A stretch of 46,064 bases of DNA, from assembly GCA_949293295.1 (NCBI GenBank), contig CASFCG010000025.1:1-46064 (forward strand). Reading direction: 5' to 3'. Below are positions 1-46,064 of this stretch, in pieces. This DNA comes from an uncultured Cetobacterium sp. (GTDB lineage: Bacteria > Fusobacteriota > Fusobacteriia > Fusobacteriales > Fusobacteriaceae). The number at the start of each line of letters is the position of its first letter. Positions within the stretch are counted from its first letter, which is position 1. Position numbers and translations under genes: made by a program. The notes beneath the pieces were generated by a model. It worked only from the letters and a program-made list of their open reading frames with translations, ran no database searches and was not told the origin of the DNA.

Positions 1-42
1 ACAAAAATTAAAAAAAATGTTATTTTTACCTGTAGTATGTGT

Positions 43-119
43 GTATCTGTAGCTCAGTTGGATAGAGCAACTCCCTCCTAAGGAGTAGGTCATGAGTTCA
101 AATCTCGTCAGGTACACCA
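43..119 (+). tRNA. tRNA-Arg (anticodon CCT)
   Basis: A full cloverleaf can be folded. The acceptor arm GTATCTG pairs with CAGGTAC and is followed by discriminator A and an encoded CCA. The D arm has GCTC/GAGC. The anticodon stem ACTCC/GGAGT encloses loop CTCCTAA, which gives anticodon CCT and reads AGG. The T arm is ATGAG/CTCGT. AGG is an arginine codon, and the AT-rich genes here use AGA/AGG almost exclusively for arginine. The promoter would lie before the window start. Confidence 0.95.
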
Positions 120-193
120 TCTGTGATGTTTTATAGATACTAAAGTTTTATAGGGAAATTAGTTTATAAACTTACACAATTAGCAGTATAGAA

Positions 194-220
194 AAGGAGG
201 TATAAGCCTCCTTCTTATAT
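194..220. terminator. Hairpin between tRNA and the pseudogene
   Basis: A perfect 7-bp stem AAGGAGG/CCTCCTT (194-200/207-213) with loop TATAAG. On the minus strand it is followed by TTTTC, so it fits best as the terminator of the minus-strand pseudogene. It may also end tRNA transcription from the left. Confidence 0.5.
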
Positions 221-259
221 TTATACAGTCGGTATTTCTGTTTTTTTGTAGATTTTTTA

Positions 260-653
260 CTATATTTTTCTTTGTTTACTCATAAAAAACATTTCATTTA
301 TAGCTAACAAAAGTTTTTGTTTATCTTCCTCTGAAATATTTTCATTATCAAAAAATAACATAGCTTCTTCCATAGTTTTTTCATATTGACCTCTTTCTTT
401 TTTATTTAGTTTTCCAATTCTCGGTTCTTTGATACCTATTAATTTTTTACCTAAATCTTGCGGAATCAAATAAGAAAATAATATTTCTCTTTCTTCTGAT
501 GTTAATTTTAAAGCTTTAGCAATTTTTTCTAAAGTAACTGGTCTAGATTTGTTTTTTCCGCGTTCAATTTCTCCTATAGTTTCATTACCTACACCTGTTA
601 ATTCTGATAGCTATTTTATTGATAAATCCCTTGAGTACTAAAGATAATTCCAT
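260..653 (-). pseudogene. XRE-family helix-turn-helix regulator, inactivated
   Basis: Read on the minus strand, the frame ending at 260 continues upstream of its first ATG (469) into a clear Cro/CI-type helix-turn-helix: LSELTGVGNETIGEIERGK, then RPVTLEKIAKALKLTSEERE. An amber codon (TAG, 613-611) interrupts the recognition region as SIK-stop-LSELTG, where family members normally have Gln. Upstream, the likely original ATG (653) is in another frame (MELSLVLKG...), so a small indel lies between 613 and 651. A 69-residue fragment from 469 could still be translated but lacks the DNA-binding domain. The family binds DNA as dimers. Two independent lesions argue for a pseudogene rather than a sequencing error. 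The original target is unknown. Confidence 0.75.
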
Positions 654-698
654 AAATCTTGATTTCCCCTTATTTTAAAAAATTGATTTAAAAAAAGT

Positions 699-734
699 TT
701 GACAAAACATTGGAAAATGATACGAAATCATTTT
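699..734 (-). promoter_or_regulatory. Inverted repeat upstream of the dead XRE gene
   Basis: Arms AAAATGAT and ATCATTTT (714-721, 727-734) are separated by 5 bases. A TTGACA hexamer (699-704) sits beside them on the plus strand. The position directly upstream of the XRE pseudogene suggests its former operator. No clear -10 hexamer was found for the TTGACA. Confidence 0.3.
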
Positions 735-779
735 ATAAATCTTGATAACGAGATCTTAGTGATGAGGTGGTAATTCAAA

Positions 780-797
780 TAGATAAAGCTTTATCTA
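780..797. repeat. Perfect 18-bp palindrome
   Basis: TAGATAAAGCTTTATCTA is an exact palindrome with no loop, centred between 788 and 789, about 60 bp upstream of the ylxM promoter -35. It has no T-run, so it is not a terminator. An operator for a dimeric regulator is possible. Confidence 0.5.
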
Positions 798-848
798 ATT
801 AGATTATTGTTGCTCTAAGTGTATTACATTTATTGTAAAGAAAAAAAC

Positions 849-877
849 TTGACAAATGTACTTAAAAGGAATATAAT
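849..877 (+). promoter_or_regulatory. Consensus promoter of ylxM-ffh-rpsP
   Basis: TTGACA (849-854), a 17-bp spacer and TATAAT (872-877): both hexamers match the sigma-70 consensus exactly. Transcription should start near 884, about 10 bases before the ylxM ATG at 894. This rules out the upstream in-frame ATGs at 819 and 876 as starts. Confidence 0.85.
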
Positions 878-893
878 GAAATTCGGTGATATT

Positions 894-1205
894 ATGGAGT
901 TAAAAGAGATATTGGAAGTATCAATTTTACTGGATTATTATAGAAATCTTTTGAGTGAACGACAGAAGAGGTATTTGCTTGAACACTTTGAAGAGGATTT
1001 ATCCCTTAGTGAGATTGGAAAAAAGTATAATGTAAGTAGGCAAGCTGTATACGATAATATAAAAAGAGGAATAAAAATTTTAAAAGATTACGAAAAAAAA
1101 GTGGGTTTTTATAAACGAGATATGAGATTAAAAAATGCGTTAGAACAGTTATTATGTGAGTATGACCAAAAAAAATTAGAAAAAATAATCAAAGAAAATT
1201 TTTAA
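894..1205 (+). CDS. ylxM: YlxM-like SRP-associated DNA-binding-type protein
   Basis: A 103-residue protein with a sigma-70 region-4-like helix-turn-helix: LSERQKRYLLEHFEED, then LSLSEIGKKYNVSRQAVYDN. This is the hallmark of the UPF0122/YlxM family (usual length about 105-115). The gene lies directly before ffh (14-base gap), as in Firmicutes. The family is thought to act with the signal recognition particle. The start is set at 894 (MELKEILEVS) because the perfect promoter at 849-877 overlaps all earlier in-frame ATGs. The leader is very short, with GGTGAT as a weak ribosome site. The family call is secure; its molecular role is poorly known. Confidence 0.9.
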   Translation: MELKEILEVSILLDYYRNLLSERQKRYLLEHFEEDLSLSEIGKKYNVSRQAVYDNIKRGIKILKDYEKKVGFYKRDMRLKNALEQLLCEYDQKKLEKIIKENF

Positions 1206-1219
1206 TTTAAAGGAGATAT

Positions 1220-2563
1220 ATGTTAGAAAATTTAGGAAATAGATTTCAAGAGGTTTTGAAAAAAGTAAGAGGACACGGCAGATTAAGTGAAAGTAATATA
1301 AAAGATGCACTGAGAGAGGTTAGAGTATCACTACTTGAAGCTGATGTAAATTACAAGGTTGTGAAAAATTTTATAACAAAACTTCAGGAGAAAGCAATTG
1401 GAACAGAGGTCTTAACCGGTATAAACCCTGGGCAACAATTTATAAAAATTGTTAACGATGAACTAGTTGAGTTGTTGGGAGGAACAAATTCAAAGTTAGT
1501 AAAAAGTTCTAAAAATCCTACGATTGTTATGTTGGCAGGACTTCAGGGGGCAGGGAAAACGACGTTCGCTGGAAAACTAGCGAAGTATTTGAAGAAACAA
1601 GGAGAAAAAGTGTGGCTGATTGGTGTGGATATCTATAGACCTGCCGCAATGAAGCAGTTAGAGATTTTAGCTAATCAGGTTGGAGTAAGAGTTTATTTTG
1701 AAGAAAATAATAGAGATGTTGTTGAAATTTGTTTAAATGGATTGAAACAAGCTAAAGAGGATGGAGCCACATATGTGATACTGGATACAGCTGGAAGAAT
1801 TCATATAGACGAAAATCTTATGATGGAATTGTCTGATATAAAAAAAACAATCAGACCACAGGAGATTTTGCTAGTAGTTGATTCTATGATTGGACAAGAT
1901 GCGGTTAATTTGGCGGAACAATTTAATGATAAGTTAAGTATAGATGGTGTTATATTAACTAAATTTGATGGAGATACAAGAGGTGGTGCGGCACTATCGA
2001 TAAAATCAGTGGTTGGAAAACCTATAAAGTTTGTAGGAACAGGGGAAAAGCTCAATGATATTGAACCGTTTCATCCAGATAGATTAGCTTCTAGAATATT
2101 AGGAATGGGAGATGTAGTTTCTCTCGTTGAAAAAGCTCAGGAAGCTATTGATGAAAAAGAAGCAAAATCACTAGAAGAAAAGATTAGAACTCAAAGATTT
2201 GATTTGGAAGATTTTTTAAAACAATTGCAAACAATTAAGAGACTGGGAAGCTTGGGAAGTATTCTAAAAATGATTCCTGGAATGGGACAGATACAGGATT
2301 TAGCTCCAGCAGAGAAAGAGATGAAAAAAATTGAAGCGATAATTCAATCCATGACTAAGCTTGAAAGGAGAAAGCCAGAGATTTTAAAAGCGACAAGAAA
2401 GCAAAGGATTGCTCTGGGGAGTGGAACTCAGGTAAGTGATGTGAATAGACTTTTAAAACAGTTTGAGCAGATGAAAGAGATGATGAAGATGTTTTCAGGT
2501 GGAAAGCTACCAAATATACCAATGTTTAATGCTAAAAAAGGTGGAATGAGATTTCCATTTTAA
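1220..2563 (+). CDS. ffh: Signal recognition particle GTPase Ffh (SRP54)
   Basis: 447 residues, the normal length. An N-terminal helical N domain is followed by the G domain with G1 GLQGAGKTT (107-115), DTAGR (189-193) and TKFDGDTRGG (247-256), then a methionine-rich M domain (about 320-440) that binds 4.5S RNA and signal sequences. Ffh binds nascent signal peptides and docks with FtsY to send membrane and secreted proteins to SecYEG. A strong AAAGGAGAT ribosome site precedes the ATG. It is co-transcribed with ylxM and rpsP. Confidence 0.98.
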   Translation: MLENLGNRFQEVLKKVRGHGRLSESNIKDALREVRVSLLEADVNYKVVKNFITKLQEKAIGTEVLTGINPGQQFIKIVNDELVELLGGTNSKLVKSSKNPTIVMLAGLQGAGKTTFAGKLAKYLKKQGEKVWLIGVDIYRPAAMKQLEILANQVGVRVYFEENNRDVVEICLNGLKQAKEDGATYVILDTAGRIHIDENLMMELSDIKKTIRPQEILLVVDSMIGQDAVNLAEQFNDKLSIDGVILTKFDGDTRGGAALSIKSVVGKPIKFVGTGEKLNDIEPFHPDRLASRILGMGDVVSLVEKAQEAIDEKEAKSLEEKIRTQRFDLEDFLKQLQTIKRLGSLGSILKMIPGMGQIQDLAPAEKEMKKIEAIIQSMTKLERRKPEILKATRKQRIALGSGTQVSDVNRLLKQFEQMKEMMKMFSGGKLPNIPMFNAKKGGMRFPF

Positions 2564-2596
2564 ACTAATATAATATTTAGATAGAAGGAGAAAAAT

Positions 2597-2863
2597 ATGT
2601 TAAAACTAAGATTAACAAGAATGGGAAGTAAAAAAAGACCGGTTTACAGAATAGCTGCTATGGAAGCACTATCTAAAAGAGATGGGAAAGCTGTTGCTTA
2701 TTTAGGAAACTACTATCCGTTAGAGGATGGAAAAGTTACTCTTAAAGAGGAGGAGATTGTTAAGTTTTTGATGAATGGAGCACAACCAACTAGAACTGTA
2801 AAATCTTTATTGGATAAGACAGGAGTTTGGACAAAATTTGAAGAAGCCAAAAAATCAAGATAA
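2597..2863 (+). CDS. rpsP: 30S ribosomal protein S16
   Basis: 88 residues starting MLKLRLTRMGSKKRPVYRI, the diagnostic S16 N-terminus. It also carries the family's GNYYPLE and FLMNGAQPTRTVKSLL stretches. S16 binds 16S rRNA and helps assemble the small subunit body. It is preceded by AGAAGGAG and lies 33 bases after ffh. In many bacteria the operon continues to a KH protein, rimM and trmD; here a terminator follows at once, so the run stops at rpsP. Confidence 0.98.
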   Translation: MLKLRLTRMGSKKRPVYRIAAMEALSKRDGKAVAYLGNYYPLEDGKVTLKEEEIVKFLMNGAQPTRTVKSLLDKTGVWTKFEEAKKSR

Positions 2864-2870
2864 AAATTTT

Positions 2871-2905
2871 AGAGCTGTTATAATGAGGATACAGCTCTTT
2901 TTTTA
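2871..2905 (+). terminator. Terminator of ylxM-ffh-rpsP
   Basis: Stem AGAGCTGT/ACAGCTCT (2871-2878, 2891-2898) followed by a run of seven T. It lies just after the rpsP stop. Confidence 0.9.
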
Positions 2906-2998
2906 TCACTCTATTTTGAAAAAATATAGAATTACTGTAAATTTAAAAATTTTTTACAATGGTGAATAGATTTTTTAGAAAAATGAGATTAGAAAGAG

Positions 2999-3036
2999 CT
3001 ATTATAATTTTTAATTATGATAGTTTTTTCTTTTTT
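2999..3036 (+). terminator. Second terminator-like hairpin
   Basis: Stem CTATTATAATT/AATTATGATAG (2999-3009, 3013-3023; one G-U pair) with a long T-rich tail. It stands between rpsP and the ABC operon and may insulate them. Confidence 0.6.
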
Positions 3037-3047
3037 TAGTAAGAAAT

Positions 3048-3076
3048 TTGACAAAGATTTACATAATTTTTACAGA
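3048..3076 (+). promoter_or_regulatory. Possible promoter of the PHP-ABC operon
   Basis: TTGACA at 3048-3053 with a weak -10 TACAGA 17 bp downstream (3071-3076). The poor -10 leaves this uncertain; an activator may be needed. Confidence 0.35.
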
Positions 3077-3143
3077 AAATTAATTTTAAATTAACATAGG
3101 AGTGTTAAACTTGTTGTAAAGATGAAATATTGGAGGTAAAAGG

Positions 3144-3959
3144 ATGTATAGGTCAGATTCACATGTACATAGCGAATTTTCTGGAGATTCTAAGGAAAAA
3201 TTAGAAAAAATTATAGAAAGAGCAAAGGAATTAAAAATGGATGAAATAACTATAACGGACCATTTAGATTTAGATTTTCCAATGGAGCCAAATATTTTTA
3301 CATTAGATTTAGAAAAGTATATTAAAACTTTGAAAGAGTTAAAAAATAAAGAGAAAGAATTGAAGATAAAAATAGGGATAGAGATAGGATTACAGCCAAC
3401 ACTTGTAGACAGATATAATTTTATATTTGAAAATGAAGATATAGATTTTATAATTGGTTCTTCTCATACAGTTTCTGGAAAGGATGTTGCAACTAAAGAG
3501 TTTTTTCAAGGAAAAGTAAAAGATGAAGCACAAAGAGAATATCTGTTGGAAGTTTTAGAAAATATAGATTTGTTTCCTGAGATATCAGTTTACGGGCATT
3601 TGGACTTTATAAATAGATATGGAAAAGGAGTTTATGAAAATTACAAAGAGTTTAACTATGAGTTACATCAAGATATTCTTGATAAGATTTTAAAGAAATT
3701 AATCTCTAAAAATATAGGGCTTGAGGTAAATACTTCTGGATTTAGATATGGGCTAGATAATTTTCATCCTCATATAAATATTTTGAAAAGATATAAGGAG
3801 TTAGGTGGAAAAATAATTACAATAGGTTCAGATTCTCATAAAGCAGAGGATATTATGAGGAATTTTGATAAAGTAAAGAGAATGCTAAAAGAATTAGGAT
3901 TTAACTCCTATTGCACATTTAAGAATAGAAAAGTTGAATATAGAGATTTAGATATTTAA
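3144..3959 (+). CDS. PHP-family phosphoesterase (histidinol-phosphatase-like)
   Basis: 271 residues with the PHP metal-binding motifs in order: SHVH (H7, H9), TDH (D39, H40), the E80 region GIEIG, GSSHT (H108), YGHLD (H152), LEVNTSGFR and GSDSH (D230, H232). These match the HisK/YtvP type of L-histidinol-phosphatase. No other histidine-pathway gene is nearby. It is the first gene of an operon with an ABC importer and a second phosphoesterase, 9 bases before the lipoprotein gene. I therefore infer a hydrolase for an imported phosphorylated compound rather than histidinol phosphate. There is no signal peptide, so it acts in the cytoplasm. Ribosome site TTGGAGG. Confidence 0.8.
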   Translation: MYRSDSHVHSEFSGDSKEKLEKIIERAKELKMDEITITDHLDLDFPMEPNIFTLDLEKYIKTLKELKNKEKELKIKIGIEIGLQPTLVDRYNFIFENEDIDFIIGSSHTVSGKDVATKEFFQGKVKDEAQREYLLEVLENIDLFPEISVYGHLDFINRYGKGVYENYKEFNYELHQDILDKILKKLISKNIGLEVNTSGFRYGLDNFHPHINILKRYKELGGKIITIGSDSHKAEDIMRNFDKVKRMLKELGFNSYCTFKNRKVEYRDLDI

Positions 3960-3968
3960 GGAGGAAAG

Positions 3969-5051
3969 ATGAAACTGAAAAAATTAATATTGGGACTATT
4001 AACAATAGGACTGTTAATAGGATGTGGAAGTGAAAAAAAGGAAAAGGTAGATATAGCAGTAGCTCCAATGACTTTGGAGGAGATAGTAGAGGCAGCTAAA
4101 AAAGAGGGAGAGGTAAATAGTGTAGGAATGCCAGATACTTGGGCAAACTGGGTAGGAACATGGACAGACCTTAAAGAACAATATGGATTAAATCATGTGG
4201 ATACAGATATGTCTAGTGCAGAAGAGATAGCAAAATTTAAAGCTGAGGGGAAAAATGCCACTGCAGATATAGGGGACGTAGGGTTTGAGTTTGGAGCAAT
4301 AGCCAAAGCTCAAGACGTAACACTACCGTATAAAACAACTACTTGGGAGGAGATTCCACAGTGGGCAAAAGATCCAGATGGACACTGGGTATTAGGATAT
4401 ACTGGAACAATTGCTTTTATTGTAAATAAAGATTTAGTTAAAAATGTTCCTGCTTCTTGGAAAGAGTTGAAAGAGAGTGATGCAAAAGTAACAGTAGGAG
4501 CAGTAGGAATAGCTTCTCAAGCTACAAACTCAGTTTTAGCAGCAGCCTTTGCTCTAGGTGGAGATGAGGGAAATATAAAACCAGCAATAGATTATTTTGC
4601 TTATTTAGCAGAGAAAGGAAGACTTTTAGTAAATGACCCTACAATTGCGGCACTAGAAAAAGGAGAGGTGGAAGTAGGATTAGTTTGGGATTTTAATGGT
4701 CTAAGCTATAGAGATAAGATAAATAGAGATAAATTTGAAGTATTAATACCATCAGATGGGTCACTAACAAGTGGATATGCTACAATAATCAATAAATATG
4801 CTAAAAATCCTAATGCAGCTAAATTAACAAGAGAGTTTATTTTAAGTGATAAAGGACAGATTAATTTAGCTATTGGATATGCAAAACCTATTAGAACAAA
4901 TGTTGAGTTACCAGCAGATGTAAAAGCAAAACTTTTACCAAATGAGCAATATAAAAATGCAAGACCAGTTAAAGATTTTGATAGATGGAAAAAAACTTCT
5001 GAAAATATCTCTCAACTTTGGCAAGAGGAAGTTATATTTAAACTAAAATAG
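3969..5051 (+). CDS. ABC transporter substrate-binding lipoprotein
   Basis: 360 residues. A lipoprotein signal peptide ends in the lipobox LLIGC (lipidated Cys19), followed by a family-1 extracellular solute-binding fold of the iron/polyamine/phosphonate type: a Gly/Trp-rich ligand region, INKYAKNPNAAKLTREFILSD and a C-terminal VKDFDRWKK segment. It would sit in the periplasm and deliver ligand to the two permeases encoded at 5855 and 6704. It lies in one operon with them and two phosphoesterase genes. The ligand cannot be read from the sequence; a phosphate ester or phosphonate is the contextual guess. Ribosome site AAGGAGG. Confidence 0.85.
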   Translation: MKLKKLILGLLTIGLLIGCGSEKKEKVDIAVAPMTLEEIVEAAKKEGEVNSVGMPDTWANWVGTWTDLKEQYGLNHVDTDMSSAEEIAKFKAEGKNATADIGDVGFEFGAIAKAQDVTLPYKTTTWEEIPQWAKDPDGHWVLGYTGTIAFIVNKDLVKNVPASWKELKESDAKVTVGAVGIASQATNSVLAAAFALGGDEGNIKPAIDYFAYLAEKGRLLVNDPTIAALEKGEVEVGLVWDFNGLSYRDKINRDKFEVLIPSDGSLTSGYATIINKYAKNPNAAKLTREFILSDKGQINLAIGYAKPIRTNVELPADVKAKLLPNEQYKNARPVKDFDRWKKTSENISQLWQEEVIFKLK

Positions 5052-5072
5052 GAATTTGTAGGAGAATAAAGG

Positions 5073-5840
5073 ATGCAAAAATTAATATTTATACTTTTAG
5101 ATGGGCTTAGTGATAAACAAAGTGATGTAATGGGATATATGCAAGCTCTTGTAAATTGCAAAATAGCAAAAAAAGGGAAAGTTTATTCACAGATGCCCTC
5201 TCTTTCAAGACCATTGTATGAAACTCTACTTACAGGGAAAACACCAGTAGAACATGGAATAGTTAATAATGGAATATGCAGACTTTCAAAGGAGGAAAGT
5301 ATTTTCTCACTGTGTAGAAAAAATAATCTAAAAACAGGTGCTTCAGCCTATTATTGGATAAGTGAACTCTATAATATGGCACCCTTTGATAAAGTGAGAG
5401 ATACATTTACAGAGAATGAAAATTTAAATATACAATATGGTCATTTTTATACTTTAGACCATTATCCAGATGAAAATCTGTTTTTAAGTGGAGAATATAT
5501 AAGAAAAAAGTGGAATCCAGATTTTTTAATGATTCATCCGATGAATATAGATGACCAAGGGCATAAGTATGGAGTAGATAGCAAAGAGTATAGAAATGCT
5601 GTTAGAACAGTGGATTCTATCATATCTAACTTTATTCCCAAATGGATGGAGAAAGGGTATGCAATAGTTGTAACTTCAGACCATGGGATGAGTTATGATG
5701 GAAATCATAGCGGAATAGCTGAAGAAGAGGCAGTTGTTCCTTTTTGGTTAATAAATGATAAAAGTGGAATTGAAATAAATGACAATATTCCACAAATTGA
5801 AGTAAATACAATATTGAAAAAAATCTTAGATATAAAATAG
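5073..5840 (+). CDS. Alkaline-phosphatase-superfamily hydrolase (NPP/phosphodiesterase type)
   Basis: 255 residues with the superfamily metal ligands: D10 in LLDGL, a nucleophile region SLSRP with likely Ser45 followed by ETLLTGKTPVEHGI, D160/H164 in IDDQGHKYG, TSDHGM (D203, H204) and a last His in GNHSG (H212). This layout fits nucleotide pyrophosphatase/phosphodiesterase and phosphonoacetate-hydrolase-like members. It is shorter than most NPPs. It has no signal peptide, because the first strand already carries catalytic D10, so it is cytoplasmic. It is placed inside the ABC importer operon between the binding protein and the permeases. The predicted job is to hydrolyse the imported substrate. 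Substrate unknown. Confidence 0.8.
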   Translation: MQKLIFILLDGLSDKQSDVMGYMQALVNCKIAKKGKVYSQMPSLSRPLYETLLTGKTPVEHGIVNNGICRLSKEESIFSLCRKNNLKTGASAYYWISELYNMAPFDKVRDTFTENENLNIQYGHFYTLDHYPDENLFLSGEYIRKKWNPDFLMIHPMNIDDQGHKYGVDSKEYRNAVRTVDSIISNFIPKWMEKGYAIVVTSDHGMSYDGNHSGIAEEEAVVPFWLINDKSGIEINDNIPQIEVNTILKKILDIK

Positions 5841-5854
5841 AAGAGGAGAGTAAA

Positions 5855-6691
5855 ATGAGGAAAAAAGATAAAGAGAGATTAAAATATGGACTATCTCTCA
5901 TCCCTCTGGGACTAATAGTATTTTTTATCTTGTTCATTCCTATAATTTCAGTAGTTATTGGAAGTTTTAAAGAGGATGGGACAAATCTTTATACTTTAAG
6001 CAATTATACCTATATTTTAAAAAGTAAATTTTATAGACAAAGTTTTTTTAATAGTCTAAGGCTATCTTTTATATCTTCGATTTTAGGGATTTTAATATCT
6101 TTTCAACTATCTTACTCAATAAGTAGATTGGAGCAAAGAATAAAAAATGTAGTTTTACTATATTCTAATATGATGTCTAATTTTTCAGGGCTTCCTTTAG
6201 CTTTTGCCTTTATAATAATTTTGGGAGTAAATGGGGCAGTTACATTGATTTTAAAGGAGATGGGAATAACAGATTTTAATATCTACTCTCAAAAGGGTTT
6301 GATACTGGTATACACATATTTTCAGATTCCATTAGGGACTCTTTTATTATATACTGCTTTTGATAGCTTAGATGAGAGATGGAAAGAGGCTTGTAGTTTA
6401 TTAGGAGGAAATAAAAAAGATTTTTGGCGTTATATAGGATTACCAATTTTAAAATCTCCGATTTTTGGCACACTAATAATTTTGTTTACTAATGCAATGG
6501 GAGCTTATGCTACAGCTTATGGAATAATGACTTCAAACTATAATATTATTCCTATAAGAATAGGTGCTTTAATATCGGGAGATGTGGTATTAAAACCTAA
6601 TCTAGCTTCAACATTAGCTGTATTTTTAGTTGTAACCATACTCTTTATTTTCTTTATAAATGAGAAATTTATTCAAAAGAAAAAATATTAA
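5855..6691 (+). CDS. ABC transporter permease, PotB-like
   Basis: 278 residues with about six membrane segments. The binding-protein-dependent permease EAA loop reads EACSLLGGNKKDFWRYIGLPILKSP. It forms the inner-membrane channel with the product of 6704 and is energised by the ATPase at 7501. It resembles PotB and iron/phosphonate permeases, consistent with the binding-protein type. It sits 14 bases after the phosphoesterase gene with GAGGAG as ribosome site. Confidence 0.87.
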   Translation: MRKKDKERLKYGLSLIPLGLIVFFILFIPIISVVIGSFKEDGTNLYTLSNYTYILKSKFYRQSFFNSLRLSFISSILGILISFQLSYSISRLEQRIKNVVLLYSNMMSNFSGLPLAFAFIIILGVNGAVTLILKEMGITDFNIYSQKGLILVYTYFQIPLGTLLLYTAFDSLDERWKEACSLLGGNKKDFWRYIGLPILKSPIFGTLIILFTNAMGAYATAYGIMTSNYNIIPIRIGALISGDVVLKPNLASTLAVFLVVTILFIFFINEKFIQKKKY

Positions 6692-6703
6692 AAAGGTGAA
6701 AAA

Positions 6704-7498
6704 ATGAAAAATAAAAAACATTATGTGATAGTAGGGACAACTTTATTTCTTCTTTCTATCCCAATACTTGGAATACTACTATATTCTGTAAGCTCTTTGT
6801 GGGAAGCAAGTATATTACCAGAGGGTTTGTCAATAAAATGGTATAAGCAACTTTTAGGAGATGTAAGATTTTTAGTAGCTTTAAAGAGAAGTTTTCTATT
6901 GTCCATTATAGCTTTAGGAATAACTATAACTATTTTGATACCCTCAATTGTTATCTCAGCATACTATTTTCCTAGAATCTTAAAGTTGATTGAGCTAATC
7001 TCATTATTCCCTTTTATGATACCAGAAGTTGTATTAGCAGTAGGATTAATGAAAGTTTATTCAGGAGTAAATTTCACTATTTTTGGAATTCCACCAGTGA
7101 TAATAGGAGCGTATTTTGCAGTGGGCTTTCCTTTTATCTACAGAGGAGTAAAAAATAGCTTAGATGCTTTACCTTTACAGAGTTTAGTGGAAACAGTAGA
7201 TATTCTTGGAGGAACAAAATTTGATGCTTTTAGATATGTGATTTTACCAAATTTGAAAAAGGGAATAACAAGTTCAAGTATATTGACATTAGCAATATTT
7301 TTGGGTGAGTTCACTTTTACTAATCTCTTGATAGGTGGAAGATATGAAACTCTCCAAGTATATCTATATAATATGAAAGGAAAAAGTGGGCATTTTACCA
7401 GTGCAATGGTAAGTTTATTTTTTGTATTTATATTTATAGTTACACTATTAACCACAAATTTAGACAAAATTTTTAAGAAAAAAAGAGGTAGAAAATAA
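6704..7498 (+). CDS. ABC transporter permease, PotC-like
   Basis: 264 residues with about six membrane segments and an EAA-type loop (VDILGGTKFDAFRYVILPNLKKG; VD replaces EA). It is the second permease of the heterodimeric channel. It begins 12 bases after the first permease gene with ribosome site AAAAGGTGA, and its last codon is 2 bases before the ATPase ATG, so translation is probably coupled. Confidence 0.87.
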   Translation: MKNKKHYVIVGTTLFLLSIPILGILLYSVSSLWEASILPEGLSIKWYKQLLGDVRFLVALKRSFLLSIIALGITITILIPSIVISAYYFPRILKLIELISLFPFMIPEVVLAVGLMKVYSGVNFTIFGIPPVIIGAYFAVGFPFIYRGVKNSLDALPLQSLVETVDILGGTKFDAFRYVILPNLKKGITSSSILTLAIFLGEFTFTNLLIGGRYETLQVYLYNMKGKSGHFTSAMVSLFFVFIFIVTLLTTNLDKIFKKKRGRK

Positions 7499-7500
7499 TT

Positions 7501-8505
7501 ATGAAATTTGTAGAAATAAAAAATCTTGTAAAAACCTTTGGAGATACACAGGTATTAAAAAATATAGATATTAGTATAGAAGAGGGAGAGTTTGTAACTT
7601 TATTAGGTCCATCTGGATGTGGAAAAAGTACTCTTTTAAGGTGTTTAGCTGGTCTTAATTCAATAGATGGTGGAACTATCTATGTAGCTGGAAAAGATAT
7701 AACTGATACTGAGCCAAAAGATAGAGGAATAGGAATGGTTTTCCAAAATTATGCTCTTTTTCCAAATATGACAGTATGGGAGAATATTGAGTTTGGATTA
7801 AAAATAAAAAAGGAAAAAGATTATGATGAGCGAATAAAAGAGATGGTAAAAATGGTAGGGTTAGAGGGAAAAGAGGGGTATTATCCATCTGAACTATCAG
7901 GTGGACAGCAGCAAAGAGTAGCTTTTGCTAGAGCTTTAATTACCAAACCTAAAATTTTACTATTAGACGAGTCTCTTTCAGCACTAGATGCAAAAATTAG
8001 GAAGAGTTTGAGAGAAAAACTGAGAGAGATACAGAAAAAACTAAAAATAACTACAATTTTTGTAACCCATGACCAAGAGGAAGCATTAGCTATATCAGAT
8101 AGAATATTCGTATTAAATAAAGGAGAGATATCTCAATCTGGAGTTCCAGAAGCTATATATACAAATCCTGAAAATGAGTTTATGGTAGATTTTATTGGAA
8201 GTTATAACATATTTAGAGGAGAAGAAGTTAAAAAAGTACTAGATTTAGATGAAAAAATGGTAGCTATTCGTCCAGAATCAATCTATGTAAGGGAAGAAGG
8301 AAGAAACTATATAGAGGATAATTTCCACAATATAGAGGCTAAGATTATAGATAGAATCATTATTGGTAATGTAATAAGATATACAGTTGAGAAAAATGGA
8401 GTTTCTTTTATAGTTGATATGCTAAATAGAGGAGAAAATAAGCTATATAATATAAATAGTCAGGTAGAGCTTATGTTTATGAAACAAGAGATTAAATTAT
8501 ATTAA
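7501..8505 (+). CDS. ABC transporter ATP-binding protein, PotA/FbpC-like
   Basis: 334 residues. Walker A GPSGCGKST (36-44), Q-loop FQNYALFP (81-88), signature LSGGQQQ (132-138), Walker B ILLLDES (152-158) with SALDA after it, then a C-terminal TOBE-like regulatory domain (about 240-334). In Walker B the usual DEP is DES, a mild departure. It is the ATPase of the importer in this operon. The PotA/FbpC class transports polyamines, ferric iron or phosphonates, so the ATPase does not settle the substrate. Confidence 0.9.
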   Translation: MKFVEIKNLVKTFGDTQVLKNIDISIEEGEFVTLLGPSGCGKSTLLRCLAGLNSIDGGTIYVAGKDITDTEPKDRGIGMVFQNYALFPNMTVWENIEFGLKIKKEKDYDERIKEMVKMVGLEGKEGYYPSELSGGQQQRVAFARALITKPKILLLDESLSALDAKIRKSLREKLREIQKKLKITTIFVTHDQEEALAISDRIFVLNKGEISQSGVPEAIYTNPENEFMVDFIGSYNIFRGEEVKKVLDLDEKMVAIRPESIYVREEGRNYIEDNFHNIEAKIIDRIIIGNVIRYTVEKNGVSFIVDMLNRGENKLYNINSQVELMFMKQEIKLY

Positions 8506-8948
8506 AAATACTCTCCTAATACTAGATAAAAGAAAAAAGGGGTTATTGATAGAAAATAGTTTTATTCTAGTATAAAATTAAAATCCATATGGTAGAGACT
8601 ACTAAGAAGATTAAAAAAAATAGCTGGTTACATTAGATTATACAGCTAAATTTCCATCTAAGTTTGTTTTATTTGTAACAAACTATACTATTAATATTTT
8701 ATAAGATAATAATTTCCTTACCCTAAGATGTATATCAAGCTTCTTGAATTTATACTACTTATTTATAAAAATAATAAGGACACTTATAAAAGATGTTTAC
8801 TGGGTCAAATTTTATTAGAAACTTTTAATTTTTTTTGAAGGTATGATATAATAATATAAATGAAATCATTTATTATATATGTCGATATTAATGAAGTAGT
8901 AAAACTGTATATTTATGGAGCTTTATTAATCTTTTAATAGGGGGGATA
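8506..8948. other. Intergenic stretch with inverted repeats, no gene
   Basis: No credible reading frame. It contains an inverted repeat ATACTAGA/TCTAGTAT (8519-8526, 8566-8573), a TAGCTG/CAGCTA pair near 8621-8648, and a perfect AGTTTGTT/AACAAACT hairpin (8661-8668, 8677-8684). None has a strong T-tail, so the end of the ABC transcript is unclear. At 8802-8816 it has GGGTCAAATTTTATT, which recurs at 19222-19236. It looks like decayed sequence. Confidence 0.5.
8847..8873 (+). promoter_or_regulatory. mtlR promoter with overlapping palindrome
   Basis: TATAAT at 8847-8852 with an upstream TG (extended -10, 8844-8845). Directly downstream, covering the expected start site, lies the palindrome ATAAATGA-AA-TCATTTAT (8856-8873), a candidate operator. 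No good -35 is present. Confidence 0.5.
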
Positions 8949-11054
8949 ATGTTAAATAAAAGGTGTATTGATATCATTGATTATTTGAAAAAAAATAAGT
9001 TTAAACTTTCCGTAAAAGAGACGGCGAATTTATTTGATGTGAGTGAAAGATGTATCAGATATGACATAGAAAATATAAACTATTATCTTGCAAAGTTTGA
9101 TATGAATGAGATAAGAAAATCTTCAAAAGGAATTTACACATTGGATGAGAGTGGAGAGAAAATAGATATTTTACTGAAAGAGATGTCAAAAAAATTCTAT
9201 ATTTTTACGAGTGAAGAAAGAAAAGAGTATATAGAAGAGAGATTTTTGTTTTTTAAAGAGAATAAATTGATAGATTTTATGGATATCTTAAATGTAAGTA
9301 TGAGTACAATAAGAATTGATTTAAAAGAAGTAAAAATATTTTTTTTAGAAAACGAACTAGAGTTGAATTTTTTTTCAAAATCGGATATCTATCTTCAGGG
9401 AAATGAAGAGAAAGTAAGAATGTTACAGTTGAAATTCTTTAACAAACTTTTTGAGATAAACTCTGAGAATAAACTTATAATTAGAGAGAAAAATAGAAAC
9501 TCTTATCTAAATGAGTTAATTTCAAAAGACCTAATACAACTATATGAAAATATTGATTTAAAAAATATATATGATTTTGTAAAAAGTGTGGAGAGAGATT
9601 TAAAAACCATTATCTCTGATGAAGCTTTTAATATATTGAGATACTACATAATAATAATGATAAAAAGAAAAGAGCTAGGAATGAATTTAAACTTTAAAGA
9701 GAGAAATAAAAAATTTTTAATGGAAACAAAAGAGTTTTCAATTTTAAAAAGAGAGATAACAAATTTTTCTGATTTGTTTTCAAAAGAGATGGATGAATCT
9801 GAAGTACTATTGCTTACAGAGCTTTTCTTAGGAGCTCATTCATATAATTTTAATTCATCATTTTTTGAGAACTGGATTGAGCTTGAAACCATGGTAAATA
9901 AGTTAATTAGGGAGTTAAGTGAGATACTAAGGATAGATTTAACGTCCGATAAAGCACTAGTAGACGGATTATTAAACCATTTGAAGCCGACATACTATAG
10001 AATTAGAAATAATATAGATTTTGAAAATAAATTATTTAGTTCTGTGTACAATCTATATACAGATTTGTATGAGAAAATCGAAAAAATAAGTGAAAATTAT
10101 TTAGAAAAATATATAGGAAAAACTATTCCAAAAGAGGAAGTTGCATTGTTAACAATTCACTTTAAGACAGCGATAGATAGAAAAGTAAATTCTCAAAAGA
10201 AAACTAAAAATATTTTGATTGTTTGTGAATTGGGCTATGGAAGTTCGAAGCTTTTAGCTCAAAAATTGGTGGAAAGATATGATGTGAATATTGTAGATAT
10301 ATTGCCTTATCATAGATTTTTAGAGATAGAAGAATGTGATGATATAGATTTTATAATTACTACTTTAGATATGGAAAACACTTTAGAGTATAATTTTCCG
10401 ATAATAAAAGTTCAACCTATTTTAACTAAAGAGGATAAGGAATTACTTGAAAGTTATGGAATAAGTGAGCAACAAAGAAAAATATCCCTTAAACTTTTAT
10501 TGAATACGATTAAGGAGGAAACTGAGATTAAGAATGAAACTGCGTTAATAAAAAGATTAAAATCTATTTTGAAACATAGGTATGTGGATGATTTAGATAA
10601 AAATAATTTTTACTCTTTATCTCAATTATTACCAATAGAAAATATAAGAATATTGGATGAAAAATTGGATTGGAGAGAGGGAATTAAAATTTCATCCATT
10701 CCATTGTTGGAAAAGGGGTATATTACTGATGAATATGTCTTTGAGATGATAAAAAATGTGGAGATAAACGGAAACTATATGATTATAAATGATATTATTG
10801 CACTTCCTCATGCTAGAACGAAAAAGTTTGTAAAACAAACTGGAATGAGTTTACTTATTTTTAGAGATGGTATTGAGTTTTCTGGTAATAAAAATATAAA
10901 GATTTTATTAACTTTTTCAAGTATTGATGGTAAAGAGCATATTGATGCTTTGACGGATTTTATTACATTGGTAGAGGATAAGAAGATACTGGATAAAATA
11001 CTTAATTTGGATTTGAAAGAGATAAAAGAGTTAATAGATAATATCAGTGGTTAG
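8949..11054 (+). CDS. mtlR: PRD-domain transcriptional activator of mannitol genes (MtlR-like)
   Basis: 701 residues with the order of BglG/MtlR-type regulators. N-terminal helix-turn-helix domains (LSVKETANLFDVSERCIRYD) come first, then two PTS regulation domains (about 200-410), a galactitol-type EIIB-like domain with Cys426 in VCELGYGSS, and a mannitol-type EIIA-like domain with His621 in ALPHART. B. subtilis MtlR is about 694 residues with the same order and is controlled by phosphorylation of PRD2 and by the EIIA/EIIB modules. It lies directly before mtlA-mtlD on the same strand, ending in its own terminator. Ribosome site AGGGGGGA. Control of mtlA is inferred from position. Confidence 0.88.
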   Translation: MLNKRCIDIIDYLKKNKFKLSVKETANLFDVSERCIRYDIENINYYLAKFDMNEIRKSSKGIYTLDESGEKIDILLKEMSKKFYIFTSEERKEYIEERFLFFKENKLIDFMDILNVSMSTIRIDLKEVKIFFLENELELNFFSKSDIYLQGNEEKVRMLQLKFFNKLFEINSENKLIIREKNRNSYLNELISKDLIQLYENIDLKNIYDFVKSVERDLKTIISDEAFNILRYYIIIMIKRKELGMNLNFKERNKKFLMETKEFSILKREITNFSDLFSKEMDESEVLLLTELFLGAHSYNFNSSFFENWIELETMVNKLIRELSEILRIDLTSDKALVDGLLNHLKPTYYRIRNNIDFENKLFSSVYNLYTDLYEKIEKISENYLEKYIGKTIPKEEVALLTIHFKTAIDRKVNSQKKTKNILIVCELGYGSSKLLAQKLVERYDVNIVDILPYHRFLEIEECDDIDFIITTLDMENTLEYNFPIIKVQPILTKEDKELLESYGISEQQRKISLKLLLNTIKEETEIKNETALIKRLKSILKHRYVDDLDKNNFYSLSQLLPIENIRILDEKLDWREGIKISSIPLLEKGYITDEYVFEMIKNVEINGNYMIINDIIALPHARTKKFVKQTGMSLLIFRDGIEFSGNKNIKILLTFSSIDGKEHIDALTDFITLVEDKKILDKILNLDLKEIKELIDNISG

Positions 11055-11082
11055 CACGTAAGTTTATACGTGCTTATTTTTA
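11053..11082 (+). terminator. mtlR terminator
   Basis: Perfect stem AGCACGTA/TACGTGCT (11053-11060, 11067-11074) followed by TATTTTTAT. The stem overlaps the mtlR stop codon. Confidence 0.8.
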
Positions 11083-11104
11083 TAATTTTTATCTGTTTAG
11101 AAAA

Positions 11105-11159
11105 TTTTTCACAAAAAAATGAAAAAATATATTTCCAATTTTTTAGAAAACGTTATAAT
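11105..11159 (+). promoter_or_regulatory. mtlA promoter and candidate MtlR site
   Basis: TATAAT at 11154-11159 has only a weak -35 (TTTCCA, 11132-11137), as expected for an activated promoter. Upstream, TTTTTCA (11105-11111) and TGAAAAA (11120-11126) form an inverted repeat about 30 bp before the -35 and are a candidate MtlR operator. Confidence 0.45.
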
Positions 11160-11238
11160 CACAAAAATTAGAAGCTTTTAGATGTTGAAAAAACATAGAA
11201 ATAAAGTATAATTTTATCAGAAGAAAAAGGAGGTTAAC

Positions 11239-13104
11239 ATGGAAAAAGAAAAAGATTTGAAAGTGGCAGTACAAAAGTTTGGAAGATTCTTAAGTGCGAT
11301 GGTTATGCCAAATATAGGAGCATTTATAGCTTGGGGAATAATAACAGCACTATTTATACCGACTGGATGGTTTCCGAATGAAAGTTTTGGAATTTTAGTT
11401 GAACCTATGGTTAAATACCTTTTACCTTTATTGATTGGATATAACGGTGGAAAATTAGTTCACGGAGAGCGTGGAGGAGTAATCGGAGCGATGGCGACTA
11501 TGGGAGTTATAGTTGGAACATCAATTCCAATGTTTATAGGAGCTATGATTGCCGGACCTGTCAGCGGATATATTTTAAAAAAATTTGATGAATCAATAGA
11601 TGGAAAAATAAAATCAGGGTTTGAGATGTTGGTTAATAATTTTTCTGTAGGAATAATAGGAATGATATTAACGCTTGTTTTCTATAAACTCATTGGACCA
11701 TTTGTTGAAAGTGCTAATAAACTTTTAGGTAGTGGTGTTGATGTATTGGTAAATATGAAATTGTTACCTCTTACATCCATAATAGTTGAACCAGCAAAGA
11801 TTCTATTTTTGAATAATGCTATTAATCATGGAGTTTTTTCACCATTAGGAATACAGCAGGTTAGAGAGATTGGAAAATCTGTATTTTTCTTGATAGAAAC
11901 AAATCCAGGACCTGGATTAGGGGTTTTGTTAGCATATATGTTTTTTGGAAAAGGAAGCTCAAAAAGTTCTGCTCCGGGGGCTGCTATTATTCATTTTTTC
12001 GGTGGAATACATGAGATATATTTTCCATATATTTTAATGAATCCATTACTATTATTGGCAGTTATAGCTGGTGGGATGAGTGGAATTTTTATGAATGTTC
12101 TGCTAGGGGATGGATTAATTGGTCCACCATCTCCAGGAAGTATATTTGCAATACTTGCTTTGACACCTAAAGGTGGATTTTTAAGTGTAATTATTGGTGT
12201 TGTTATTGCGACAGTAGTATCATTTGTAATTGCGTCAATTATCTTAAAAAGCTCAAAAAATGATGTAGACCTTGCAGAAGCTCAAAAAAAGATGGCTGAT
12301 ATGAAATCAAGTGCAAAAGAATTGAATAATAGTGGGATTGTGGGAAATGTTTCTAAAATAGTCGTAGCTTGTGATGCAGGAATGGGTTCAAGTGCTATGG
12401 GAGCGAGTGTATTGAGAAAAAAAGTTGCCGAGGCAGGATTAAACATCTCCGTTACTAATCGTTCTATTAGTAATTTAACGGAGGATATTGATATCGTAAT
12501 CACACATCAAACCTTAACAGATAGAGCTAAAACTGTTGTTTCTAAACCGTTGCATCTATCAATAGATAATTTCATGAATGGAGATTTTTATGATGAATTG
12601 GTTAGAAATTTAAGAGAGAATAAAGCAAATAGTGAAAAAAATTCTCAAATAATAGAATCTAAAGAGATATCGCAAAATAGTTTTAAACTATCAAAAGAGA
12701 ATTTTGTATTGAATCAAGAGTCTGTTCCAAAAGAGGAAGCTTTAAAAAATGTTGCTGATTATATGGCAAAATTGGGATATGTCAATGAAGATTATCAAAA
12801 ATATATCTTAAAAAGAGAGGAAGAATCTACTACATATATAGGAAATTATGTTGCAATTCCTCATGGAACTGAAGAGGGAAAAAGGGAGATTTTATCAACA
12901 GGAATAGTTGTTTTTCAATATCCAAACGGAATAGATTTTGGAAATGGAAATATAGCATATTTATTGATTGGTATTGCTGCCAAAAATGATGAACATGTGG
13001 ATATTATATCTCATATTGCTGATATAATAGAGGATGAAGATGAGGTTTTGAAATTAAAAGATGAGAAGGATATAGATAAATTATATGAGATATTTTCATT
13101 TTAA
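11239..13104 (+). CDS. mtlA: PTS mannitol transporter, EIICBA
   Basis: 621 residues, a complete three-domain enzyme II. The membrane EIIC domain (1 to about 340) has the mannitol-family motifs NPGPGLG and GGIHEIYFPY. EIIB has phospho-Cys378 in VACDAGMGSSAMG, and EIIA has phospho-His542 in VAIPHGTEEG. It imports mannitol and phosphorylates it to mannitol 1-phosphate. Length and order match E. coli MtlA, so no separate mtlF is required. The strong site AAGGAGG precedes the ATG. The mtlD gene follows after 15 bases, completing the pathway. Confidence 0.96.
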   Translation: MEKEKDLKVAVQKFGRFLSAMVMPNIGAFIAWGIITALFIPTGWFPNESFGILVEPMVKYLLPLLIGYNGGKLVHGERGGVIGAMATMGVIVGTSIPMFIGAMIAGPVSGYILKKFDESIDGKIKSGFEMLVNNFSVGIIGMILTLVFYKLIGPFVESANKLLGSGVDVLVNMKLLPLTSIIVEPAKILFLNNAINHGVFSPLGIQQVREIGKSVFFLIETNPGPGLGVLLAYMFFGKGSSKSSAPGAAIIHFFGGIHEIYFPYILMNPLLLLAVIAGGMSGIFMNVLLGDGLIGPPSPGSIFAILALTPKGGFLSVIIGVVIATVVSFVIASIILKSSKNDVDLAEAQKKMADMKSSAKELNNSGIVGNVSKIVVACDAGMGSSAMGASVLRKKVAEAGLNISVTNRSISNLTEDIDIVITHQTLTDRAKTVVSKPLHLSIDNFMNGDFYDELVRNLRENKANSEKNSQIIESKEISQNSFKLSKENFVLNQESVPKEEALKNVADYMAKLGYVNEDYQKYILKREEESTTYIGNYVAIPHGTEEGKREILSTGIVVFQYPNGIDFGNGNIAYLLIGIAAKNDEHVDIISHIADIIEDEDEVLKLKDEKDIDKLYEIFSF

Positions 13105-13119
13105 GGAGTTGAAGAGTTT

Positions 13120-14271
13120 ATGAAAAAAGCTATACAATTTGGAGCTGGAAATATTGGGCGAGGATTTATAGGGGCTATTTTATCGGAAAATGGTTATGAA
13201 GTATGTTTTGCAGATATTAATGGGAGTATTATAAATGCGTTAAATGAGAGTAAAGAATATATCCTTGAAGTTGTTGGGAAAGAGTGTAAAGAGATAAAAA
13301 TAAAAAATGTGAAAGGAGTTTTATCAAATAGTGATGCCGTTTATAATGAGATTTTAGAGGCGGAATTGATAACAACAGCAGTTGGACCAAATGTTTTAAA
13401 GATAATTGCTAAAACACTTGCAGAAGCTATAAAAATCAGAAAGAGACATGAAACTAAGAGTTTTTTAAATATTATTGCATGTGAAAATATGATTGAGGGT
13501 TCAACATTTTTAAAGAAGGAGATTTTAAATTACTTGGATTCAGATGAGAAAGTTTACTTAGAAGAGTATATTGGGTTTCCGGATTCTGCAGTAGATAGAA
13601 TTGTACCTCCAAGTAGTGAAACTGATGATATATTAAAGGTTAGGGTTGAAGAGTTCAATGAGTGGATTGTTGATAAACTGAAATTTAAGGGAGAGATTCC
13701 TAAATTGAATGGAATGGTTCTGACTGATAATTTGATGGCTTTTATTGAAAGAAAACTATTTACATTAAATACAGGGCATGCGATAACAGCATATTTAGGA
13801 GTAAAAGCCGGGTTTTCAACAATAAAAGAAAGTATTGAGAATTTGGATATAAGAGATATTGTGGTCAATGCTATGAAAGAAAGTGGAGAGGTTTTGATTA
13901 ATAGATATGGATTTGATAGAGTTGAGCATGGGAAATATATAGATAAGATTGTTGCTAGATTTGAAAATCCGTATTTGGTTGATGAGGTTGTTAGAGTTGG
14001 AAGAGAACCACTGAGAAAACTTGGATATAATGAGAGATTAATAAAACCTTTGAGAGGAACTATTGAATATAATTTGAAAAATGAAAATCTTATTTCGGGG
14101 ATTGCAGCAGCATTAAACTATAAAAATGAAAGTGATATTCAGGCTGTTGAGTTACAAAATAAACTGAAAAATGGAGAATTTGAAACAGTTTTTCCTGAGA
14201 TAACTGGTTTAGATGATAAAAGTATAACTGATAGAGTTCATTCCAAATATTTAGATATGAGAGATAGATAA
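13120..14271 (+). CDS. mtlD: Mannitol-1-phosphate 5-dehydrogenase
   Basis: 383 residues, the usual length. The Rossmann NAD site is AIQFGAGNIGRGFIG (4-18). Further family motifs are ACENMIEGS, IGFPDSAVDRIVPP and LNTGHAITAYLG. It oxidises mannitol 1-phosphate to fructose 6-phosphate with NAD+, feeding glycolysis. It lies 15 bases after mtlA and before a strong terminator, so the two genes share a transcript. Confidence 0.97.
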   Translation: MKKAIQFGAGNIGRGFIGAILSENGYEVCFADINGSIINALNESKEYILEVVGKECKEIKIKNVKGVLSNSDAVYNEILEAELITTAVGPNVLKIIAKTLAEAIKIRKRHETKSFLNIIACENMIEGSTFLKKEILNYLDSDEKVYLEEYIGFPDSAVDRIVPPSSETDDILKVRVEEFNEWIVDKLKFKGEIPKLNGMVLTDNLMAFIERKLFTLNTGHAITAYLGVKAGFSTIKESIENLDIRDIVVNAMKESGEVLINRYGFDRVEHGKYIDKIVARFENPYLVDEVVRVGREPLRKLGYNERLIKPLRGTIEYNLKNENLISGIAAALNYKNESDIQAVELQNKLKNGEFETVFPEITGLDDKSITDRVHSKYLDMRDR

Positions 14272-14281
14272 GGAAAGTTGT

Positions 14282-14326
14282 TGTAAATCTGTGTCATTTA
14301 TTTTCACAGATTTACACAGCTTTTTT
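14282..14326 (+). terminator. mtlA-mtlD terminator
   Basis: A perfect 12-bp stem TGTAAATCTGTG/CACAGATTTACA (14282-14293, 14305-14316) followed by CAGC and six T. Confidence 0.88.
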
Positions 14327-14420
14327 ACTTTAAAGAAGAGAATGATATAAATACTTAAAAAATTAGGGAGAGATAATAATTGAAGAATAAATTAAATTTC
14401 TTAATATATTAGTTTTTTAT

Positions 14421-14449
14421 TTGACTATTTTTGAATTTTTATGTATTAT
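14421..14449 (+). promoter_or_regulatory. Promoter of the amino-acid permease gene
   Basis: TTGACT (14421-14426), 17-bp spacer, TATTAT (14444-14449). The expected start is near 14456, about 30 bases before the ATG. Confidence 0.7.
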
Positions 14450-14486
14450 TTCAGTGTAAAGTAAATTTCTACTAAGGAGTGATAAA

Positions 14487-15914
14487 ATGGAAACAAGTAA
14501 AATTAACTGGCGAACCCTTGCAATGATGGGATTTACGATTGTGTGGGGATTTGGGAATGTTGTTACAAACTATGCTAATCAGGGATTAACAGTAGTTGTA
14601 TCTTGGATTTTAATCCTTTCATTGTATTTTTTACCTTATGCTCTTATGGTTGGAGAGATGGGGTCTGTATTTGATAAGGAATCTGGAGGGGTTTCAAGCT
14701 GGATTAATTCAACTTACACTCCTATGTTAGCTTACTTAGCAGGTTGGACTTATTGGGTTGTTCATATACCTTATTTAGCTCAAAAACCTCAAAGTGTTTT
14801 AGTTGCTTTAAGTTGGGTATTTTTTCAAGATGGGAGTCTGGTTAAAGATTTGGATTCGCTGACACTACAGTTGATTGTTTTATTGATTTTTCTTATATTT
14901 TTATTTCTTTCTCTTCGTGGAATTAATTCTCTGAAAAAAATAGGGACTTTGGCTGGAACATCTATGTTTTTCATGGGAATTTTATATATTCTTCTTACGG
15001 TTACAGCACCTAAAATTGTAGGAGTAACACCTGCGACAACATCATGGGGATTTGATACGTTTATACCAAAATTTGATTTTACATATTTTACAACAATATC
15101 TATGCTCGTTTTTGCTGTTGGTGGATGCGAAAAAATTTCTCCATATGTTAAAGATATAAAAAATCCTGCAAAAGGATTTCCAAAAGGTATGATAGCTTTA
15201 GCTATAATGGTTGGAATCTCTGCTTTATTAGGTTCTTATGCTATGGGAATTATGTTTGATAGTTTCAATATTCCAGCTGATTTAAAGATGAATGGGCAGT
15301 ATTATGCTTTTAAAATGCTGGGAGAATATTATGGTTTGGGAAGTTCACTAGTTATATTGTATGCTATCGCTAATACTTTAGGTCAAATTGCTGCTTTAAT
15401 GTTTTCAATTGATGCTCCTTTGAAGATATTAATTGGAAATGGAGATAGTAGATTTATTCCTAAATATTTTACAAAAACTAACAGATATGGAGTTCCAGTT
15501 AATGGATATAAATTAACGACGGTTTTAGTAACTATATTAATTATAATTCCTGCGTTAGGAATAAAGAATATGAATAGTTTGTATAACTGGTTGCTTGATT
15601 TAAACTCAATTGTAATGCCTTTGAGATATATGTGGGTTTTTATAGCGTATATTGGGCTTAGAGGATTTATTAAAAATCGTTCTTTAACAGAAAATGCTAC
15701 GTATAAATTTATTAAAAATGACAAAATTGCGACTCTTGTGGGGATAGCCTGTTTATTGTTTACAGCATTTGCATGTTCAATGGGAGTGTTTCCTAAAAAT
15801 ATTGAAACATTTACAAGTGAATGGTTTTTTCAATTATCTTTAAATATTGCAACACCTGTTGTGTTAATTGGACTGGGGTTTATTTTTCCTAAGATAGCTC
15901 AAAAAACAAACTAA
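14487..15914 (+). CDS. APC-superfamily amino-acid permease (YjeM-like)
   Basis: 475 residues with about 12 hydrophobic segments. The N-terminus (WRTLAMMGFTIVWGFGNVV) and the following VGEMGSVFDKESGGVSSWI match the helix 1 to helix 2 region of glutamate/GABA-antiporter-like and YjeM-like APC permeases. VGGCEKISPYVKDIKNPAKGFPKG is the conserved helix 6 to 7 region. It would take up or exchange an amino acid at the inner membrane. It is monocistronic between its own promoter and terminator. The substrate cannot be told from the sequence, and no matching decarboxylase is adjacent. Confidence 0.88.
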   Translation: METSKINWRTLAMMGFTIVWGFGNVVTNYANQGLTVVVSWILILSLYFLPYALMVGEMGSVFDKESGGVSSWINSTYTPMLAYLAGWTYWVVHIPYLAQKPQSVLVALSWVFFQDGSLVKDLDSLTLQLIVLLIFLIFLFLSLRGINSLKKIGTLAGTSMFFMGILYILLTVTAPKIVGVTPATTSWGFDTFIPKFDFTYFTTISMLVFAVGGCEKISPYVKDIKNPAKGFPKGMIALAIMVGISALLGSYAMGIMFDSFNIPADLKMNGQYYAFKMLGEYYGLGSSLVILYAIANTLGQIAALMFSIDAPLKILIGNGDSRFIPKYFTKTNRYGVPVNGYKLTTVLVTILIIIPALGIKNMNSLYNWLLDLNSIVMPLRYMWVFIAYIGLRGFIKNRSLTENATYKFIKNDKIATLVGIACLLFTAFACSMGVFPKNIETFTSEWFFQLSLNIATPVVLIGLGFIFPKIAQKTN

Positions 15915-15940
15915 CAATATATTATAATAGAGAAATAAGG

Positions 15941-15976
15941 CAAACAAATGGAATGAAATCTATTTGTTTGTTTTTT
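15941..15976 (+). terminator. Permease terminator
   Basis: Perfect stem CAAACAAAT/ATTTGTTTG (15941-15949, 15962-15970) followed by six T. Confidence 0.88.
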
Positions 15977-16063
15977 ATTTTTATACTGTTTTTATAGAAA
16001 ATAATCCTAATTATATAAATAATTTTTATGATAGGAGAAAATTGAGATGGAGATATTTGCTAT

Positions 16064-16101
16064 AAATAGAAAAGAACACTGACTAAGAAAGAAAGTGTTC
16101 T
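16064..16101 (-). terminator. nfo terminator
   Basis: Stem AGAACACT/AGTGTTCT (16073-16080, 16094-16101). Read on the minus strand it is followed by TTTCTATTT, downstream of the nfo stop. Confidence 0.7.
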
Positions 16102-16135
16102 AAGGACAATTAGATAATAAAATATTAATAAATAT

Positions 16136-17005
16136 TTAATCTTTTGAGACAACCATATCTCTTAGTATTTCTATCTCCTGTTTCCATTTTGTTTCATCTA
16201 TCGTTTCCAAGATAATTGGAATATTTCTGAAACGTTTATCATTCATAAATCTTGAAAAAAACTCCATTCCTAATGTTCCTTCTCCAATACTGTGGTGTCT
16301 ATCTTTTTTACTTCCAACACCAAACATAGCGTCATTTAAATGTATTCCCTTTAAGTATTTAAAGCCTACAATTTTGTCAAATGCTGTCATAGTTGAATTA
16401 TACTCTTCTTCTGTTGTCAGAGGGTAACCAGCTGCAACAGTATGACATGTATCAATACAAACACCTATTCTGGACTTATCCTCTACAAGCTCAATAATCT
16501 CTTTAAGATGTTCAAATTTATAACCCATATTAGAACCTTGACCAGCAGTATTTTCAAGTACAACGATAACATTTGGAACAGATTTATGAGCTATATTAAT
16601 AGAATCAGCAATTAGTTTTATACACTCCTCTTCTGAAATCTCTTTTAAATGGCTTCCTGGATGAGTATTAAGATAAAGTAGACCTAATTGATTTACTCTT
16701 TCCATTTCATCTATAAAAGCATTCAGTGATTTTTCTCTCTTCTCTGAATCTGGATTTCCCAAGTTTATAAGATAACCATCATGCGGTAAAATCTGTTCTG
16801 GCTTGAAATTGTACTGTTTCATTTTTTCTTTGAACTCTTTTATCTCCTTTTCTGTGTAAGGTTTTGCCTCCCATCGTCGTTGATTTTTAGTAAACATTGC
16901 AAAACCAGTTGCACCGATAGATTTTGCATTTTCAAAAACATTTGATATTCCACCTTGAATTGATACATGAGCACCTAAATATATATTTTTTAAATTCTTA
17001 TTCAT
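16136..17005 (-). CDS. nfo: Deoxyribonuclease IV (AP endonuclease)
   Basis: 289 residues with the endonuclease IV signatures: YLGAHVSIQGG at the start, LNTHPGSH, ENTAGQGSNMG, CIDTCHTVAAGY and IHLNDAMFGVGSKKDRHHSIGEG. These carry the His, Glu and Asp ligands of the three zinc ions. It cleaves DNA 5' to abasic sites in base-excision repair. The ATG at 17005 is chosen because family proteins begin close to GAHVS. It has no close Shine-Dalgarno; the strong AAGGAGGT lies about 40 bases upstream across a hairpin (see the leader entry). An in-frame ATT (17041) next to that site would add 12 residues. Confidence 0.95.
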   Translation of the reverse strand: MNKNLKNIYLGAHVSIQGGISNVFENAKSIGATGFAMFTKNQRRWEAKPYTEKEIKEFKEKMKQYNFKPEQILPHDGYLINLGNPDSEKREKSLNAFIDEMERVNQLGLLYLNTHPGSHLKEISEEECIKLIADSINIAHKSVPNVIVVLENTAGQGSNMGYKFEHLKEIIELVEDKSRIGVCIDTCHTVAAGYPLTTEEEYNSTMTAFDKIVGFKYLKGIHLNDAMFGVGSKKDRHHSIGEGTLGMEFFSRFMNDKRFRNIPIILETIDETKWKQEIEILRDMVVSKD

Positions 17006-17053
17006 AAGTAAAATCTTGCCATTCTTAAAACTGATGGCAATGAGACCTCCTTT
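17002..17053 (-). promoter_or_regulatory. nfo leader: displaced ribosome site, hairpin and TTG mini-ORF
   Basis: On the minus strand, AAGGAGGT (17052-17045) is followed after 5 bases by TTG (17040). This opens a 12-codon frame whose TGA (17004-17002) overlaps the nfo ATG as ATGA. The same segment forms a perfect hairpin TTGCCAT/ATGGCAA (17040-17034, 17022-17016). Either translation of the mini-ORF couples to nfo, or the hairpin loops out and brings the ribosome site closer to the ATG. Confidence 0.5.
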
Positions 17054-17071
17054 TGTTATTTTTTTATTCTA

Positions 17072-17080
17072 AGTATACCA
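17072..17080 (-). promoter_or_regulatory. Extended -10 of nfo
   Basis: On the minus strand TGGTATACT is an extended -10 (TG-N-TATACT) without a good -35. It lies about 20 bases before the displaced ribosome site. Confidence 0.45.
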
Positions 17081-17117
17081 TAAAGCTATATTTTTTTATA
17101 GACGTCAAAAAATTAGA

Positions 17118-17151
17118 ATGAAAATAAAAGTCTCTCTAAGAATGAGAGACT
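17118..17151 (-). terminator. exbB-exbD terminator
   Basis: Stem AGTCTCTC/GAGAGACT (17129-17136, 17144-17151). On the minus strand it is followed by TTTTATTTT. It lies just after the exbD stop. Confidence 0.85.
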
Positions 17152-17156
17152 AAAAA

Positions 17157-17600
17157 TTAATTTGTTTTTTCTATTTCTATGTTTAATCCAGTGGCTCCAG
17201 CTGATTTTACGTCAGATATTATTTCTACGATCTTCCCGTATTCTATTTTTTTATCTGCTAAGATTGAAACATCTTTTTGAGAAGCATTTGAAACTATTTT
17301 GTTTAGTTCAGTTTTTAAACTCTCCTTTTCAACATCTATTATTATATCTTTTTTATTTTTAGCCTCAACTTTAATTTTTATCGTTTGATTTTCATCAATA
17401 AGAACAGATATTTTTTCTATTGTATCAATTGATTCTCCGACTTCAGCTTTTGGAAGATTGATTTTCATTCCTTTTGTGTTATTGAAAGTTGTTGCAACCA
17501 TAAAAAATATAAGGAGCAAAAAAACAACATCTATTAGTGGTGTTAAATCTGGAGTTAATTGTTTTCTTTTATAATTCATAAAACTTTTTTTTCCAAACAT
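17157..17600 (-). CDS. exbD: ExbD/TolR-family proton channel subunit
   Basis: 147 residues. A short cytoplasmic N-terminus, one membrane helix with the essential Asp in LTPLIDVVFLLLIFFMVATTF, and a periplasmic domain. With ExbB it forms the proton-driven stator that energises TonB for outer-membrane import. It starts 1 base after the exbB stop with ribosome site AAGAGGT, so it is translationally linked to exbB. The divergent tonB makes ExbD a better name than TolR. Confidence 0.92.
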   Translation of the reverse strand: MFGKKSFMNYKRKQLTPDLTPLIDVVFLLLIFFMVATTFNNTKGMKINLPKAEVGESIDTIEKISVLIDENQTIKIKVEAKNKKDIIIDVEKESLKTELNKIVSNASQKDVSILADKKIEYGKIVEIISDVKSAGATGLNIEIEKTN

Positions 17601-17601
17601 G

Positions 17602-18225
17602 CTACATACCTCTTAAAATATTGATGAACTCTACAACATTTTTTTCCATATCGACCATAGCTTTCTCTATTTTTTTTTGATAGTAATTATAAAATATTAA
17701 CGATGGTATAGCAACACTTAACCCTGCAGCAGTGGTAATTAAAGCTTGAGATATTCCAGCAGCTAAAACAGTTGGGTCTCCAGCTCCATATTTAGACATT
17801 GCTGTGAATGCTTCTATCATTCCTGTAACAGTTCCTAAAAGTCCAATCAAAGGAGTTACATTTGCAGATATTCCTAAAATCCACATATGTCTTTCTAATT
17901 TTGGAAGCTCTCTCAAGGCACATTCTCTAGCCTTTTCCTCCAAAAGAGTATAGTTTTCTTCCTTTAAATCACTGTTATCATATTGAAGCAGAATAACTTT
18001 CATTACCTTGGCTGATGTATTTCTAAACTCTTCACAAACTTTTAAAGCTGTGTTTTTATCATTTTTCTTTATAAATCTTTCTAGGTGAGCGATTAATAGT
18101 TCCCCATCATGTTTTTCATTTTTGTAAAAATACCATCCTCTTTCAAGAATAACAGTTAAACCACTTAATGATAATAGGATAATTAGTATCATCAAAGGAC
18201 CGCCAGCTTTTATTAAATCAATCAT
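17602..18225 (-). CDS. exbB: ExbB/TolQ-family proton channel subunit
   Basis: 207 residues with the MotA/TolQ/ExbB layout: an N-terminal helix (PLMILIILLSLSGLTVILE), a cytoplasmic domain, and two C-terminal helices that include VTPLIGLLGTVTGMIEAF and GISQALITTAAGLSVAIPSLIFYN. It forms the pentameric channel around the ExbD helices. It is transcribed from a good promoter at 18262-18290, divergent from tonB, so the three parts of the complex lie together. Ribosome site AGGAGG. Confidence 0.94.
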   Translation of the reverse strand: MIDLIKAGGPLMILIILLSLSGLTVILERGWYFYKNEKHDGELLIAHLERFIKKNDKNTALKVCEEFRNTSAKVMKVILLQYDNSDLKEENYTLLEEKARECALRELPKLERHMWILGISANVTPLIGLLGTVTGMIEAFTAMSKYGAGDPTVLAAGISQALITTAAGLSVAIPSLIFYNYYQKKIEKAMVDMEKNVVEFINILRGM

Positions 18226-18261
18226 AATCTCCTCCTAAAAATCTCTTAATCCATCTAGAAT

Positions 18262-18290
18262 ATTATATTTTTTTTTATTATTTTAGTCAA
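18262..18290 (-). promoter_or_regulatory. exbB-exbD promoter
   Basis: On the minus strand: TTGACT (18290-18285), 17-bp spacer, TATAAT (18267-18262). The start would be near 18255. Confidence 0.75.
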
Positions 18291-18313
18291 CTTATTTTTA
18301 TAAAAAATAATTA

Positions 18314-18342
18314 TTGAATTTATAGATTATTTATAATATAAT
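18314..18342 (+). promoter_or_regulatory. tonB promoter
   Basis: TTGAAT (18314-18319), 17-bp spacer, TATAAT (18337-18342), about 35 bases before the tonB ATG. It is back to back with the exbB promoter. Confidence 0.6.
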
Positions 18343-18377
18343 TATTTTGATAATAAAAATTTTTTAAGGAGGAGAAC

Positions 18378-19028
18378 ATGAGGTTTTTTATAGCTTCATT
18401 AGCAATACATTTAGCTGTTATTTCTGCGAGTTTTCTATCTTTTTCTAATTCTAATTTTACTGTTCAGAATATTGGAAATAGTTCATTGACTCAATCAATA
18501 TCTGTTAGTTTTAGCTCATCTAGAAATTCAGTAACTAAAGCTACAGAGAAAGAAAGAGAAGAAGAAAAAGTAGAGAAAAAAAAGTTAGCACCTAAGCCAT
18601 CGAAGAAAGAGAAGAAATTAGATGATAGAGATAGTAAAAAGGTATCAGAAGCGAAACCAATCGAAACTGATAATTCCATTGCAAATACAAATTCTGATTT
18701 GATTCAGTTATCCAATGGAGTTTATGCAGCTAAAAATCAAGGTGTTAAAGGGTTAAATTATTCCTTTGTTTCGCAACCAGACCCGGACTATCCATTACTT
18801 GCTAAAAGGATGGGATTTAAAAAAGAGATTGTAGTTAAAACACGTTTTCTTGTTGGATTTGATGGTGAGATAGAGGATATAGTTTTTTATAGTACTAAAG
18901 ATAGATTTGGTTTTTATACAGAGGTTGAGAAAGCCTTGAAAAAATGGAAACTAACACCTGTGACTTTAAATGGAAAACCAGTGAAATTATACTTTTATAA
19001 GGAGTTTCATTTTAACCAGATAAGTTGA
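18378..19028 (+). CDS. tonB: TonB-family energy transducer
   Basis: 216 residues. One N-terminal membrane anchor (FFIASLAIHLAVISASFLSF) contains the His typical of TonB anchors. A Lys/Glu-rich periplasmic spacer follows (about 55-95; rich in K and E rather than the classic Pro-Lys repeats). The C-terminal TonB domain is at about 130-214, with PDPDYPLLAKRMGFKKEIVVKTRF and ALKKWKLTPVTLNGKPVKLYF. It passes ExbBD energy to outer-membrane receptors. It is divergent from exbB-exbD. No receptor gene lies in the window, so the cargo is unknown. Ribosome site AAGGAGGAG. Confidence 0.9.
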   Translation: MRFFIASLAIHLAVISASFLSFSNSNFTVQNIGNSSLTQSISVSFSSSRNSVTKATEKEREEEKVEKKKLAPKPSKKEKKLDDRDSKKVSEAKPIETDNSIANTNSDLIQLSNGVYAAKNQGVKGLNYSFVSQPDPDYPLLAKRMGFKKEIVVKTRFLVGFDGEIEDIVFYSTKDRFGFYTEVEKALKKWKLTPVTLNGKPVKLYFYKEFHFNQIS

Positions 19029-19083
19029 ATAACTTTTTGGAATAAAAATGATAGAGAGTCTGAATCATGAGTTAATTGAGATA

Positions 19084-19125
19084 AACAACTATTAAGCTAA
19101 GTTTAGTTTGATAGTTGTTTTTTTA
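19084..19125 (+). terminator. tonB terminator
   Basis: Stem AACAACTAT/ATAGTTGTT (19084-19092, 19111-19119) with an inner CTAA/TTAG pair and a T-run. Confidence 0.85.
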
Positions 19126-19150
19126 TAAAAATCTATTTATAAAACAATAA

Positions 19151-19186
19151 AAAACAAAAACTTAGTAGGCTAAATTTTTGTTTTTT
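19151..19186. terminator. Bidirectional hairpin between tonB and the CBS protein gene
   Basis: A-rich arm 19151-19165 and T-rich arm 19170-19184 form a near-perfect stem (core CAAAAA-TTAG / CTAA-TTTTTG) between convergent genes. Its core resembles the central hairpin of the repeat element at 23895-23929. Confidence 0.6.
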
Positions 19187-19250
19187 GTTTCCATTCCATT
19201 ATTTTTTTATAAAAAATTAAAGGGTCAAATTTTATTCAAAAATTTTAAAT

Positions 19251-20555
19251 TTACTCAGTTTTTGAATTTTCATATAAGTTAAGATTTTGAATTTTTGTTA
19301 CAAGTAACTGGTCAATTTTAAAGTTATCTACGTCAACAATTTCAAAGTTAAACCCTTGAAATTCAATTTTAGACCCTTTTTTAGGAATATTTTTTAACAT
19401 ATAAATCATAAAACCTGCTATTGTCTCGTAGGTATCTTGTTCTGGGAATTCCTCTATTTCAAGAACTTTTTTTACATCTTCGATAGCAGTAATTCCGTCA
19501 ATTAACCAAGAGTTTTCGTCTCTTTTTATGATATATTCTTCTTGCATTGGTAAAACGACATCTCCCATTAAAGTTGAGATTACATCTGCTAAGGTAATTA
19601 AGCCTACAACATGGGCATATTCATTCAGAATTACGGCAAAGTCGTCCTTAACCTCATTAAATTTATCTAACATCTCAGAAAGAGTTAAAGTATTAGGAAT
19701 TATTAAGATATTTCTATTTGTAATCTCTTTTATATTTTGTAAACTATTCAACTCCCCCTTTAAGATTTTAGGTAAAATATCTTTTGAGCTAACATATCCA
19801 TAAATTGAGTCAATATCATTATCACAAACTAAAAATTTAGAGTGTGGAAATTCAGCTATTTTTTGCTTTATACTCTCTTCAGACTCCGTTAGTTTGAAAT
19901 AGATAATATTATCTCTTGTTGTCATAACAGATGAAACCCAACGTTGTTCTAATTCAAAAACATTTTCTATCAAATGATGTTCTTTTGTATGAACGACACC
20001 AGCCTCAGCACCAGCATCAACCAATGCAAAAATATCATCATGTGTTATTAATTCATCTCGAGAGTCTGGCATGTTAAAAATTTTAAAAGTGAGATTAGCA
20101 ATTCCGCTGAAAATCCATACAATAGGTTTTAAAAGTTTGATTGTCAATATCATAGGATTTATAATTAAAAGAGCTATTTTTTCTGGATACACCATAGCCA
20201 ATCTTTTTGGAATTAAATCAGCAAACTCTATAAAAGCAGCAGTTACGAATATAAAAGAGATAAGAAAAGTTAATGCAGAATTTTGAATATATTTGATTAA
20301 AAATGGATTGAGTATACCATCGCCTATTATCCCGGCTAAAATCGCCACAATATTTAATCCAATTTGAGCTGTAGTAAAAAAATTTCCTGGATTGGATTGA
20401 ACTTCAAGCACTTTTTTTGCCTTTTCACTTCCTTCATCCAACAATAATTGAAGCTTTATTCTTCTTGCACCTGCCAATGCAATTTCCGCCATAGAGAAAA
20501 AAGCACTGACCAGAATTAAAAATAATATTATCAATAATTTTTCCATTATTCCCAT
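19251..20555 (-). CDS. DUF21/CBS-pair/CorC-domain membrane protein (HlyC/CorC family)
   Basis: 434 residues. An N-terminal DUF21 (CNNM) membrane domain (about 1-190) begins LILVSAFFSMAEIALAGARR. A tandem CBS pair follows (about 205-335), with VMTTRDNI and ILNEYAHVVGLITLADV. A C-terminal CorC/HlyC domain ends the protein (about 350-425; ...SWLIDGITAIEDVKKVL...YETIAGFMI). Family members act in Mg2+/Co2+ efflux or are annotated as hemolysins; magnesium export is the better-supported role of the CNNM/CorC family. It overlaps dapF by 10 bases. A second ATG (20546) forms a TAATG junction with the dapF stop and is an alternative start. Confidence 0.9.
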   Translation of the reverse strand: MGIMEKLLIILFLILVSAFFSMAEIALAGARRIKLQLLLDEGSEKAKKVLEVQSNPGNFFTTAQIGLNIVAILAGIIGDGILNPFLIKYIQNSALTFLISFIFVTAAFIEFADLIPKRLAMVYPEKIALLIINPMILTIKLLKPIVWIFSGIANLTFKIFNMPDSRDELITHDDIFALVDAGAEAGVVHTKEHHLIENVFELEQRWVSSVMTTRDNIIYFKLTESEESIKQKIAEFPHSKFLVCDNDIDSIYGYVSSKDILPKILKGELNSLQNIKEITNRNILIIPNTLTLSEMLDKFNEVKDDFAVILNEYAHVVGLITLADVISTLMGDVVLPMQEEYIIKRDENSWLIDGITAIEDVKKVLEIEEFPEQDTYETIAGFMIYMLKNIPKKGSKIEFQGFNFEIVDVDNFKIDQLLVTKIQNLNLYENSKTE

Positions 20556-21382
20556 AAATCACACTCTCCTCTAAATGTTATGACCGCATTTCCAGACATA
20601 AAAACTTTATCATTTTCAATATCTACTTTAAGAACTCCTCCCTCTGTTTCAACAAAAACAGAGTTTTTAACCATTTTTAAAAGATTAGCTATAAAAACAG
20701 CCGAGCAAGAACCAGTTCCACAAGCCAAAGTTCTGCCTGCTCCCCTTTCCCAAGTTTTTATTTTTATTTTATTTGGAGATACTACCTCTACAAAATTTAC
20801 GTTTATTTTTTTTGGAAAAATTGGATGTATTTCAATAGATTTTCCTAATTTATTTACGTCAATTTTTTCTAACTCATCAGTAAAAATTATAGCATGTGGA
20901 ACACCAAGTAAAATGGCAGAAAACTCAATCTCTTCTCCTGATATATTCAAATTTTCTTTTAAAATTTCTCTCTTTTTCATATCTACCGGGATTAATTTAG
21001 GATTTAACACCGCATTTCCCATCAATATTTTTATTTCAGTTACTTCATTATCTTTTATTGTTAAATAAGCTTCTTTTATCCCAGCATCTGTTTCAATTTT
21101 GATTACTTCTTTATGAGGTACTATCTTTTCTTCATAAACAAATTTTGAAAAACAGCGTATCCCATTACCACACATCTCACCACGTGAACCATCTGAATTA
21201 AAGTAAATCATTTTTACATCTGCTATTTCACTTTTCTCAACTATTAGTATTCCATCAGCTCCAATACCAAATCGTCTATTACAAAGAAGCAATGCCATTT
21301 TTGAATAATCAAGGTATTTATTTTCCATATTATTAAGTAATACAAAATCATTTCCAGCTCCATGCATTTTAACAAACTTCAC
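20546..21382 (-). CDS. dapF: Diaminopimelate epimerase
   Basis: 278 residues with both catalytic cysteines: Cys71 in EMCGNGIRCF and Cys221 in GRTLACGTGSCSA. N-terminal KMHGAGNDFV is diagnostic. It converts LL- to meso-diaminopimelate for lysine and cell-wall synthesis. The start is GTG (21382), 6 bases after AGGAGGT. It overlaps the next gene. Some fusobacteria put lanthionine in the wall in place of diaminopimelate, so the physiological product deserves care, but the enzyme family is certain. Confidence 0.96.
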   Translation of the reverse strand: MKFVKMHGAGNDFVLLNNMENKYLDYSKMALLLCNRRFGIGADGILIVEKSEIADVKMIYFNSDGSRGEMCGNGIRCFSKFVYEEKIVPHKEVIKIETDAGIKEAYLTIKDNEVTEIKILMGNAVLNPKLIPVDMKKREILKENLNISGEEIEFSAILLGVPHAIIFTDELEKIDVNKLGKSIEIHPIFPKKINVNFVEVVSPNKIKIKTWERGAGRTLACGTGSCSAVFIANLLKMVKNSVFVETEGGVLKVDIENDKVFMSGNAVITFRGECDLWE

Positions 21383-21411
21383 AAAATCACCTCCTATTCT
21401 TTAAAATTAAT

Positions 21412-21439
21412 AAAAAGCCCCTTTACTACACAAGGAGCT
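21412..21439 (-). terminator. upp terminator
   Basis: On the minus strand AGCTCCTT/AAGGGGCT (21439-21432, 21423-21416, one G-U pair) followed by TTTTTATT. It overlaps the upp stop and precedes dapF. Confidence 0.75.
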
Positions 21440-22061
21440 ATTTTGTTCCGAATATTCTATCACCACAATCCCCTAATCCTGGATAAATATATCCATTCTT
21501 ATCTAAACCTTGGTCAATTTTTGCCGTGTAAATAGCAACATCAGGATGGGTTTTTAAAACTTTTGCTATTCCTTCTGGTGCCGCTACAAGACACATAAAT
21601 ATTATATTTTTAACTCCTGTTTTTTTCAAATAATCAATAGCGTAGATAGCAGAACCCCCTGTAGCAAGCATTGGGTCTACCAGTATAACTTGTTTTTTTA
21701 TTATATCAACTGGAAGTTTACAATAATAATATACCGGTTCCAATGTCTCTTCATTTCTATAAACTCCGATATGTCCTATCTCTGCTGTTGGAATTAAAGA
21801 AACAATTCCATCCACCATACCTAATCCCGCTCTTAAAATAGGAACAACCGCGATGTTTGTACCCAGAGTATAACCTTTAGTAACCATTAAAGGTGTCTCA
21901 ACTTCTGTTTCCTCTAAAACTAGAGTTTTAGTAACTTCATAGGTCATTAATTTTGAAATCTCATTTAGATTTTCTCTAAAACTCTTTGTATCAGTATTTT
22001 TATTTCTCAATATTGTCAATTTATGTTGAATTAACGGATGATTAACCTCTATAACTGCCAT
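21438..22061 (-). CDS. upp: Uracil phosphoribosyltransferase
   Basis: 207 residues, the family's length. N-terminal [31 protein letters not shown], the PRPP-binding [11 protein letters not shown] and the uracil-binding C-terminus [16 protein letters not shown]. It makes UMP from uracil and PRPP in pyrimidine salvage. The ribosome site is GGAGG. No separate promoter is visible between it and rpmE, so it is probably transcribed through the rpmE terminator. Confidence 0.98.
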
Positions 22062-22085
22062 TTTTTCAAACCTCCATAAATATTT

Positions 22086-22110
22086 TAAAAAAAAACAGGA
22101 CCAAGTCCCG
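22086..22110 (-). terminator. rpmE terminator
   Basis: On the minus strand CGGGAC-TTG-GTCCTG (22110-22096) followed by a run of nine T. It lies 3 bases after the rpmE stop. Confidence 0.88.
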
Positions 22111-22113
22111 CTT

Positions 22114-22326
22114 TTATTTTTTTAAACCAAACTTTTTGTTGAACTGTTCTACTCTTCCAGCAGCATCTACGAATTTAGCTTTTCCAGTATAGAACGGGTG
22201 ACAATTTGAACAAACAGCTATCTTTAATTCATTTCCCTTTGATAAAGTAGATCTAGTTTCAAATTTGTTTCCACAAGTACATTCAACAGTGATTAGTTTG
22301 TAATCAGGATGAATATCCTTTCTCAT
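22114..22326 (-). CDS. rpmE: 50S ribosomal protein L31 (zinc-ribbon form)
   Basis: 70 residues, [16 protein letters not shown] at the start and [14 protein letters not shown] later. Cys16, Cys18, Cys39 and Cys42 make the zinc site of the C+ form. Such L31 proteins act as zinc stores and are replaced by a Cys-less paralogue under zinc limitation in some species; no paralogue is seen here. Ribosome site AGGAAGGTGA. Confidence 0.97.
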
Positions 22327-22365
22327 GTTCGCTCACCTTCCTAAAAAATTGAATCTATCACGCTA

Positions 22366-22394
22366 ATGATATCATATTTTTTTATAAAATGCAA
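22366..22394 (-). promoter_or_regulatory. rpmE promoter
   Basis: On the minus strand: TTGCAT (22394-22389), 17-bp spacer ending in TGA, TATCAT (22371-22366), an extended -10 form. Confidence 0.6.
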
Positions 22395-22751
22395 TAGAAA
22401 ATATCAAATTCTAAAAAAGTTATTCATAAAATATTTCTTTGCTATCCATTTAAATTATTTTTTGTCTATCGGATTTCGTTATGCTTTAACCAAAGATAAA
22501 ATTTATTGAACTAATAATATTTTCTCAGTAAAAAAAATAATAAATCTTTATTTTATTAGAGATTATCTTAAGTGTTCTTCATACTAATCTACAATATGTT
22601 TTTATAAGCAAAAAGTTAGAAGTAAAGGGAACTACTTCTAACTTAGAAAATATTAAAATATTTTTATTATGCATTAACTGTTATAAAGATTTTAAGGTTT
22701 AATCGAATAGAAACAATCTCTTCAAAGGATTAAAGAGATTATTTTATAAAA
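22395..22751. other. Gene-free stretch with two hairpins
   Basis: No credible frame. It holds two hairpins downstream of the minus-strand secreted-protein gene: AATCTCTT/AAGAGATT (22715-22722, 22733-22740), and a perfect 12-bp stem AAGTTAGAAGTA/TACTTCTAACTT (22613-22624, 22633-22644) followed on the minus strand by TTTGC. The second gives a terminator-like TTTTT at its foot. Confidence 0.6.
22608..22644 (-). terminator. Terminator of the secreted-protein gene
   Basis: Perfect 12-bp stem (22613-22624, 22633-22644), loop of 8, with five consecutive T closing the stem on the minus strand. The hairpin at 22715-22740 is closer to the gene but has a weaker T-tail. Confidence 0.55.
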
Positions 22752-23495
22752 TTATCTTAGTCTTACTAATACTGAAAATCCTGAAGAAGGCTCAGAAGCT
22801 GCTAAAATTGTATCTACTGCCTTATTTTCCGCTTCGTTAAATGGGTCATATTCAGTCCTAGTAGTTCTTGTGTCAGCTACGACTTCTAATATTCCATTAG
22901 TTGTGTGTTTGAAAAAGATAGCATTTGGTTGTAAATAAGCTCTCCATGTATTATTTGTTTTTACATAAAGAAATCCATTGTCGTTTAAGATTCCACTTGC
23001 TGATTTTGCAGCTTCATTTGCTATTTCTTGAATTCTTGCATCTGAAAGCATCATTAATGGAAGTATTTGTAATTTTCCTCCAGCTTGAACCCAATTGTTT
23101 TGAAAAACAGCAGCCTCCCCCATATATCCATCTCTTTCTAAAGAAAATTCAACTACATCAGATAATAATAAATTTGTAAATCCATTTCCATCTCCATTAA
23201 CTCTTTTTACATATACTTTTGGGTTTACATCTTCAAACACATTTTTCACTGAATCTGTTGATAAAGTAAAAGTGGTTAATGCTAATGTATCATCTGCTGT
23301 AGTTCCATCAGTTGACGCAAAAACCACATATTTTACTACAGGAATCGTTGATGTTAGTGCCCCTGTAACTGCAATTTTTCCATTTTGTCCAGTTTGAAAT
23401 ACATTTGTTCCTGCTGTCGCTGTAGCTCCATAGTTAGGTACTGCTGCAAATGAAACAGCTGACATAGCTGCTAAACCTAATAAAATTTTTTTCAT
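22752..23495 (-). CDS. Secreted protein of unknown function
   Basis: 247 residues. A Sec signal peptide MKKILLGLAAMSAVSFA is probably cleaved near residue 18 (SFA-AVPNYG). The mature part is rich in Thr, Val, Asn and Gly, with alternating hydrophobic residues suggesting beta strands, a central QILPLMMLSDARIQEIANEA helix and a C-terminal strand ending FSVLVRLR. It has no cysteines and no lipobox. A C-terminal strand could suit a surface or fimbria-like protein, but I do not recognise a family. It is monocistronic with ribosome site AGGAGG and stands alone in a gene-poor region. Confidence 0.75.
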   Translation of the reverse strand: MKKILLGLAAMSAVSFAAVPNYGATATAGTNVFQTGQNGKIAVTGALTSTIPVVKYVVFASTDGTTADDTLALTTFTLSTDSVKNVFEDVNPKVYVKRVNGDGNGFTNLLLSDVVEFSLERDGYMGEAAVFQNNWVQAGGKLQILPLMMLSDARIQEIANEAAKSASGILNDNGFLYVKTNNTWRAYLQPNAIFFKHTTNGILEVVADTRTTRTEYDPFNEAENKAVDTILAASEPSSGFSVLVRLR

Positions 23496-23730
23496 AATAC
23501 AATCCTCCTAAAATTTAAAAATAATTTATTCTATAAAAAGTAAAAACTTTTGATAGCTTTTTTAATTTAAGTTTCAATTATTAAATTTTTAACTATGAAT
23601 TTTTTTATTTAAATTTTCTTACTAAATTGATTTTTAATCAGATTAAGAAAGTAAAATTTCATTAATTTCTAATTTTTTTCTTTTTTTAATTTTTACAAAA
23701 AACTAAAATTTATTAAAAGCTCTCTCAATG

Positions 23731-23752
23731 CCTAACTGCCAAGGCAGTTAGG
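23731..23752. repeat. Perfect GC-rich inverted repeat
   Basis: Arms CCTAACTGCC and GGCAGTTAGG (10 bp each) with AA between, standing out in AT-rich surroundings. ACTTTTTAAA follows on the plus strand, so it could be a terminator, though no plus-strand gene precedes it. An operator is the alternative. Confidence 0.6.
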
Positions 23753-23847
23753 ACTTTTTAAATTATGAAAAAGTTTTATTTGGCGAATCCTTATTTTTAC
23801 TTGTAGACACTTTATAAATACAATAATATTGAGCATCGAAATAAAAA

Positions 23848-24019
23848 AATATCTATCTGGGGTATACCCCAAATAGACACAAAAAATAAAAAAGAAAGCA
23901 AAAATTTAGCGAACTAAACTTTTGCTTTTTATTCTAAAATTATTCTTTTTATACACGAAAATTTTTAAATTTTCATAAATTTTTATGTCTAAATAGAGTA
24001 TACCCTAAATAGATATCAC
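23848..24019. repeat. MITE-like repeat element, complete copy
   Basis: About 170 bp with no reading frame. The two ends are inverted copies of each other (about 35 bp, pattern TATCTATYTRGGGTATAC then CYCYAWWTAGACAYAAAAA). Each end is itself a palindrome centred on GTATAC (centres 23864/23865 and 24000/24001, 136 bp apart). The middle holds a hairpin AGCAAAAATTTAG-CGAA-CTAAACTTTTGCT (about 23898-23926). TA flanks both ends and may be a target duplication. A second, inverted copy starts at 45964. Confidence 0.75.
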
Positions 24020-24165
24020 AATTATTTTATCATAAAAAACTAATATTTATTCCTTTTTAAGAATAAGATAAGAATGGATGTTTATAACATTTTAATTTCA
24101 CTAGAGTTATTTCAAGAGTTATGATAGTGATTTATTAAAGTAGAGTTATTTTTAAGAAAAACTAC

Positions 24166-24194
24166 TTTACTCTCTAAGAAAATTATGATATAAT
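24166..24194 (+). promoter_or_regulatory. rpsO promoter
   Basis: TTTACT (24166-24171), 17-bp spacer ending TGA, TATAAT (24189-24194): an extended -10 promoter. The start is expected near 24201. Confidence 0.75.
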
Positions 24195-24200
24195 TTTGAC

Positions 24201-24274
24201 AATCATTGCTAGGACTTTCGATTAGCCGTGTAAGTCTTGGCTTGGATAGTAAGAGAGTTTAGGAGGATAGAGGA
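24201..24274 (+). promoter_or_regulatory. Structured rpsO leader, candidate S15 autoregulatory site
   Basis: The 74-base leader forms a 10-bp stem, GCTAGGACTT (24208-24217) with AAGTCTTGGC (24232-24241), which includes G-U pairs, and has a 14-base loop containing TAGCC. The Shine-Dalgarno AGGAGG (24261-24266) follows at once. S15 represses its own translation through leader structures in several phyla, with different folds in each. This fold is not one I can name. Confidence 0.5.
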
Positions 24275-24535
24275 ATGGCTATAAATAAAGCTGAAATTAT
24301 TAAAACTTATGGAAAAGATGCGAACGATACTGGTTCAACAGAGGTGCAAGTTGCTATTTTGACTGCTCAAATTAATCATTTGACAGAGCACTTAAGAGTT
24401 CACAAAAAGGATTTTCACTCAAGATTAGGATTATTAAAAATGGTTGGAAAAAGAAAAAGACTTTTAACTTATTTAATGAAAAAAGATTTAGAAGGGTACA
24501 GAGCTCTTATTGCTAAATTAGGTATCAGAAAGTAA
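24275..24535 (+). CDS. rpsO: 30S ribosomal protein S15
   Basis: 86 residues with the S15 core: [50 protein letters not shown]. It binds the 16S rRNA three-way junction early in 30S assembly. It is monocistronic between its own promoter and terminator. In many bacteria rpsO precedes pnp; here it does not. Confidence 0.98.
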
Positions 24536-24540
24536 TTTTA

Positions 24541-24565
24541 AACAGGGAGTTATCCCTGTTTTTTT
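24541..24565 (+). terminator. rpsO terminator
   Basis: Stem AACAGGGA/TCCCTGTT (24541-24548, 24553-24560), loop GTTA, followed by five more T. Confidence 0.92.
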
Positions 24566-24577
24566 ATAGGAGGAGTT

Positions 24578-25648
24578 ATGAAGAATAAATTATTTTTATC
24601 TATCTGTTTATGCTTTATGATTGTATTTAGTATAAACTTTGCAGAGGACTATATACAAGGAAAAGTATTGACCTTAGAAAAGAGTCATAAATTGGATAAA
24701 ACAGATGAAAATATTATTGGGACTGACGAATTTAGAATCAAAATTTTGGAGGGAAAAGAAAAAGGAAAAGAGATTATTATTTTTCAGCCTATTTATTCTG
24801 AATCTGCTTATAATATGGATGTGAAAGTTGGAGATAAAATTGTAATTTATAAAGATAACGATGATTATTTTATTGCTGACATAGATAGGAGAGGAAATCT
24901 AATAAATCTATTTTTATTATTTTCAATAATGATAATTGCCATAGCGAGATGGAAAGGGCTTAAGGCATTAATATCACTCATAATATCTATTACTATTGTT
25001 TATAAAATATTTTTGCCATTAATTGTAAAGGGTTACTCACCTATTTTGATATCTACAATTGTAGCACTTTTAGCATCTGCCATAACGATTTTACTTTCTA
25101 CAGGTATATCTAAAAAAGGGGTAGTAGCTATTCTAGGAGCTGTGGCAGGTGTTGTAGGAGCAGGAATTATCTCAATGTATTTCTCTTATAAGATGTCGAT
25201 GACAGGATTTACAACAATAGATTCATTAAATTTTTCAGAGATGCTAAGAGGAATCAAGGTAAAAGAGATTATATCTGCAGGAGTAATCTTGGGAAGTATG
25301 GGGGCAGTAATGGATATTTCAATGTCAATAGCTTCTGCTTTAAATGAGGTTAAAGAACACGATAAGACAATAACACGTAAAGAGATTTTTGCTACTGGTA
25401 TGAGAATAGGTGAGGATGTCATAGGAACTATGGTGAATACGTTGATATTGGCTTATATTGGAAGTGGTATTCTATCGACGCTTTTTATCTATATGCAACA
25501 GGATAAATTTCCGATTATTAGAATATTAAATTTTGAATCTATTGTTGCGGATATTTTAAGAGCATTTTCTGGAAGTATCGGAATCTTGATAGCAGTTCCA
25601 ATAACATCTTATCTATCCTGTATTTTTTTTGCTAAACAAGATAAATAG
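24578..25648 (+). CDS. YibE/F-family membrane protein
   Basis: 356 residues. A signal-like N-terminal helix is followed by an extracytoplasmic beta domain (about 25-105; GKVLTLEKSHKLD, FRIKILEGKEKGKEI, VGDKIVIYKD). Eight or so membrane helices come next, with the YibE/F signature region SAGVILGSMGAVMDISMSIASAL and GMRIGEDVIGTMVNTLILAY. The family is widespread in Firmicutes and related bacteria but has no firmly known function. The ribosome site TAGGAGGAG is 12 bases after the rpsO terminator, so it may be expressed by read-through. Confidence 0.88.
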   Translation: MKNKLFLSICLCFMIVFSINFAEDYIQGKVLTLEKSHKLDKTDENIIGTDEFRIKILEGKEKGKEIIIFQPIYSESAYNMDVKVGDKIVIYKDNDDYFIADIDRRGNLINLFLLFSIMIIAIARWKGLKALISLIISITIVYKIFLPLIVKGYSPILISTIVALLASAITILLSTGISKKGVVAILGAVAGVVGAGIISMYFSYKMSMTGFTTIDSLNFSEMLRGIKVKEIISAGVILGSMGAVMDISMSIASALNEVKEHDKTITRKEIFATGMRIGEDVIGTMVNTLILAYIGSGILSTLFIYMQQDKFPIIRILNFESIVADILRAFSGSIGILIAVPITSYLSCIFFAKQDK

Positions 25649-25657
25649 TTATTTTTC

Positions 25658-25687
25658 TTGATATGAATGAGGTTTATGATGTATAAT
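25658..25687 (+). promoter_or_regulatory. dnaN promoter
   Basis: TTGATA (25658-25663), 18-bp spacer, TATAAT (25682-25687) with TG directly upstream. It lies about 60 bases before the dnaN ATG. Confidence 0.65.
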
Positions 25688-25748
25688 TAAAAAAAGTTCA
25701 GAAAATAGTATTTAAAAAATAGAAATTAATAGCTATTCAGGAGGAAAA

Positions 25749-26843
25749 ATGAAGTTTAATATAAAAAGAACGGAGCTTATTGAAGTATTTTCGGAATTTA
25801 TAAGTATTTTGAAAGACAATTCGATAAAACCTGTGATATCAGGATTGAAAATTGAAGTTGTAGAAAATCAGGTTATTTTTAGCGGAACAAATTTAGATAT
25901 GAACTATATAAAAGTGATATCTTGTCAAACACTTGAAAATGGAGTTGTTATTTTCAAACCACATTTAGCACTAGAATATATAAAATTATTGGATGATGAA
26001 TTGATTACAATCTCTTCAGATAATGAACTTCTTTCGATACATTTAGCAGAATTTTCTTTACTGTTAAATGAAAATTTTCCTGAAAATTTAAAGCAATCTA
26101 TTGTAGAGAAATTGGCAGTGATATCCCCACAGGAACTATATACGGCTTTTGAAAAAACTAAATTTTCGGCTTCACTTTCAGCGGAAAATTTAGCTATAAA
26201 TTGTATAAGGATTCTTTTTAGAGAGGATTATATATCATTTGTTTCAACAGATTCATATAGATTGACCTATTTGAAAACTAAAAATGGAGCTTTAAAATCG
26301 TATGAATGTTCTATTCCTTTTGAAGCGACTACGATTTTATCAAAATTCATAAAAGATTTAAAATCAGAGATAACTATTGGGATTAATAACGATAATTTGA
26401 TTTTTGAATGGGAAAACTCTTATTTTCTAACAAAATTGACAACTTTGCAATTTCCTAATTTTGAACCAATTATATTTGGAAATAGTTTTAGTAAGGAGAT
26501 GGAATTTAATATAGGGGAACTAAAGAGTGCATTAAAAAAAGTATTAACAGTTGCTAGAACAAGTAGTGAAGCTAAAAATGGAGCTATATTGGATTTTAAA
26601 GGAAAAAATCTTTTAATATCAGCCACATCAGGAAAAGCAAAAATAAATCAAAAGATAGAAATGATAAAGGTGGGAGAAGATTTTAGAGCTTCCTTAAATA
26701 TAAAATATTTATATGAGTTTATCGAAAAGATTGACAGTAATGTTATAATCAAGGGAAATAATTCCTCTTCTATGTTTGAAATTTCAGAAGCAAATACTAG
26801 AGATTACATATATATTTTAATGCCACTTGCTCTAAGAGAGTGA
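25749..26843 (+). CDS. dnaN: DNA polymerase III sliding clamp (beta)
   Basis: 364 residues with the three repeated clamp domains: MKFNIKRTELIEVFSEFISILKD at the start, FVSTDSYRLTYLKT in domain 2, and the C-terminal YIYILMPLAL, close to the canonical YLIMPMRL. It encircles DNA and tethers polymerase III and repair enzymes. The gene is not beside dnaA or recF, its usual place. It is either the sole relocated clamp or a paralogue; several canonical residues differ (for example the C-terminus). Ribosome site AGGAGG; corA follows after 16 bases. Confidence 0.92.
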   Translation: MKFNIKRTELIEVFSEFISILKDNSIKPVISGLKIEVVENQVIFSGTNLDMNYIKVISCQTLENGVVIFKPHLALEYIKLLDDELITISSDNELLSIHLAEFSLLLNENFPENLKQSIVEKLAVISPQELYTAFEKTKFSASLSAENLAINCIRILFREDYISFVSTDSYRLTYLKTKNGALKSYECSIPFEATTILSKFIKDLKSEITIGINNDNLIFEWENSYFLTKLTTLQFPNFEPIIFGNSFSKEMEFNIGELKSALKKVLTVARTSSEAKNGAILDFKGKNLLISATSGKAKINQKIEMIKVGEDFRASLNIKYLYEFIEKIDSNVIIKGNNSSSMFEISEANTRDYIYILMPLALRE

Positions 26844-26859
26844 TAGAAAGGAGTTTGTT

Positions 26860-27825
26860 ATGATAAAGATTTTTAGAACTCACAATAATATTTTAGAAAA
26901 AAAAATATTTTCTATTTCTGAAACTTTAGAGATTGATAAATTAACTGAAAAAAATAGCTGGATTCACCTTTTAAATCCTAATGAAGAAGAGATAAAAGTT
27001 ATTACAAATAGTTTTAATATTCCAGAGGAGCATGTTAGAGCGGCACTAGATGAGGAAGAGAAAGCACGTTTAGAGATTGATGAGGATATGGTTTTATTAA
27101 TAATAGATGTTCCTATTCAGACACAGGATAACTATTGCTCGTTTTCCACTGTTCCATTGGGAATTATACTTTTAAAAGATAATATAATAACCATTTCAAC
27201 TATAGAATTGAATCTGATTGATGAGTTTATTATTGGAAGAATAAAAAGTTTTTTTACATTTAAGAAAACGCGTTTTATACTTCAAATGCTTTTTAGAAAT
27301 TCAACATATTTTTTAATTTATCTTAAACAGATAAGTAGAATAAGTGAAAATATTGAAAGAAAATTGAAAAATAATTTTAATAATGAAGAGCTTTTACTAT
27401 TGCTTGATTTAGAAAAAAGTTTGGTTTATTTTTCAACCTCTTTAAAATCTAATGAAGCTGTTTTGGAAAGAATGATGAGAACAGAGATAGTTAAACAGTA
27501 TGATGAAGATTTGGAATTGTTGGAAGATGTTATCATTGAAACAAAACAGGCGATTGAGATGGCAAATATTTATTCAAGTATTTTGAGAAGTACCAGAGAT
27601 GCTTTTTCAGCTGTTATGTCAAATAACTTAAATGTTGTTATGAAAAGATTAACTTCTATAACAATTGTATTTGCAATTCCAACTGTCGTATCTGGATTCT
27701 GGGGAATGAATGTTCAAGGTATTCCATTTTCTAACTCTGTTTTTGGCTTTTGGTACGTTTTTATAGTTGCTTTTGTGTTGGGAGTTGGCTGTGTGTGGTC
27801 GCTTATAAAGAAAGATTTATTTTGA
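26860..27825 (+). CDS. corA: CorA-family magnesium/divalent cation channel
   Basis: 321 residues. The soluble N-terminal funnel domain (WIHLLNPNEEEI, IPEEHVRAALDEEEKARLEI) and long helices lead to two C-terminal membrane helices, with the diagnostic GMN at the pore mouth (GFWGMNVQGIPF). It mediates Mg2+ influx at the inner membrane. It follows dnaN by 16 bases with ribosome site AAAGGAG and ends in a strong terminator. It is probably co-transcribed with dnaN. Confidence 0.94.
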   Translation: MIKIFRTHNNILEKKIFSISETLEIDKLTEKNSWIHLLNPNEEEIKVITNSFNIPEEHVRAALDEEEKARLEIDEDMVLLIIDVPIQTQDNYCSFSTVPLGIILLKDNIITISTIELNLIDEFIIGRIKSFFTFKKTRFILQMLFRNSTYFLIYLKQISRISENIERKLKNNFNNEELLLLLDLEKSLVYFSTSLKSNEAVLERMMRTEIVKQYDEDLELLEDVIIETKQAIEMANIYSSILRSTRDAFSAVMSNNLNVVMKRLTSITIVFAIPTVVSGFWGMNVQGIPFSNSVFGFWYVFIVAFVLGVGCVWSLIKKDLF

Positions 27826-27830
27826 TTAAA

Positions 27831-27880
27831 AAAGCTGTTATAAATTGATGATTGTGATTCATTAATTTACAGCTTTTTTT
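27831..27880 (+). terminator. dnaN-corA terminator
   Basis: Stem AAAGCTGT/ACAGCTTT (27831-27838, 27869-27876) with an inner AAATT/AATTT pairing and a T-run. It shares the word AGCTGTTATAA with the rpsP terminator. Confidence 0.85.
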
Positions 27881-27951
27881 GTTAGGTGCTTTTATTAAGA
27901 AAGTTTAAAATAATTAGAATAAAAATATACAAAGTAATTTTTAAAAAATTA

Positions 27952-27980
27952 TTGACTTAATTTTAAAAAAGAACTACAAT
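27952..27980 (+). promoter_or_regulatory. Promoter of the decarboxylase-arginase gene
   Basis: TTGACT (27952-27957), 17-bp spacer, TACAAT (27975-27980). The start would be near 27987, giving a leader of about 65 bases. Confidence 0.7.
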
Positions 27981-28051
27981 ATCTTGCATTTATAATTACG
28001 TAGTATTGAAATTATTTTAATTTATAGATAAATTTACTATAAGGAGGTAAG

Positions 28052-30403
28052 ATGACTAAATTAAATCAAAATCAAACGCCGATATTTTCAACTTTAAAGG
28101 ATGTGTATGCTAAGCGTGATATAACCCCTTTCCATGTCCCAGGACATAAAAGAGGAAAAGGAGTAGACAAAGAGTTTTATGAATTTATGGGAAAGAATCC
28201 TTTTTCAATTGATGTAACTATTTTTAAGATGGTCGATGGATTACACAATCCAAAAAGTTGTATAAAAAAAGCTCAAGAGTTAGCAGCAGATGCTTATGGA
28301 GTTAAGAGGAGCTTTTTTGCTGTAAACGGAACCTCTGGAGCCATTCAAGCTATGATTATGTCGGTTGTAAAACCTGGAGAAAAAATCTTAGTTCCTAGAA
28401 ATGTTCATAAATCAGTATCAGCTGGAATAATTCTTAGTGGTTCTAATCCAGTTTATATGAATCCGGAGGTTGATAATGAGCTTGGAATAGCTCACGGAAT
28501 AAAACCAGAAGTTGTTGAGAATATGTTGAAAATACATCCAGACACAAAAGCTGTTTTAATAATCAATCCAACATATTATGGAGCAACTACAGATATAAAA
28601 CGAATAGCTGATATAGTTCATAGTTATGATATACCTTTAATTGTTGATGAAGCTCATGGGGCACATCTTCATTTTCATGAAGAGCTACCAATGGCTGCAA
28701 TGGATGCAGGAGCAGATATTTGTTGTCAAAGCACTCATAAAATAATAGGAGCAATGACTCAAATGTCAATGTTACATGTAAATTCTGATAGAGTGGATGC
28801 CAATAGAGTTCAACAGATTTTAAGTTTACTTCATACAACTTCTCCTTCATATCCGTTAATGGCTTCTTTAGATTGTGCAAGAAGACAGATAGCGATAGTG
28901 GGAAGAGAACTTTTGACAAAAACTTTAAAACTAGCTAGAGAGTTAAGAAGTGAGATAAACAAAATACCTGGGATATATGCTTTTGGAAAAGAGATAATTG
29001 GAAAATATGGAATATATGATTTTGATGAAACTAAATTGTCAATATCTGCTCGTGAGTTAGGATTAACTGGATTTGAGCTTGAAACATTATTAGTAGATGA
29101 TTATAATATTCAAGTTGAGTTATCGGATTTTTATAATGTGTTAGGGCTAATAACTTTGGGAGATGATGAAGAGAGCACAGGAAAATTATTATCTGCTTTG
29201 AAAGATATAAGTGAAAGATTTTATGGAAAAGGAAAAAGATTGATAAATAAAACTGAAAAATTTCCAAATCTACCAGAAGCTTTATTGATTCCGAGAGAGG
29301 CTTTCTACAGTGAGACAAATAAGGTTAAATTTGACGAGAGCGAAGGGAAAATATGTGCAGAAATGATAATGGCTTATCCTCCAGGAATTCCAATAATTAC
29401 ACCGGGAGAGAGAATTACTAAAGAGATAATAGAGTATATAAAAAGCTTAAAGATTGCTAAACTTCATGTTCAAGGAATGGAGGATGAGAATTTAGAATAC
29501 ATTAAGATTATAGAGGAAGAGGATGCAATTTATCTTTATACAGAAAAAATGAAAAATAAGATGTTTGCAGTTCCAATGAACTTAGGAGCAAATAAAGCTG
29601 GAATTGAATTTGGACCAGAGGTATTAGAGGAGTACTTTCCAGATACTTTTGGAGAGATGACTTATATTGAAGTTGAAAAACAAAGAGAGAACTTTAATGA
29701 TTGGTCTTTAAAATATAAAAATACTGTTTTAAATACATGTGAAAAGTTAGCAACTGCAGTAAATGAGGCTGTGAAAGATGGATATAGACCTATTACCATC
29801 GGTGGAGACCACTCCATCGCTTTAGGTTCTATTTCAGGTGTCGCACTTGAAAAAGAGATTGGTGTTGTTTGGATAGATGCTCATGGTGATATGAATACTG
29901 ATGAGACGACAGTATCTGGGAATATTCATGGAATGCCGCTTGCTTTGTTACAAGGTGCAGGAGATAGGGACCTTGTAAATTGTTTTTATGAAGGAGCTAA
30001 GATAGATAGTAAAAATGTTGTTATATTAGGGGCGAGAGATTTAGATGTAAAAGAGAGAGAGGTTATTCAAGAATTAGGAGTAAAGGTTATTCCTTATGAT
30101 GAGGTTATACATAAGGGACTTGACAATGTATTAGAAGAGATTAAAGAGTATTTAAAGATTGATAATATTCATATAAGCTTTGATGTAGACTCTATTGACC
30201 CAGAGTTTGCCCCTGGAGTAAGTACCCCTGTAAGAAATGGTTTTACCCCTGAAGATATGTTTAAAACATTTAAATTTTTGTTCAAAAACTATTATATTAC
30301 ATCTGTTGATATTGTGGAATATAATCCTGTAAATGATAAGAATGAAAAAACGATGAATTTTGTCAATGATTTGACAGAGTTTGTATTGAATCCTAATATG
30401 TAG
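28052..30403 (+). CDS. Fused SpeA-like PLP decarboxylase and arginase-family ureohydrolase
   Basis: 783 residues, two complete enzymes in one frame. Residues 1 to about 490 are a short-form Orn/Lys/Arg decarboxylase: TPFHVPGHKRG, NGTSGAIQAMIMSVVKPG, VDEAHGAHLHFHEELP, PLP lysine K230 in STHKIIG, and AYPPGIPIITPGE. It closely resembles B. subtilis SpeA over its whole length. Residues 503-783 are an arginase fold with manganese ligands H587 (GGDH), D609/H611/D613 (DAHGD), D711 and D713 (FDVDSIDP). SGNIHGMP (622-629) and VEYNP (755-759) are arginase-type rather than agmatinase-type. Together they could make putrescine, urea and CO2 from arginine by either order of steps. The start ATG follows AAGGAGG. 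Specificity of each half is inferred. Confidence 0.9.
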   Translation: MTKLNQNQTPIFSTLKDVYAKRDITPFHVPGHKRGKGVDKEFYEFMGKNPFSIDVTIFKMVDGLHNPKSCIKKAQELAADAYGVKRSFFAVNGTSGAIQAMIMSVVKPGEKILVPRNVHKSVSAGIILSGSNPVYMNPEVDNELGIAHGIKPEVVENMLKIHPDTKAVLIINPTYYGATTDIKRIADIVHSYDIPLIVDEAHGAHLHFHEELPMAAMDAGADICCQSTHKIIGAMTQMSMLHVNSDRVDANRVQQILSLLHTTSPSYPLMASLDCARRQIAIVGRELLTKTLKLARELRSEINKIPGIYAFGKEIIGKYGIYDFDETKLSISARELGLTGFELETLLVDDYNIQVELSDFYNVLGLITLGDDEESTGKLLSALKDISERFYGKGKRLINKTEKFPNLPEALLIPREAFYSETNKVKFDESEGKICAEMIMAYPPGIPIITPGERITKEIIEYIKSLKIAKLHVQGMEDENLEYIKIIEEEDAIYLYTEKMKNKMFAVPMNLGANKAGIEFGPEVLEEYFPDTFGEMTYIEVEKQRENFNDWSLKYKNTVLNTCEKLATAVNEAVKDGYRPITIGGDHSIALGSISGVALEKEIGVVWIDAHGDMNTDETTVSGNIHGMPLALLQGAGDRDLVNCFYEGAKIDSKNVVILGARDLDVKEREVIQELGVKVIPYDEVIHKGLDNVLEEIKEYLKIDNIHISFDVDSIDPEFAPGVSTPVRNGFTPEDMFKTFKFLFKNYYITSVDIVEYNPVNDKNEKTMNFVNDLTEFVLNPNM

Positions 30404-30421
30404 TTCGTAGAGGTGTAATTT

Positions 30422-31270
30422 ATGAAAAAATTGGTATTGTCCAAACTAGAAGAAAATTTTGTAAGTTATAGCAAAAGTTTCAGAAAAATAGCTGACTTTA
30501 TAAAACATAATCAAAATATAATATCTTTTATTTCAATTAATGAATTAGCTAAAGAAACATTTACAAGTCCAGCAACAGTAACTAGATTTTCCAAAAGTTT
30601 AGGATTTAAAGGTTATCCAGATTTTCAAAAGGTTTTTCAAAAAGATGTCGAGATATCTTCTTCCCAAATGAAAACTTTTAGAGATGAGATTCAAGCTGTA
30701 GAGGGAGAAAATATTCTTTCAGAGATAATAACAACAAATATAGAGTTATTAGAAGAGTTGGATACAACTTTTATTGAGAAACAGCTAGAAGATGCTATAA
30801 AATTAATAAAACAAAGCAGAAAATTATATATTTTAGGAGCTAGAGGCTCATATGGATTAGCACATTATTTGTATTATATGTTGAAAGAGTTGAAAGAAAA
30901 TGTTGAATTAATGATTTCTGGAGCTTCTGACTTCACAGATAAGCTTTTGTATTCTAATAAGGAGGACGTACTTTTTACGATTTCATTTCATCCATATACT
31001 AATTTTACTTGTCAAGTAACAGAGTTTTTTAAAGAACAAGGAAATAAAATTATAACTATGACAGATAAAAAAGATTCTGTATTGGGAGAGATGTCTGATT
31101 TAATAATTACAACTAAAAATGGTGGAAAAGCGTACACATTTGTTCCTGGAATTATAATTTTAAACGCATTATTATTAAAATTTGCAAAGCAGAATAGTGA
31201 TGAGAGTGTTAAGAAGTTGGATAGATTAAAAGAGATTACAGGTAAATTTAATATTTACTACAAAGAGTAA
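30422..31270 (+). CDS. MurR/RpiR-family transcriptional regulator
   Basis: 282 residues. The N-terminal RpiR helix-turn-helix (1 to about 75: IADFIKHNQNIISFISINELAKETFTSPATVTRFSKSLGFKGYPDF) is followed by a SIS phosphosugar-binding domain (about 125-255: KLYILGARGSYGLAHYLYYMLKE, FTISFHPYTNFTCQVTEFFKEQ). The family senses sugar phosphates and represses or activates catabolic genes. It lies 18 bases after the decarboxylase-arginase gene with no terminator between, so it is probably co-transcribed. That is an unusual partner for a polyamine enzyme, and the target is unknown. Confidence 0.9.
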   Translation: MKKLVLSKLEENFVSYSKSFRKIADFIKHNQNIISFISINELAKETFTSPATVTRFSKSLGFKGYPDFQKVFQKDVEISSSQMKTFRDEIQAVEGENILSEIITTNIELLEELDTTFIEKQLEDAIKLIKQSRKLYILGARGSYGLAHYLYYMLKELKENVELMISGASDFTDKLLYSNKEDVLFTISFHPYTNFTCQVTEFFKEQGNKIITMTDKKDSVLGEMSDLIITTKNGGKAYTFVPGIIILNALLLKFAKQNSDESVKKLDRLKEITGKFNIYYKE

Positions 31271-31274
31271 ATAA

Positions 31275-31320
31275 AGGGTCATTATAGATTGGAAAATCCA
31301 ATTTATAATGGCTCTTTTTT
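31275..31320 (+). terminator. Terminator after the RpiR gene
   Basis: A long stem 31275-31292 with 31298-31315 (ends AGGGTC/GGCTCT, inner ATTATA/TATAAT and ATTGG/CCAAT), followed by TTTTTT. Confidence 0.85.
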
Positions 31321-31684
31321 GTTTAATTTTAAGGAAGCAAGGTATCAAGTTAGCTAATCTTTATTAAAAATTATCTATAATTTAGACGAAATATAAAGAA
31401 CGAGTTATCTTTTTGTTAAACAAATAAAATCTGATAAAAATATTATCATACTTGGTCTAACTACTCTAGCAATATGGAATGAAAATATTATCTAAAAAAG
31501 AGCTGTACAAATCCTGAGATTATAACAACTCTTTTTATAATATATTTAAAATGATTGGGTAGGTTTATATTGTTAAAATGAACTTTTATAAAATAAACTA
31601 TATTTAATTATCCCCTATAATCCTCAATAACTATTCTATAAAACTTATAACCATTTGGGTAATTTTCTTAGAAGTAGGTAATGA
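31321..31684. other. Gene-free stretch between the RpiR gene and hcp
   Basis: No credible frame. A hairpin with AAAAAGAG/CTCTTTTT arms (31495-31502, 31529-31536), extended by TGT/ACA, is a likely bidirectional terminator that can serve the minus-strand hcp. The rest is AT-rich and unremarkable. Confidence 0.55.
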
Positions 31685-33343
31685 TTAGAAATTTTTTAAA
31701 TCCTCTTCTACAGTTGAGATAGTTCCGATGTTGAAATTATCAATTAAAACTTTCAATACATTTTGAGAAAGAAAAGCGGGAATCGTTGGACCTAAATGAA
31801 TATTTTTTACTCCCAAGAACAACAGTGCTAGAAGTACAATTACAGCCTTTTGTTCATACCAAGCAATATTATAAACTATTGGAAGTTCATTAACACTTTC
31901 AAGTTCAAAAACCTCTTTTAATTTTAATGCAATTAATGCTAATGAATATGAGTCATTACATTGACCAGCATCTAAAACTCTAGGAATTCCACTGATATCT
32001 CCAAGCTCTAATTTATTATATTTATATTTTGCACAACCTGCAGTCAAGATAACAGTATCTTTCGGAAGTGCTTTTGCAAACTCTGTGTAGTAATCTCTTG
32101 ATTTCATTCTACCGTCACAACCAGCCATTACATAGAATTTTTTTATAGCTCCTGATTTTATAGCATCAACAACTTTATCTGCTAAAGCTAAAACTTGATT
32201 ATGAGCAAATCCACCTATGATTTTTCCAGTTTCAATCTCCGTTGGAGCAGAACACTTTTTAGCTAATTCAATAACTTCGGAGAAATCTTTTTTCCCATTT
32301 TTATCCTCTTTAATTCTTTTCCATCCTGGATATCCAGCAGCATTTGTAGTAAAAACTTTTCCTTCATATAAAGCTCCAGATTTAGGTGGGACAATACAGT
32401 TTGTAGTGAATATAATTGGTCCATTGAATGTTTCAAACTCCTCTTTTTGTTTCCACCAAGCGTTTCCGTAGTTTCCCACTAAATGTTTATATTTTTTTAA
32501 TTTTGGATAGTAGTGAGCTGGTAGCATTTCGGAGTGAGTATATATATCAACTCCAGTTCCTTCAGTTTGTTCTAATAGTTGAACGATATCATTTAAGTCA
32601 TGTCCTGAAATTAATATTCCTGGATTTTTTCCAACTCCAATGTTAACCTCTGTGATTTCTGGATTTCCAAAAGTTTCAGTATTAGCCTTATCTAAAAGTG
32701 CCATCACATCCACTCCATATTTTCCAGTCTCTAAAACTAAAGATACTAACTCCTCTACAGAAAGAGAATCATCCAATGTTGATACTAAAGCTTTTTCCAT
32801 AAAAGCTACTATTTCAGGAGATGTAAATCCCAAATTATTTGAGTGTTCATAGTAAGCTGACATCCCTTTTAATCCATAGATTATAATCTCTCTTAAAGAC
32901 CTTACATCTTCATTTTCTGTTGATAAAACGCCAATTGTTTTTGCTTTTTCATTCATTTCATCAAGAGTTATAACGTTGAAAGATAAGGCATCATGATTTT
33001 CCAATCTCGGAGTAATTCCTAATCTACCTATTTCAGATTTCAAAGTTTCTCTTATCTCTAGTCCTCTCAAAATCTCCTCTTTAATCATATTATCATCAAA
33101 ATTTGCATTTGTGATTGTTATAAACAGAGAGTTTGTAATATAATAATCAATCTTCTTGTGTAAAACTGAATTTTTATTTCTTTCTTCCAAAGAGATTTTT
33201 TCTCTTAACAAAGCAATTCCCTTTACTGTGTAAACTAATAAATCTTGTAAATTAGCTGTTAAGGGTTGCTTTCCGCAGACACCAATTACTGAACAACCTT
33301 TATTACCTGCTGTTTCTTGACATTGAAAACAAAACATTGACAT
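31685..33343 (-). CDS. hcp: Hydroxylamine reductase / hybrid cluster protein
   Basis: 552 residues. N-terminal Cys5, Cys8, Cys17 and Cys23 (CFQC, then GCSVIGVC; spacing C-x2-C-x8-C-x5-C) bind the proximal 4Fe-4S cluster, as in class I proteins of anaerobes. Hybrid-cluster ligand regions follow: [51 protein letters not shown] and AWYEQKAV. Hcp reduces nitric oxide or hydroxylamine in nitrosative-stress defence. It is divergent from an IclR regulator, with a palindromic site between them. No hcr reductase is adjacent. Ribosome site AAGGAGGT. Confidence 0.96.
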
Positions 33344-33376
33344 TTTTGACCTCCTTATTTCAATATTGTTATCACG

Positions 33377-33418
33377 ATTCTATCAAAAAAATTTTTTATT
33401 TTCAGTAACAAATGTTAC
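33377..33418 (-). promoter_or_regulatory. hcp promoter with Crp/Fnr-type site at about -41.5
   Basis: The palindrome GTAACAAATGTTAC (33405-33418) is centred at 33411.5. On the minus strand a -10 TAGAAT (33382-33377) predicts a start near 33370, which puts the centre at about -41.5, the class II activator position of Crp/Fnr proteins. The -35 is poor, as expected. GTAAC-N4-GTTAC resembles motifs proposed for HcpR regulators, from memory. Confidence 0.6.
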
Positions 33419-33443
33419 ACTTTTAAAAATTTCATGATATAAT
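33415..33443 (+). promoter_or_regulatory. Promoter of the IclR-family gene
   Basis: TTACAC (33415-33420), 17-bp spacer ending TGA, TATAAT (33438-33443). The -35 overlaps the right arm of the GTAAC-N4-GTTAC palindrome, so a bound protein would block it. Confidence 0.65.
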
Positions 33444-33484
33444 ATGTCGTGTGATTTTAATACTTATGTTAAGGAGATGAAGTT

Positions 33485-34234
33485 ATGAGTCATGATGTTC
33501 CGGCTATAGAAAGATTAGACAAGATATTAGATTACCTGTATAGGAATGAAAAAGCGACTCATTTAGAGTTGATTAGGGATTTGGGAATACCTAAAACAAC
33601 TGTAATGAGGACTCTTTTTACGGGAACACAATTAGGATATATTGCACAATTTGGAAAAACTTATTCAATTGGTAATAGAATAAGATATTTTGCAACTAAG
33701 AATGTGAAATCCTCTATTATTCATCTAGTATCATATCCACTTTTGGAGGAGCTATCATTAAGATTCAAAAAAACATTTAAAATAAGTATTTTGGATAGGG
33801 ATAAAATTCGTGTGGTGGCTTCCGTTCAAAGTGGAGATTTTTATCAAATAAATGTATCTGAAAACTCTATTTTTCCAGTCTATGCTGGAGCTGCAAGCAA
33901 GTTATTGATTTGCCAATTGGATAAAGCAAAGTTAAATCTGATTCTTCCGAAAAAGTTGGAGAAATTTACTAAAAACACAATTGTAGATAGAGAGTTATTA
34001 GAGAAGGAGTTATTTGATATAAATATAAAAAAAGTGGCGTATGATAAGGCAGAGCATTGTGAGTTTATAGGAGCGGTGGCTTTTCCAATTTATAGTAAGG
34101 GGAATAGGATTATTGCTAGTCTAAGTTGTCCGTATCTATACAAACAAAGAAAAACAGTTCTTACACCCGAACTACTTTCAGAGATGAAAAAAACAGCTGA
34201 TTTAATTACCGAAAATTTGAAAGGGCATCTATAA
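33485..34234 (+). CDS. IclR-family transcriptional regulator
   Basis: 249 residues. The N-terminal winged helix (AIERLDKILDYLYRNEKATHLELIRDLGIPKTTVMRTLFTGTQLGYI) is followed by an IclR effector domain (about 75-245: YPLLEELSLRFKKTFKISIL, PVYAGAASKLLI, FIGAVAFPIYSKGNRIIASLS). The family usually controls aromatic, sugar or glyoxylate catabolism through small-molecule binding. It is divergent from hcp and has its own promoter. Whether it regulates hcp is open, because the palindrome between them looks like a Crp/Fnr site rather than an IclR site. Confidence 0.9.
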   Translation: MSHDVPAIERLDKILDYLYRNEKATHLELIRDLGIPKTTVMRTLFTGTQLGYIAQFGKTYSIGNRIRYFATKNVKSSIIHLVSYPLLEELSLRFKKTFKISILDRDKIRVVASVQSGDFYQINVSENSIFPVYAGAASKLLICQLDKAKLNLILPKKLEKFTKNTIVDRELLEKELFDINIKKVAYDKAEHCEFIGAVAFPIYSKGNRIIASLSCPYLYKQRKTVLTPELLSEMKKTADLITENLKGHL

Positions 34235-34316
34235 ATTAAAAGCAGTATTATCTTTAAATTTTTTTGGCAGGTTTTATTGTAATATCAGAAAGATGAATTA
34301 AATTTATTATTTAAGT

Positions 34317-34345
34317 AAAAAAATAGGAGTATATCCTATTTTTTT
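34317..34345 (+). terminator. Terminator of the IclR gene
   Basis: Stem AAATAGGA/TCCTATTT (34321-34328, 34334-34341) with A-tract before and a T-run after. Confidence 0.85.
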
Positions 34346-34385
34346 ATATATGAAATAAAATTGGTGCTCTATTTTTGAAATAATA

Positions 34386-34414
34386 TTACATTTTATATGG
34401 AAATATGGTAAAAT
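34386..34414 (+). promoter_or_regulatory. Promoter of the coaE-pepP gene run
   Basis: TTACAT (34386-34391), 17-bp spacer ending TGG, TAAAAT (34409-34414): an extended -10 form about 38 bases before the coaE ATG. It may drive much of the following 11 kb. Confidence 0.55.
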
Positions 34415-34451
34415 AAAATAATATTTTTTAATAAAGAAAAAGGTGATAGGT

Positions 34452-35048
34452 ATGATATTGGGTTTAACAGGTGGGATAGGAAGTGGAAAGTCAACTGTAA
34501 GTAGATTATTTCAGGAGCTGGGAGCCATAGTATTTGATGCCGATATTATTGCTAAATCTCTTTTGAGCAGAGAGAGCATAAAAAATGAGATACTAAGAAA
34601 AATAAGAGGTAGTTCTTTAAATAAAATAACAAATGAATTGGATAGAGAGAGATTGAAAGAGATAGTTTTTAAGGATAGAGAGAAATTGACAATTTTAAAC
34701 GGAATAATTCATCCAGAAGTAAAAGTAATATATAAGGAATTGGCTGAAAGGTATTCACATGTTGAAGAGGTAATAATTTTTGATGTTCCTCTTTTGTTTG
34801 AAACAAAAATAGATGAACTATGTGATAAAGTTATAGTTGTGGATATTGAAGAAAAAACGCAGTTGGAGAGAGTTTATGAGAGAGATAAGATTGATTATAA
34901 ACTTATAAAAGATATTATATCAAATCAGATGTCAAGAGAGGAAAGAAATAGAAAAGCTGATATTATATTAGAAAATAATGGAAGTTTGGAAAATTTGAGA
35001 GAGAGGGTAAAAAAATTATATATGGAGATAAAGAGAGGAAGTATATGA
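34452..35048 (+). CDS. coaE: Dephospho-CoA kinase
   Basis: 198 residues. P-loop GLTGGIGSGKST near the N-terminus, then FDADIIAKSLL, GIIHPEV and VIIFDVPLLFE. It phosphorylates dephospho-CoA in the last step of CoA synthesis. The start is set at ATG 34452, 5 to 8 bases after AAAGGTGAT; a GTG nine bases upstream is inside that ribosome site. The stop overlaps the next ATG by 4 bases (ATGA). Confidence 0.95.
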   Translation: MILGLTGGIGSGKSTVSRLFQELGAIVFDADIIAKSLLSRESIKNEILRKIRGSSLNKITNELDRERLKEIVFKDREKLTILNGIIHPEVKVIYKELAERYSHVEEVIIFDVPLLFETKIDELCDKVIVVDIEEKTQLERVYERDKIDYKLIKDIISNQMSREERNRKADIILENNGSLENLRERVKKLYMEIKRGSI

Positions 35049-37192
35049 AAATAGTAGCTCCAGCAGGGAGTTTAGAGAGATTTTATGCCGCTATAAAAGC
35101 GGGAGCTGATGAGATATATATGGGATTGAAAGGATTTGGAGCAAGAAGAAATGCTGTAAATCTTACTGTTCAAGAGTATAAAGAAGCTATAGATTATGCC
35201 CATTTAAGAGGAGTGAGAGTATTTTTAACACTAAATACTATAATGACAGATGCAGAGATTGAAGGAATTTCAATAAATTTACGGGAGTTGTATTCTCATG
35301 GATTGGATGCAGTTATAGTTCAAGATTTTGGAATGGCTTATTTTATAAGTAAAAATTTTCCAGAATTAGAGTTGCACGCGAGTACCCAAATGACAATAGC
35401 TAACCACGAGGAGATAAACTATTTAAAATCTATGGGATTTAAGAGAGTTGTTTTACCGAGGGAACTATCATTTGAAGAGATAAAGTCTATTAGGGAGAAA
35501 ACAGATATTGAATTAGAGGTTTTTGTCTCTGGTGCTTTATGTATCTCATATTCTGGAAATTGTTATATGAGTAGTTTTATTGGTGGAAGAAGTGGAAATA
35601 GGGGAATGTGTGCTCAACCTTGTAGAAAAAAATATAGTTACAACTCTAAAGATTTAGGATATTTTTTGAGTCCAAAGGACCAGATGTATGATTTAGATGA
35701 GATAAATAAATTAAAAGAGATTGGGATTGATAGTATAAAGTTAGAAGGAAGAATGAAAGAACCGAACTATGTTTTTGAAATGGTAGATTATTATAGGAGC
35801 TTAATACGTGGAGAAAAAAGAGATGAAAAGGCTTCATATCTATTTAATAGGGGATATAGTAAGGGTTACTTCTATTCAGATGAAAGAAAAAAGATTTTAA
35901 ATCGTGCATATGCCGGAAACATTGGAAAATATATGGGAAAAGTAAATCAAAACTGTCTGGAGTTGAATGAAGATTTGATTCTAGGAGATGGAGTTACTTT
36001 TCTTTCTGAAAAGTATGAAAAATTAGGTGGAAGTTACATTAATAGGATAGTTGTAAAAGGTGAAGGTGTCTCGAAAATAGCCAAAAAAGGTGAAACTGTT
36101 TTATTAAATGATTTACCAAAGGGAACAAAATATCTGTATAGGAACTATTCAAAAATAATAAATAGTGAGATAGAAGATAGATTGAAAAGGTTTGAGAGAA
36201 GAGAGAGAATTGATATAGAAATAGAGGCAAAAAAAGACGAACAAGTAAAAGTAACGGCGTTTATTTTTAATAATAATAAGCAAAAAATTGAGGTTAGTGT
36301 GATTAGTAATAGTGTTGCTGAAAAGGCTAAGAAAAGAGCTATCACTCAGAACGAGATTATTGAAAAAATTTCGGAGTTAGGAGAGAGCAACTATATTGCT
36401 AATGTGAGAAAAATAGTTTGTGATAATGATATTTTTATTCCACTTTCAGTTTTAAAAACTTTAAAAAGGGAGATGATTGAAAATTTAAATCAAAAATTAA
36501 TTGAGAGTTATAGGAGAAAGAGCGATTATAACCTTTCTAAGTTAGATAGGATTGAAAATAAAAGAAAAAAATTGATGTATTCAGCTATAGTAGTTACTTC
36601 AGAACAAAAAGAGTTAGTAAAAAAGTTCGGGATAGATAAGATTTATGATAAAGGGCTTGATGTTGCTAGAGAGGGGATTTTAAATAAGATAGATTTGAAA
36701 AGTAAGTTAGCAACAAATCTATATCAGGTGGTTAAGAATAAAAGTGATAAAGTAACAGTTAGTTGGAATATGAACATATCAAATAGATATAGTTTTGAGT
36801 TTTTTTCAGAGATTGAGAATCTTGAAACAATTATTATCTCTCCTGAGATTAGTTATAAAAAGATTGAAGCGATAGGAGAAACAAAAATTAAAAAAGCTAT
36901 TTTAGGCTATGGAAGACTAAAAGCTATGTACATAGAATTGGGGTTTGGTGATAACATAATAATTGAAAATGAACAGAGAGATAGATTTAGAGTATATGAA
37001 AATAATGTTGGAAATAGTGAGATATATTTTGAGAAGCCACTAAATATTTTGAAAGATATAAAAAGTTTGGAAGAAATGGGAATTTCAGAGATAGTGCTTG
37101 ATTTTTCGACCTCTTCTTTAGAAGAAATAAAGGATGTTTTAAAGTTTGGAGGAGAGTATTGTAAATATAATTATGATAAAGGGGTGTATTAG
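35045..37192 (+). CDS. U32-family peptidase-like protein (RlhA/YhbU type)
   Basis: 715 residues. The N-terminal U32 domain (1 to about 280) has APAGSLERFYAAIKAGADEIYMG, LHASTQMTIAN and the signature EVFVSGALCISYSGNCYMSSFIGGRSGNRGMCAQPCRK, whose cysteines probably hold a cluster. A long C-terminal part (about 300-715) includes a DUF3656-like region. E. coli RlhA of this group hydroxylates a cytidine in 23S rRNA; other U32 members modify tRNA or ubiquinone. The role is therefore probably RNA modification rather than proteolysis. It is coupled to coaE by an ATGA overlap. Confidence 0.88.
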   Translation: MKIVAPAGSLERFYAAIKAGADEIYMGLKGFGARRNAVNLTVQEYKEAIDYAHLRGVRVFLTLNTIMTDAEIEGISINLRELYSHGLDAVIVQDFGMAYFISKNFPELELHASTQMTIANHEEINYLKSMGFKRVVLPRELSFEEIKSIREKTDIELEVFVSGALCISYSGNCYMSSFIGGRSGNRGMCAQPCRKKYSYNSKDLGYFLSPKDQMYDLDEINKLKEIGIDSIKLEGRMKEPNYVFEMVDYYRSLIRGEKRDEKASYLFNRGYSKGYFYSDERKKILNRAYAGNIGKYMGKVNQNCLELNEDLILGDGVTFLSEKYEKLGGSYINRIVVKGEGVSKIAKKGETVLLNDLPKGTKYLYRNYSKIINSEIEDRLKRFERRERIDIEIEAKKDEQVKVTAFIFNNNKQKIEVSVISNSVAEKAKKRAITQNEIIEKISELGESNYIANVRKIVCDNDIFIPLSVLKTLKREMIENLNQKLIESYRRKSDYNLSKLDRIENKRKKLMYSAIVVTSEQKELVKKFGIDKIYDKGLDVAREGILNKIDLKSKLATNLYQVVKNKSDKVTVSWNMNISNRYSFEFFSEIENLETIIISPEISYKKIEAIGETKIKKAILGYGRLKAMYIELGFGDNIIIENEQRDRFRVYENNVGNSEIYFEKPLNILKDIKSLEEMGISEIVLDFSTSSLEEIKDVLKFGGEYCKYNYDKGVY

Positions 37193-37195
37193 AAA

Positions 37196-37696
37196 GTGAA
37201 AAATATAGATTTTACTCGGATGTTAGCAACTTGGTTTTGGTTGGGAGAGTTTCCAGTAGCTCCCGGAACAATAGGGACACTTGGTGCTATTCCGCTATAT
37301 TTATTTTTATTGTATATAAAAAAATTTTTTCCAAATGTATTGGTATATAATTCGTTTTATTTCATGTTTTTAATGACCTTTTTTGCTGTAGCGGTTTATA
37401 CTTCAAATAGAGCAGAGAAAGAGATTTTTAAAAAGAAAGACCCTCAAGAGGTTGTAATAGATGAGGTTTTAGGCTTTTTAACAACACTTTTTTTAATAAA
37501 TCCGTTTGGAGTGAAAGAGATTATATGGGCTCTTGTGTTGGGATTTACTATATTTAGGATATTAGATATTACTAAGATAGGTCCAATCTACAAGGTGCAA
37601 TGTTTTGGAAATGGAATGGGTGTTGTTTTAGATGATTTTTTGGCGGGAATTATTGGAAATTTCATATTAACTTGTATATGGGCGACGTTTTTTTAA
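37196..37696 (+). CDS. pgpA: Phosphatidylglycerophosphatase A
   Basis: 166 residues with the PgpA motifs: ATWFWLGEFPVAPGTIGTLGAIPLY, VVIDEVLGFL, FRILDITKIGPI and GMGVVLDDFLAGI. Four or so membrane helices. It dephosphorylates phosphatidylglycerol phosphate to phosphatidylglycerol at the inner membrane. The start is GTG (37196), 3 bases after the previous stop, with AAAGGGG as a modest ribosome site. Confidence 0.94.
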   Translation: MKNIDFTRMLATWFWLGEFPVAPGTIGTLGAIPLYLFLLYIKKFFPNVLVYNSFYFMFLMTFFAVAVYTSNRAEKEIFKKKDPQEVVIDEVLGFLTTLFLINPFGVKEIIWALVLGFTIFRILDITKIGPIYKVQCFGNGMGVVLDDFLAGIIGNFILTCIWATFF

Positions 37697-37705
37697 GGAG
37701 TAATG

Positions 37706-38935
37706 ATGACGACTATAATAATACTTATTGGAACAGAGCTGTTAAGTGGAGCAACATTAGATACAAATAGTATATATATGGCAAAAGAATTAAATAAAGT
37801 TGGAATAAAGATAACCTATAAATTAACAGTAGGGGATAAAATAGAGGATATAATAGAAGCTTTAAAATTTGCTAAGGATAGAGCACAACTTATTATTTTA
37901 TCAGGTGGATTAGGACCAACAGATGATGATTTAACTAAAAAGGCATTAAGTAAGTTTTTGGGGCGAAAATTAATAGTTGATGCGGAAGAGCTGGAAGAGG
38001 CAAAAAATAAGTTTAAAAAGTTAGATTTGGAGTTTTTGGATAAAAATCTAAAAGAGATTGAAAAACCGAAAGGAGCTTATTCAATAAAAAATGACGTCGG
38101 AATAGCCCCAGCTTTTTATGTAGATGATATAGCTGTGTTCCCAGGTGTTCCGTCGGAGCTAAAAAATATGTTTCCCAAGTTTCTAGATTACTATATAAAA
38201 CAGAGTGGAAAAGAGATAGACCCAATCTATATAAAAGATTTTTTGATAAATGGAATCCCTGAATCAATTATAGAAGAGAAAGTTAAAGAATTTTTCACAT
38301 ATGATGGGATTGAATATGAATTTTTATTGAAAAATAATGGAGTTTTGCTTAGATTACAGACAACTGAGAAAAATAAAAAGATAGTAGAAAAAATTAGAGA
38401 AAAGATATATAATAGATTAGGTAATCATATAATATCAGAAGATGATGAAAATATACTTGAAAAGTTGTATAACTTAATGGAAAAAGAGAATATGACACTG
38501 TCTGTAGTTGAATCTTGTACAGGAGGATTACTATCTTCTAAAATAGTTTCGATAGAAGGGATTTCTAAGTACTATAAAGAGGGAATTGTTACTTATAGTA
38601 ATAGTTCAAAACTACTTCGAGCAGGAGTAAAAGAAGAAAGTTTGACTAGATATTCAGCAGTTAGTTCAGAAGTAGCAAAAGAGATGTTAAGCAATATAGA
38701 TACAGATTTAGGGATAGCCATAACGGGTTATGCAAGTTTGAGTGCTGGATTGGATGAGGATATGGTCGGTGTTGTCTATATCGCTACAAAAGTTGGAGAT
38801 AAGTTGAATTGTGAGCGTTATAAATTTTTAGGTGATAGAGATACGATAAGAGAAAAAGCTGTGTACCAAAGTTTATTTAATTTGTGTAGAAAAATGGAGG
38901 AGGTTTTTAGAAGTGAGCATAGGAGAGAGGATTAG
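37706..38935 (+). CDS. cinA: CinA-family protein (nicotinamide-nucleotide amidase type)
   Basis: 409 residues. The N-terminal MoaB/MogA-like domain (about 1-165: LIGTELLSGATLDTNSIYMAKEL, LSGGLGPTDDDLTKKAL, FPGVPSELKNMFP) is followed by a linker. The C-terminal CinA/PncC domain (about 255-405) has VVESCTGGLLSSKIV, YKEGIVTYSNSSK and AITGYASLSAG. It recycles NMN and ADP-ribose in NAD metabolism. Of two adjacent ATGs the second (37706) has the better 5-base spacing from AAGGAG. In Gram-positives the gene is near pgsA and recA; here it follows pgpA. It overlaps the next gene by 23 bases. Confidence 0.94.
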   Translation: MTTIIILIGTELLSGATLDTNSIYMAKELNKVGIKITYKLTVGDKIEDIIEALKFAKDRAQLIILSGGLGPTDDDLTKKALSKFLGRKLIVDAEELEEAKNKFKKLDLEFLDKNLKEIEKPKGAYSIKNDVGIAPAFYVDDIAVFPGVPSELKNMFPKFLDYYIKQSGKEIDPIYIKDFLINGIPESIIEEKVKEFFTYDGIEYEFLLKNNGVLLRLQTTEKNKKIVEKIREKIYNRLGNHIISEDDENILEKLYNLMEKENMTLSVVESCTGGLLSSKIVSIEGISKYYKEGIVTYSNSSKLLRAGVKEESLTRYSAVSSEVAKEMLSNIDTDLGIAITGYASLSAGLDEDMVGVVYIATKVGDKLNCERYKFLGDRDTIREKAVYQSLFNLCRKMEEVFRSEHRRED

Positions 38936-39461
38936 GAAAAGTAGAAATGATAAATCACTGTCTCTTAGAGAACTTGCGACAATGGTTGAGTTGTCGGCGA
39001 GTTTCCTATCTCAAATAGAGCAAGGAAAAGCTTCGCCTTCTATTGAAAATCTAAAAAAAATAGCAAATAGTTTAGATGTGAGAGTAAGTTATTTGATAGA
39101 AGATGAAGAGATAAAAAAAAATTCAGAGCTAATAAGAGCCAATGAGAGAAATAAAGTTGAGAGCATAGATTCAAAGACTGTTATATCACTATTGACATCA
39201 TCAAATATAGAAAAGAGTATGGAACCAATATTGTATGAGATAGGTCCGGGTGGAGAGAGTGGAAGAAGCTATTATACTCATTTTGGTGAAGAGTTTATAT
39301 TTATTTTAGATGGGGAATTAGATATCTACATAGAAGAAACTATATATAATTTAAAAAAGGGAGATAGCTTCTACTTTAAATCGACTCAAAGACATAGATT
39401 TAAGAATAATTCTAATAAGATTGCAAGGGCGTTGTGGGTTGTGAATCCGCCGACGTTTTAA
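38913..39461 (+). CDS. XRE-cupin transcriptional regulator
   Basis: 182 residues. The N-terminal helix-turn-helix (about 3-60: IRKSRNDKSLSLRELATMVELSASFLSQIEQGKASPSIENLKKIANSL) is joined to a C-terminal cupin (about 100-180: YYTHFGEEFIFILDGELDIYIEE, LKKGDSFYFKSTQRHRFKN). Relatives such as PuuR sense small molecules. The start is GTG (38913) after GGAGGAGGT, inside the end of cinA. The next gene, 18 bases downstream, is the FakA-FakB fusion, so control of fatty-acid uptake or of this operon is possible but unproven. Confidence 0.9.
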   Translation: MSIGERIRKSRNDKSLSLRELATMVELSASFLSQIEQGKASPSIENLKKIANSLDVRVSYLIEDEEIKKNSELIRANERNKVESIDSKTVISLLTSSNIEKSMEPILYEIGPGGESGRSYYTHFGEEFIFILDGELDIYIEETIYNLKKGDSFYFKSTQRHRFKNNSNKIARALWVVNPPTF

Positions 39462-39479
39462 AATGGAGGTTTTAAAAAT

Positions 39480-41984
39480 ATGGAAATAAAAGTATTGAAT
39501 TCTATAAGGTTGATAAAATTGTTAATTGCAGCAAGTAGATGGTTATCTAGGTATGCAGATGTGTTAAATGATTTGAATGTATATCCAGTGCCAGACGGTG
39601 ATACCGGAACGAATATGTCAATGACAATGCAGGCAGTAGAAAATGAATTGGTTAGATTAAATCATGAGCCCTCTATGGATGAATTAGTGGAGAGAGTTTC
39701 AGAGGCTATTTTGCTGGGAGCAAGGGGAAATTCTGGAACAATTTTATCACAAATAGTTCAAGGATTTTTGAAAGGAATAAAAGGGAAAGAGGAACTTTCT
39801 GTAGAAGATGTAAAGGTTGCATTGGTTTCTGCCAAAGAACAAGCATATAAAGCGGTAAGTGAACCGGTAGAGGGAACGATGTTGACTGTGATAAGGAGAG
39901 TAGCGGAAGAGGCACAAAATTATAAAGAAGGGGATAACCTAGTATCATTTTTACTTTATCTGAAAGAGGTTGCAAATGATGCGGTTTTAGAGACTCCAAA
40001 TCAACTACCTAAGCTGAAAGAAGCAGGAGTTGTGGATGCTGGGGGACAAGGGTTATTCTATATTTTAGAGGGATTTGAAAAATCAGTTACAGACGCAGAG
40101 ATGCTACATGATTTGGAAAGAGTTATTCAATCTCAATCTAAGAGAAAAGATTTTATAGAACAAACAAATCATTTCCATGAGGAGATAAAGTTCAAGTATT
40201 GTACGGAATTTATAATTGAGGCTGGAAATTTTGATTTAGATGAATATAAGTCAAGACTTGTGAATTTTGGGGATTCTTTGGTTTGTGCTCAAACATCTAA
40301 AAAAACAAAAACTCATATACACACAAACAATCCCGGAAGAGTTTTAGAGATAGCTACAGAGCATGGAAATTTGACGAATATAAAGATTGATAACATGGAG
40401 ATTCAGCATATAAATTTATTGTTGAGTGAGGAAGAAAACTACAAATTCGCCACTCAAGGAAAAGTTTTGGTACAAAATGAGAATAGTAAACCGATTGCAT
40501 ACTTTGCTATTGTGGACAATCTAGAACTTGGAAATCTTTTTTTGAATAACGGAGCTACAGCAGTGTTGATTGGAGGGCAAACTCAGAATCCAAGTGTGGC
40601 AGATATAGAAGATGGATTGAAAAAAATAAAATCAAATAAAGTGATATTGTTACCAAATAATAAAAATATAATCTCATCAGCTAAGATTGCTGCTGAAAGG
40701 TCGGATAAAGAGGTTATCGTTATAGAGACTAAAACTATGTTAGAGGGAGAATATTTAGTAAAAAATAAAGAGTTTGGAATAGATGACAATTTGAAACAGA
40801 TAGCAGTAAATAACTCTATTGAAATTACACAGGCTGTTAGAGATACGAAAGTGGACTCATTAATTATAAGTAAAGGTGATTATATAGCGTTAGTCGATGG
40901 TAAAATAAAATTGAAGAGTTCTACATTAGAGGGCTTAATAACATCGGTGTATGATAGTTACGTAACGACTAATACCTTAAGTGTTTTCGCTGCAATAGGA
41001 AAAGGGTCAACACCAGAAGCAAATGAAGCTTTAAAATCAATTTCATCTGTAATCTCATATTCAGATATTGTTGTGGGGCAAGAAAATTATCCGTATTATA
41101 TATATATAACAAATAGAAATCCTGAACTTGCAGAGATTGCAATAGTTACAGATTCAACATCAGATTTAACTCCAGATATGATAAAGGGCTTAGATATAGA
41201 TATTGTTCCATTAAAGATAAAATTGGATGGAGATACTTACTATAGAGAGGGCGTAGATTTAACAAAAGAGCAGTTTTGGAAAAGGTTATTAAAAGGAGAT
41301 GTTATACCTAAAACATCGCAACCATCACCAGCAGAATTTAAGGAGATGTATAAAAAACTATTTGACAAAGGGTACAAAAAGATTATATCAATTCATATAT
41401 CTAGTAAATTAAGTGGAACTCAACAGGCAGCAAGGGTTGCTAGAGGGATGCTAAACAGAGATGAAGATATTGCCATTGTGGATTCTAAAACAGTTACATT
41501 TGCTTTAGCTCATTTAGTATTGGAATCAGCTAAAATGGTAAAGAGTGGAAAAAGTTACGATGAGATTTTGAATTGGTTAGATGAGACAAGAAATAGAATG
41601 AAAGTTTATTTTGTTGTAAAAGAGTTAGACTATTTAGAAAAAGGTGGAAGAATTGGAAGAGCTTCTTCAATAATAGGAGGTTTTTTCAAGATAAAACCAG
41701 TTCTAAAAGTTGAAGATGGAGAGATTTCAATCGAAACCAAAGCGATTGGAGAAAGAGGAGCGTTATCTCACTTAGAAAAATTGATAAAAAATGAAAAACA
41801 GAGTATTATCATGTACACAGCATGGGGAGGAACAAGTAGTGAGTTAGAAGCTTCTGACCATTTGAAACATGTAGCTGAAAAAACAAAAAAACTTGATTAT
41901 AGAGGTAGATTTGAGATTGGAGCAACGATTGCTTCTCACTCAGGACCGGTCTACGGAATCGGAATTTTAAATAAAATTAGATAG
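39480..41984 (+). CDS. Fused fatty acid kinase: DAK2/FakA plus DegV/FakB
   Basis: 834 residues. Residues 1 to about 548 match a whole FakA: DAK2 kinase domain with NVYPVPDGDTGTNMSMTM (D39, D41 and neighbours bind Mg-ATP), GARGNSGTILSQI, GTMLTVIR and DAGGQGLFYILEG, then the FakA middle and C-terminal domains. Residues about 552-834 are a whole DegV/FakB: IVTDSTSDL (555-563), TSQPSPAEF, SSKLSGTQQAA, IVDSKTVTFA, ELDYLEKGGRIGRAS and IASHSGPVYGIG. In Firmicutes these are separate proteins; FakB presents a fatty acid and FakA phosphorylates it to acyl phosphate. Here they form one chain. Ribosome site ATGGAGG. Confidence 0.92.
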   Translation: MEIKVLNSIRLIKLLIAASRWLSRYADVLNDLNVYPVPDGDTGTNMSMTMQAVENELVRLNHEPSMDELVERVSEAILLGARGNSGTILSQIVQGFLKGIKGKEELSVEDVKVALVSAKEQAYKAVSEPVEGTMLTVIRRVAEEAQNYKEGDNLVSFLLYLKEVANDAVLETPNQLPKLKEAGVVDAGGQGLFYILEGFEKSVTDAEMLHDLERVIQSQSKRKDFIEQTNHFHEEIKFKYCTEFIIEAGNFDLDEYKSRLVNFGDSLVCAQTSKKTKTHIHTNNPGRVLEIATEHGNLTNIKIDNMEIQHINLLLSEEENYKFATQGKVLVQNENSKPIAYFAIVDNLELGNLFLNNGATAVLIGGQTQNPSVADIEDGLKKIKSNKVILLPNNKNIISSAKIAAERSDKEVIVIETKTMLEGEYLVKNKEFGIDDNLKQIAVNNSIEITQAVRDTKVDSLIISKGDYIALVDGKIKLKSSTLEGLITSVYDSYVTTNTLSVFAAIGKGSTPEANEALKSISSVISYSDIVVGQENYPYYIYITNRNPELAEIAIVTDSTSDLTPDMIKGLDIDIVPLKIKLDGDTYYREGVDLTKEQFWKRLLKGDVIPKTSQPSPAEFKEMYKKLFDKGYKKIISIHISSKLSGTQQAARVARGMLNRDEDIAIVDSKTVTFALAHLVLESAKMVKSGKSYDEILNWLDETRNRMKVYFVVKELDYLEKGGRIGRASSIIGGFFKIKPVLKVEDGEISIETKAIGERGALSHLEKLIKNEKQSIIMYTAWGGTSSELEASDHLKHVAEKTKKLDYRGRFEIGATIASHSGPVYGIGILNKIR

Positions 41985-41999
41985 CAGAACTAGAAGAAA

Positions 42000-42040
42000 A
42001 AGGAGTTTGTTTGAGTATATCTCAAGAGCTCCCTTTTCTC
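42000..42040 (+). terminator. Hairpin between the FakA-FakB gene and galE
   Basis: Interrupted stem from AGGAGTTTGTTTGAG to CTCAAGAGCTCC around 42000-42032, followed by CTTTTCTC. The T-tail is weak, so it is at best a partial terminator. Confidence 0.45.
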
Positions 42041-42064
42041 TATAAAGTGACATTAGGAGGTAAA

Positions 42065-43057
42065 ATGAAAGTATTGGTGTGTGGAGGAGCAGGATATATT
42101 GGGAGCCACGCAGTAAAAGTTTTGTTAAATAACGGATATGATGTAATTGTCATTGATAACGTTGAGATTGGATATATAGAGGCGGTAGATAAGAGAGCAA
42201 GATTATATATAGGGGATTTAATGGATAAAACTTTTTTAAGAAGAGTTTTTTCAGAGAATAAAATTGATGGAGTTATTCATTTTGCTGCAAATTCATTAGT
42301 TGGCGAGAGTGTGTCAAAACCATACAAATATTTTGAAAATAATGTAACAGGAACATTAAATCTGTTGGATATAATGAATGAGATGAAAGTTGATAAAATT
42401 GTTTTTTCATCTACAGCCGCAGTATATGGAGAACCTAAAAAAATTCCTATATTAGAAGAGGATGAGAGTTGTCCAACTAATCCATATGGTGAAAGTAAAC
42501 TAATGGTTGAAAAAATATTGAAATGGTTTGATAAAGCGTACGGAATAAAATATACAGTCTTGAGATATTTTAATGTGGCGGGGGCATATCCTACAGGAGA
42601 GATAGGAGAAGCTCATAATCCTGAAACACATCTTATACCTATTATTTTACAAGTAGTTTTAGGGAAAAGGGAGAACATAAGCATCTACGGTAATAATTAT
42701 GATACTGAAGATGGGACTTGTATAAGAGATTATATTCATGTTATGGACTTGGTCGATGCACATATACTTGCTTTAAAAAGATTATTAAATGGTGGAGAGA
42801 GTGGAACATATAATTTAGGAAATGGTCAAGGTTTCTCTGTAAAAGAGGTTATTGATACAGCAAGAAAAGTTACATCTCATGCTATTCCAGTAAAAATTGA
42901 GGAAAGACGAGCAGGAGACCCAGCCAAATTAGTTGCATCATCTGAAAAGGCAATAAAAGAGTTGGGATGGAGACCTAGATATAATTCATTAGAAACAATA
43001 ATTGAGACAGCTTGGAATTGGCATAAAAAAAATCCAAATGGTTATAAAGGAAACTAG
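42065..43057 (+). CDS. galE: UDP-glucose 4-epimerase
   Basis: 330 residues. N-terminal NAD site MKVLVCGGAGYIGSH, catalytic Ser/Thr region FSSTAAVYGEP, Tyr-Lys pair in NPYGESKLMVEK, then RYFNVAGA and GTCIRDYIHVMDLVDAH. It interconverts UDP-glucose and UDP-galactose for cell-surface sugars or galactose use. The start is ATG 42065, 5 bases after AGGAGG; an upstream in-frame TTG falls in the preceding hairpin and is rejected. Confidence 0.96.
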   Translation: MKVLVCGGAGYIGSHAVKVLLNNGYDVIVIDNVEIGYIEAVDKRARLYIGDLMDKTFLRRVFSENKIDGVIHFAANSLVGESVSKPYKYFENNVTGTLNLLDIMNEMKVDKIVFSSTAAVYGEPKKIPILEEDESCPTNPYGESKLMVEKILKWFDKAYGIKYTVLRYFNVAGAYPTGEIGEAHNPETHLIPIILQVVLGKRENISIYGNNYDTEDGTCIRDYIHVMDLVDAHILALKRLLNGGESGTYNLGNGQGFSVKEVIDTARKVTSHAIPVKIEERRAGDPAKLVASSEKAIKELGWRPRYNSLETIIETAWNWHKKNPNGYKGN

Positions 43058-43089
43058 AAAGTTTAGTAACTTGATTTTTGAGGAGAGTT

Positions 43090-43806
43090 ATGAAGATATA
43101 TAGATTCGATAAGATAGATTCGACAAATGAGTTTTTAAAAAAATGTGATGGACTAGAGGAGAGAGATGTAGTAATAGCTAAGGTTCAAACCGCTGGAAAA
43201 GGAAGAAGAGGGAACAGTTGGGTATCACTGGAGGGAGCAGGATTATTCTCGTTTGTTTTAAAAGAGGATGAAAAAATAGCACAAGAGGAATATTTGAAGC
43301 TTCCACTTTTAGTGGGATATTCGCTTTTAAAGACATTGAGGAGATTTGAGGATTTGGATTATAAATTTAAATGGACAAACGATATATATCTAAATGAGAA
43401 GAAATTAAGTGGAATATTGATTGAAAAAATTGAAAACAACTATATAATAGGTATTGGAATAAATATAAATAATCAAATTCCGGAAAAGATTAAAGAGATT
43501 GCTATCTCATTAAATGATGTAACTGAAAAAATTTATAATCTAGAAGAGGTTATTTTTACTATAATAGAGGATTTTTTTGGAGAGTTTGAGAGATTTAAAA
43601 ATGGTGAATGGTTCAAAATATTAAAGGAGATAAACGAAAAAAACTATCTTTTTGGAAAAAGAATTGATATTGTTTATGGAAAAATAAAAGAGAGTGGATT
43701 AGCAGGAGAGATTTTAAAAAATGGTGAACTAGAGGTATTTCTAGGAAATCAGGTGAAAAGCTATAATGTAGGGGAGATTCATATATCAAGGGAAAGCAAG
43801 GGATAA
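43090..43806 (+). CDS. birA: Biotin--protein ligase
   Basis: 238 residues, the catalytic and C-terminal domains only; the DNA-binding domain of E. coli BirA is missing, so it is a class I ligase without repressor function. Motifs: IDSTNEFLKK, biotinyl-AMP loop GKGRRGNSWVS, and KWTNDIYLNEKKLSGILIE with the catalytic lysine. It attaches biotin to carboxylase carrier proteins. ATG 43090 follows GAGGAG; a TTG 12 bases upstream is not used. Confidence 0.93.
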   Translation: MKIYRFDKIDSTNEFLKKCDGLEERDVVIAKVQTAGKGRRGNSWVSLEGAGLFSFVLKEDEKIAQEEYLKLPLLVGYSLLKTLRRFEDLDYKFKWTNDIYLNEKKLSGILIEKIENNYIIGIGININNQIPEKIKEIAISLNDVTEKIYNLEEVIFTIIEDFFGEFERFKNGEWFKILKEINEKNYLFGKRIDIVYGKIKESGLAGEILKNGELEVFLGNQVKSYNVGEIHISRESKG

Positions 43807-43809
43807 AGA

Positions 43810-44850
43810 GTGAAAGGAAAGGTAGTATTAGGATTAAGTGGTGGTGTTGATTCCTCTACATCTGCGTACATTTTAAAGGATGAGGGATTCGAGGTAATAG
43901 GGGTAACTTTGATATGCACTGATGAACAGCTTAACTCAAAAGATTTAGAAGATGCGAAAAATATTACAAAAAAACTTGGAATAAAGCATGTTTTAGTTGA
44001 TATTAGGAAAGAGTTTAAAGAAAAAGTTATAAATTATTTTTTAGATGAATATTCAAAAGGTTCTACACCTTCTCCATGCGTGGTCTGTGATGAACTGATA
44101 AAAATAGAAAATCTAAAGAGAATAGCGGATAGTGAAGGGGCATACTATATAGCTACGGGACATTATTGTGAAACAGTGTTTAATGAGAGGTTTAAGAAGA
44201 CTCTTTTGACAAAAGCAAAAGATGAAAGAAAAGACCAAAGCTACATGCTCTATAGAATAGAGCCAGATATTTTAAGAAGAATAATATTTCCATTAGCAAA
44301 ATATGAAAAAAGATATGTAAGAGAGAAAGCAAAAAATTATGGTTTGGAAGTTTATGATAAAAAGGATAGTCAAGGGCTTTGTTTTGCTAGACTAGGTTAT
44401 TTGGATTTTTTGAAAAGCGAGTTGCAATTTGAGATAAAAAAAGGGGATTTTGTAGATAAAGATGGAAATGTATTAGGACAACATCAAGGATATCAGCTAT
44501 ATACGATAGGTCAAAGAAGAGGTTTAGGAGTTATATTTTCAAGAGTGTATTTTATAATTGATATAATTCCAGAGAGAAATCAAATTGTTTTAGGAGATTA
44601 TACTGATTTGGATAGAGAGCTAATAGAATTAGTTGAATTTAAATCTCACATCCCCATAGAGGAGTTGGAAGAATTGGAGCTTTTAGCAAAACCTAGATTT
44701 TCAAGCTTTGGATTTTACGGTAAAGTTTTCAGAAATAATGGAAAAATATATTTTAAATATAATAAAAAAAATCCTCAGAATGCAAGAGGTCAACATCTAG
44801 TTTTATACTTTAATGATTGTATTGTAGGAGGAGGAAAAATTAAATTTTAA
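43810..44850 (+). CDS. mnmA: tRNA-specific 2-thiouridylase MnmA
   Basis: 346 residues. PP-loop SGGVDSS (10-16) binds ATP, TPSPCVVC holds the likely nucleophile Cys93 (with an extra Cys90), and the second catalytic cysteine is Cys191 in DSQGLCFA. TIGQRRGLG and the C-terminal GQHLVLYFNDCIVGGGKI are also family motifs. It thiolates U34 of tRNA-Lys, -Glu and -Gln. The start is GTG (43810), 3 bases after the birA stop. The second active-site segment reads LCFARLGY where ICFIGE-like residues are commoner, a minor variation. Confidence 0.93.
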   Translation: MKGKVVLGLSGGVDSSTSAYILKDEGFEVIGVTLICTDEQLNSKDLEDAKNITKKLGIKHVLVDIRKEFKEKVINYFLDEYSKGSTPSPCVVCDELIKIENLKRIADSEGAYYIATGHYCETVFNERFKKTLLTKAKDERKDQSYMLYRIEPDILRRIIFPLAKYEKRYVREKAKNYGLEVYDKKDSQGLCFARLGYLDFLKSELQFEIKKGDFVDKDGNVLGQHQGYQLYTIGQRRGLGVIFSRVYFIIDIIPERNQIVLGDYTDLDRELIELVEFKSHIPIEELEELELLAKPRFSSFGFYGKVFRNNGKIYFKYNKKNPQNARGQHLVLYFNDCIVGGGKIKF

Positions 44851-44862
44851 GAGGTAGTATAG

Positions 44863-45933
44863 ATGAAGATTGAAAAGTTATTATTAGAAAGAGATATTGA
44901 TGCAGTTTTAATAACAGATATTTTAAATGTTAGATATATGACTGGTTTTACTGGAAGCACGGCATTAGGATTAGCACTGAAAGATAAAAGATATCTTATA
45001 ACGGATTTTAGGTATAGTTCTCAGGCTAAAAAAGAGATTGAAAATTCAGGATTTGAGTTAGTATGTGAAAATGTAGATTTATTTTTAAAAGTAAATGAAA
45101 TTTTAAAAGATAATAAAGTAAAAAGATTAGGAATAGAGAAAAGAAATATAACTTTAGAAAACTATGATAGATTTAGAGAGAGCTTTAATGTTGAGTTTGT
45201 AGGTATTGATGAATTTTTTACAAAACAAAGAGCAATAAAATCTAAGGAAGAGATTGAAACAATTAGAAAAGCAGTACAAATTGCGGAAGAGGCTTTAAAA
45301 AAAGTTATTCCAAAAATAAAGATTGGGATGAAAGAGATTGAGATAGCAACAGAATTAGAATATGAAATGAGAAAATTAGGAGCTTCAAAATCCTCTTTTA
45401 ATATGATTGTAGCTTCAAATGAACGTTCTGCACTTCCTCATGGTGTAGCAAGTGAAAAAAGAGTCGAAGAGGGTTTTTTGACGATAGATTACGGATGTTT
45501 TTACAAAGGTTATGCTTCAGATATAACTAGAACTTTTTATGTTGGAAATAAAATATCAGAAAAACATAGGGAGATATATGAAATAGTAAAAACAGCAAAT
45601 GAGTTGGCTATAAAGGCAGTACGTGCGGGAATAAAAAATCGTGAGTTAGATAAAATAGCAAGAGATTACATTGAAGAGAGAGGATATGGAAAATATTTTG
45701 GTCATGGATTGGGACATAGTTTTGGCTTAGAAATCCATGAAGAGCCATATATCTCTTTTAAGGCTCAAAATACTATTTTAGAGCCAGGAATGGTAATAAC
45801 AATAGAGCCAGGAATATATTTAGAGGGATTTGGCGGTGTGAGAATAGAGGATGATGTTGTCGTTACAGAGGATGGATGTGAAGTATTAACAACATTAAGT
45901 AAGGAATTGCACATAATTCTACAAAAGGAATAA
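44863..45933 (+). CDS. M24-family Xaa-Pro aminopeptidase
   Basis: 356 residues. An N-terminal creatinase-like domain (about 1-125: [23 protein letters not shown]) precedes the pita-bread catalytic domain with all metal ligands: [18 protein letters not shown] (two Asp), [16 protein letters not shown] (His), VITIEPGIY (Glu) and GGVRIEDD (Glu). It removes N-terminal residues that precede proline. It is the last gene of the co-directional run, 12 bases after mnmA. PepP/PepQ-type; which of the two cannot be decided. Confidence 0.94.
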
Positions 45934-45963
45934 AAATAGATTTTTTATGATAAGATTATTGTA

Positions 45964-46064
45964 GTGTCCATTTAGGGTATACTCTATTTAGACACAAAAA
46001 TTTGTGAAAATCTAAAAATTTTCGCGTATAAAAAGAATAGTTTTAGAATAAAAAGCAAAAGTTT
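45964..46064. repeat. Second copy of the MITE-like repeat, inverted and cut by the window end
   Basis: The reverse complement of this segment matches 23916-24019 with about six substitutions, all transitions, over nearly 100 positions. It includes one palindromic end centred on GTATAC (45979-45984 region) and the A/T-rich inner part up to the arm of the central hairpin, where the window stops. It begins 30 bases after the peptidase stop codon. Confidence 0.8.

What the first reader, a model, noticed from the sequence alone, without database searches (positions are those of the whole stretch)
28052..30403. Decarboxylase-arginase fusion: a one-chain arginine-to-putrescine enzyme
A whole SpeA-like PLP decarboxylase (K230) is fused in frame to a whole arginase-fold ureohydrolase with all six metal ligands. 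The hydrolase carries SGN-x-HGMP and EYNP, features of arginase rather than agmatinase. Two routes give the same products: arginase first, then ornithine decarboxylation, or arginine decarboxylation, then agmatine hydrolysis. The SpeA similarity points to the second and the arginase motif to the first, so the substrate logic is unresolved and interesting. Both active sites look intact.
Basis: partly seen in the sequence, partly recalled or inferred. Interest (0 to 1): 0.75.

Follow-up and report, generated by a model that had tools for sequence, protein, structure and literature searches.

The report
Known ornithine decarboxylase–arginase fusion enzyme
This gene from a Cetobacterium-like bacterium encodes one protein that should cut arginine into ornithine and urea and then turn the ornithine into putrescine; the same fusion is already described from Fusobacterium relatives, and here, unlike in the oral Fusobacterium version, both halves look intact.

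Summary
ORF 28052-30403 (+) encodes 783 aa with a complete ancestral-form PLP decarboxylase (K230) and a complete arginase domain with all six metal ligands. It is not an assembly artefact: 50 other fusion ORFs (54-90% identity) occur across the Fusobacteriaceae. It is also not new. It is the ornithine decarboxylase/arginase ("ODA", gene oda) described from Fusobacterium (PMC8503589; PMC12826042; Mothersole 2022; PDB 8d27).

The hydrolase half scores as arginase, not agmatinase. The expected route is arginine to ornithine to putrescine.

The window copy is an intact member; the oral F. nucleatum type has lost two ligand Asp (S609, N713). In the window lineage the arginase half is under stronger purifying selection than the decarboxylase half.

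Modest additions: two further independent arginase-site losses (G044, G050), one clean loss of the arginase domain (g6), and one in-place loss of the decarboxylase half in a congener (G013). No alternative route to ornithine or putrescine was found in the incomplete, apparently reduced genome. Activity and channelling are untested.

The parts
28052..30403 (+). oda: ornithine decarboxylase/arginase fusion, 783 aa
   Evidence: ORF; Pfam domains; 54-90% identical relatives across Fusobacteriaceae
28076..29173 (+). PLP decarboxylase major domain (residues 9-374), AAT fold, no N-terminal receiver domain; PLP lysine K230 at 28739-28741
   Evidence: OKR_DC_1 E 7e-93; STHK in every fused copy
29249..29488 (+). 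decarboxylase C-terminal domain (residues 400-479)
   Evidence: OKR_DC_1_C E 7e-14
29489..29560 (+). inter-domain linker (about residues 480-503); residues 495-499 have pLDDT under 50; the stand-alone arginase of relative G013 starts at the position of residue 500 (MKNKMFAV)
   Evidence: AlphaFold2 model; L063 ORF
29561..30373 (+). arginase domain (residues 504-774), metal ligands H587 D609 H611 D613 D711 D713; substrate-site residues N615 S622 N624 H626 D665 E668 and E756
   Evidence: Arginase E 1e-61; NCBIfam rocF 225.8 bits against agmatinase 95.6; residue tally
27952..27984 (+). probable oda promoter TTGACT-17-TACAAT followed by ATCT
   Evidence: 10 of 12 consensus matches; same element upstream of oda in congeners and upstream of the stand-alone arginase in G013
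30422..31270 (+). RpiR/MurR-type regulator (HTH_6 + SIS), 18 bases after oda; probably co-transcribed
   Evidence: Pfam; directly downstream of oda (or of the lone arginase) in all congeners tested, not in the other genera tested
31273..31317 (+). intrinsic terminator closing the oda-rpiR unit
   Evidence: 20-pair stem followed by a T run

Best explanation
The gene encodes a bifunctional ornithine decarboxylase/arginase (ODA). The C-terminal Mn2+-type arginase domain hydrolyses L-arginine to L-ornithine and urea. The N-terminal ancestral-form PLP decarboxylase then turns the ornithine into putrescine and CO2. In this apparently reduced Cetobacterium-like genome it is probably the only route to putrescine. 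Shown here: fusion, complete catalytic residues, clade membership, purifying selection on both halves. Shown in the literature for homologues: ornithine decarboxylation, and essentiality of oda for putrescine in F. nucleatum. Inferred: that this copy's arginase is active, and the order of the two steps.
For: Domains and catalytic residues are complete. The decarboxylase tree places the fusion clade together with the F. necrophorum-type 490-aa enzyme (69% identity, STHK), separate with 100/100 support from the SxHK clade, which contains the Psychrilyobacter-type gene of an ADC-SpeD-SpeE cluster; a Bacillus SpeA-like protein also has SxHK. PMC8503589 measured the F. necrophorum enzyme as 309-fold in favour of ornithine over arginine and showed that the F. 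nucleatum fusion decarboxylates ornithine. The hydrolase half scores 225.8 bits for arginase (cut-off 227.6) against 95.6 for agmatinase (cut-off 174.3) and keeps the residues aligned with arginase N130, S137, N139, H141, D183, E186 and E277. The arginase half evolves under stronger constraint than the decarboxylase half in this lineage: dN about 0.033-0.041 against 0.088-0.094 to the closest congeners. No ornithine carbamoyltransferase, arginine deiminase, argininosuccinate synthase, agmatine deiminase, SpeD or second ureohydrolase or OKR decarboxylase was found in the genome.
Against: No enzyme assay exists for this copy, and none of an intact-site natural ODA was found in the papers I could read. 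The arginase score is 2 bits under the curated equivalog cut-off. The genome is 83% complete, so absences are provisional. The F. nucleatum homologue has lost arginase function, so a fused arginase domain is not proof of arginase activity.
Confidence: 0.87

Rival explanations
1. Arginine decarboxylase plus agmatinase: the N-terminal half makes agmatine and the C-terminal half hydrolyses it to putrescine and urea.
For: Distant similarity of the decarboxylase half to SpeA (about 49% to a Bacillus velezensis SpeA-like protein). Ancestral-form decarboxylases have some activity on non-preferred amino acids (PMC8503589).
Against: The decarboxylase half is in the ornithine clade, 69% to the F. necrophorum-type enzyme against 46-50% to the arginine clade. 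The hydrolase scores 225.8 bits for arginase against 95.6 for agmatinase. Residues aligned with those that bind the alpha-amino and carboxylate groups of arginine are kept.
Confidence: 0.05
2. Only the decarboxylase works; the arginase domain is a structural relic, as in F. nucleatum.
For: The F. nucleatum relative is inactive as arginase (PMC12826042). Dead-looking arginase domains stay in frame in g3, G044 and G050.
Against: All six ligands are present here, at exactly the positions changed in F. nucleatum (609 and 713). Arginase-half dN/dS is 0.014-0.029 to congeners, lower than the decarboxylase half. In congener G013 the arginase is kept while the decarboxylase half is gone.
Confidence: 0.06
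3. Two separate genes joined by an assembly or sequencing artefact.
For: None found.
Against: 50 further fusion ORFs in independent genomes, including finished replicons such as Ilyobacter polytropus NC_014633.
Confidence: 0.005

Closest known systems
F. nucleatum ornithine decarboxylase/arginase (ODA, oda; PDB 8d27 arginase domain; PMC8503589, PMC12826042, Mothersole et al. 2022 doi 10.1021/acs.biochem.2c00197)
   Same: Same length class (783 aa), same domain order, 71% identity to the F. vincentii copy, ornithine-type decarboxylase half with STHK.
   Different: The oral type carries Ser609 and Asn713 in place of the two ligand Asp, and Glu in place of D663/D665; the window copy has Asp at all four.
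F. necrophorum ancestral-form ornithine decarboxylase (490 aa, PMC8503589)
   Same: Decarboxylase half 69% identical to the g6 enzymes of that type, same STHK clade.
   Different: No arginase domain and no trace of one downstream.
Bacterial Mn2+ arginase RocF (B. subtilis 6nfp, B. caldovelox 1cev)
   Same: Arginase domain 35-40% identical, SGNIHGMP, all ligands.
   Different: Stand-alone proteins; the window domain is fused to a decarboxylase.
Bacillus SpeA-type arginine decarboxylase; Psychrilyobacter-type ADC of the ADC-SpeD-SpeE cluster
   Same: Same short (no receiver domain) OKR decarboxylase fold.
   Different: 46-50% identity, SxHK instead of STHK, separate clade; the Psychrilyobacter type is linked to spermidine synthesis genes.

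Membership tests
Fusobacteriaceae ODA (ornithine decarboxylase/arginase fusion) | In-frame N-terminal ancestral-form OKR decarboxylase followed by C-terminal arginase domain, about 780 aa | tested here: met
Fusobacteriaceae ODA (ornithine decarboxylase/arginase fusion) | Decarboxylase half in the ornithine-specific clade | tested here: met
   Tree and identities; STHK
Fusobacteriaceae ODA (ornithine decarboxylase/arginase fusion) | Decarboxylates ornithine in vitro or complements an ODC mutant | not testable with these tools
   Shown only for F. nucleatum homologues (PMC8503589)
Mn2+ arginase (RocF) | Six metal ligands: H, DxHxD, DxD | tested here: met
   H587 D609 H611 D613 D711 D713
Mn2+ arginase (RocF) | Score over the curated NCBIfam cut-off of TIGR01229 | tested here: inconclusive
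   225.8 bits against a cut-off of 227.6; agmatinase model far lower at 95.6
Mn2+ arginase (RocF) | Releases urea from arginine | not testable with these tools
   No assay
Agmatinase (SpeB) | Score over the cut-off of TIGR01230 | tested here: not met
   95.6 bits against 174.3
Ancestral-form arginine decarboxylase (SpeA) | Grouping with the arginine decarboxylase clade (SxHK) | tested here: not met
   Separated with 100/100 support; STHK

The most novel reading that the evidence does not exclude
The intact fusion passes ornithine from the arginase site to the decarboxylase site within one assembly (substrate channelling), and repeated decay of one or other half in this family follows how each lineage gets its ornithine. 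The evidence does not exclude this but does not show channelling.
Probability: 0.12. Interest if true: 0.55.

Novelty: new member of a known kind. Interest (0 to 1): 0.3.

Why it matters
The published fusion from oral Fusobacterium has a dead arginase, so it cannot show what the fusion is for. An intact natural version from a Cetobacterium-like genome with no other visible ornithine route is a good candidate for testing whether fused arginase and ornithine decarboxylase cooperate. The family also offers a natural series of independent losses of one half or the other.

Tried and rejected
Assembly artefact: rejected by 50 independent fusion ORFs. Arginine decarboxylase/agmatinase logic: rejected by clade and motif. 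RNA regulatory element near the gene: no Rfam family match in 27700-30500. Remnant of the arginase domain after the g6 decarboxylase, and of the decarboxylase before the G013 arginase: none above chance; the row that extended the G013 match to residue 454 through five stops is therefore treated as spurious. The Mothersole 2022 full text is not held; its title and main conclusion are cited through PMC12826042. The argininosuccinate-synthase-family hits in the genome are not counted as ArgG: the best one, C25:43819, falls in the window ORF 43810-44850, which looks like the tRNA thiolase MnmA, and all are short weak matches. The OTC-family hit is PyrB-like. Papers on Cetobacterium polyamines: nothing relevant by title. 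The AlphaFold model (pLDDT 81.5, pTM 0.60) supports both folds but says nothing reliable about how the domains are placed or about channelling.

Full report
OBSERVATION. The ORF at 28052-30403 (+) is a single open frame of 783 codons with a good ribosome-binding site. Pfam assigns OKR_DC_1 (9-374), OKR_DC_1_C (400-479) and Arginase (504-774), all above cut-off.

NOT AN ARTEFACT, AND WIDESPREAD. A search of the 98 held genomes of the phylum found the fusion in 51 places including the window (one copy is cut by a contig end), the others at 54-90% identity. All lie in the window's own family, f1. The named relatives closest to the window are Cetobacterium; Ilyobacter polytropus (NC_014633) and Fusobacterium vincentii (NZ_CP084075) carry it too. 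[quoted passage not shown]

ALREADY KNOWN. PMC8503589 (2021) reported the F. nucleatum fusion, showed by yeast complementation and a labelled-ornithine assay that it is an ornithine decarboxylase, and noted that its arginase domain lacks two ligand Asp. [quoted passage not shown] PMC12826042 (2025) names the gene oda, finds it essential through putrescine, and cites Mothersole et al. 2022 for loss of arginase function (Ser609, Asn713); the cited title restricts the loss to oral-associated species. The full text of Mothersole et al. was not available to me. From memory only, its abstract says the family 'ostensibly' channels ornithine to putrescine and that the substitutions are confined to an oral clade.

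SUBSTRATE LOGIC. The maximum-likelihood tree of the decarboxylase half puts every fused copy and the stand-alone 490-aa g6 enzymes in one clade, apart from the SxHK clade with 100/100 support (the branch between them is long and the tree program warns about it). The g6 enzymes fit the F. necrophorum ornithine decarboxylase in length, in lacking an arginase domain, and in being about 45% identical to the G040 enzyme. G040's gene is followed by SpeD-like and SpeE-like ORFs, fitting the Psychrilyobacter arginine decarboxylase cluster in PMC8503589. The window half is 69% identical to g6 and 49.7% to G040. A Bacillus velezensis SpeA-like protein has SVHK, not STHK. Several other columns separate the two fusobacterial clades (28, 56, 58, 61, 95, 260, 265). 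The hydrolase half is arginase-like by score and keeps the residues that align with arginase N130, S137, N139, H141, D181, D183, E186 and E277 (rat numbering from general knowledge). Both halves therefore point to arginine, then ornithine, then putrescine. SpeA similarity alone does not imply arginine decarboxylation.

INTACT IN THIS LINEAGE. At exactly the two positions that disable the F. nucleatum domain (609 and 713) the window has Asp. Pairwise Nei-Gojobori estimates between the window and three congeners give dN 0.033-0.041 and dN/dS 0.014-0.029 for the arginase half, against 0.088-0.094 and 0.054-0.069 for the decarboxylase half. dS is high in these comparisons, so dN is the safer measure. 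In the oral type (g3) the arginase half is the faster one: the dN ratio is about 2.1 in two of three pairs and 1.4 in the third; in G044 it is 1.6.

GENOME CONTEXT. The held assembly is 1.18 Mb at an estimated 83% completeness, against 2.1-3.1 Mb for all but one of its congeners. It holds one ureohydrolase and one OKR decarboxylase, both this gene. No ornithine carbamoyltransferase or arginine deiminase passes cut-off in any of the 12 genomes of the genus, and no SpeD or agmatine deiminase was found in the window genome. These absences are provisional. The gene has a conserved promoter-like element (TTGACT-17-TACAAT). An RpiR-type regulator gene follows directly in all congeners tested, closed in the window by a terminator at 31273-31317. 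In F. nucleatum oda is reported as monocistronic, so the two-gene unit is specific to this genus as far as tested.

DECAY SERIES. The arginase site is lost in three different ways: g3 (D609S, D713N; known), G050 of g12 (D609G, H626N; sisters G051 and G052 intact) and G044 of g9 (D609G, H611R, D613G, D713G). The trees place these apart, so at least three separate losses is the simplest reading. The g6 lineage has no arginase domain. Because it branches inside the fused clade next to g3 (100/97), loss is simpler than an unfused ancestor. In G013, a congener of the window, the decarboxylase half is missing at the same locus: the oda promoter element is followed by a 285-aa arginase that starts at MKNKMFAV, then the same RpiR gene, with no decarboxylase remnant above chance. 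I did not find the two extra site losses or the G013 case described in the papers I could read.

VERDICT. A new, intact member of a known fusion family. The surprise is modest because the fusion is published. What remains open, and is directly testable with this copy, is whether an intact fused arginase feeds the decarboxylase, and whether by channelling.

Noticed in passing
L053 (G044), residues aligned with 609-713; L052 (G050): Two arginase-site losses in the fusion that differ from the known oral Fusobacterium pair: D609G/H611R/D613G/D713G and D609G/H626N. The domains stay in frame.
   Followed up: partly
L063 (G013) 628-2565: Congener with the decarboxylase half cleanly deleted: oda promoter element, stand-alone 285-aa arginase (with SGH instead of SGN), then the RpiR gene.
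   Followed up: yes
L088, L070-L075: Stand-alone arginases of g13/g14 all carry SGHIHGMP (His at the N139 position), as does the G013 stand-alone one; the G053 copy lies among ORFs that look like ornithine aminomutase genes. Meaning of the His is unknown.
   Followed up: no
window 1-46064 (G000): The genome is about half the size of its congeners' (1.18 Mb, 83% complete), which suggests a reduced, possibly host-restricted Cetobacterium relative.
   Followed up: no
L076, L077 (G017, G015 of g3): Oral-type g3 genomes with a dead-looking fused arginase also carry a separate, distant, intact-looking arginase-family protein (37-39% identity) about 16-34 kb away.
   Followed up: no

What the first reader, a model, noticed from the sequence alone, without database searches (positions are those of the whole stretch)
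39480..41984. FakA and FakB fused in one polypeptide
Fatty acid kinase normally has a kinase (FakA, DAK2) and an exchangeable fatty-acid-binding protein (FakB, DegV). Here the two are joined at about residue 550, with both sets of motifs complete. Fixing the partners would remove the FakB1/FakB2 choice that sets chain specificity and could channel acyl phosphate to PlsX/PlsY. In a TonB-bearing, outer-membraned organism this is a distinctive design.
Basis: partly seen in the sequence, partly recalled or inferred. Interest (0 to 1): 0.65.

Follow-up and report, generated by a model that had tools for sequence, protein, structure and literature searches.

The report
One-chain fatty acid kinase of fusobacteria
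Fusobacteria carry the two usually separate halves of an enzyme that activates free fatty acids for membrane building as a single protein chain, and in one whole family of them it appears to be the only recognisable enzyme that can make the activated form their membranes are built from.

Summary
Confirmed: window 39480-41984 is one 834-aa ORF, a complete FakA joined to a complete DegV/FakB by about 8 residues. It is not peculiar to this Cetobacterium-like genome: of 98 Fusobacteriota genomes, 93 have DegV, fused full-length in 88, fused but short in 4, free in 1; none has a second DegV above cut-off. No such frame appeared among the Bacillota rows listed or in 34 clostridial genomes. Catalytic residues are kept in 28 of 28 full-length fusions aligned, but the position of FakB Arg205, which docks free FakB on FakA and membrane, is Ile/Leu/Phe in all 28. 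Larger point: family f4 (33 genomes, probably Leptotrichiaceae) has PlsY in 33 and the fusion in 32 but no true PlsX, though 24 keep fabF; there the fusion is the only recognised acyl-phosphate source. Four short forms lost the C-terminal domain and catalytic residues. Activity, channelling and the f4 inference are untested.

The parts
39480..41984 (+). FakA-DegV(FakB) fusion gene, 834 aa
   Evidence: single ORF; Pfam and NCBIfam domains; only DegV and only DAK2 match in the genome
39585..40079 (+). DAK2 nucleotide-binding domain (FakA_N), residues 36-200; PVPDGDTGTNMSM motif
   Evidence: D39, D41, T42 kept in 28 of 28 full-length fusions
40188..40412 (+). FakA middle domain (FakA_L), residues 237-311, with Cys241, His279, His281
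   Evidence: PF21645; equivalents of S. aureus Cys240/His282/His284 (PMC9136124 abstract and section 7); 28 of 28
40503..41108 (+). FakA C-terminal domain (FakB-docking domain in S. aureus), residues 342-543
   Evidence: PF13684; role from PMC9136124 section 10
41112..41135 (+). junction/linker, residues 545-552 (NRNPELAE); roughly N-[RK]-[DN]-P-x-x-P-E in most fusions
   Evidence: alignment of 28 fusions with free FakAs, which stop at this point
41136..41969 (+). DegV/FakB domain, residues 553-830, with Thr612, Ser645, Arg724, His820
   Evidence: PF02645; equivalents of FakB1 Thr62, Ser95, Arg173, His270 (PMC8892158 passages; alignment)
41745..41747 (+). Ile756 codon at the FakB1 Arg205 position
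   Evidence: I/L/F in 28 of 28 fusions against 20 Arg, 3 Lys, 5 Gln, 5 other in 33 free clostridial DegVs
38913..39461 (+). XRE-HTH plus cupin regulator directly upstream, candidate regulator of the fusion
   Evidence: present 5' of the fusion in 17 of 17 full-length non-f4 loci examined, 0 of 4 short-form loci, 1 of 11 f4 loci (weak)

Best explanation
The gene encodes a complete fatty acid kinase in one chain. The DegV half takes a free fatty acid from the membrane, presents its carboxylate to the DAK2 and middle domains of the fused FakA, and acyl phosphate is made (inferred from domains and residues). The product serves PlsY directly, or PlsX in reverse to acyl-ACP where PlsX exists. Fusion arose once before the Fusobacteriales radiated, fixing 1:1 pairing with a single FakB; electrostatic docking through Arg205 was then replaced by the covalent link (inferred). 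In family f4, which keeps PlsY but has no PlsX, this chain is the only recognised acyl-phosphate source, so free fatty acids, taken up or released inside, would have to pass through it to start phospholipid synthesis (inferred).
For: Domain and subfamily matches above cut-off: TIGR03599 YloV 457.7 bits (cut-off 396.1), TIGR00762 DegV 288.7 (99.7), PF21645, PF13684. Catalytic Cys-His-His and FakB Thr/Ser/Arg/His set kept in 28 of 28 full-length fusions (Thr to Ser in 2). Foldseek of the AF2 model finds the S. suis FakA-FakB2 complex chains and FakB structures. Single-copy DegV phylum-wide. Fused DegV halves form one clade, 100/100, against 33 DegV copies from clostridial loci plus one from L098. 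PlsY in the own genome and in 96 of 98 genomes. f4: PlsY 33 of 33, fusion 32 of 33, true PlsX 0 of 33, fabF 24 of 33; the plsX gene that precedes fabH-fabD-acpP-fabF in Cetobacterium-genus genome G013 is absent from the f4 clusters of G073 and G090. The f4 PF02504 matches are GrdD (2 of 5 tested) and Pta (G090).
Against: No activity is shown. The curated equivalog models for FakA (335 of 975 bits) and FakB1 (171 of 350) are not reached. G064 (f4, 99% complete) has PlsY but neither PlsX, DegV nor DAK2, so PlsY may get by without either there. For FASII-competent f4 genomes a step freeing acyl chains from ACP is needed; the one thioesterase family I searched (PF01643) gave only 2 marginal matches in 33 f4 genomes. 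F. nucleatum growth was not rescued by exogenous fatty acids when FabK was blocked (PMC11091888 passages), although LPS needs would explain that. Some free clostridial DegVs also lack Arg205 (10 of 33 have neither Arg nor Lys), so its loss is not proof of changed docking.
Confidence: 0.74

Rival explanations
1. A plain fusion with no functional consequence: it works exactly as FakA plus one FakB, with linkage only securing stoichiometry, and in f4 acyl phosphate comes from an unrecognised PlsX replacement.
For: All catalytic residues kept. G064 has PlsY without PlsX or the fusion, so an unrecognised donor enzyme is conceivable. f4 also has AMP-binding/ACP/PlsC triple-domain proteins.
Against: Universal swap at the Arg205 position suggests the docking changed. 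PF02504 is sensitive enough to pick up GrdD and even Pta, so an ordinary PlsX would not be missed. No enzyme other than PlsX and Fak is known to me to feed PlsY (recalled; PMC11633183 passages, state PlsY's need for acyl phosphate).
Confidence: 0.3
2. The fusion is no longer a fatty acid kinase but a regulatory or sensing protein, as may be the case for the short forms.
For: Four short forms (627-634 aa) have lost FakA_C and catalytic residues yet remain open. An XRE-cupin regulator adjoins full-length copies.
Against: The full-length form keeps every catalytic residue in 28 of 28 rows across the order; the loss is confined to g12 (3 genomes) and G047.
Confidence: 0.08
3. Assembly or frameshift artefact joining two genes.
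For: None found.
Against: Nine named assemblies and 86 of 98 genomes show the same frame, including single-contig genomes.
Confidence: 0.01

Closest known systems
FakA/FakB two-component fatty acid kinase of Bacillota (S. aureus, S. suis, E. faecalis)
   Same: Same three FakA domains and DegV fold, same catalytic residues; S. suis FakA-FakB2 complex is the best structural match
   Different: Two proteins with exchangeable, often several FakBs (1-8 DegV matches in 33 of 34 clostridial genomes); free DegVs mostly keep a basic residue at Arg205 (23 of 33)
TIGR03599 'DAK2 domain fusion protein YloV'
   Same: FakA part scores above its cut-off
   Different: The model covers the FakA part only (530 positions); the DegV half is outside it
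One-chain dihydroxyacetone kinases (Citrobacter freundii type)
   Same: Also a DhaL/DAK2 kinase and a partner domain in one chain, per PMC9136124 (passage)
   Different: Substrate dihydroxyacetone; DhaL and glycerone kinase models only weakly matched here
PlsX bypass in S. aureus delta-plsX suppressors
   Same: Free fatty acid released inside the cell replaces the need for PlsX (PMC13245860 abstract)
   Different: Laboratory suppressor mutants with separate Fak proteins, not a natural lineage

Membership tests
FakA (fatty acid kinase catalytic subunit) | DAK2, middle and C-terminal FakA domains in order | tested here: met
   PF02734, PF21645, PF13684 above cut-off
FakA (fatty acid kinase catalytic subunit) | Cys240/His282/His284 of FakA_L | tested here: met
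   C241, H279, H281; 28 of 28 full-length fusions
FakA (fatty acid kinase catalytic subunit) | NCBIfam equivalog NF038248 cut-off | tested here: not met
   335.4 bits against 975; the subfamily model TIGR03599 is met
FakB (DegV fatty-acid-binding subunit) | DegV fold with Thr62, Ser95, Arg173, His270 | tested here: met
   T612, S645, R724, H820; PF02645 294.5 bits
FakB (DegV fatty-acid-binding subunit) | Arg205 for FakA and membrane engagement (called completely conserved in PMC8892158) | tested here: not met
   Ile756; I/L/F in 28 of 28 fusions; but my sample of 33 free DegVs has Arg in only 20
FakB (DegV fatty-acid-binding subunit) | NCBIfam FakB1 equivalog NF038249 cut-off | tested here: not met
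   171.3 bits against 350
Two-component Fak system | separate, exchangeable FakA and FakB | tested here: not met
   single chain; no other DegV above cut-off
Fatty acid kinase activity | ATP-dependent acyl phosphate formation | not testable with these tools
   needs an assay

The most novel reading that the evidence does not exclude
In the f4 family (probably Leptotrichiaceae) the fused kinase has replaced PlsX: phospholipid synthesis at sn-1 starts only from free fatty acids phosphorylated by this one protein, whether scavenged from the host or released from the cell's own FASII; eight f4 genomes that have the fusion but no fabF match would then depend on scavenged fatty acids alone. It would be a natural lineage of outer-membraned bacteria that runs PlsY without PlsX.
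Probability: 0.42. Interest if true: 0.75.

Novelty: new variant of a known kind. Interest (0 to 1): 0.55.

Why it matters
Fak is described as a Gram-positive strategy with exchangeable FakBs (PMC10146087 passage). Here a diderm phylum has it as one chain with one binding half, so kinase-FakB docking, membrane exchange and specificity can be studied at fixed stoichiometry. If f4 truly lives without PlsX, acyl phosphate supply has a second natural solution, and the fusion would be a likely choke point in those bacteria. It also bears on why F. nucleatum cannot bypass FASII inhibitors with added fatty acids.

Tried and rejected
Artefact: rejected. Fusion outside the phylum: L098 (Clostridia) matched residues 6-742 but is separate degV, fakA and plsX genes; 299 Bacillota genomes, 263 with FakA_C, no frame of 700 aa or more among the rows listed, but the list was cut, so this is not a full count; 34 clostridial genomes gave no frame near 830 aa (frames of 574 and 613 aa not examined; one absurd 24165-aa frame set aside). 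Other phyla were not surveyed.

'Fusion made FakA_C dispensable': the short forms first looked like that, but they also lost Cys241, and in g12 also His279, Thr612 and His820, so decay is the better reading. Whether G047 and g12 shortened once or twice is unsettled: the N-terminal tree joins them (98/95), the DegV tree puts G047 with the full-length g11 copy (97/89).

Thioesterase search to explain acyl release in f4 (PF01643): 37 of 98 genomes matched, mostly weakly, f4 2 of 33 marginal; not supportive, and other thioesterase families were not searched. AF2 model: mean pLDDT 77, pTM 0.48, DegV half poorly supported, so the geometry between halves was not used. PlsB as alternative: ~820-830 aa PF01553 proteins proved to be AMP-binding/ACP/PlsC proteins in the 3 scanned with Pfam, not PlsB; the rest were not scanned.

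Papers: searches (held open-access library) listed no paper whose title or abstract start reports a FakA-FakB fusion in one protein; one search found none holding both PlsX and Leptotrichia; searches listed nothing that states it. Public domain databases probably list this architecture (recalled, not checked).

Full report
OBSERVATION. Window 39480-41984 (+) is one ORF of 834 aa. Pfam gives Dak2 36-200, FakA-like_M 237-311, FakA-like_C 342-543 and DegV 553-830; NCBIfam gives YloV (TIGR03599, 457.7 bits, cut-off 396.1) and DegV (TIGR00762) above cut-off, but not the FakA or FakB1 equivalog models. The window lies in a 1.18 Mb, 82.8% complete assembly; the closest named relatives are Cetobacterium (73-78% identity over all 834 residues). 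DegV and DAK2 each have one match in this genome.

PHYLUM SURVEY. Of 98 genomes searched (the phylum of the window's genome), 93 have a DegV match. In 86 the frame is 827-863 aa. Two more are cut by contig ends but align across the junction or from the N-terminus into DegV (G024: query 500-831; G058: 6-688). Four are short fusions of 626-634 aa (G047, G050, G051, G052). One (G045, 70% complete) has only a free DegV with 31% identity, possibly contamination. Five have none: G008 (67% complete), G001, G063, G064, G097. The only second DegV match in any genome is below cut-off (G074, 20.5 bits). So the fusion is the rule of the order, and no genome has a spare FakB above cut-off beside it. Fused DegV halves (31 rows plus the window) form one clade with 100/100 support against the free DegVs sampled: 33 from clostridial loci and one from L098.

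RESIDUES. On a MAFFT alignment with 28 full-length fusions (one or a few loci per genus, not all 88), Cys241/His279/His281, equivalents of S. aureus FakA Cys240/His282/His284 (PMC9136124: abstract, sections 7, 10, 12 and passages seen), are kept in 28 of 28; Thr612 (Ser in 2), Ser645, Arg724 and His820, equivalents of FakB1 Thr62, Ser95, Arg173, His270 (PMC8892158, passages seen), are kept in 28 of 28. The equivalence rests on the phmmer alignment with S. aureus FakB1, 7sg3. The fifth residue of that hydrogen-bond network, Ser171, is Gly in all 28. FakB1 Arg205, which PMC8892158 calls completely conserved and which docks FakB to FakA and to the membrane, is Ile756 here and I/L/F in 28 of 28 fusions; in 33 free clostridial DegVs it is Arg 20, Lys 3, Gln 5, other 5, so 'completely conserved' does not hold in my sample, but the fused set is uniformly hydrophobic. 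The partner residue on FakA, Glu548 at its C-terminus, aligns with residue 544: Glu in 23, Asp in 1, Thr/Ser in 4 of 28 fusions, the four being three Cetobacterium rows (window included) and genus g2. Eight residues then lead to DegV.

SHORT FORMS. The four short fusions lack FakA_C (PF13684). The three g12 ones have Cys to Asn, His279 to Gln, Thr612 to Val/Ile, His820 to Ala/Tyr (and Arg724 to Lys and His281 to Asn in one); G047 has only Cys to Ser among these. They look like decaying or repurposed copies. The XRE-cupin regulator that lies 5' of the fusion in 17 of 17 full-length non-f4 loci examined is missing at 4 of 4 short-form loci.

CONTEXT IN LIPID SYNTHESIS. PlsY is in 96 of 98 genomes. 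PF02504 (PlsX family) matches in 67 of 98; in family f4 (G064-G096, 33 genomes) the 6 matches are of another kind: G081 and G083 tested as GrdD, G084-G086 have similar frame length and score but were not tested with NCBIfam, G090 is a phosphotransacetylase. So PlsX is in 61 of 65 outside f4 (the four misses being G000, G045 and G047, all under 83% complete, and G001; matches outside f4 taken at face value) and in 0 of 33 in f4. fabF is in 62 of 65 outside f4 and 24 of 33 in f4; only fabF was searched as a FASII marker. In Cetobacterium-genus genome G013 the order is plsX-fabH-fabD-acpP-fabF; in f4 genomes G073 and G090 fabH-fabD-acpP-fabF stand without plsX (fabH of G073 and plsX of G013 confirmed, the other names read from sequence starts and the match). 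f4 has the fusion in 32 of 33. Thus for 32 f4 genomes the fusion is the only recognised acyl-phosphate source for PlsY. S. aureus delta-plsX suppressors show that internally freed fatty acids can bypass PlsX (PMC13245860, abstract seen). Against: G064 has PlsY with neither; and a thioesterase search with PF01643 did not support internal release in f4.

LITERATURE. F. nucleatum is not rescued from FabK or thiolactomycin block by exogenous fatty acids (PMC11091888, passages seen; 'FakA' and 'fatty acid kinase' do not occur in its text). This does not exclude Fak activity, since LPS precursors come from FASII, as its authors say. PMC10146087 (passages) calls FakAB a Gram-positive strategy; PMC11633183 (passages) describes PlsX/Y/PlsB routes. 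PMC12594616 (passages) uses 'fusion' for reporter constructs.

STRUCTURE. AF2 on 46 rows: mean pLDDT 77, pTM 0.48. Foldseek: S. suis FakA-FakB2 complex chain A (E 1.2e-42), S. aureus FakA N- and C-domains, and FakBs. The halves' mutual placement is not trusted.

VERDICT. A real, phylum-wide one-chain fatty acid kinase. The fusion itself is a new variant of a known kind; the PlsX-free family is the part that would surprise a specialist if confirmed.

Noticed in passing
window 28052-30403 (+): A 783-aa ORF joins an Orn/Lys/Arg decarboxylase (residues 9-479) to an arginase/agmatinase-family domain (504-774): a second pathway-enzyme fusion in the window.
   Followed up: no
L135:1610-4069, L137:1615-4110, L139:1980-4469, L145:9682-12162: Fusobacteria carry ~820-830 aa proteins with AMP-binding, phosphopantetheine (ACP-like) and PlsC acyltransferase domains in one chain (L145 scanned only with NCBIfam): a second candidate one-chain machine for free fatty acids.
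   Followed up: partly
L141-L144 (G050, G052, G051, G047): Short FakA-DegV fusions without FakA_C and with lost catalytic residues, still open reading frames.
   Followed up: partly
G064 (L172, L134): A 1.2 Mb, 99% complete f4 genome has PlsY but no PlsX, DegV, DAK2 or fabF match; how it makes acyl phosphate is unexplained.
   Followed up: no
window 38913-39461 (+): XRE-cupin regulator next to the fusion in Fusobacteriaceae, absent at short-form loci and mostly at f4 loci; a possible fatty-acid-responsive regulator (guess).
   Followed up: partly
L038:2310-2831, L145:7118-7612: A small HAD phosphatase that resembles KdsC (by eye, not scanned) sits between regulator and fusion, or directly upstream of the fusion.
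   Followed up: no
L213:9164-9571, L215:9890-10312: A small protein (LiaF-TM match in L215 only) stands between fabH and fabD in the two f4 FASII clusters examined.
   Followed up: no
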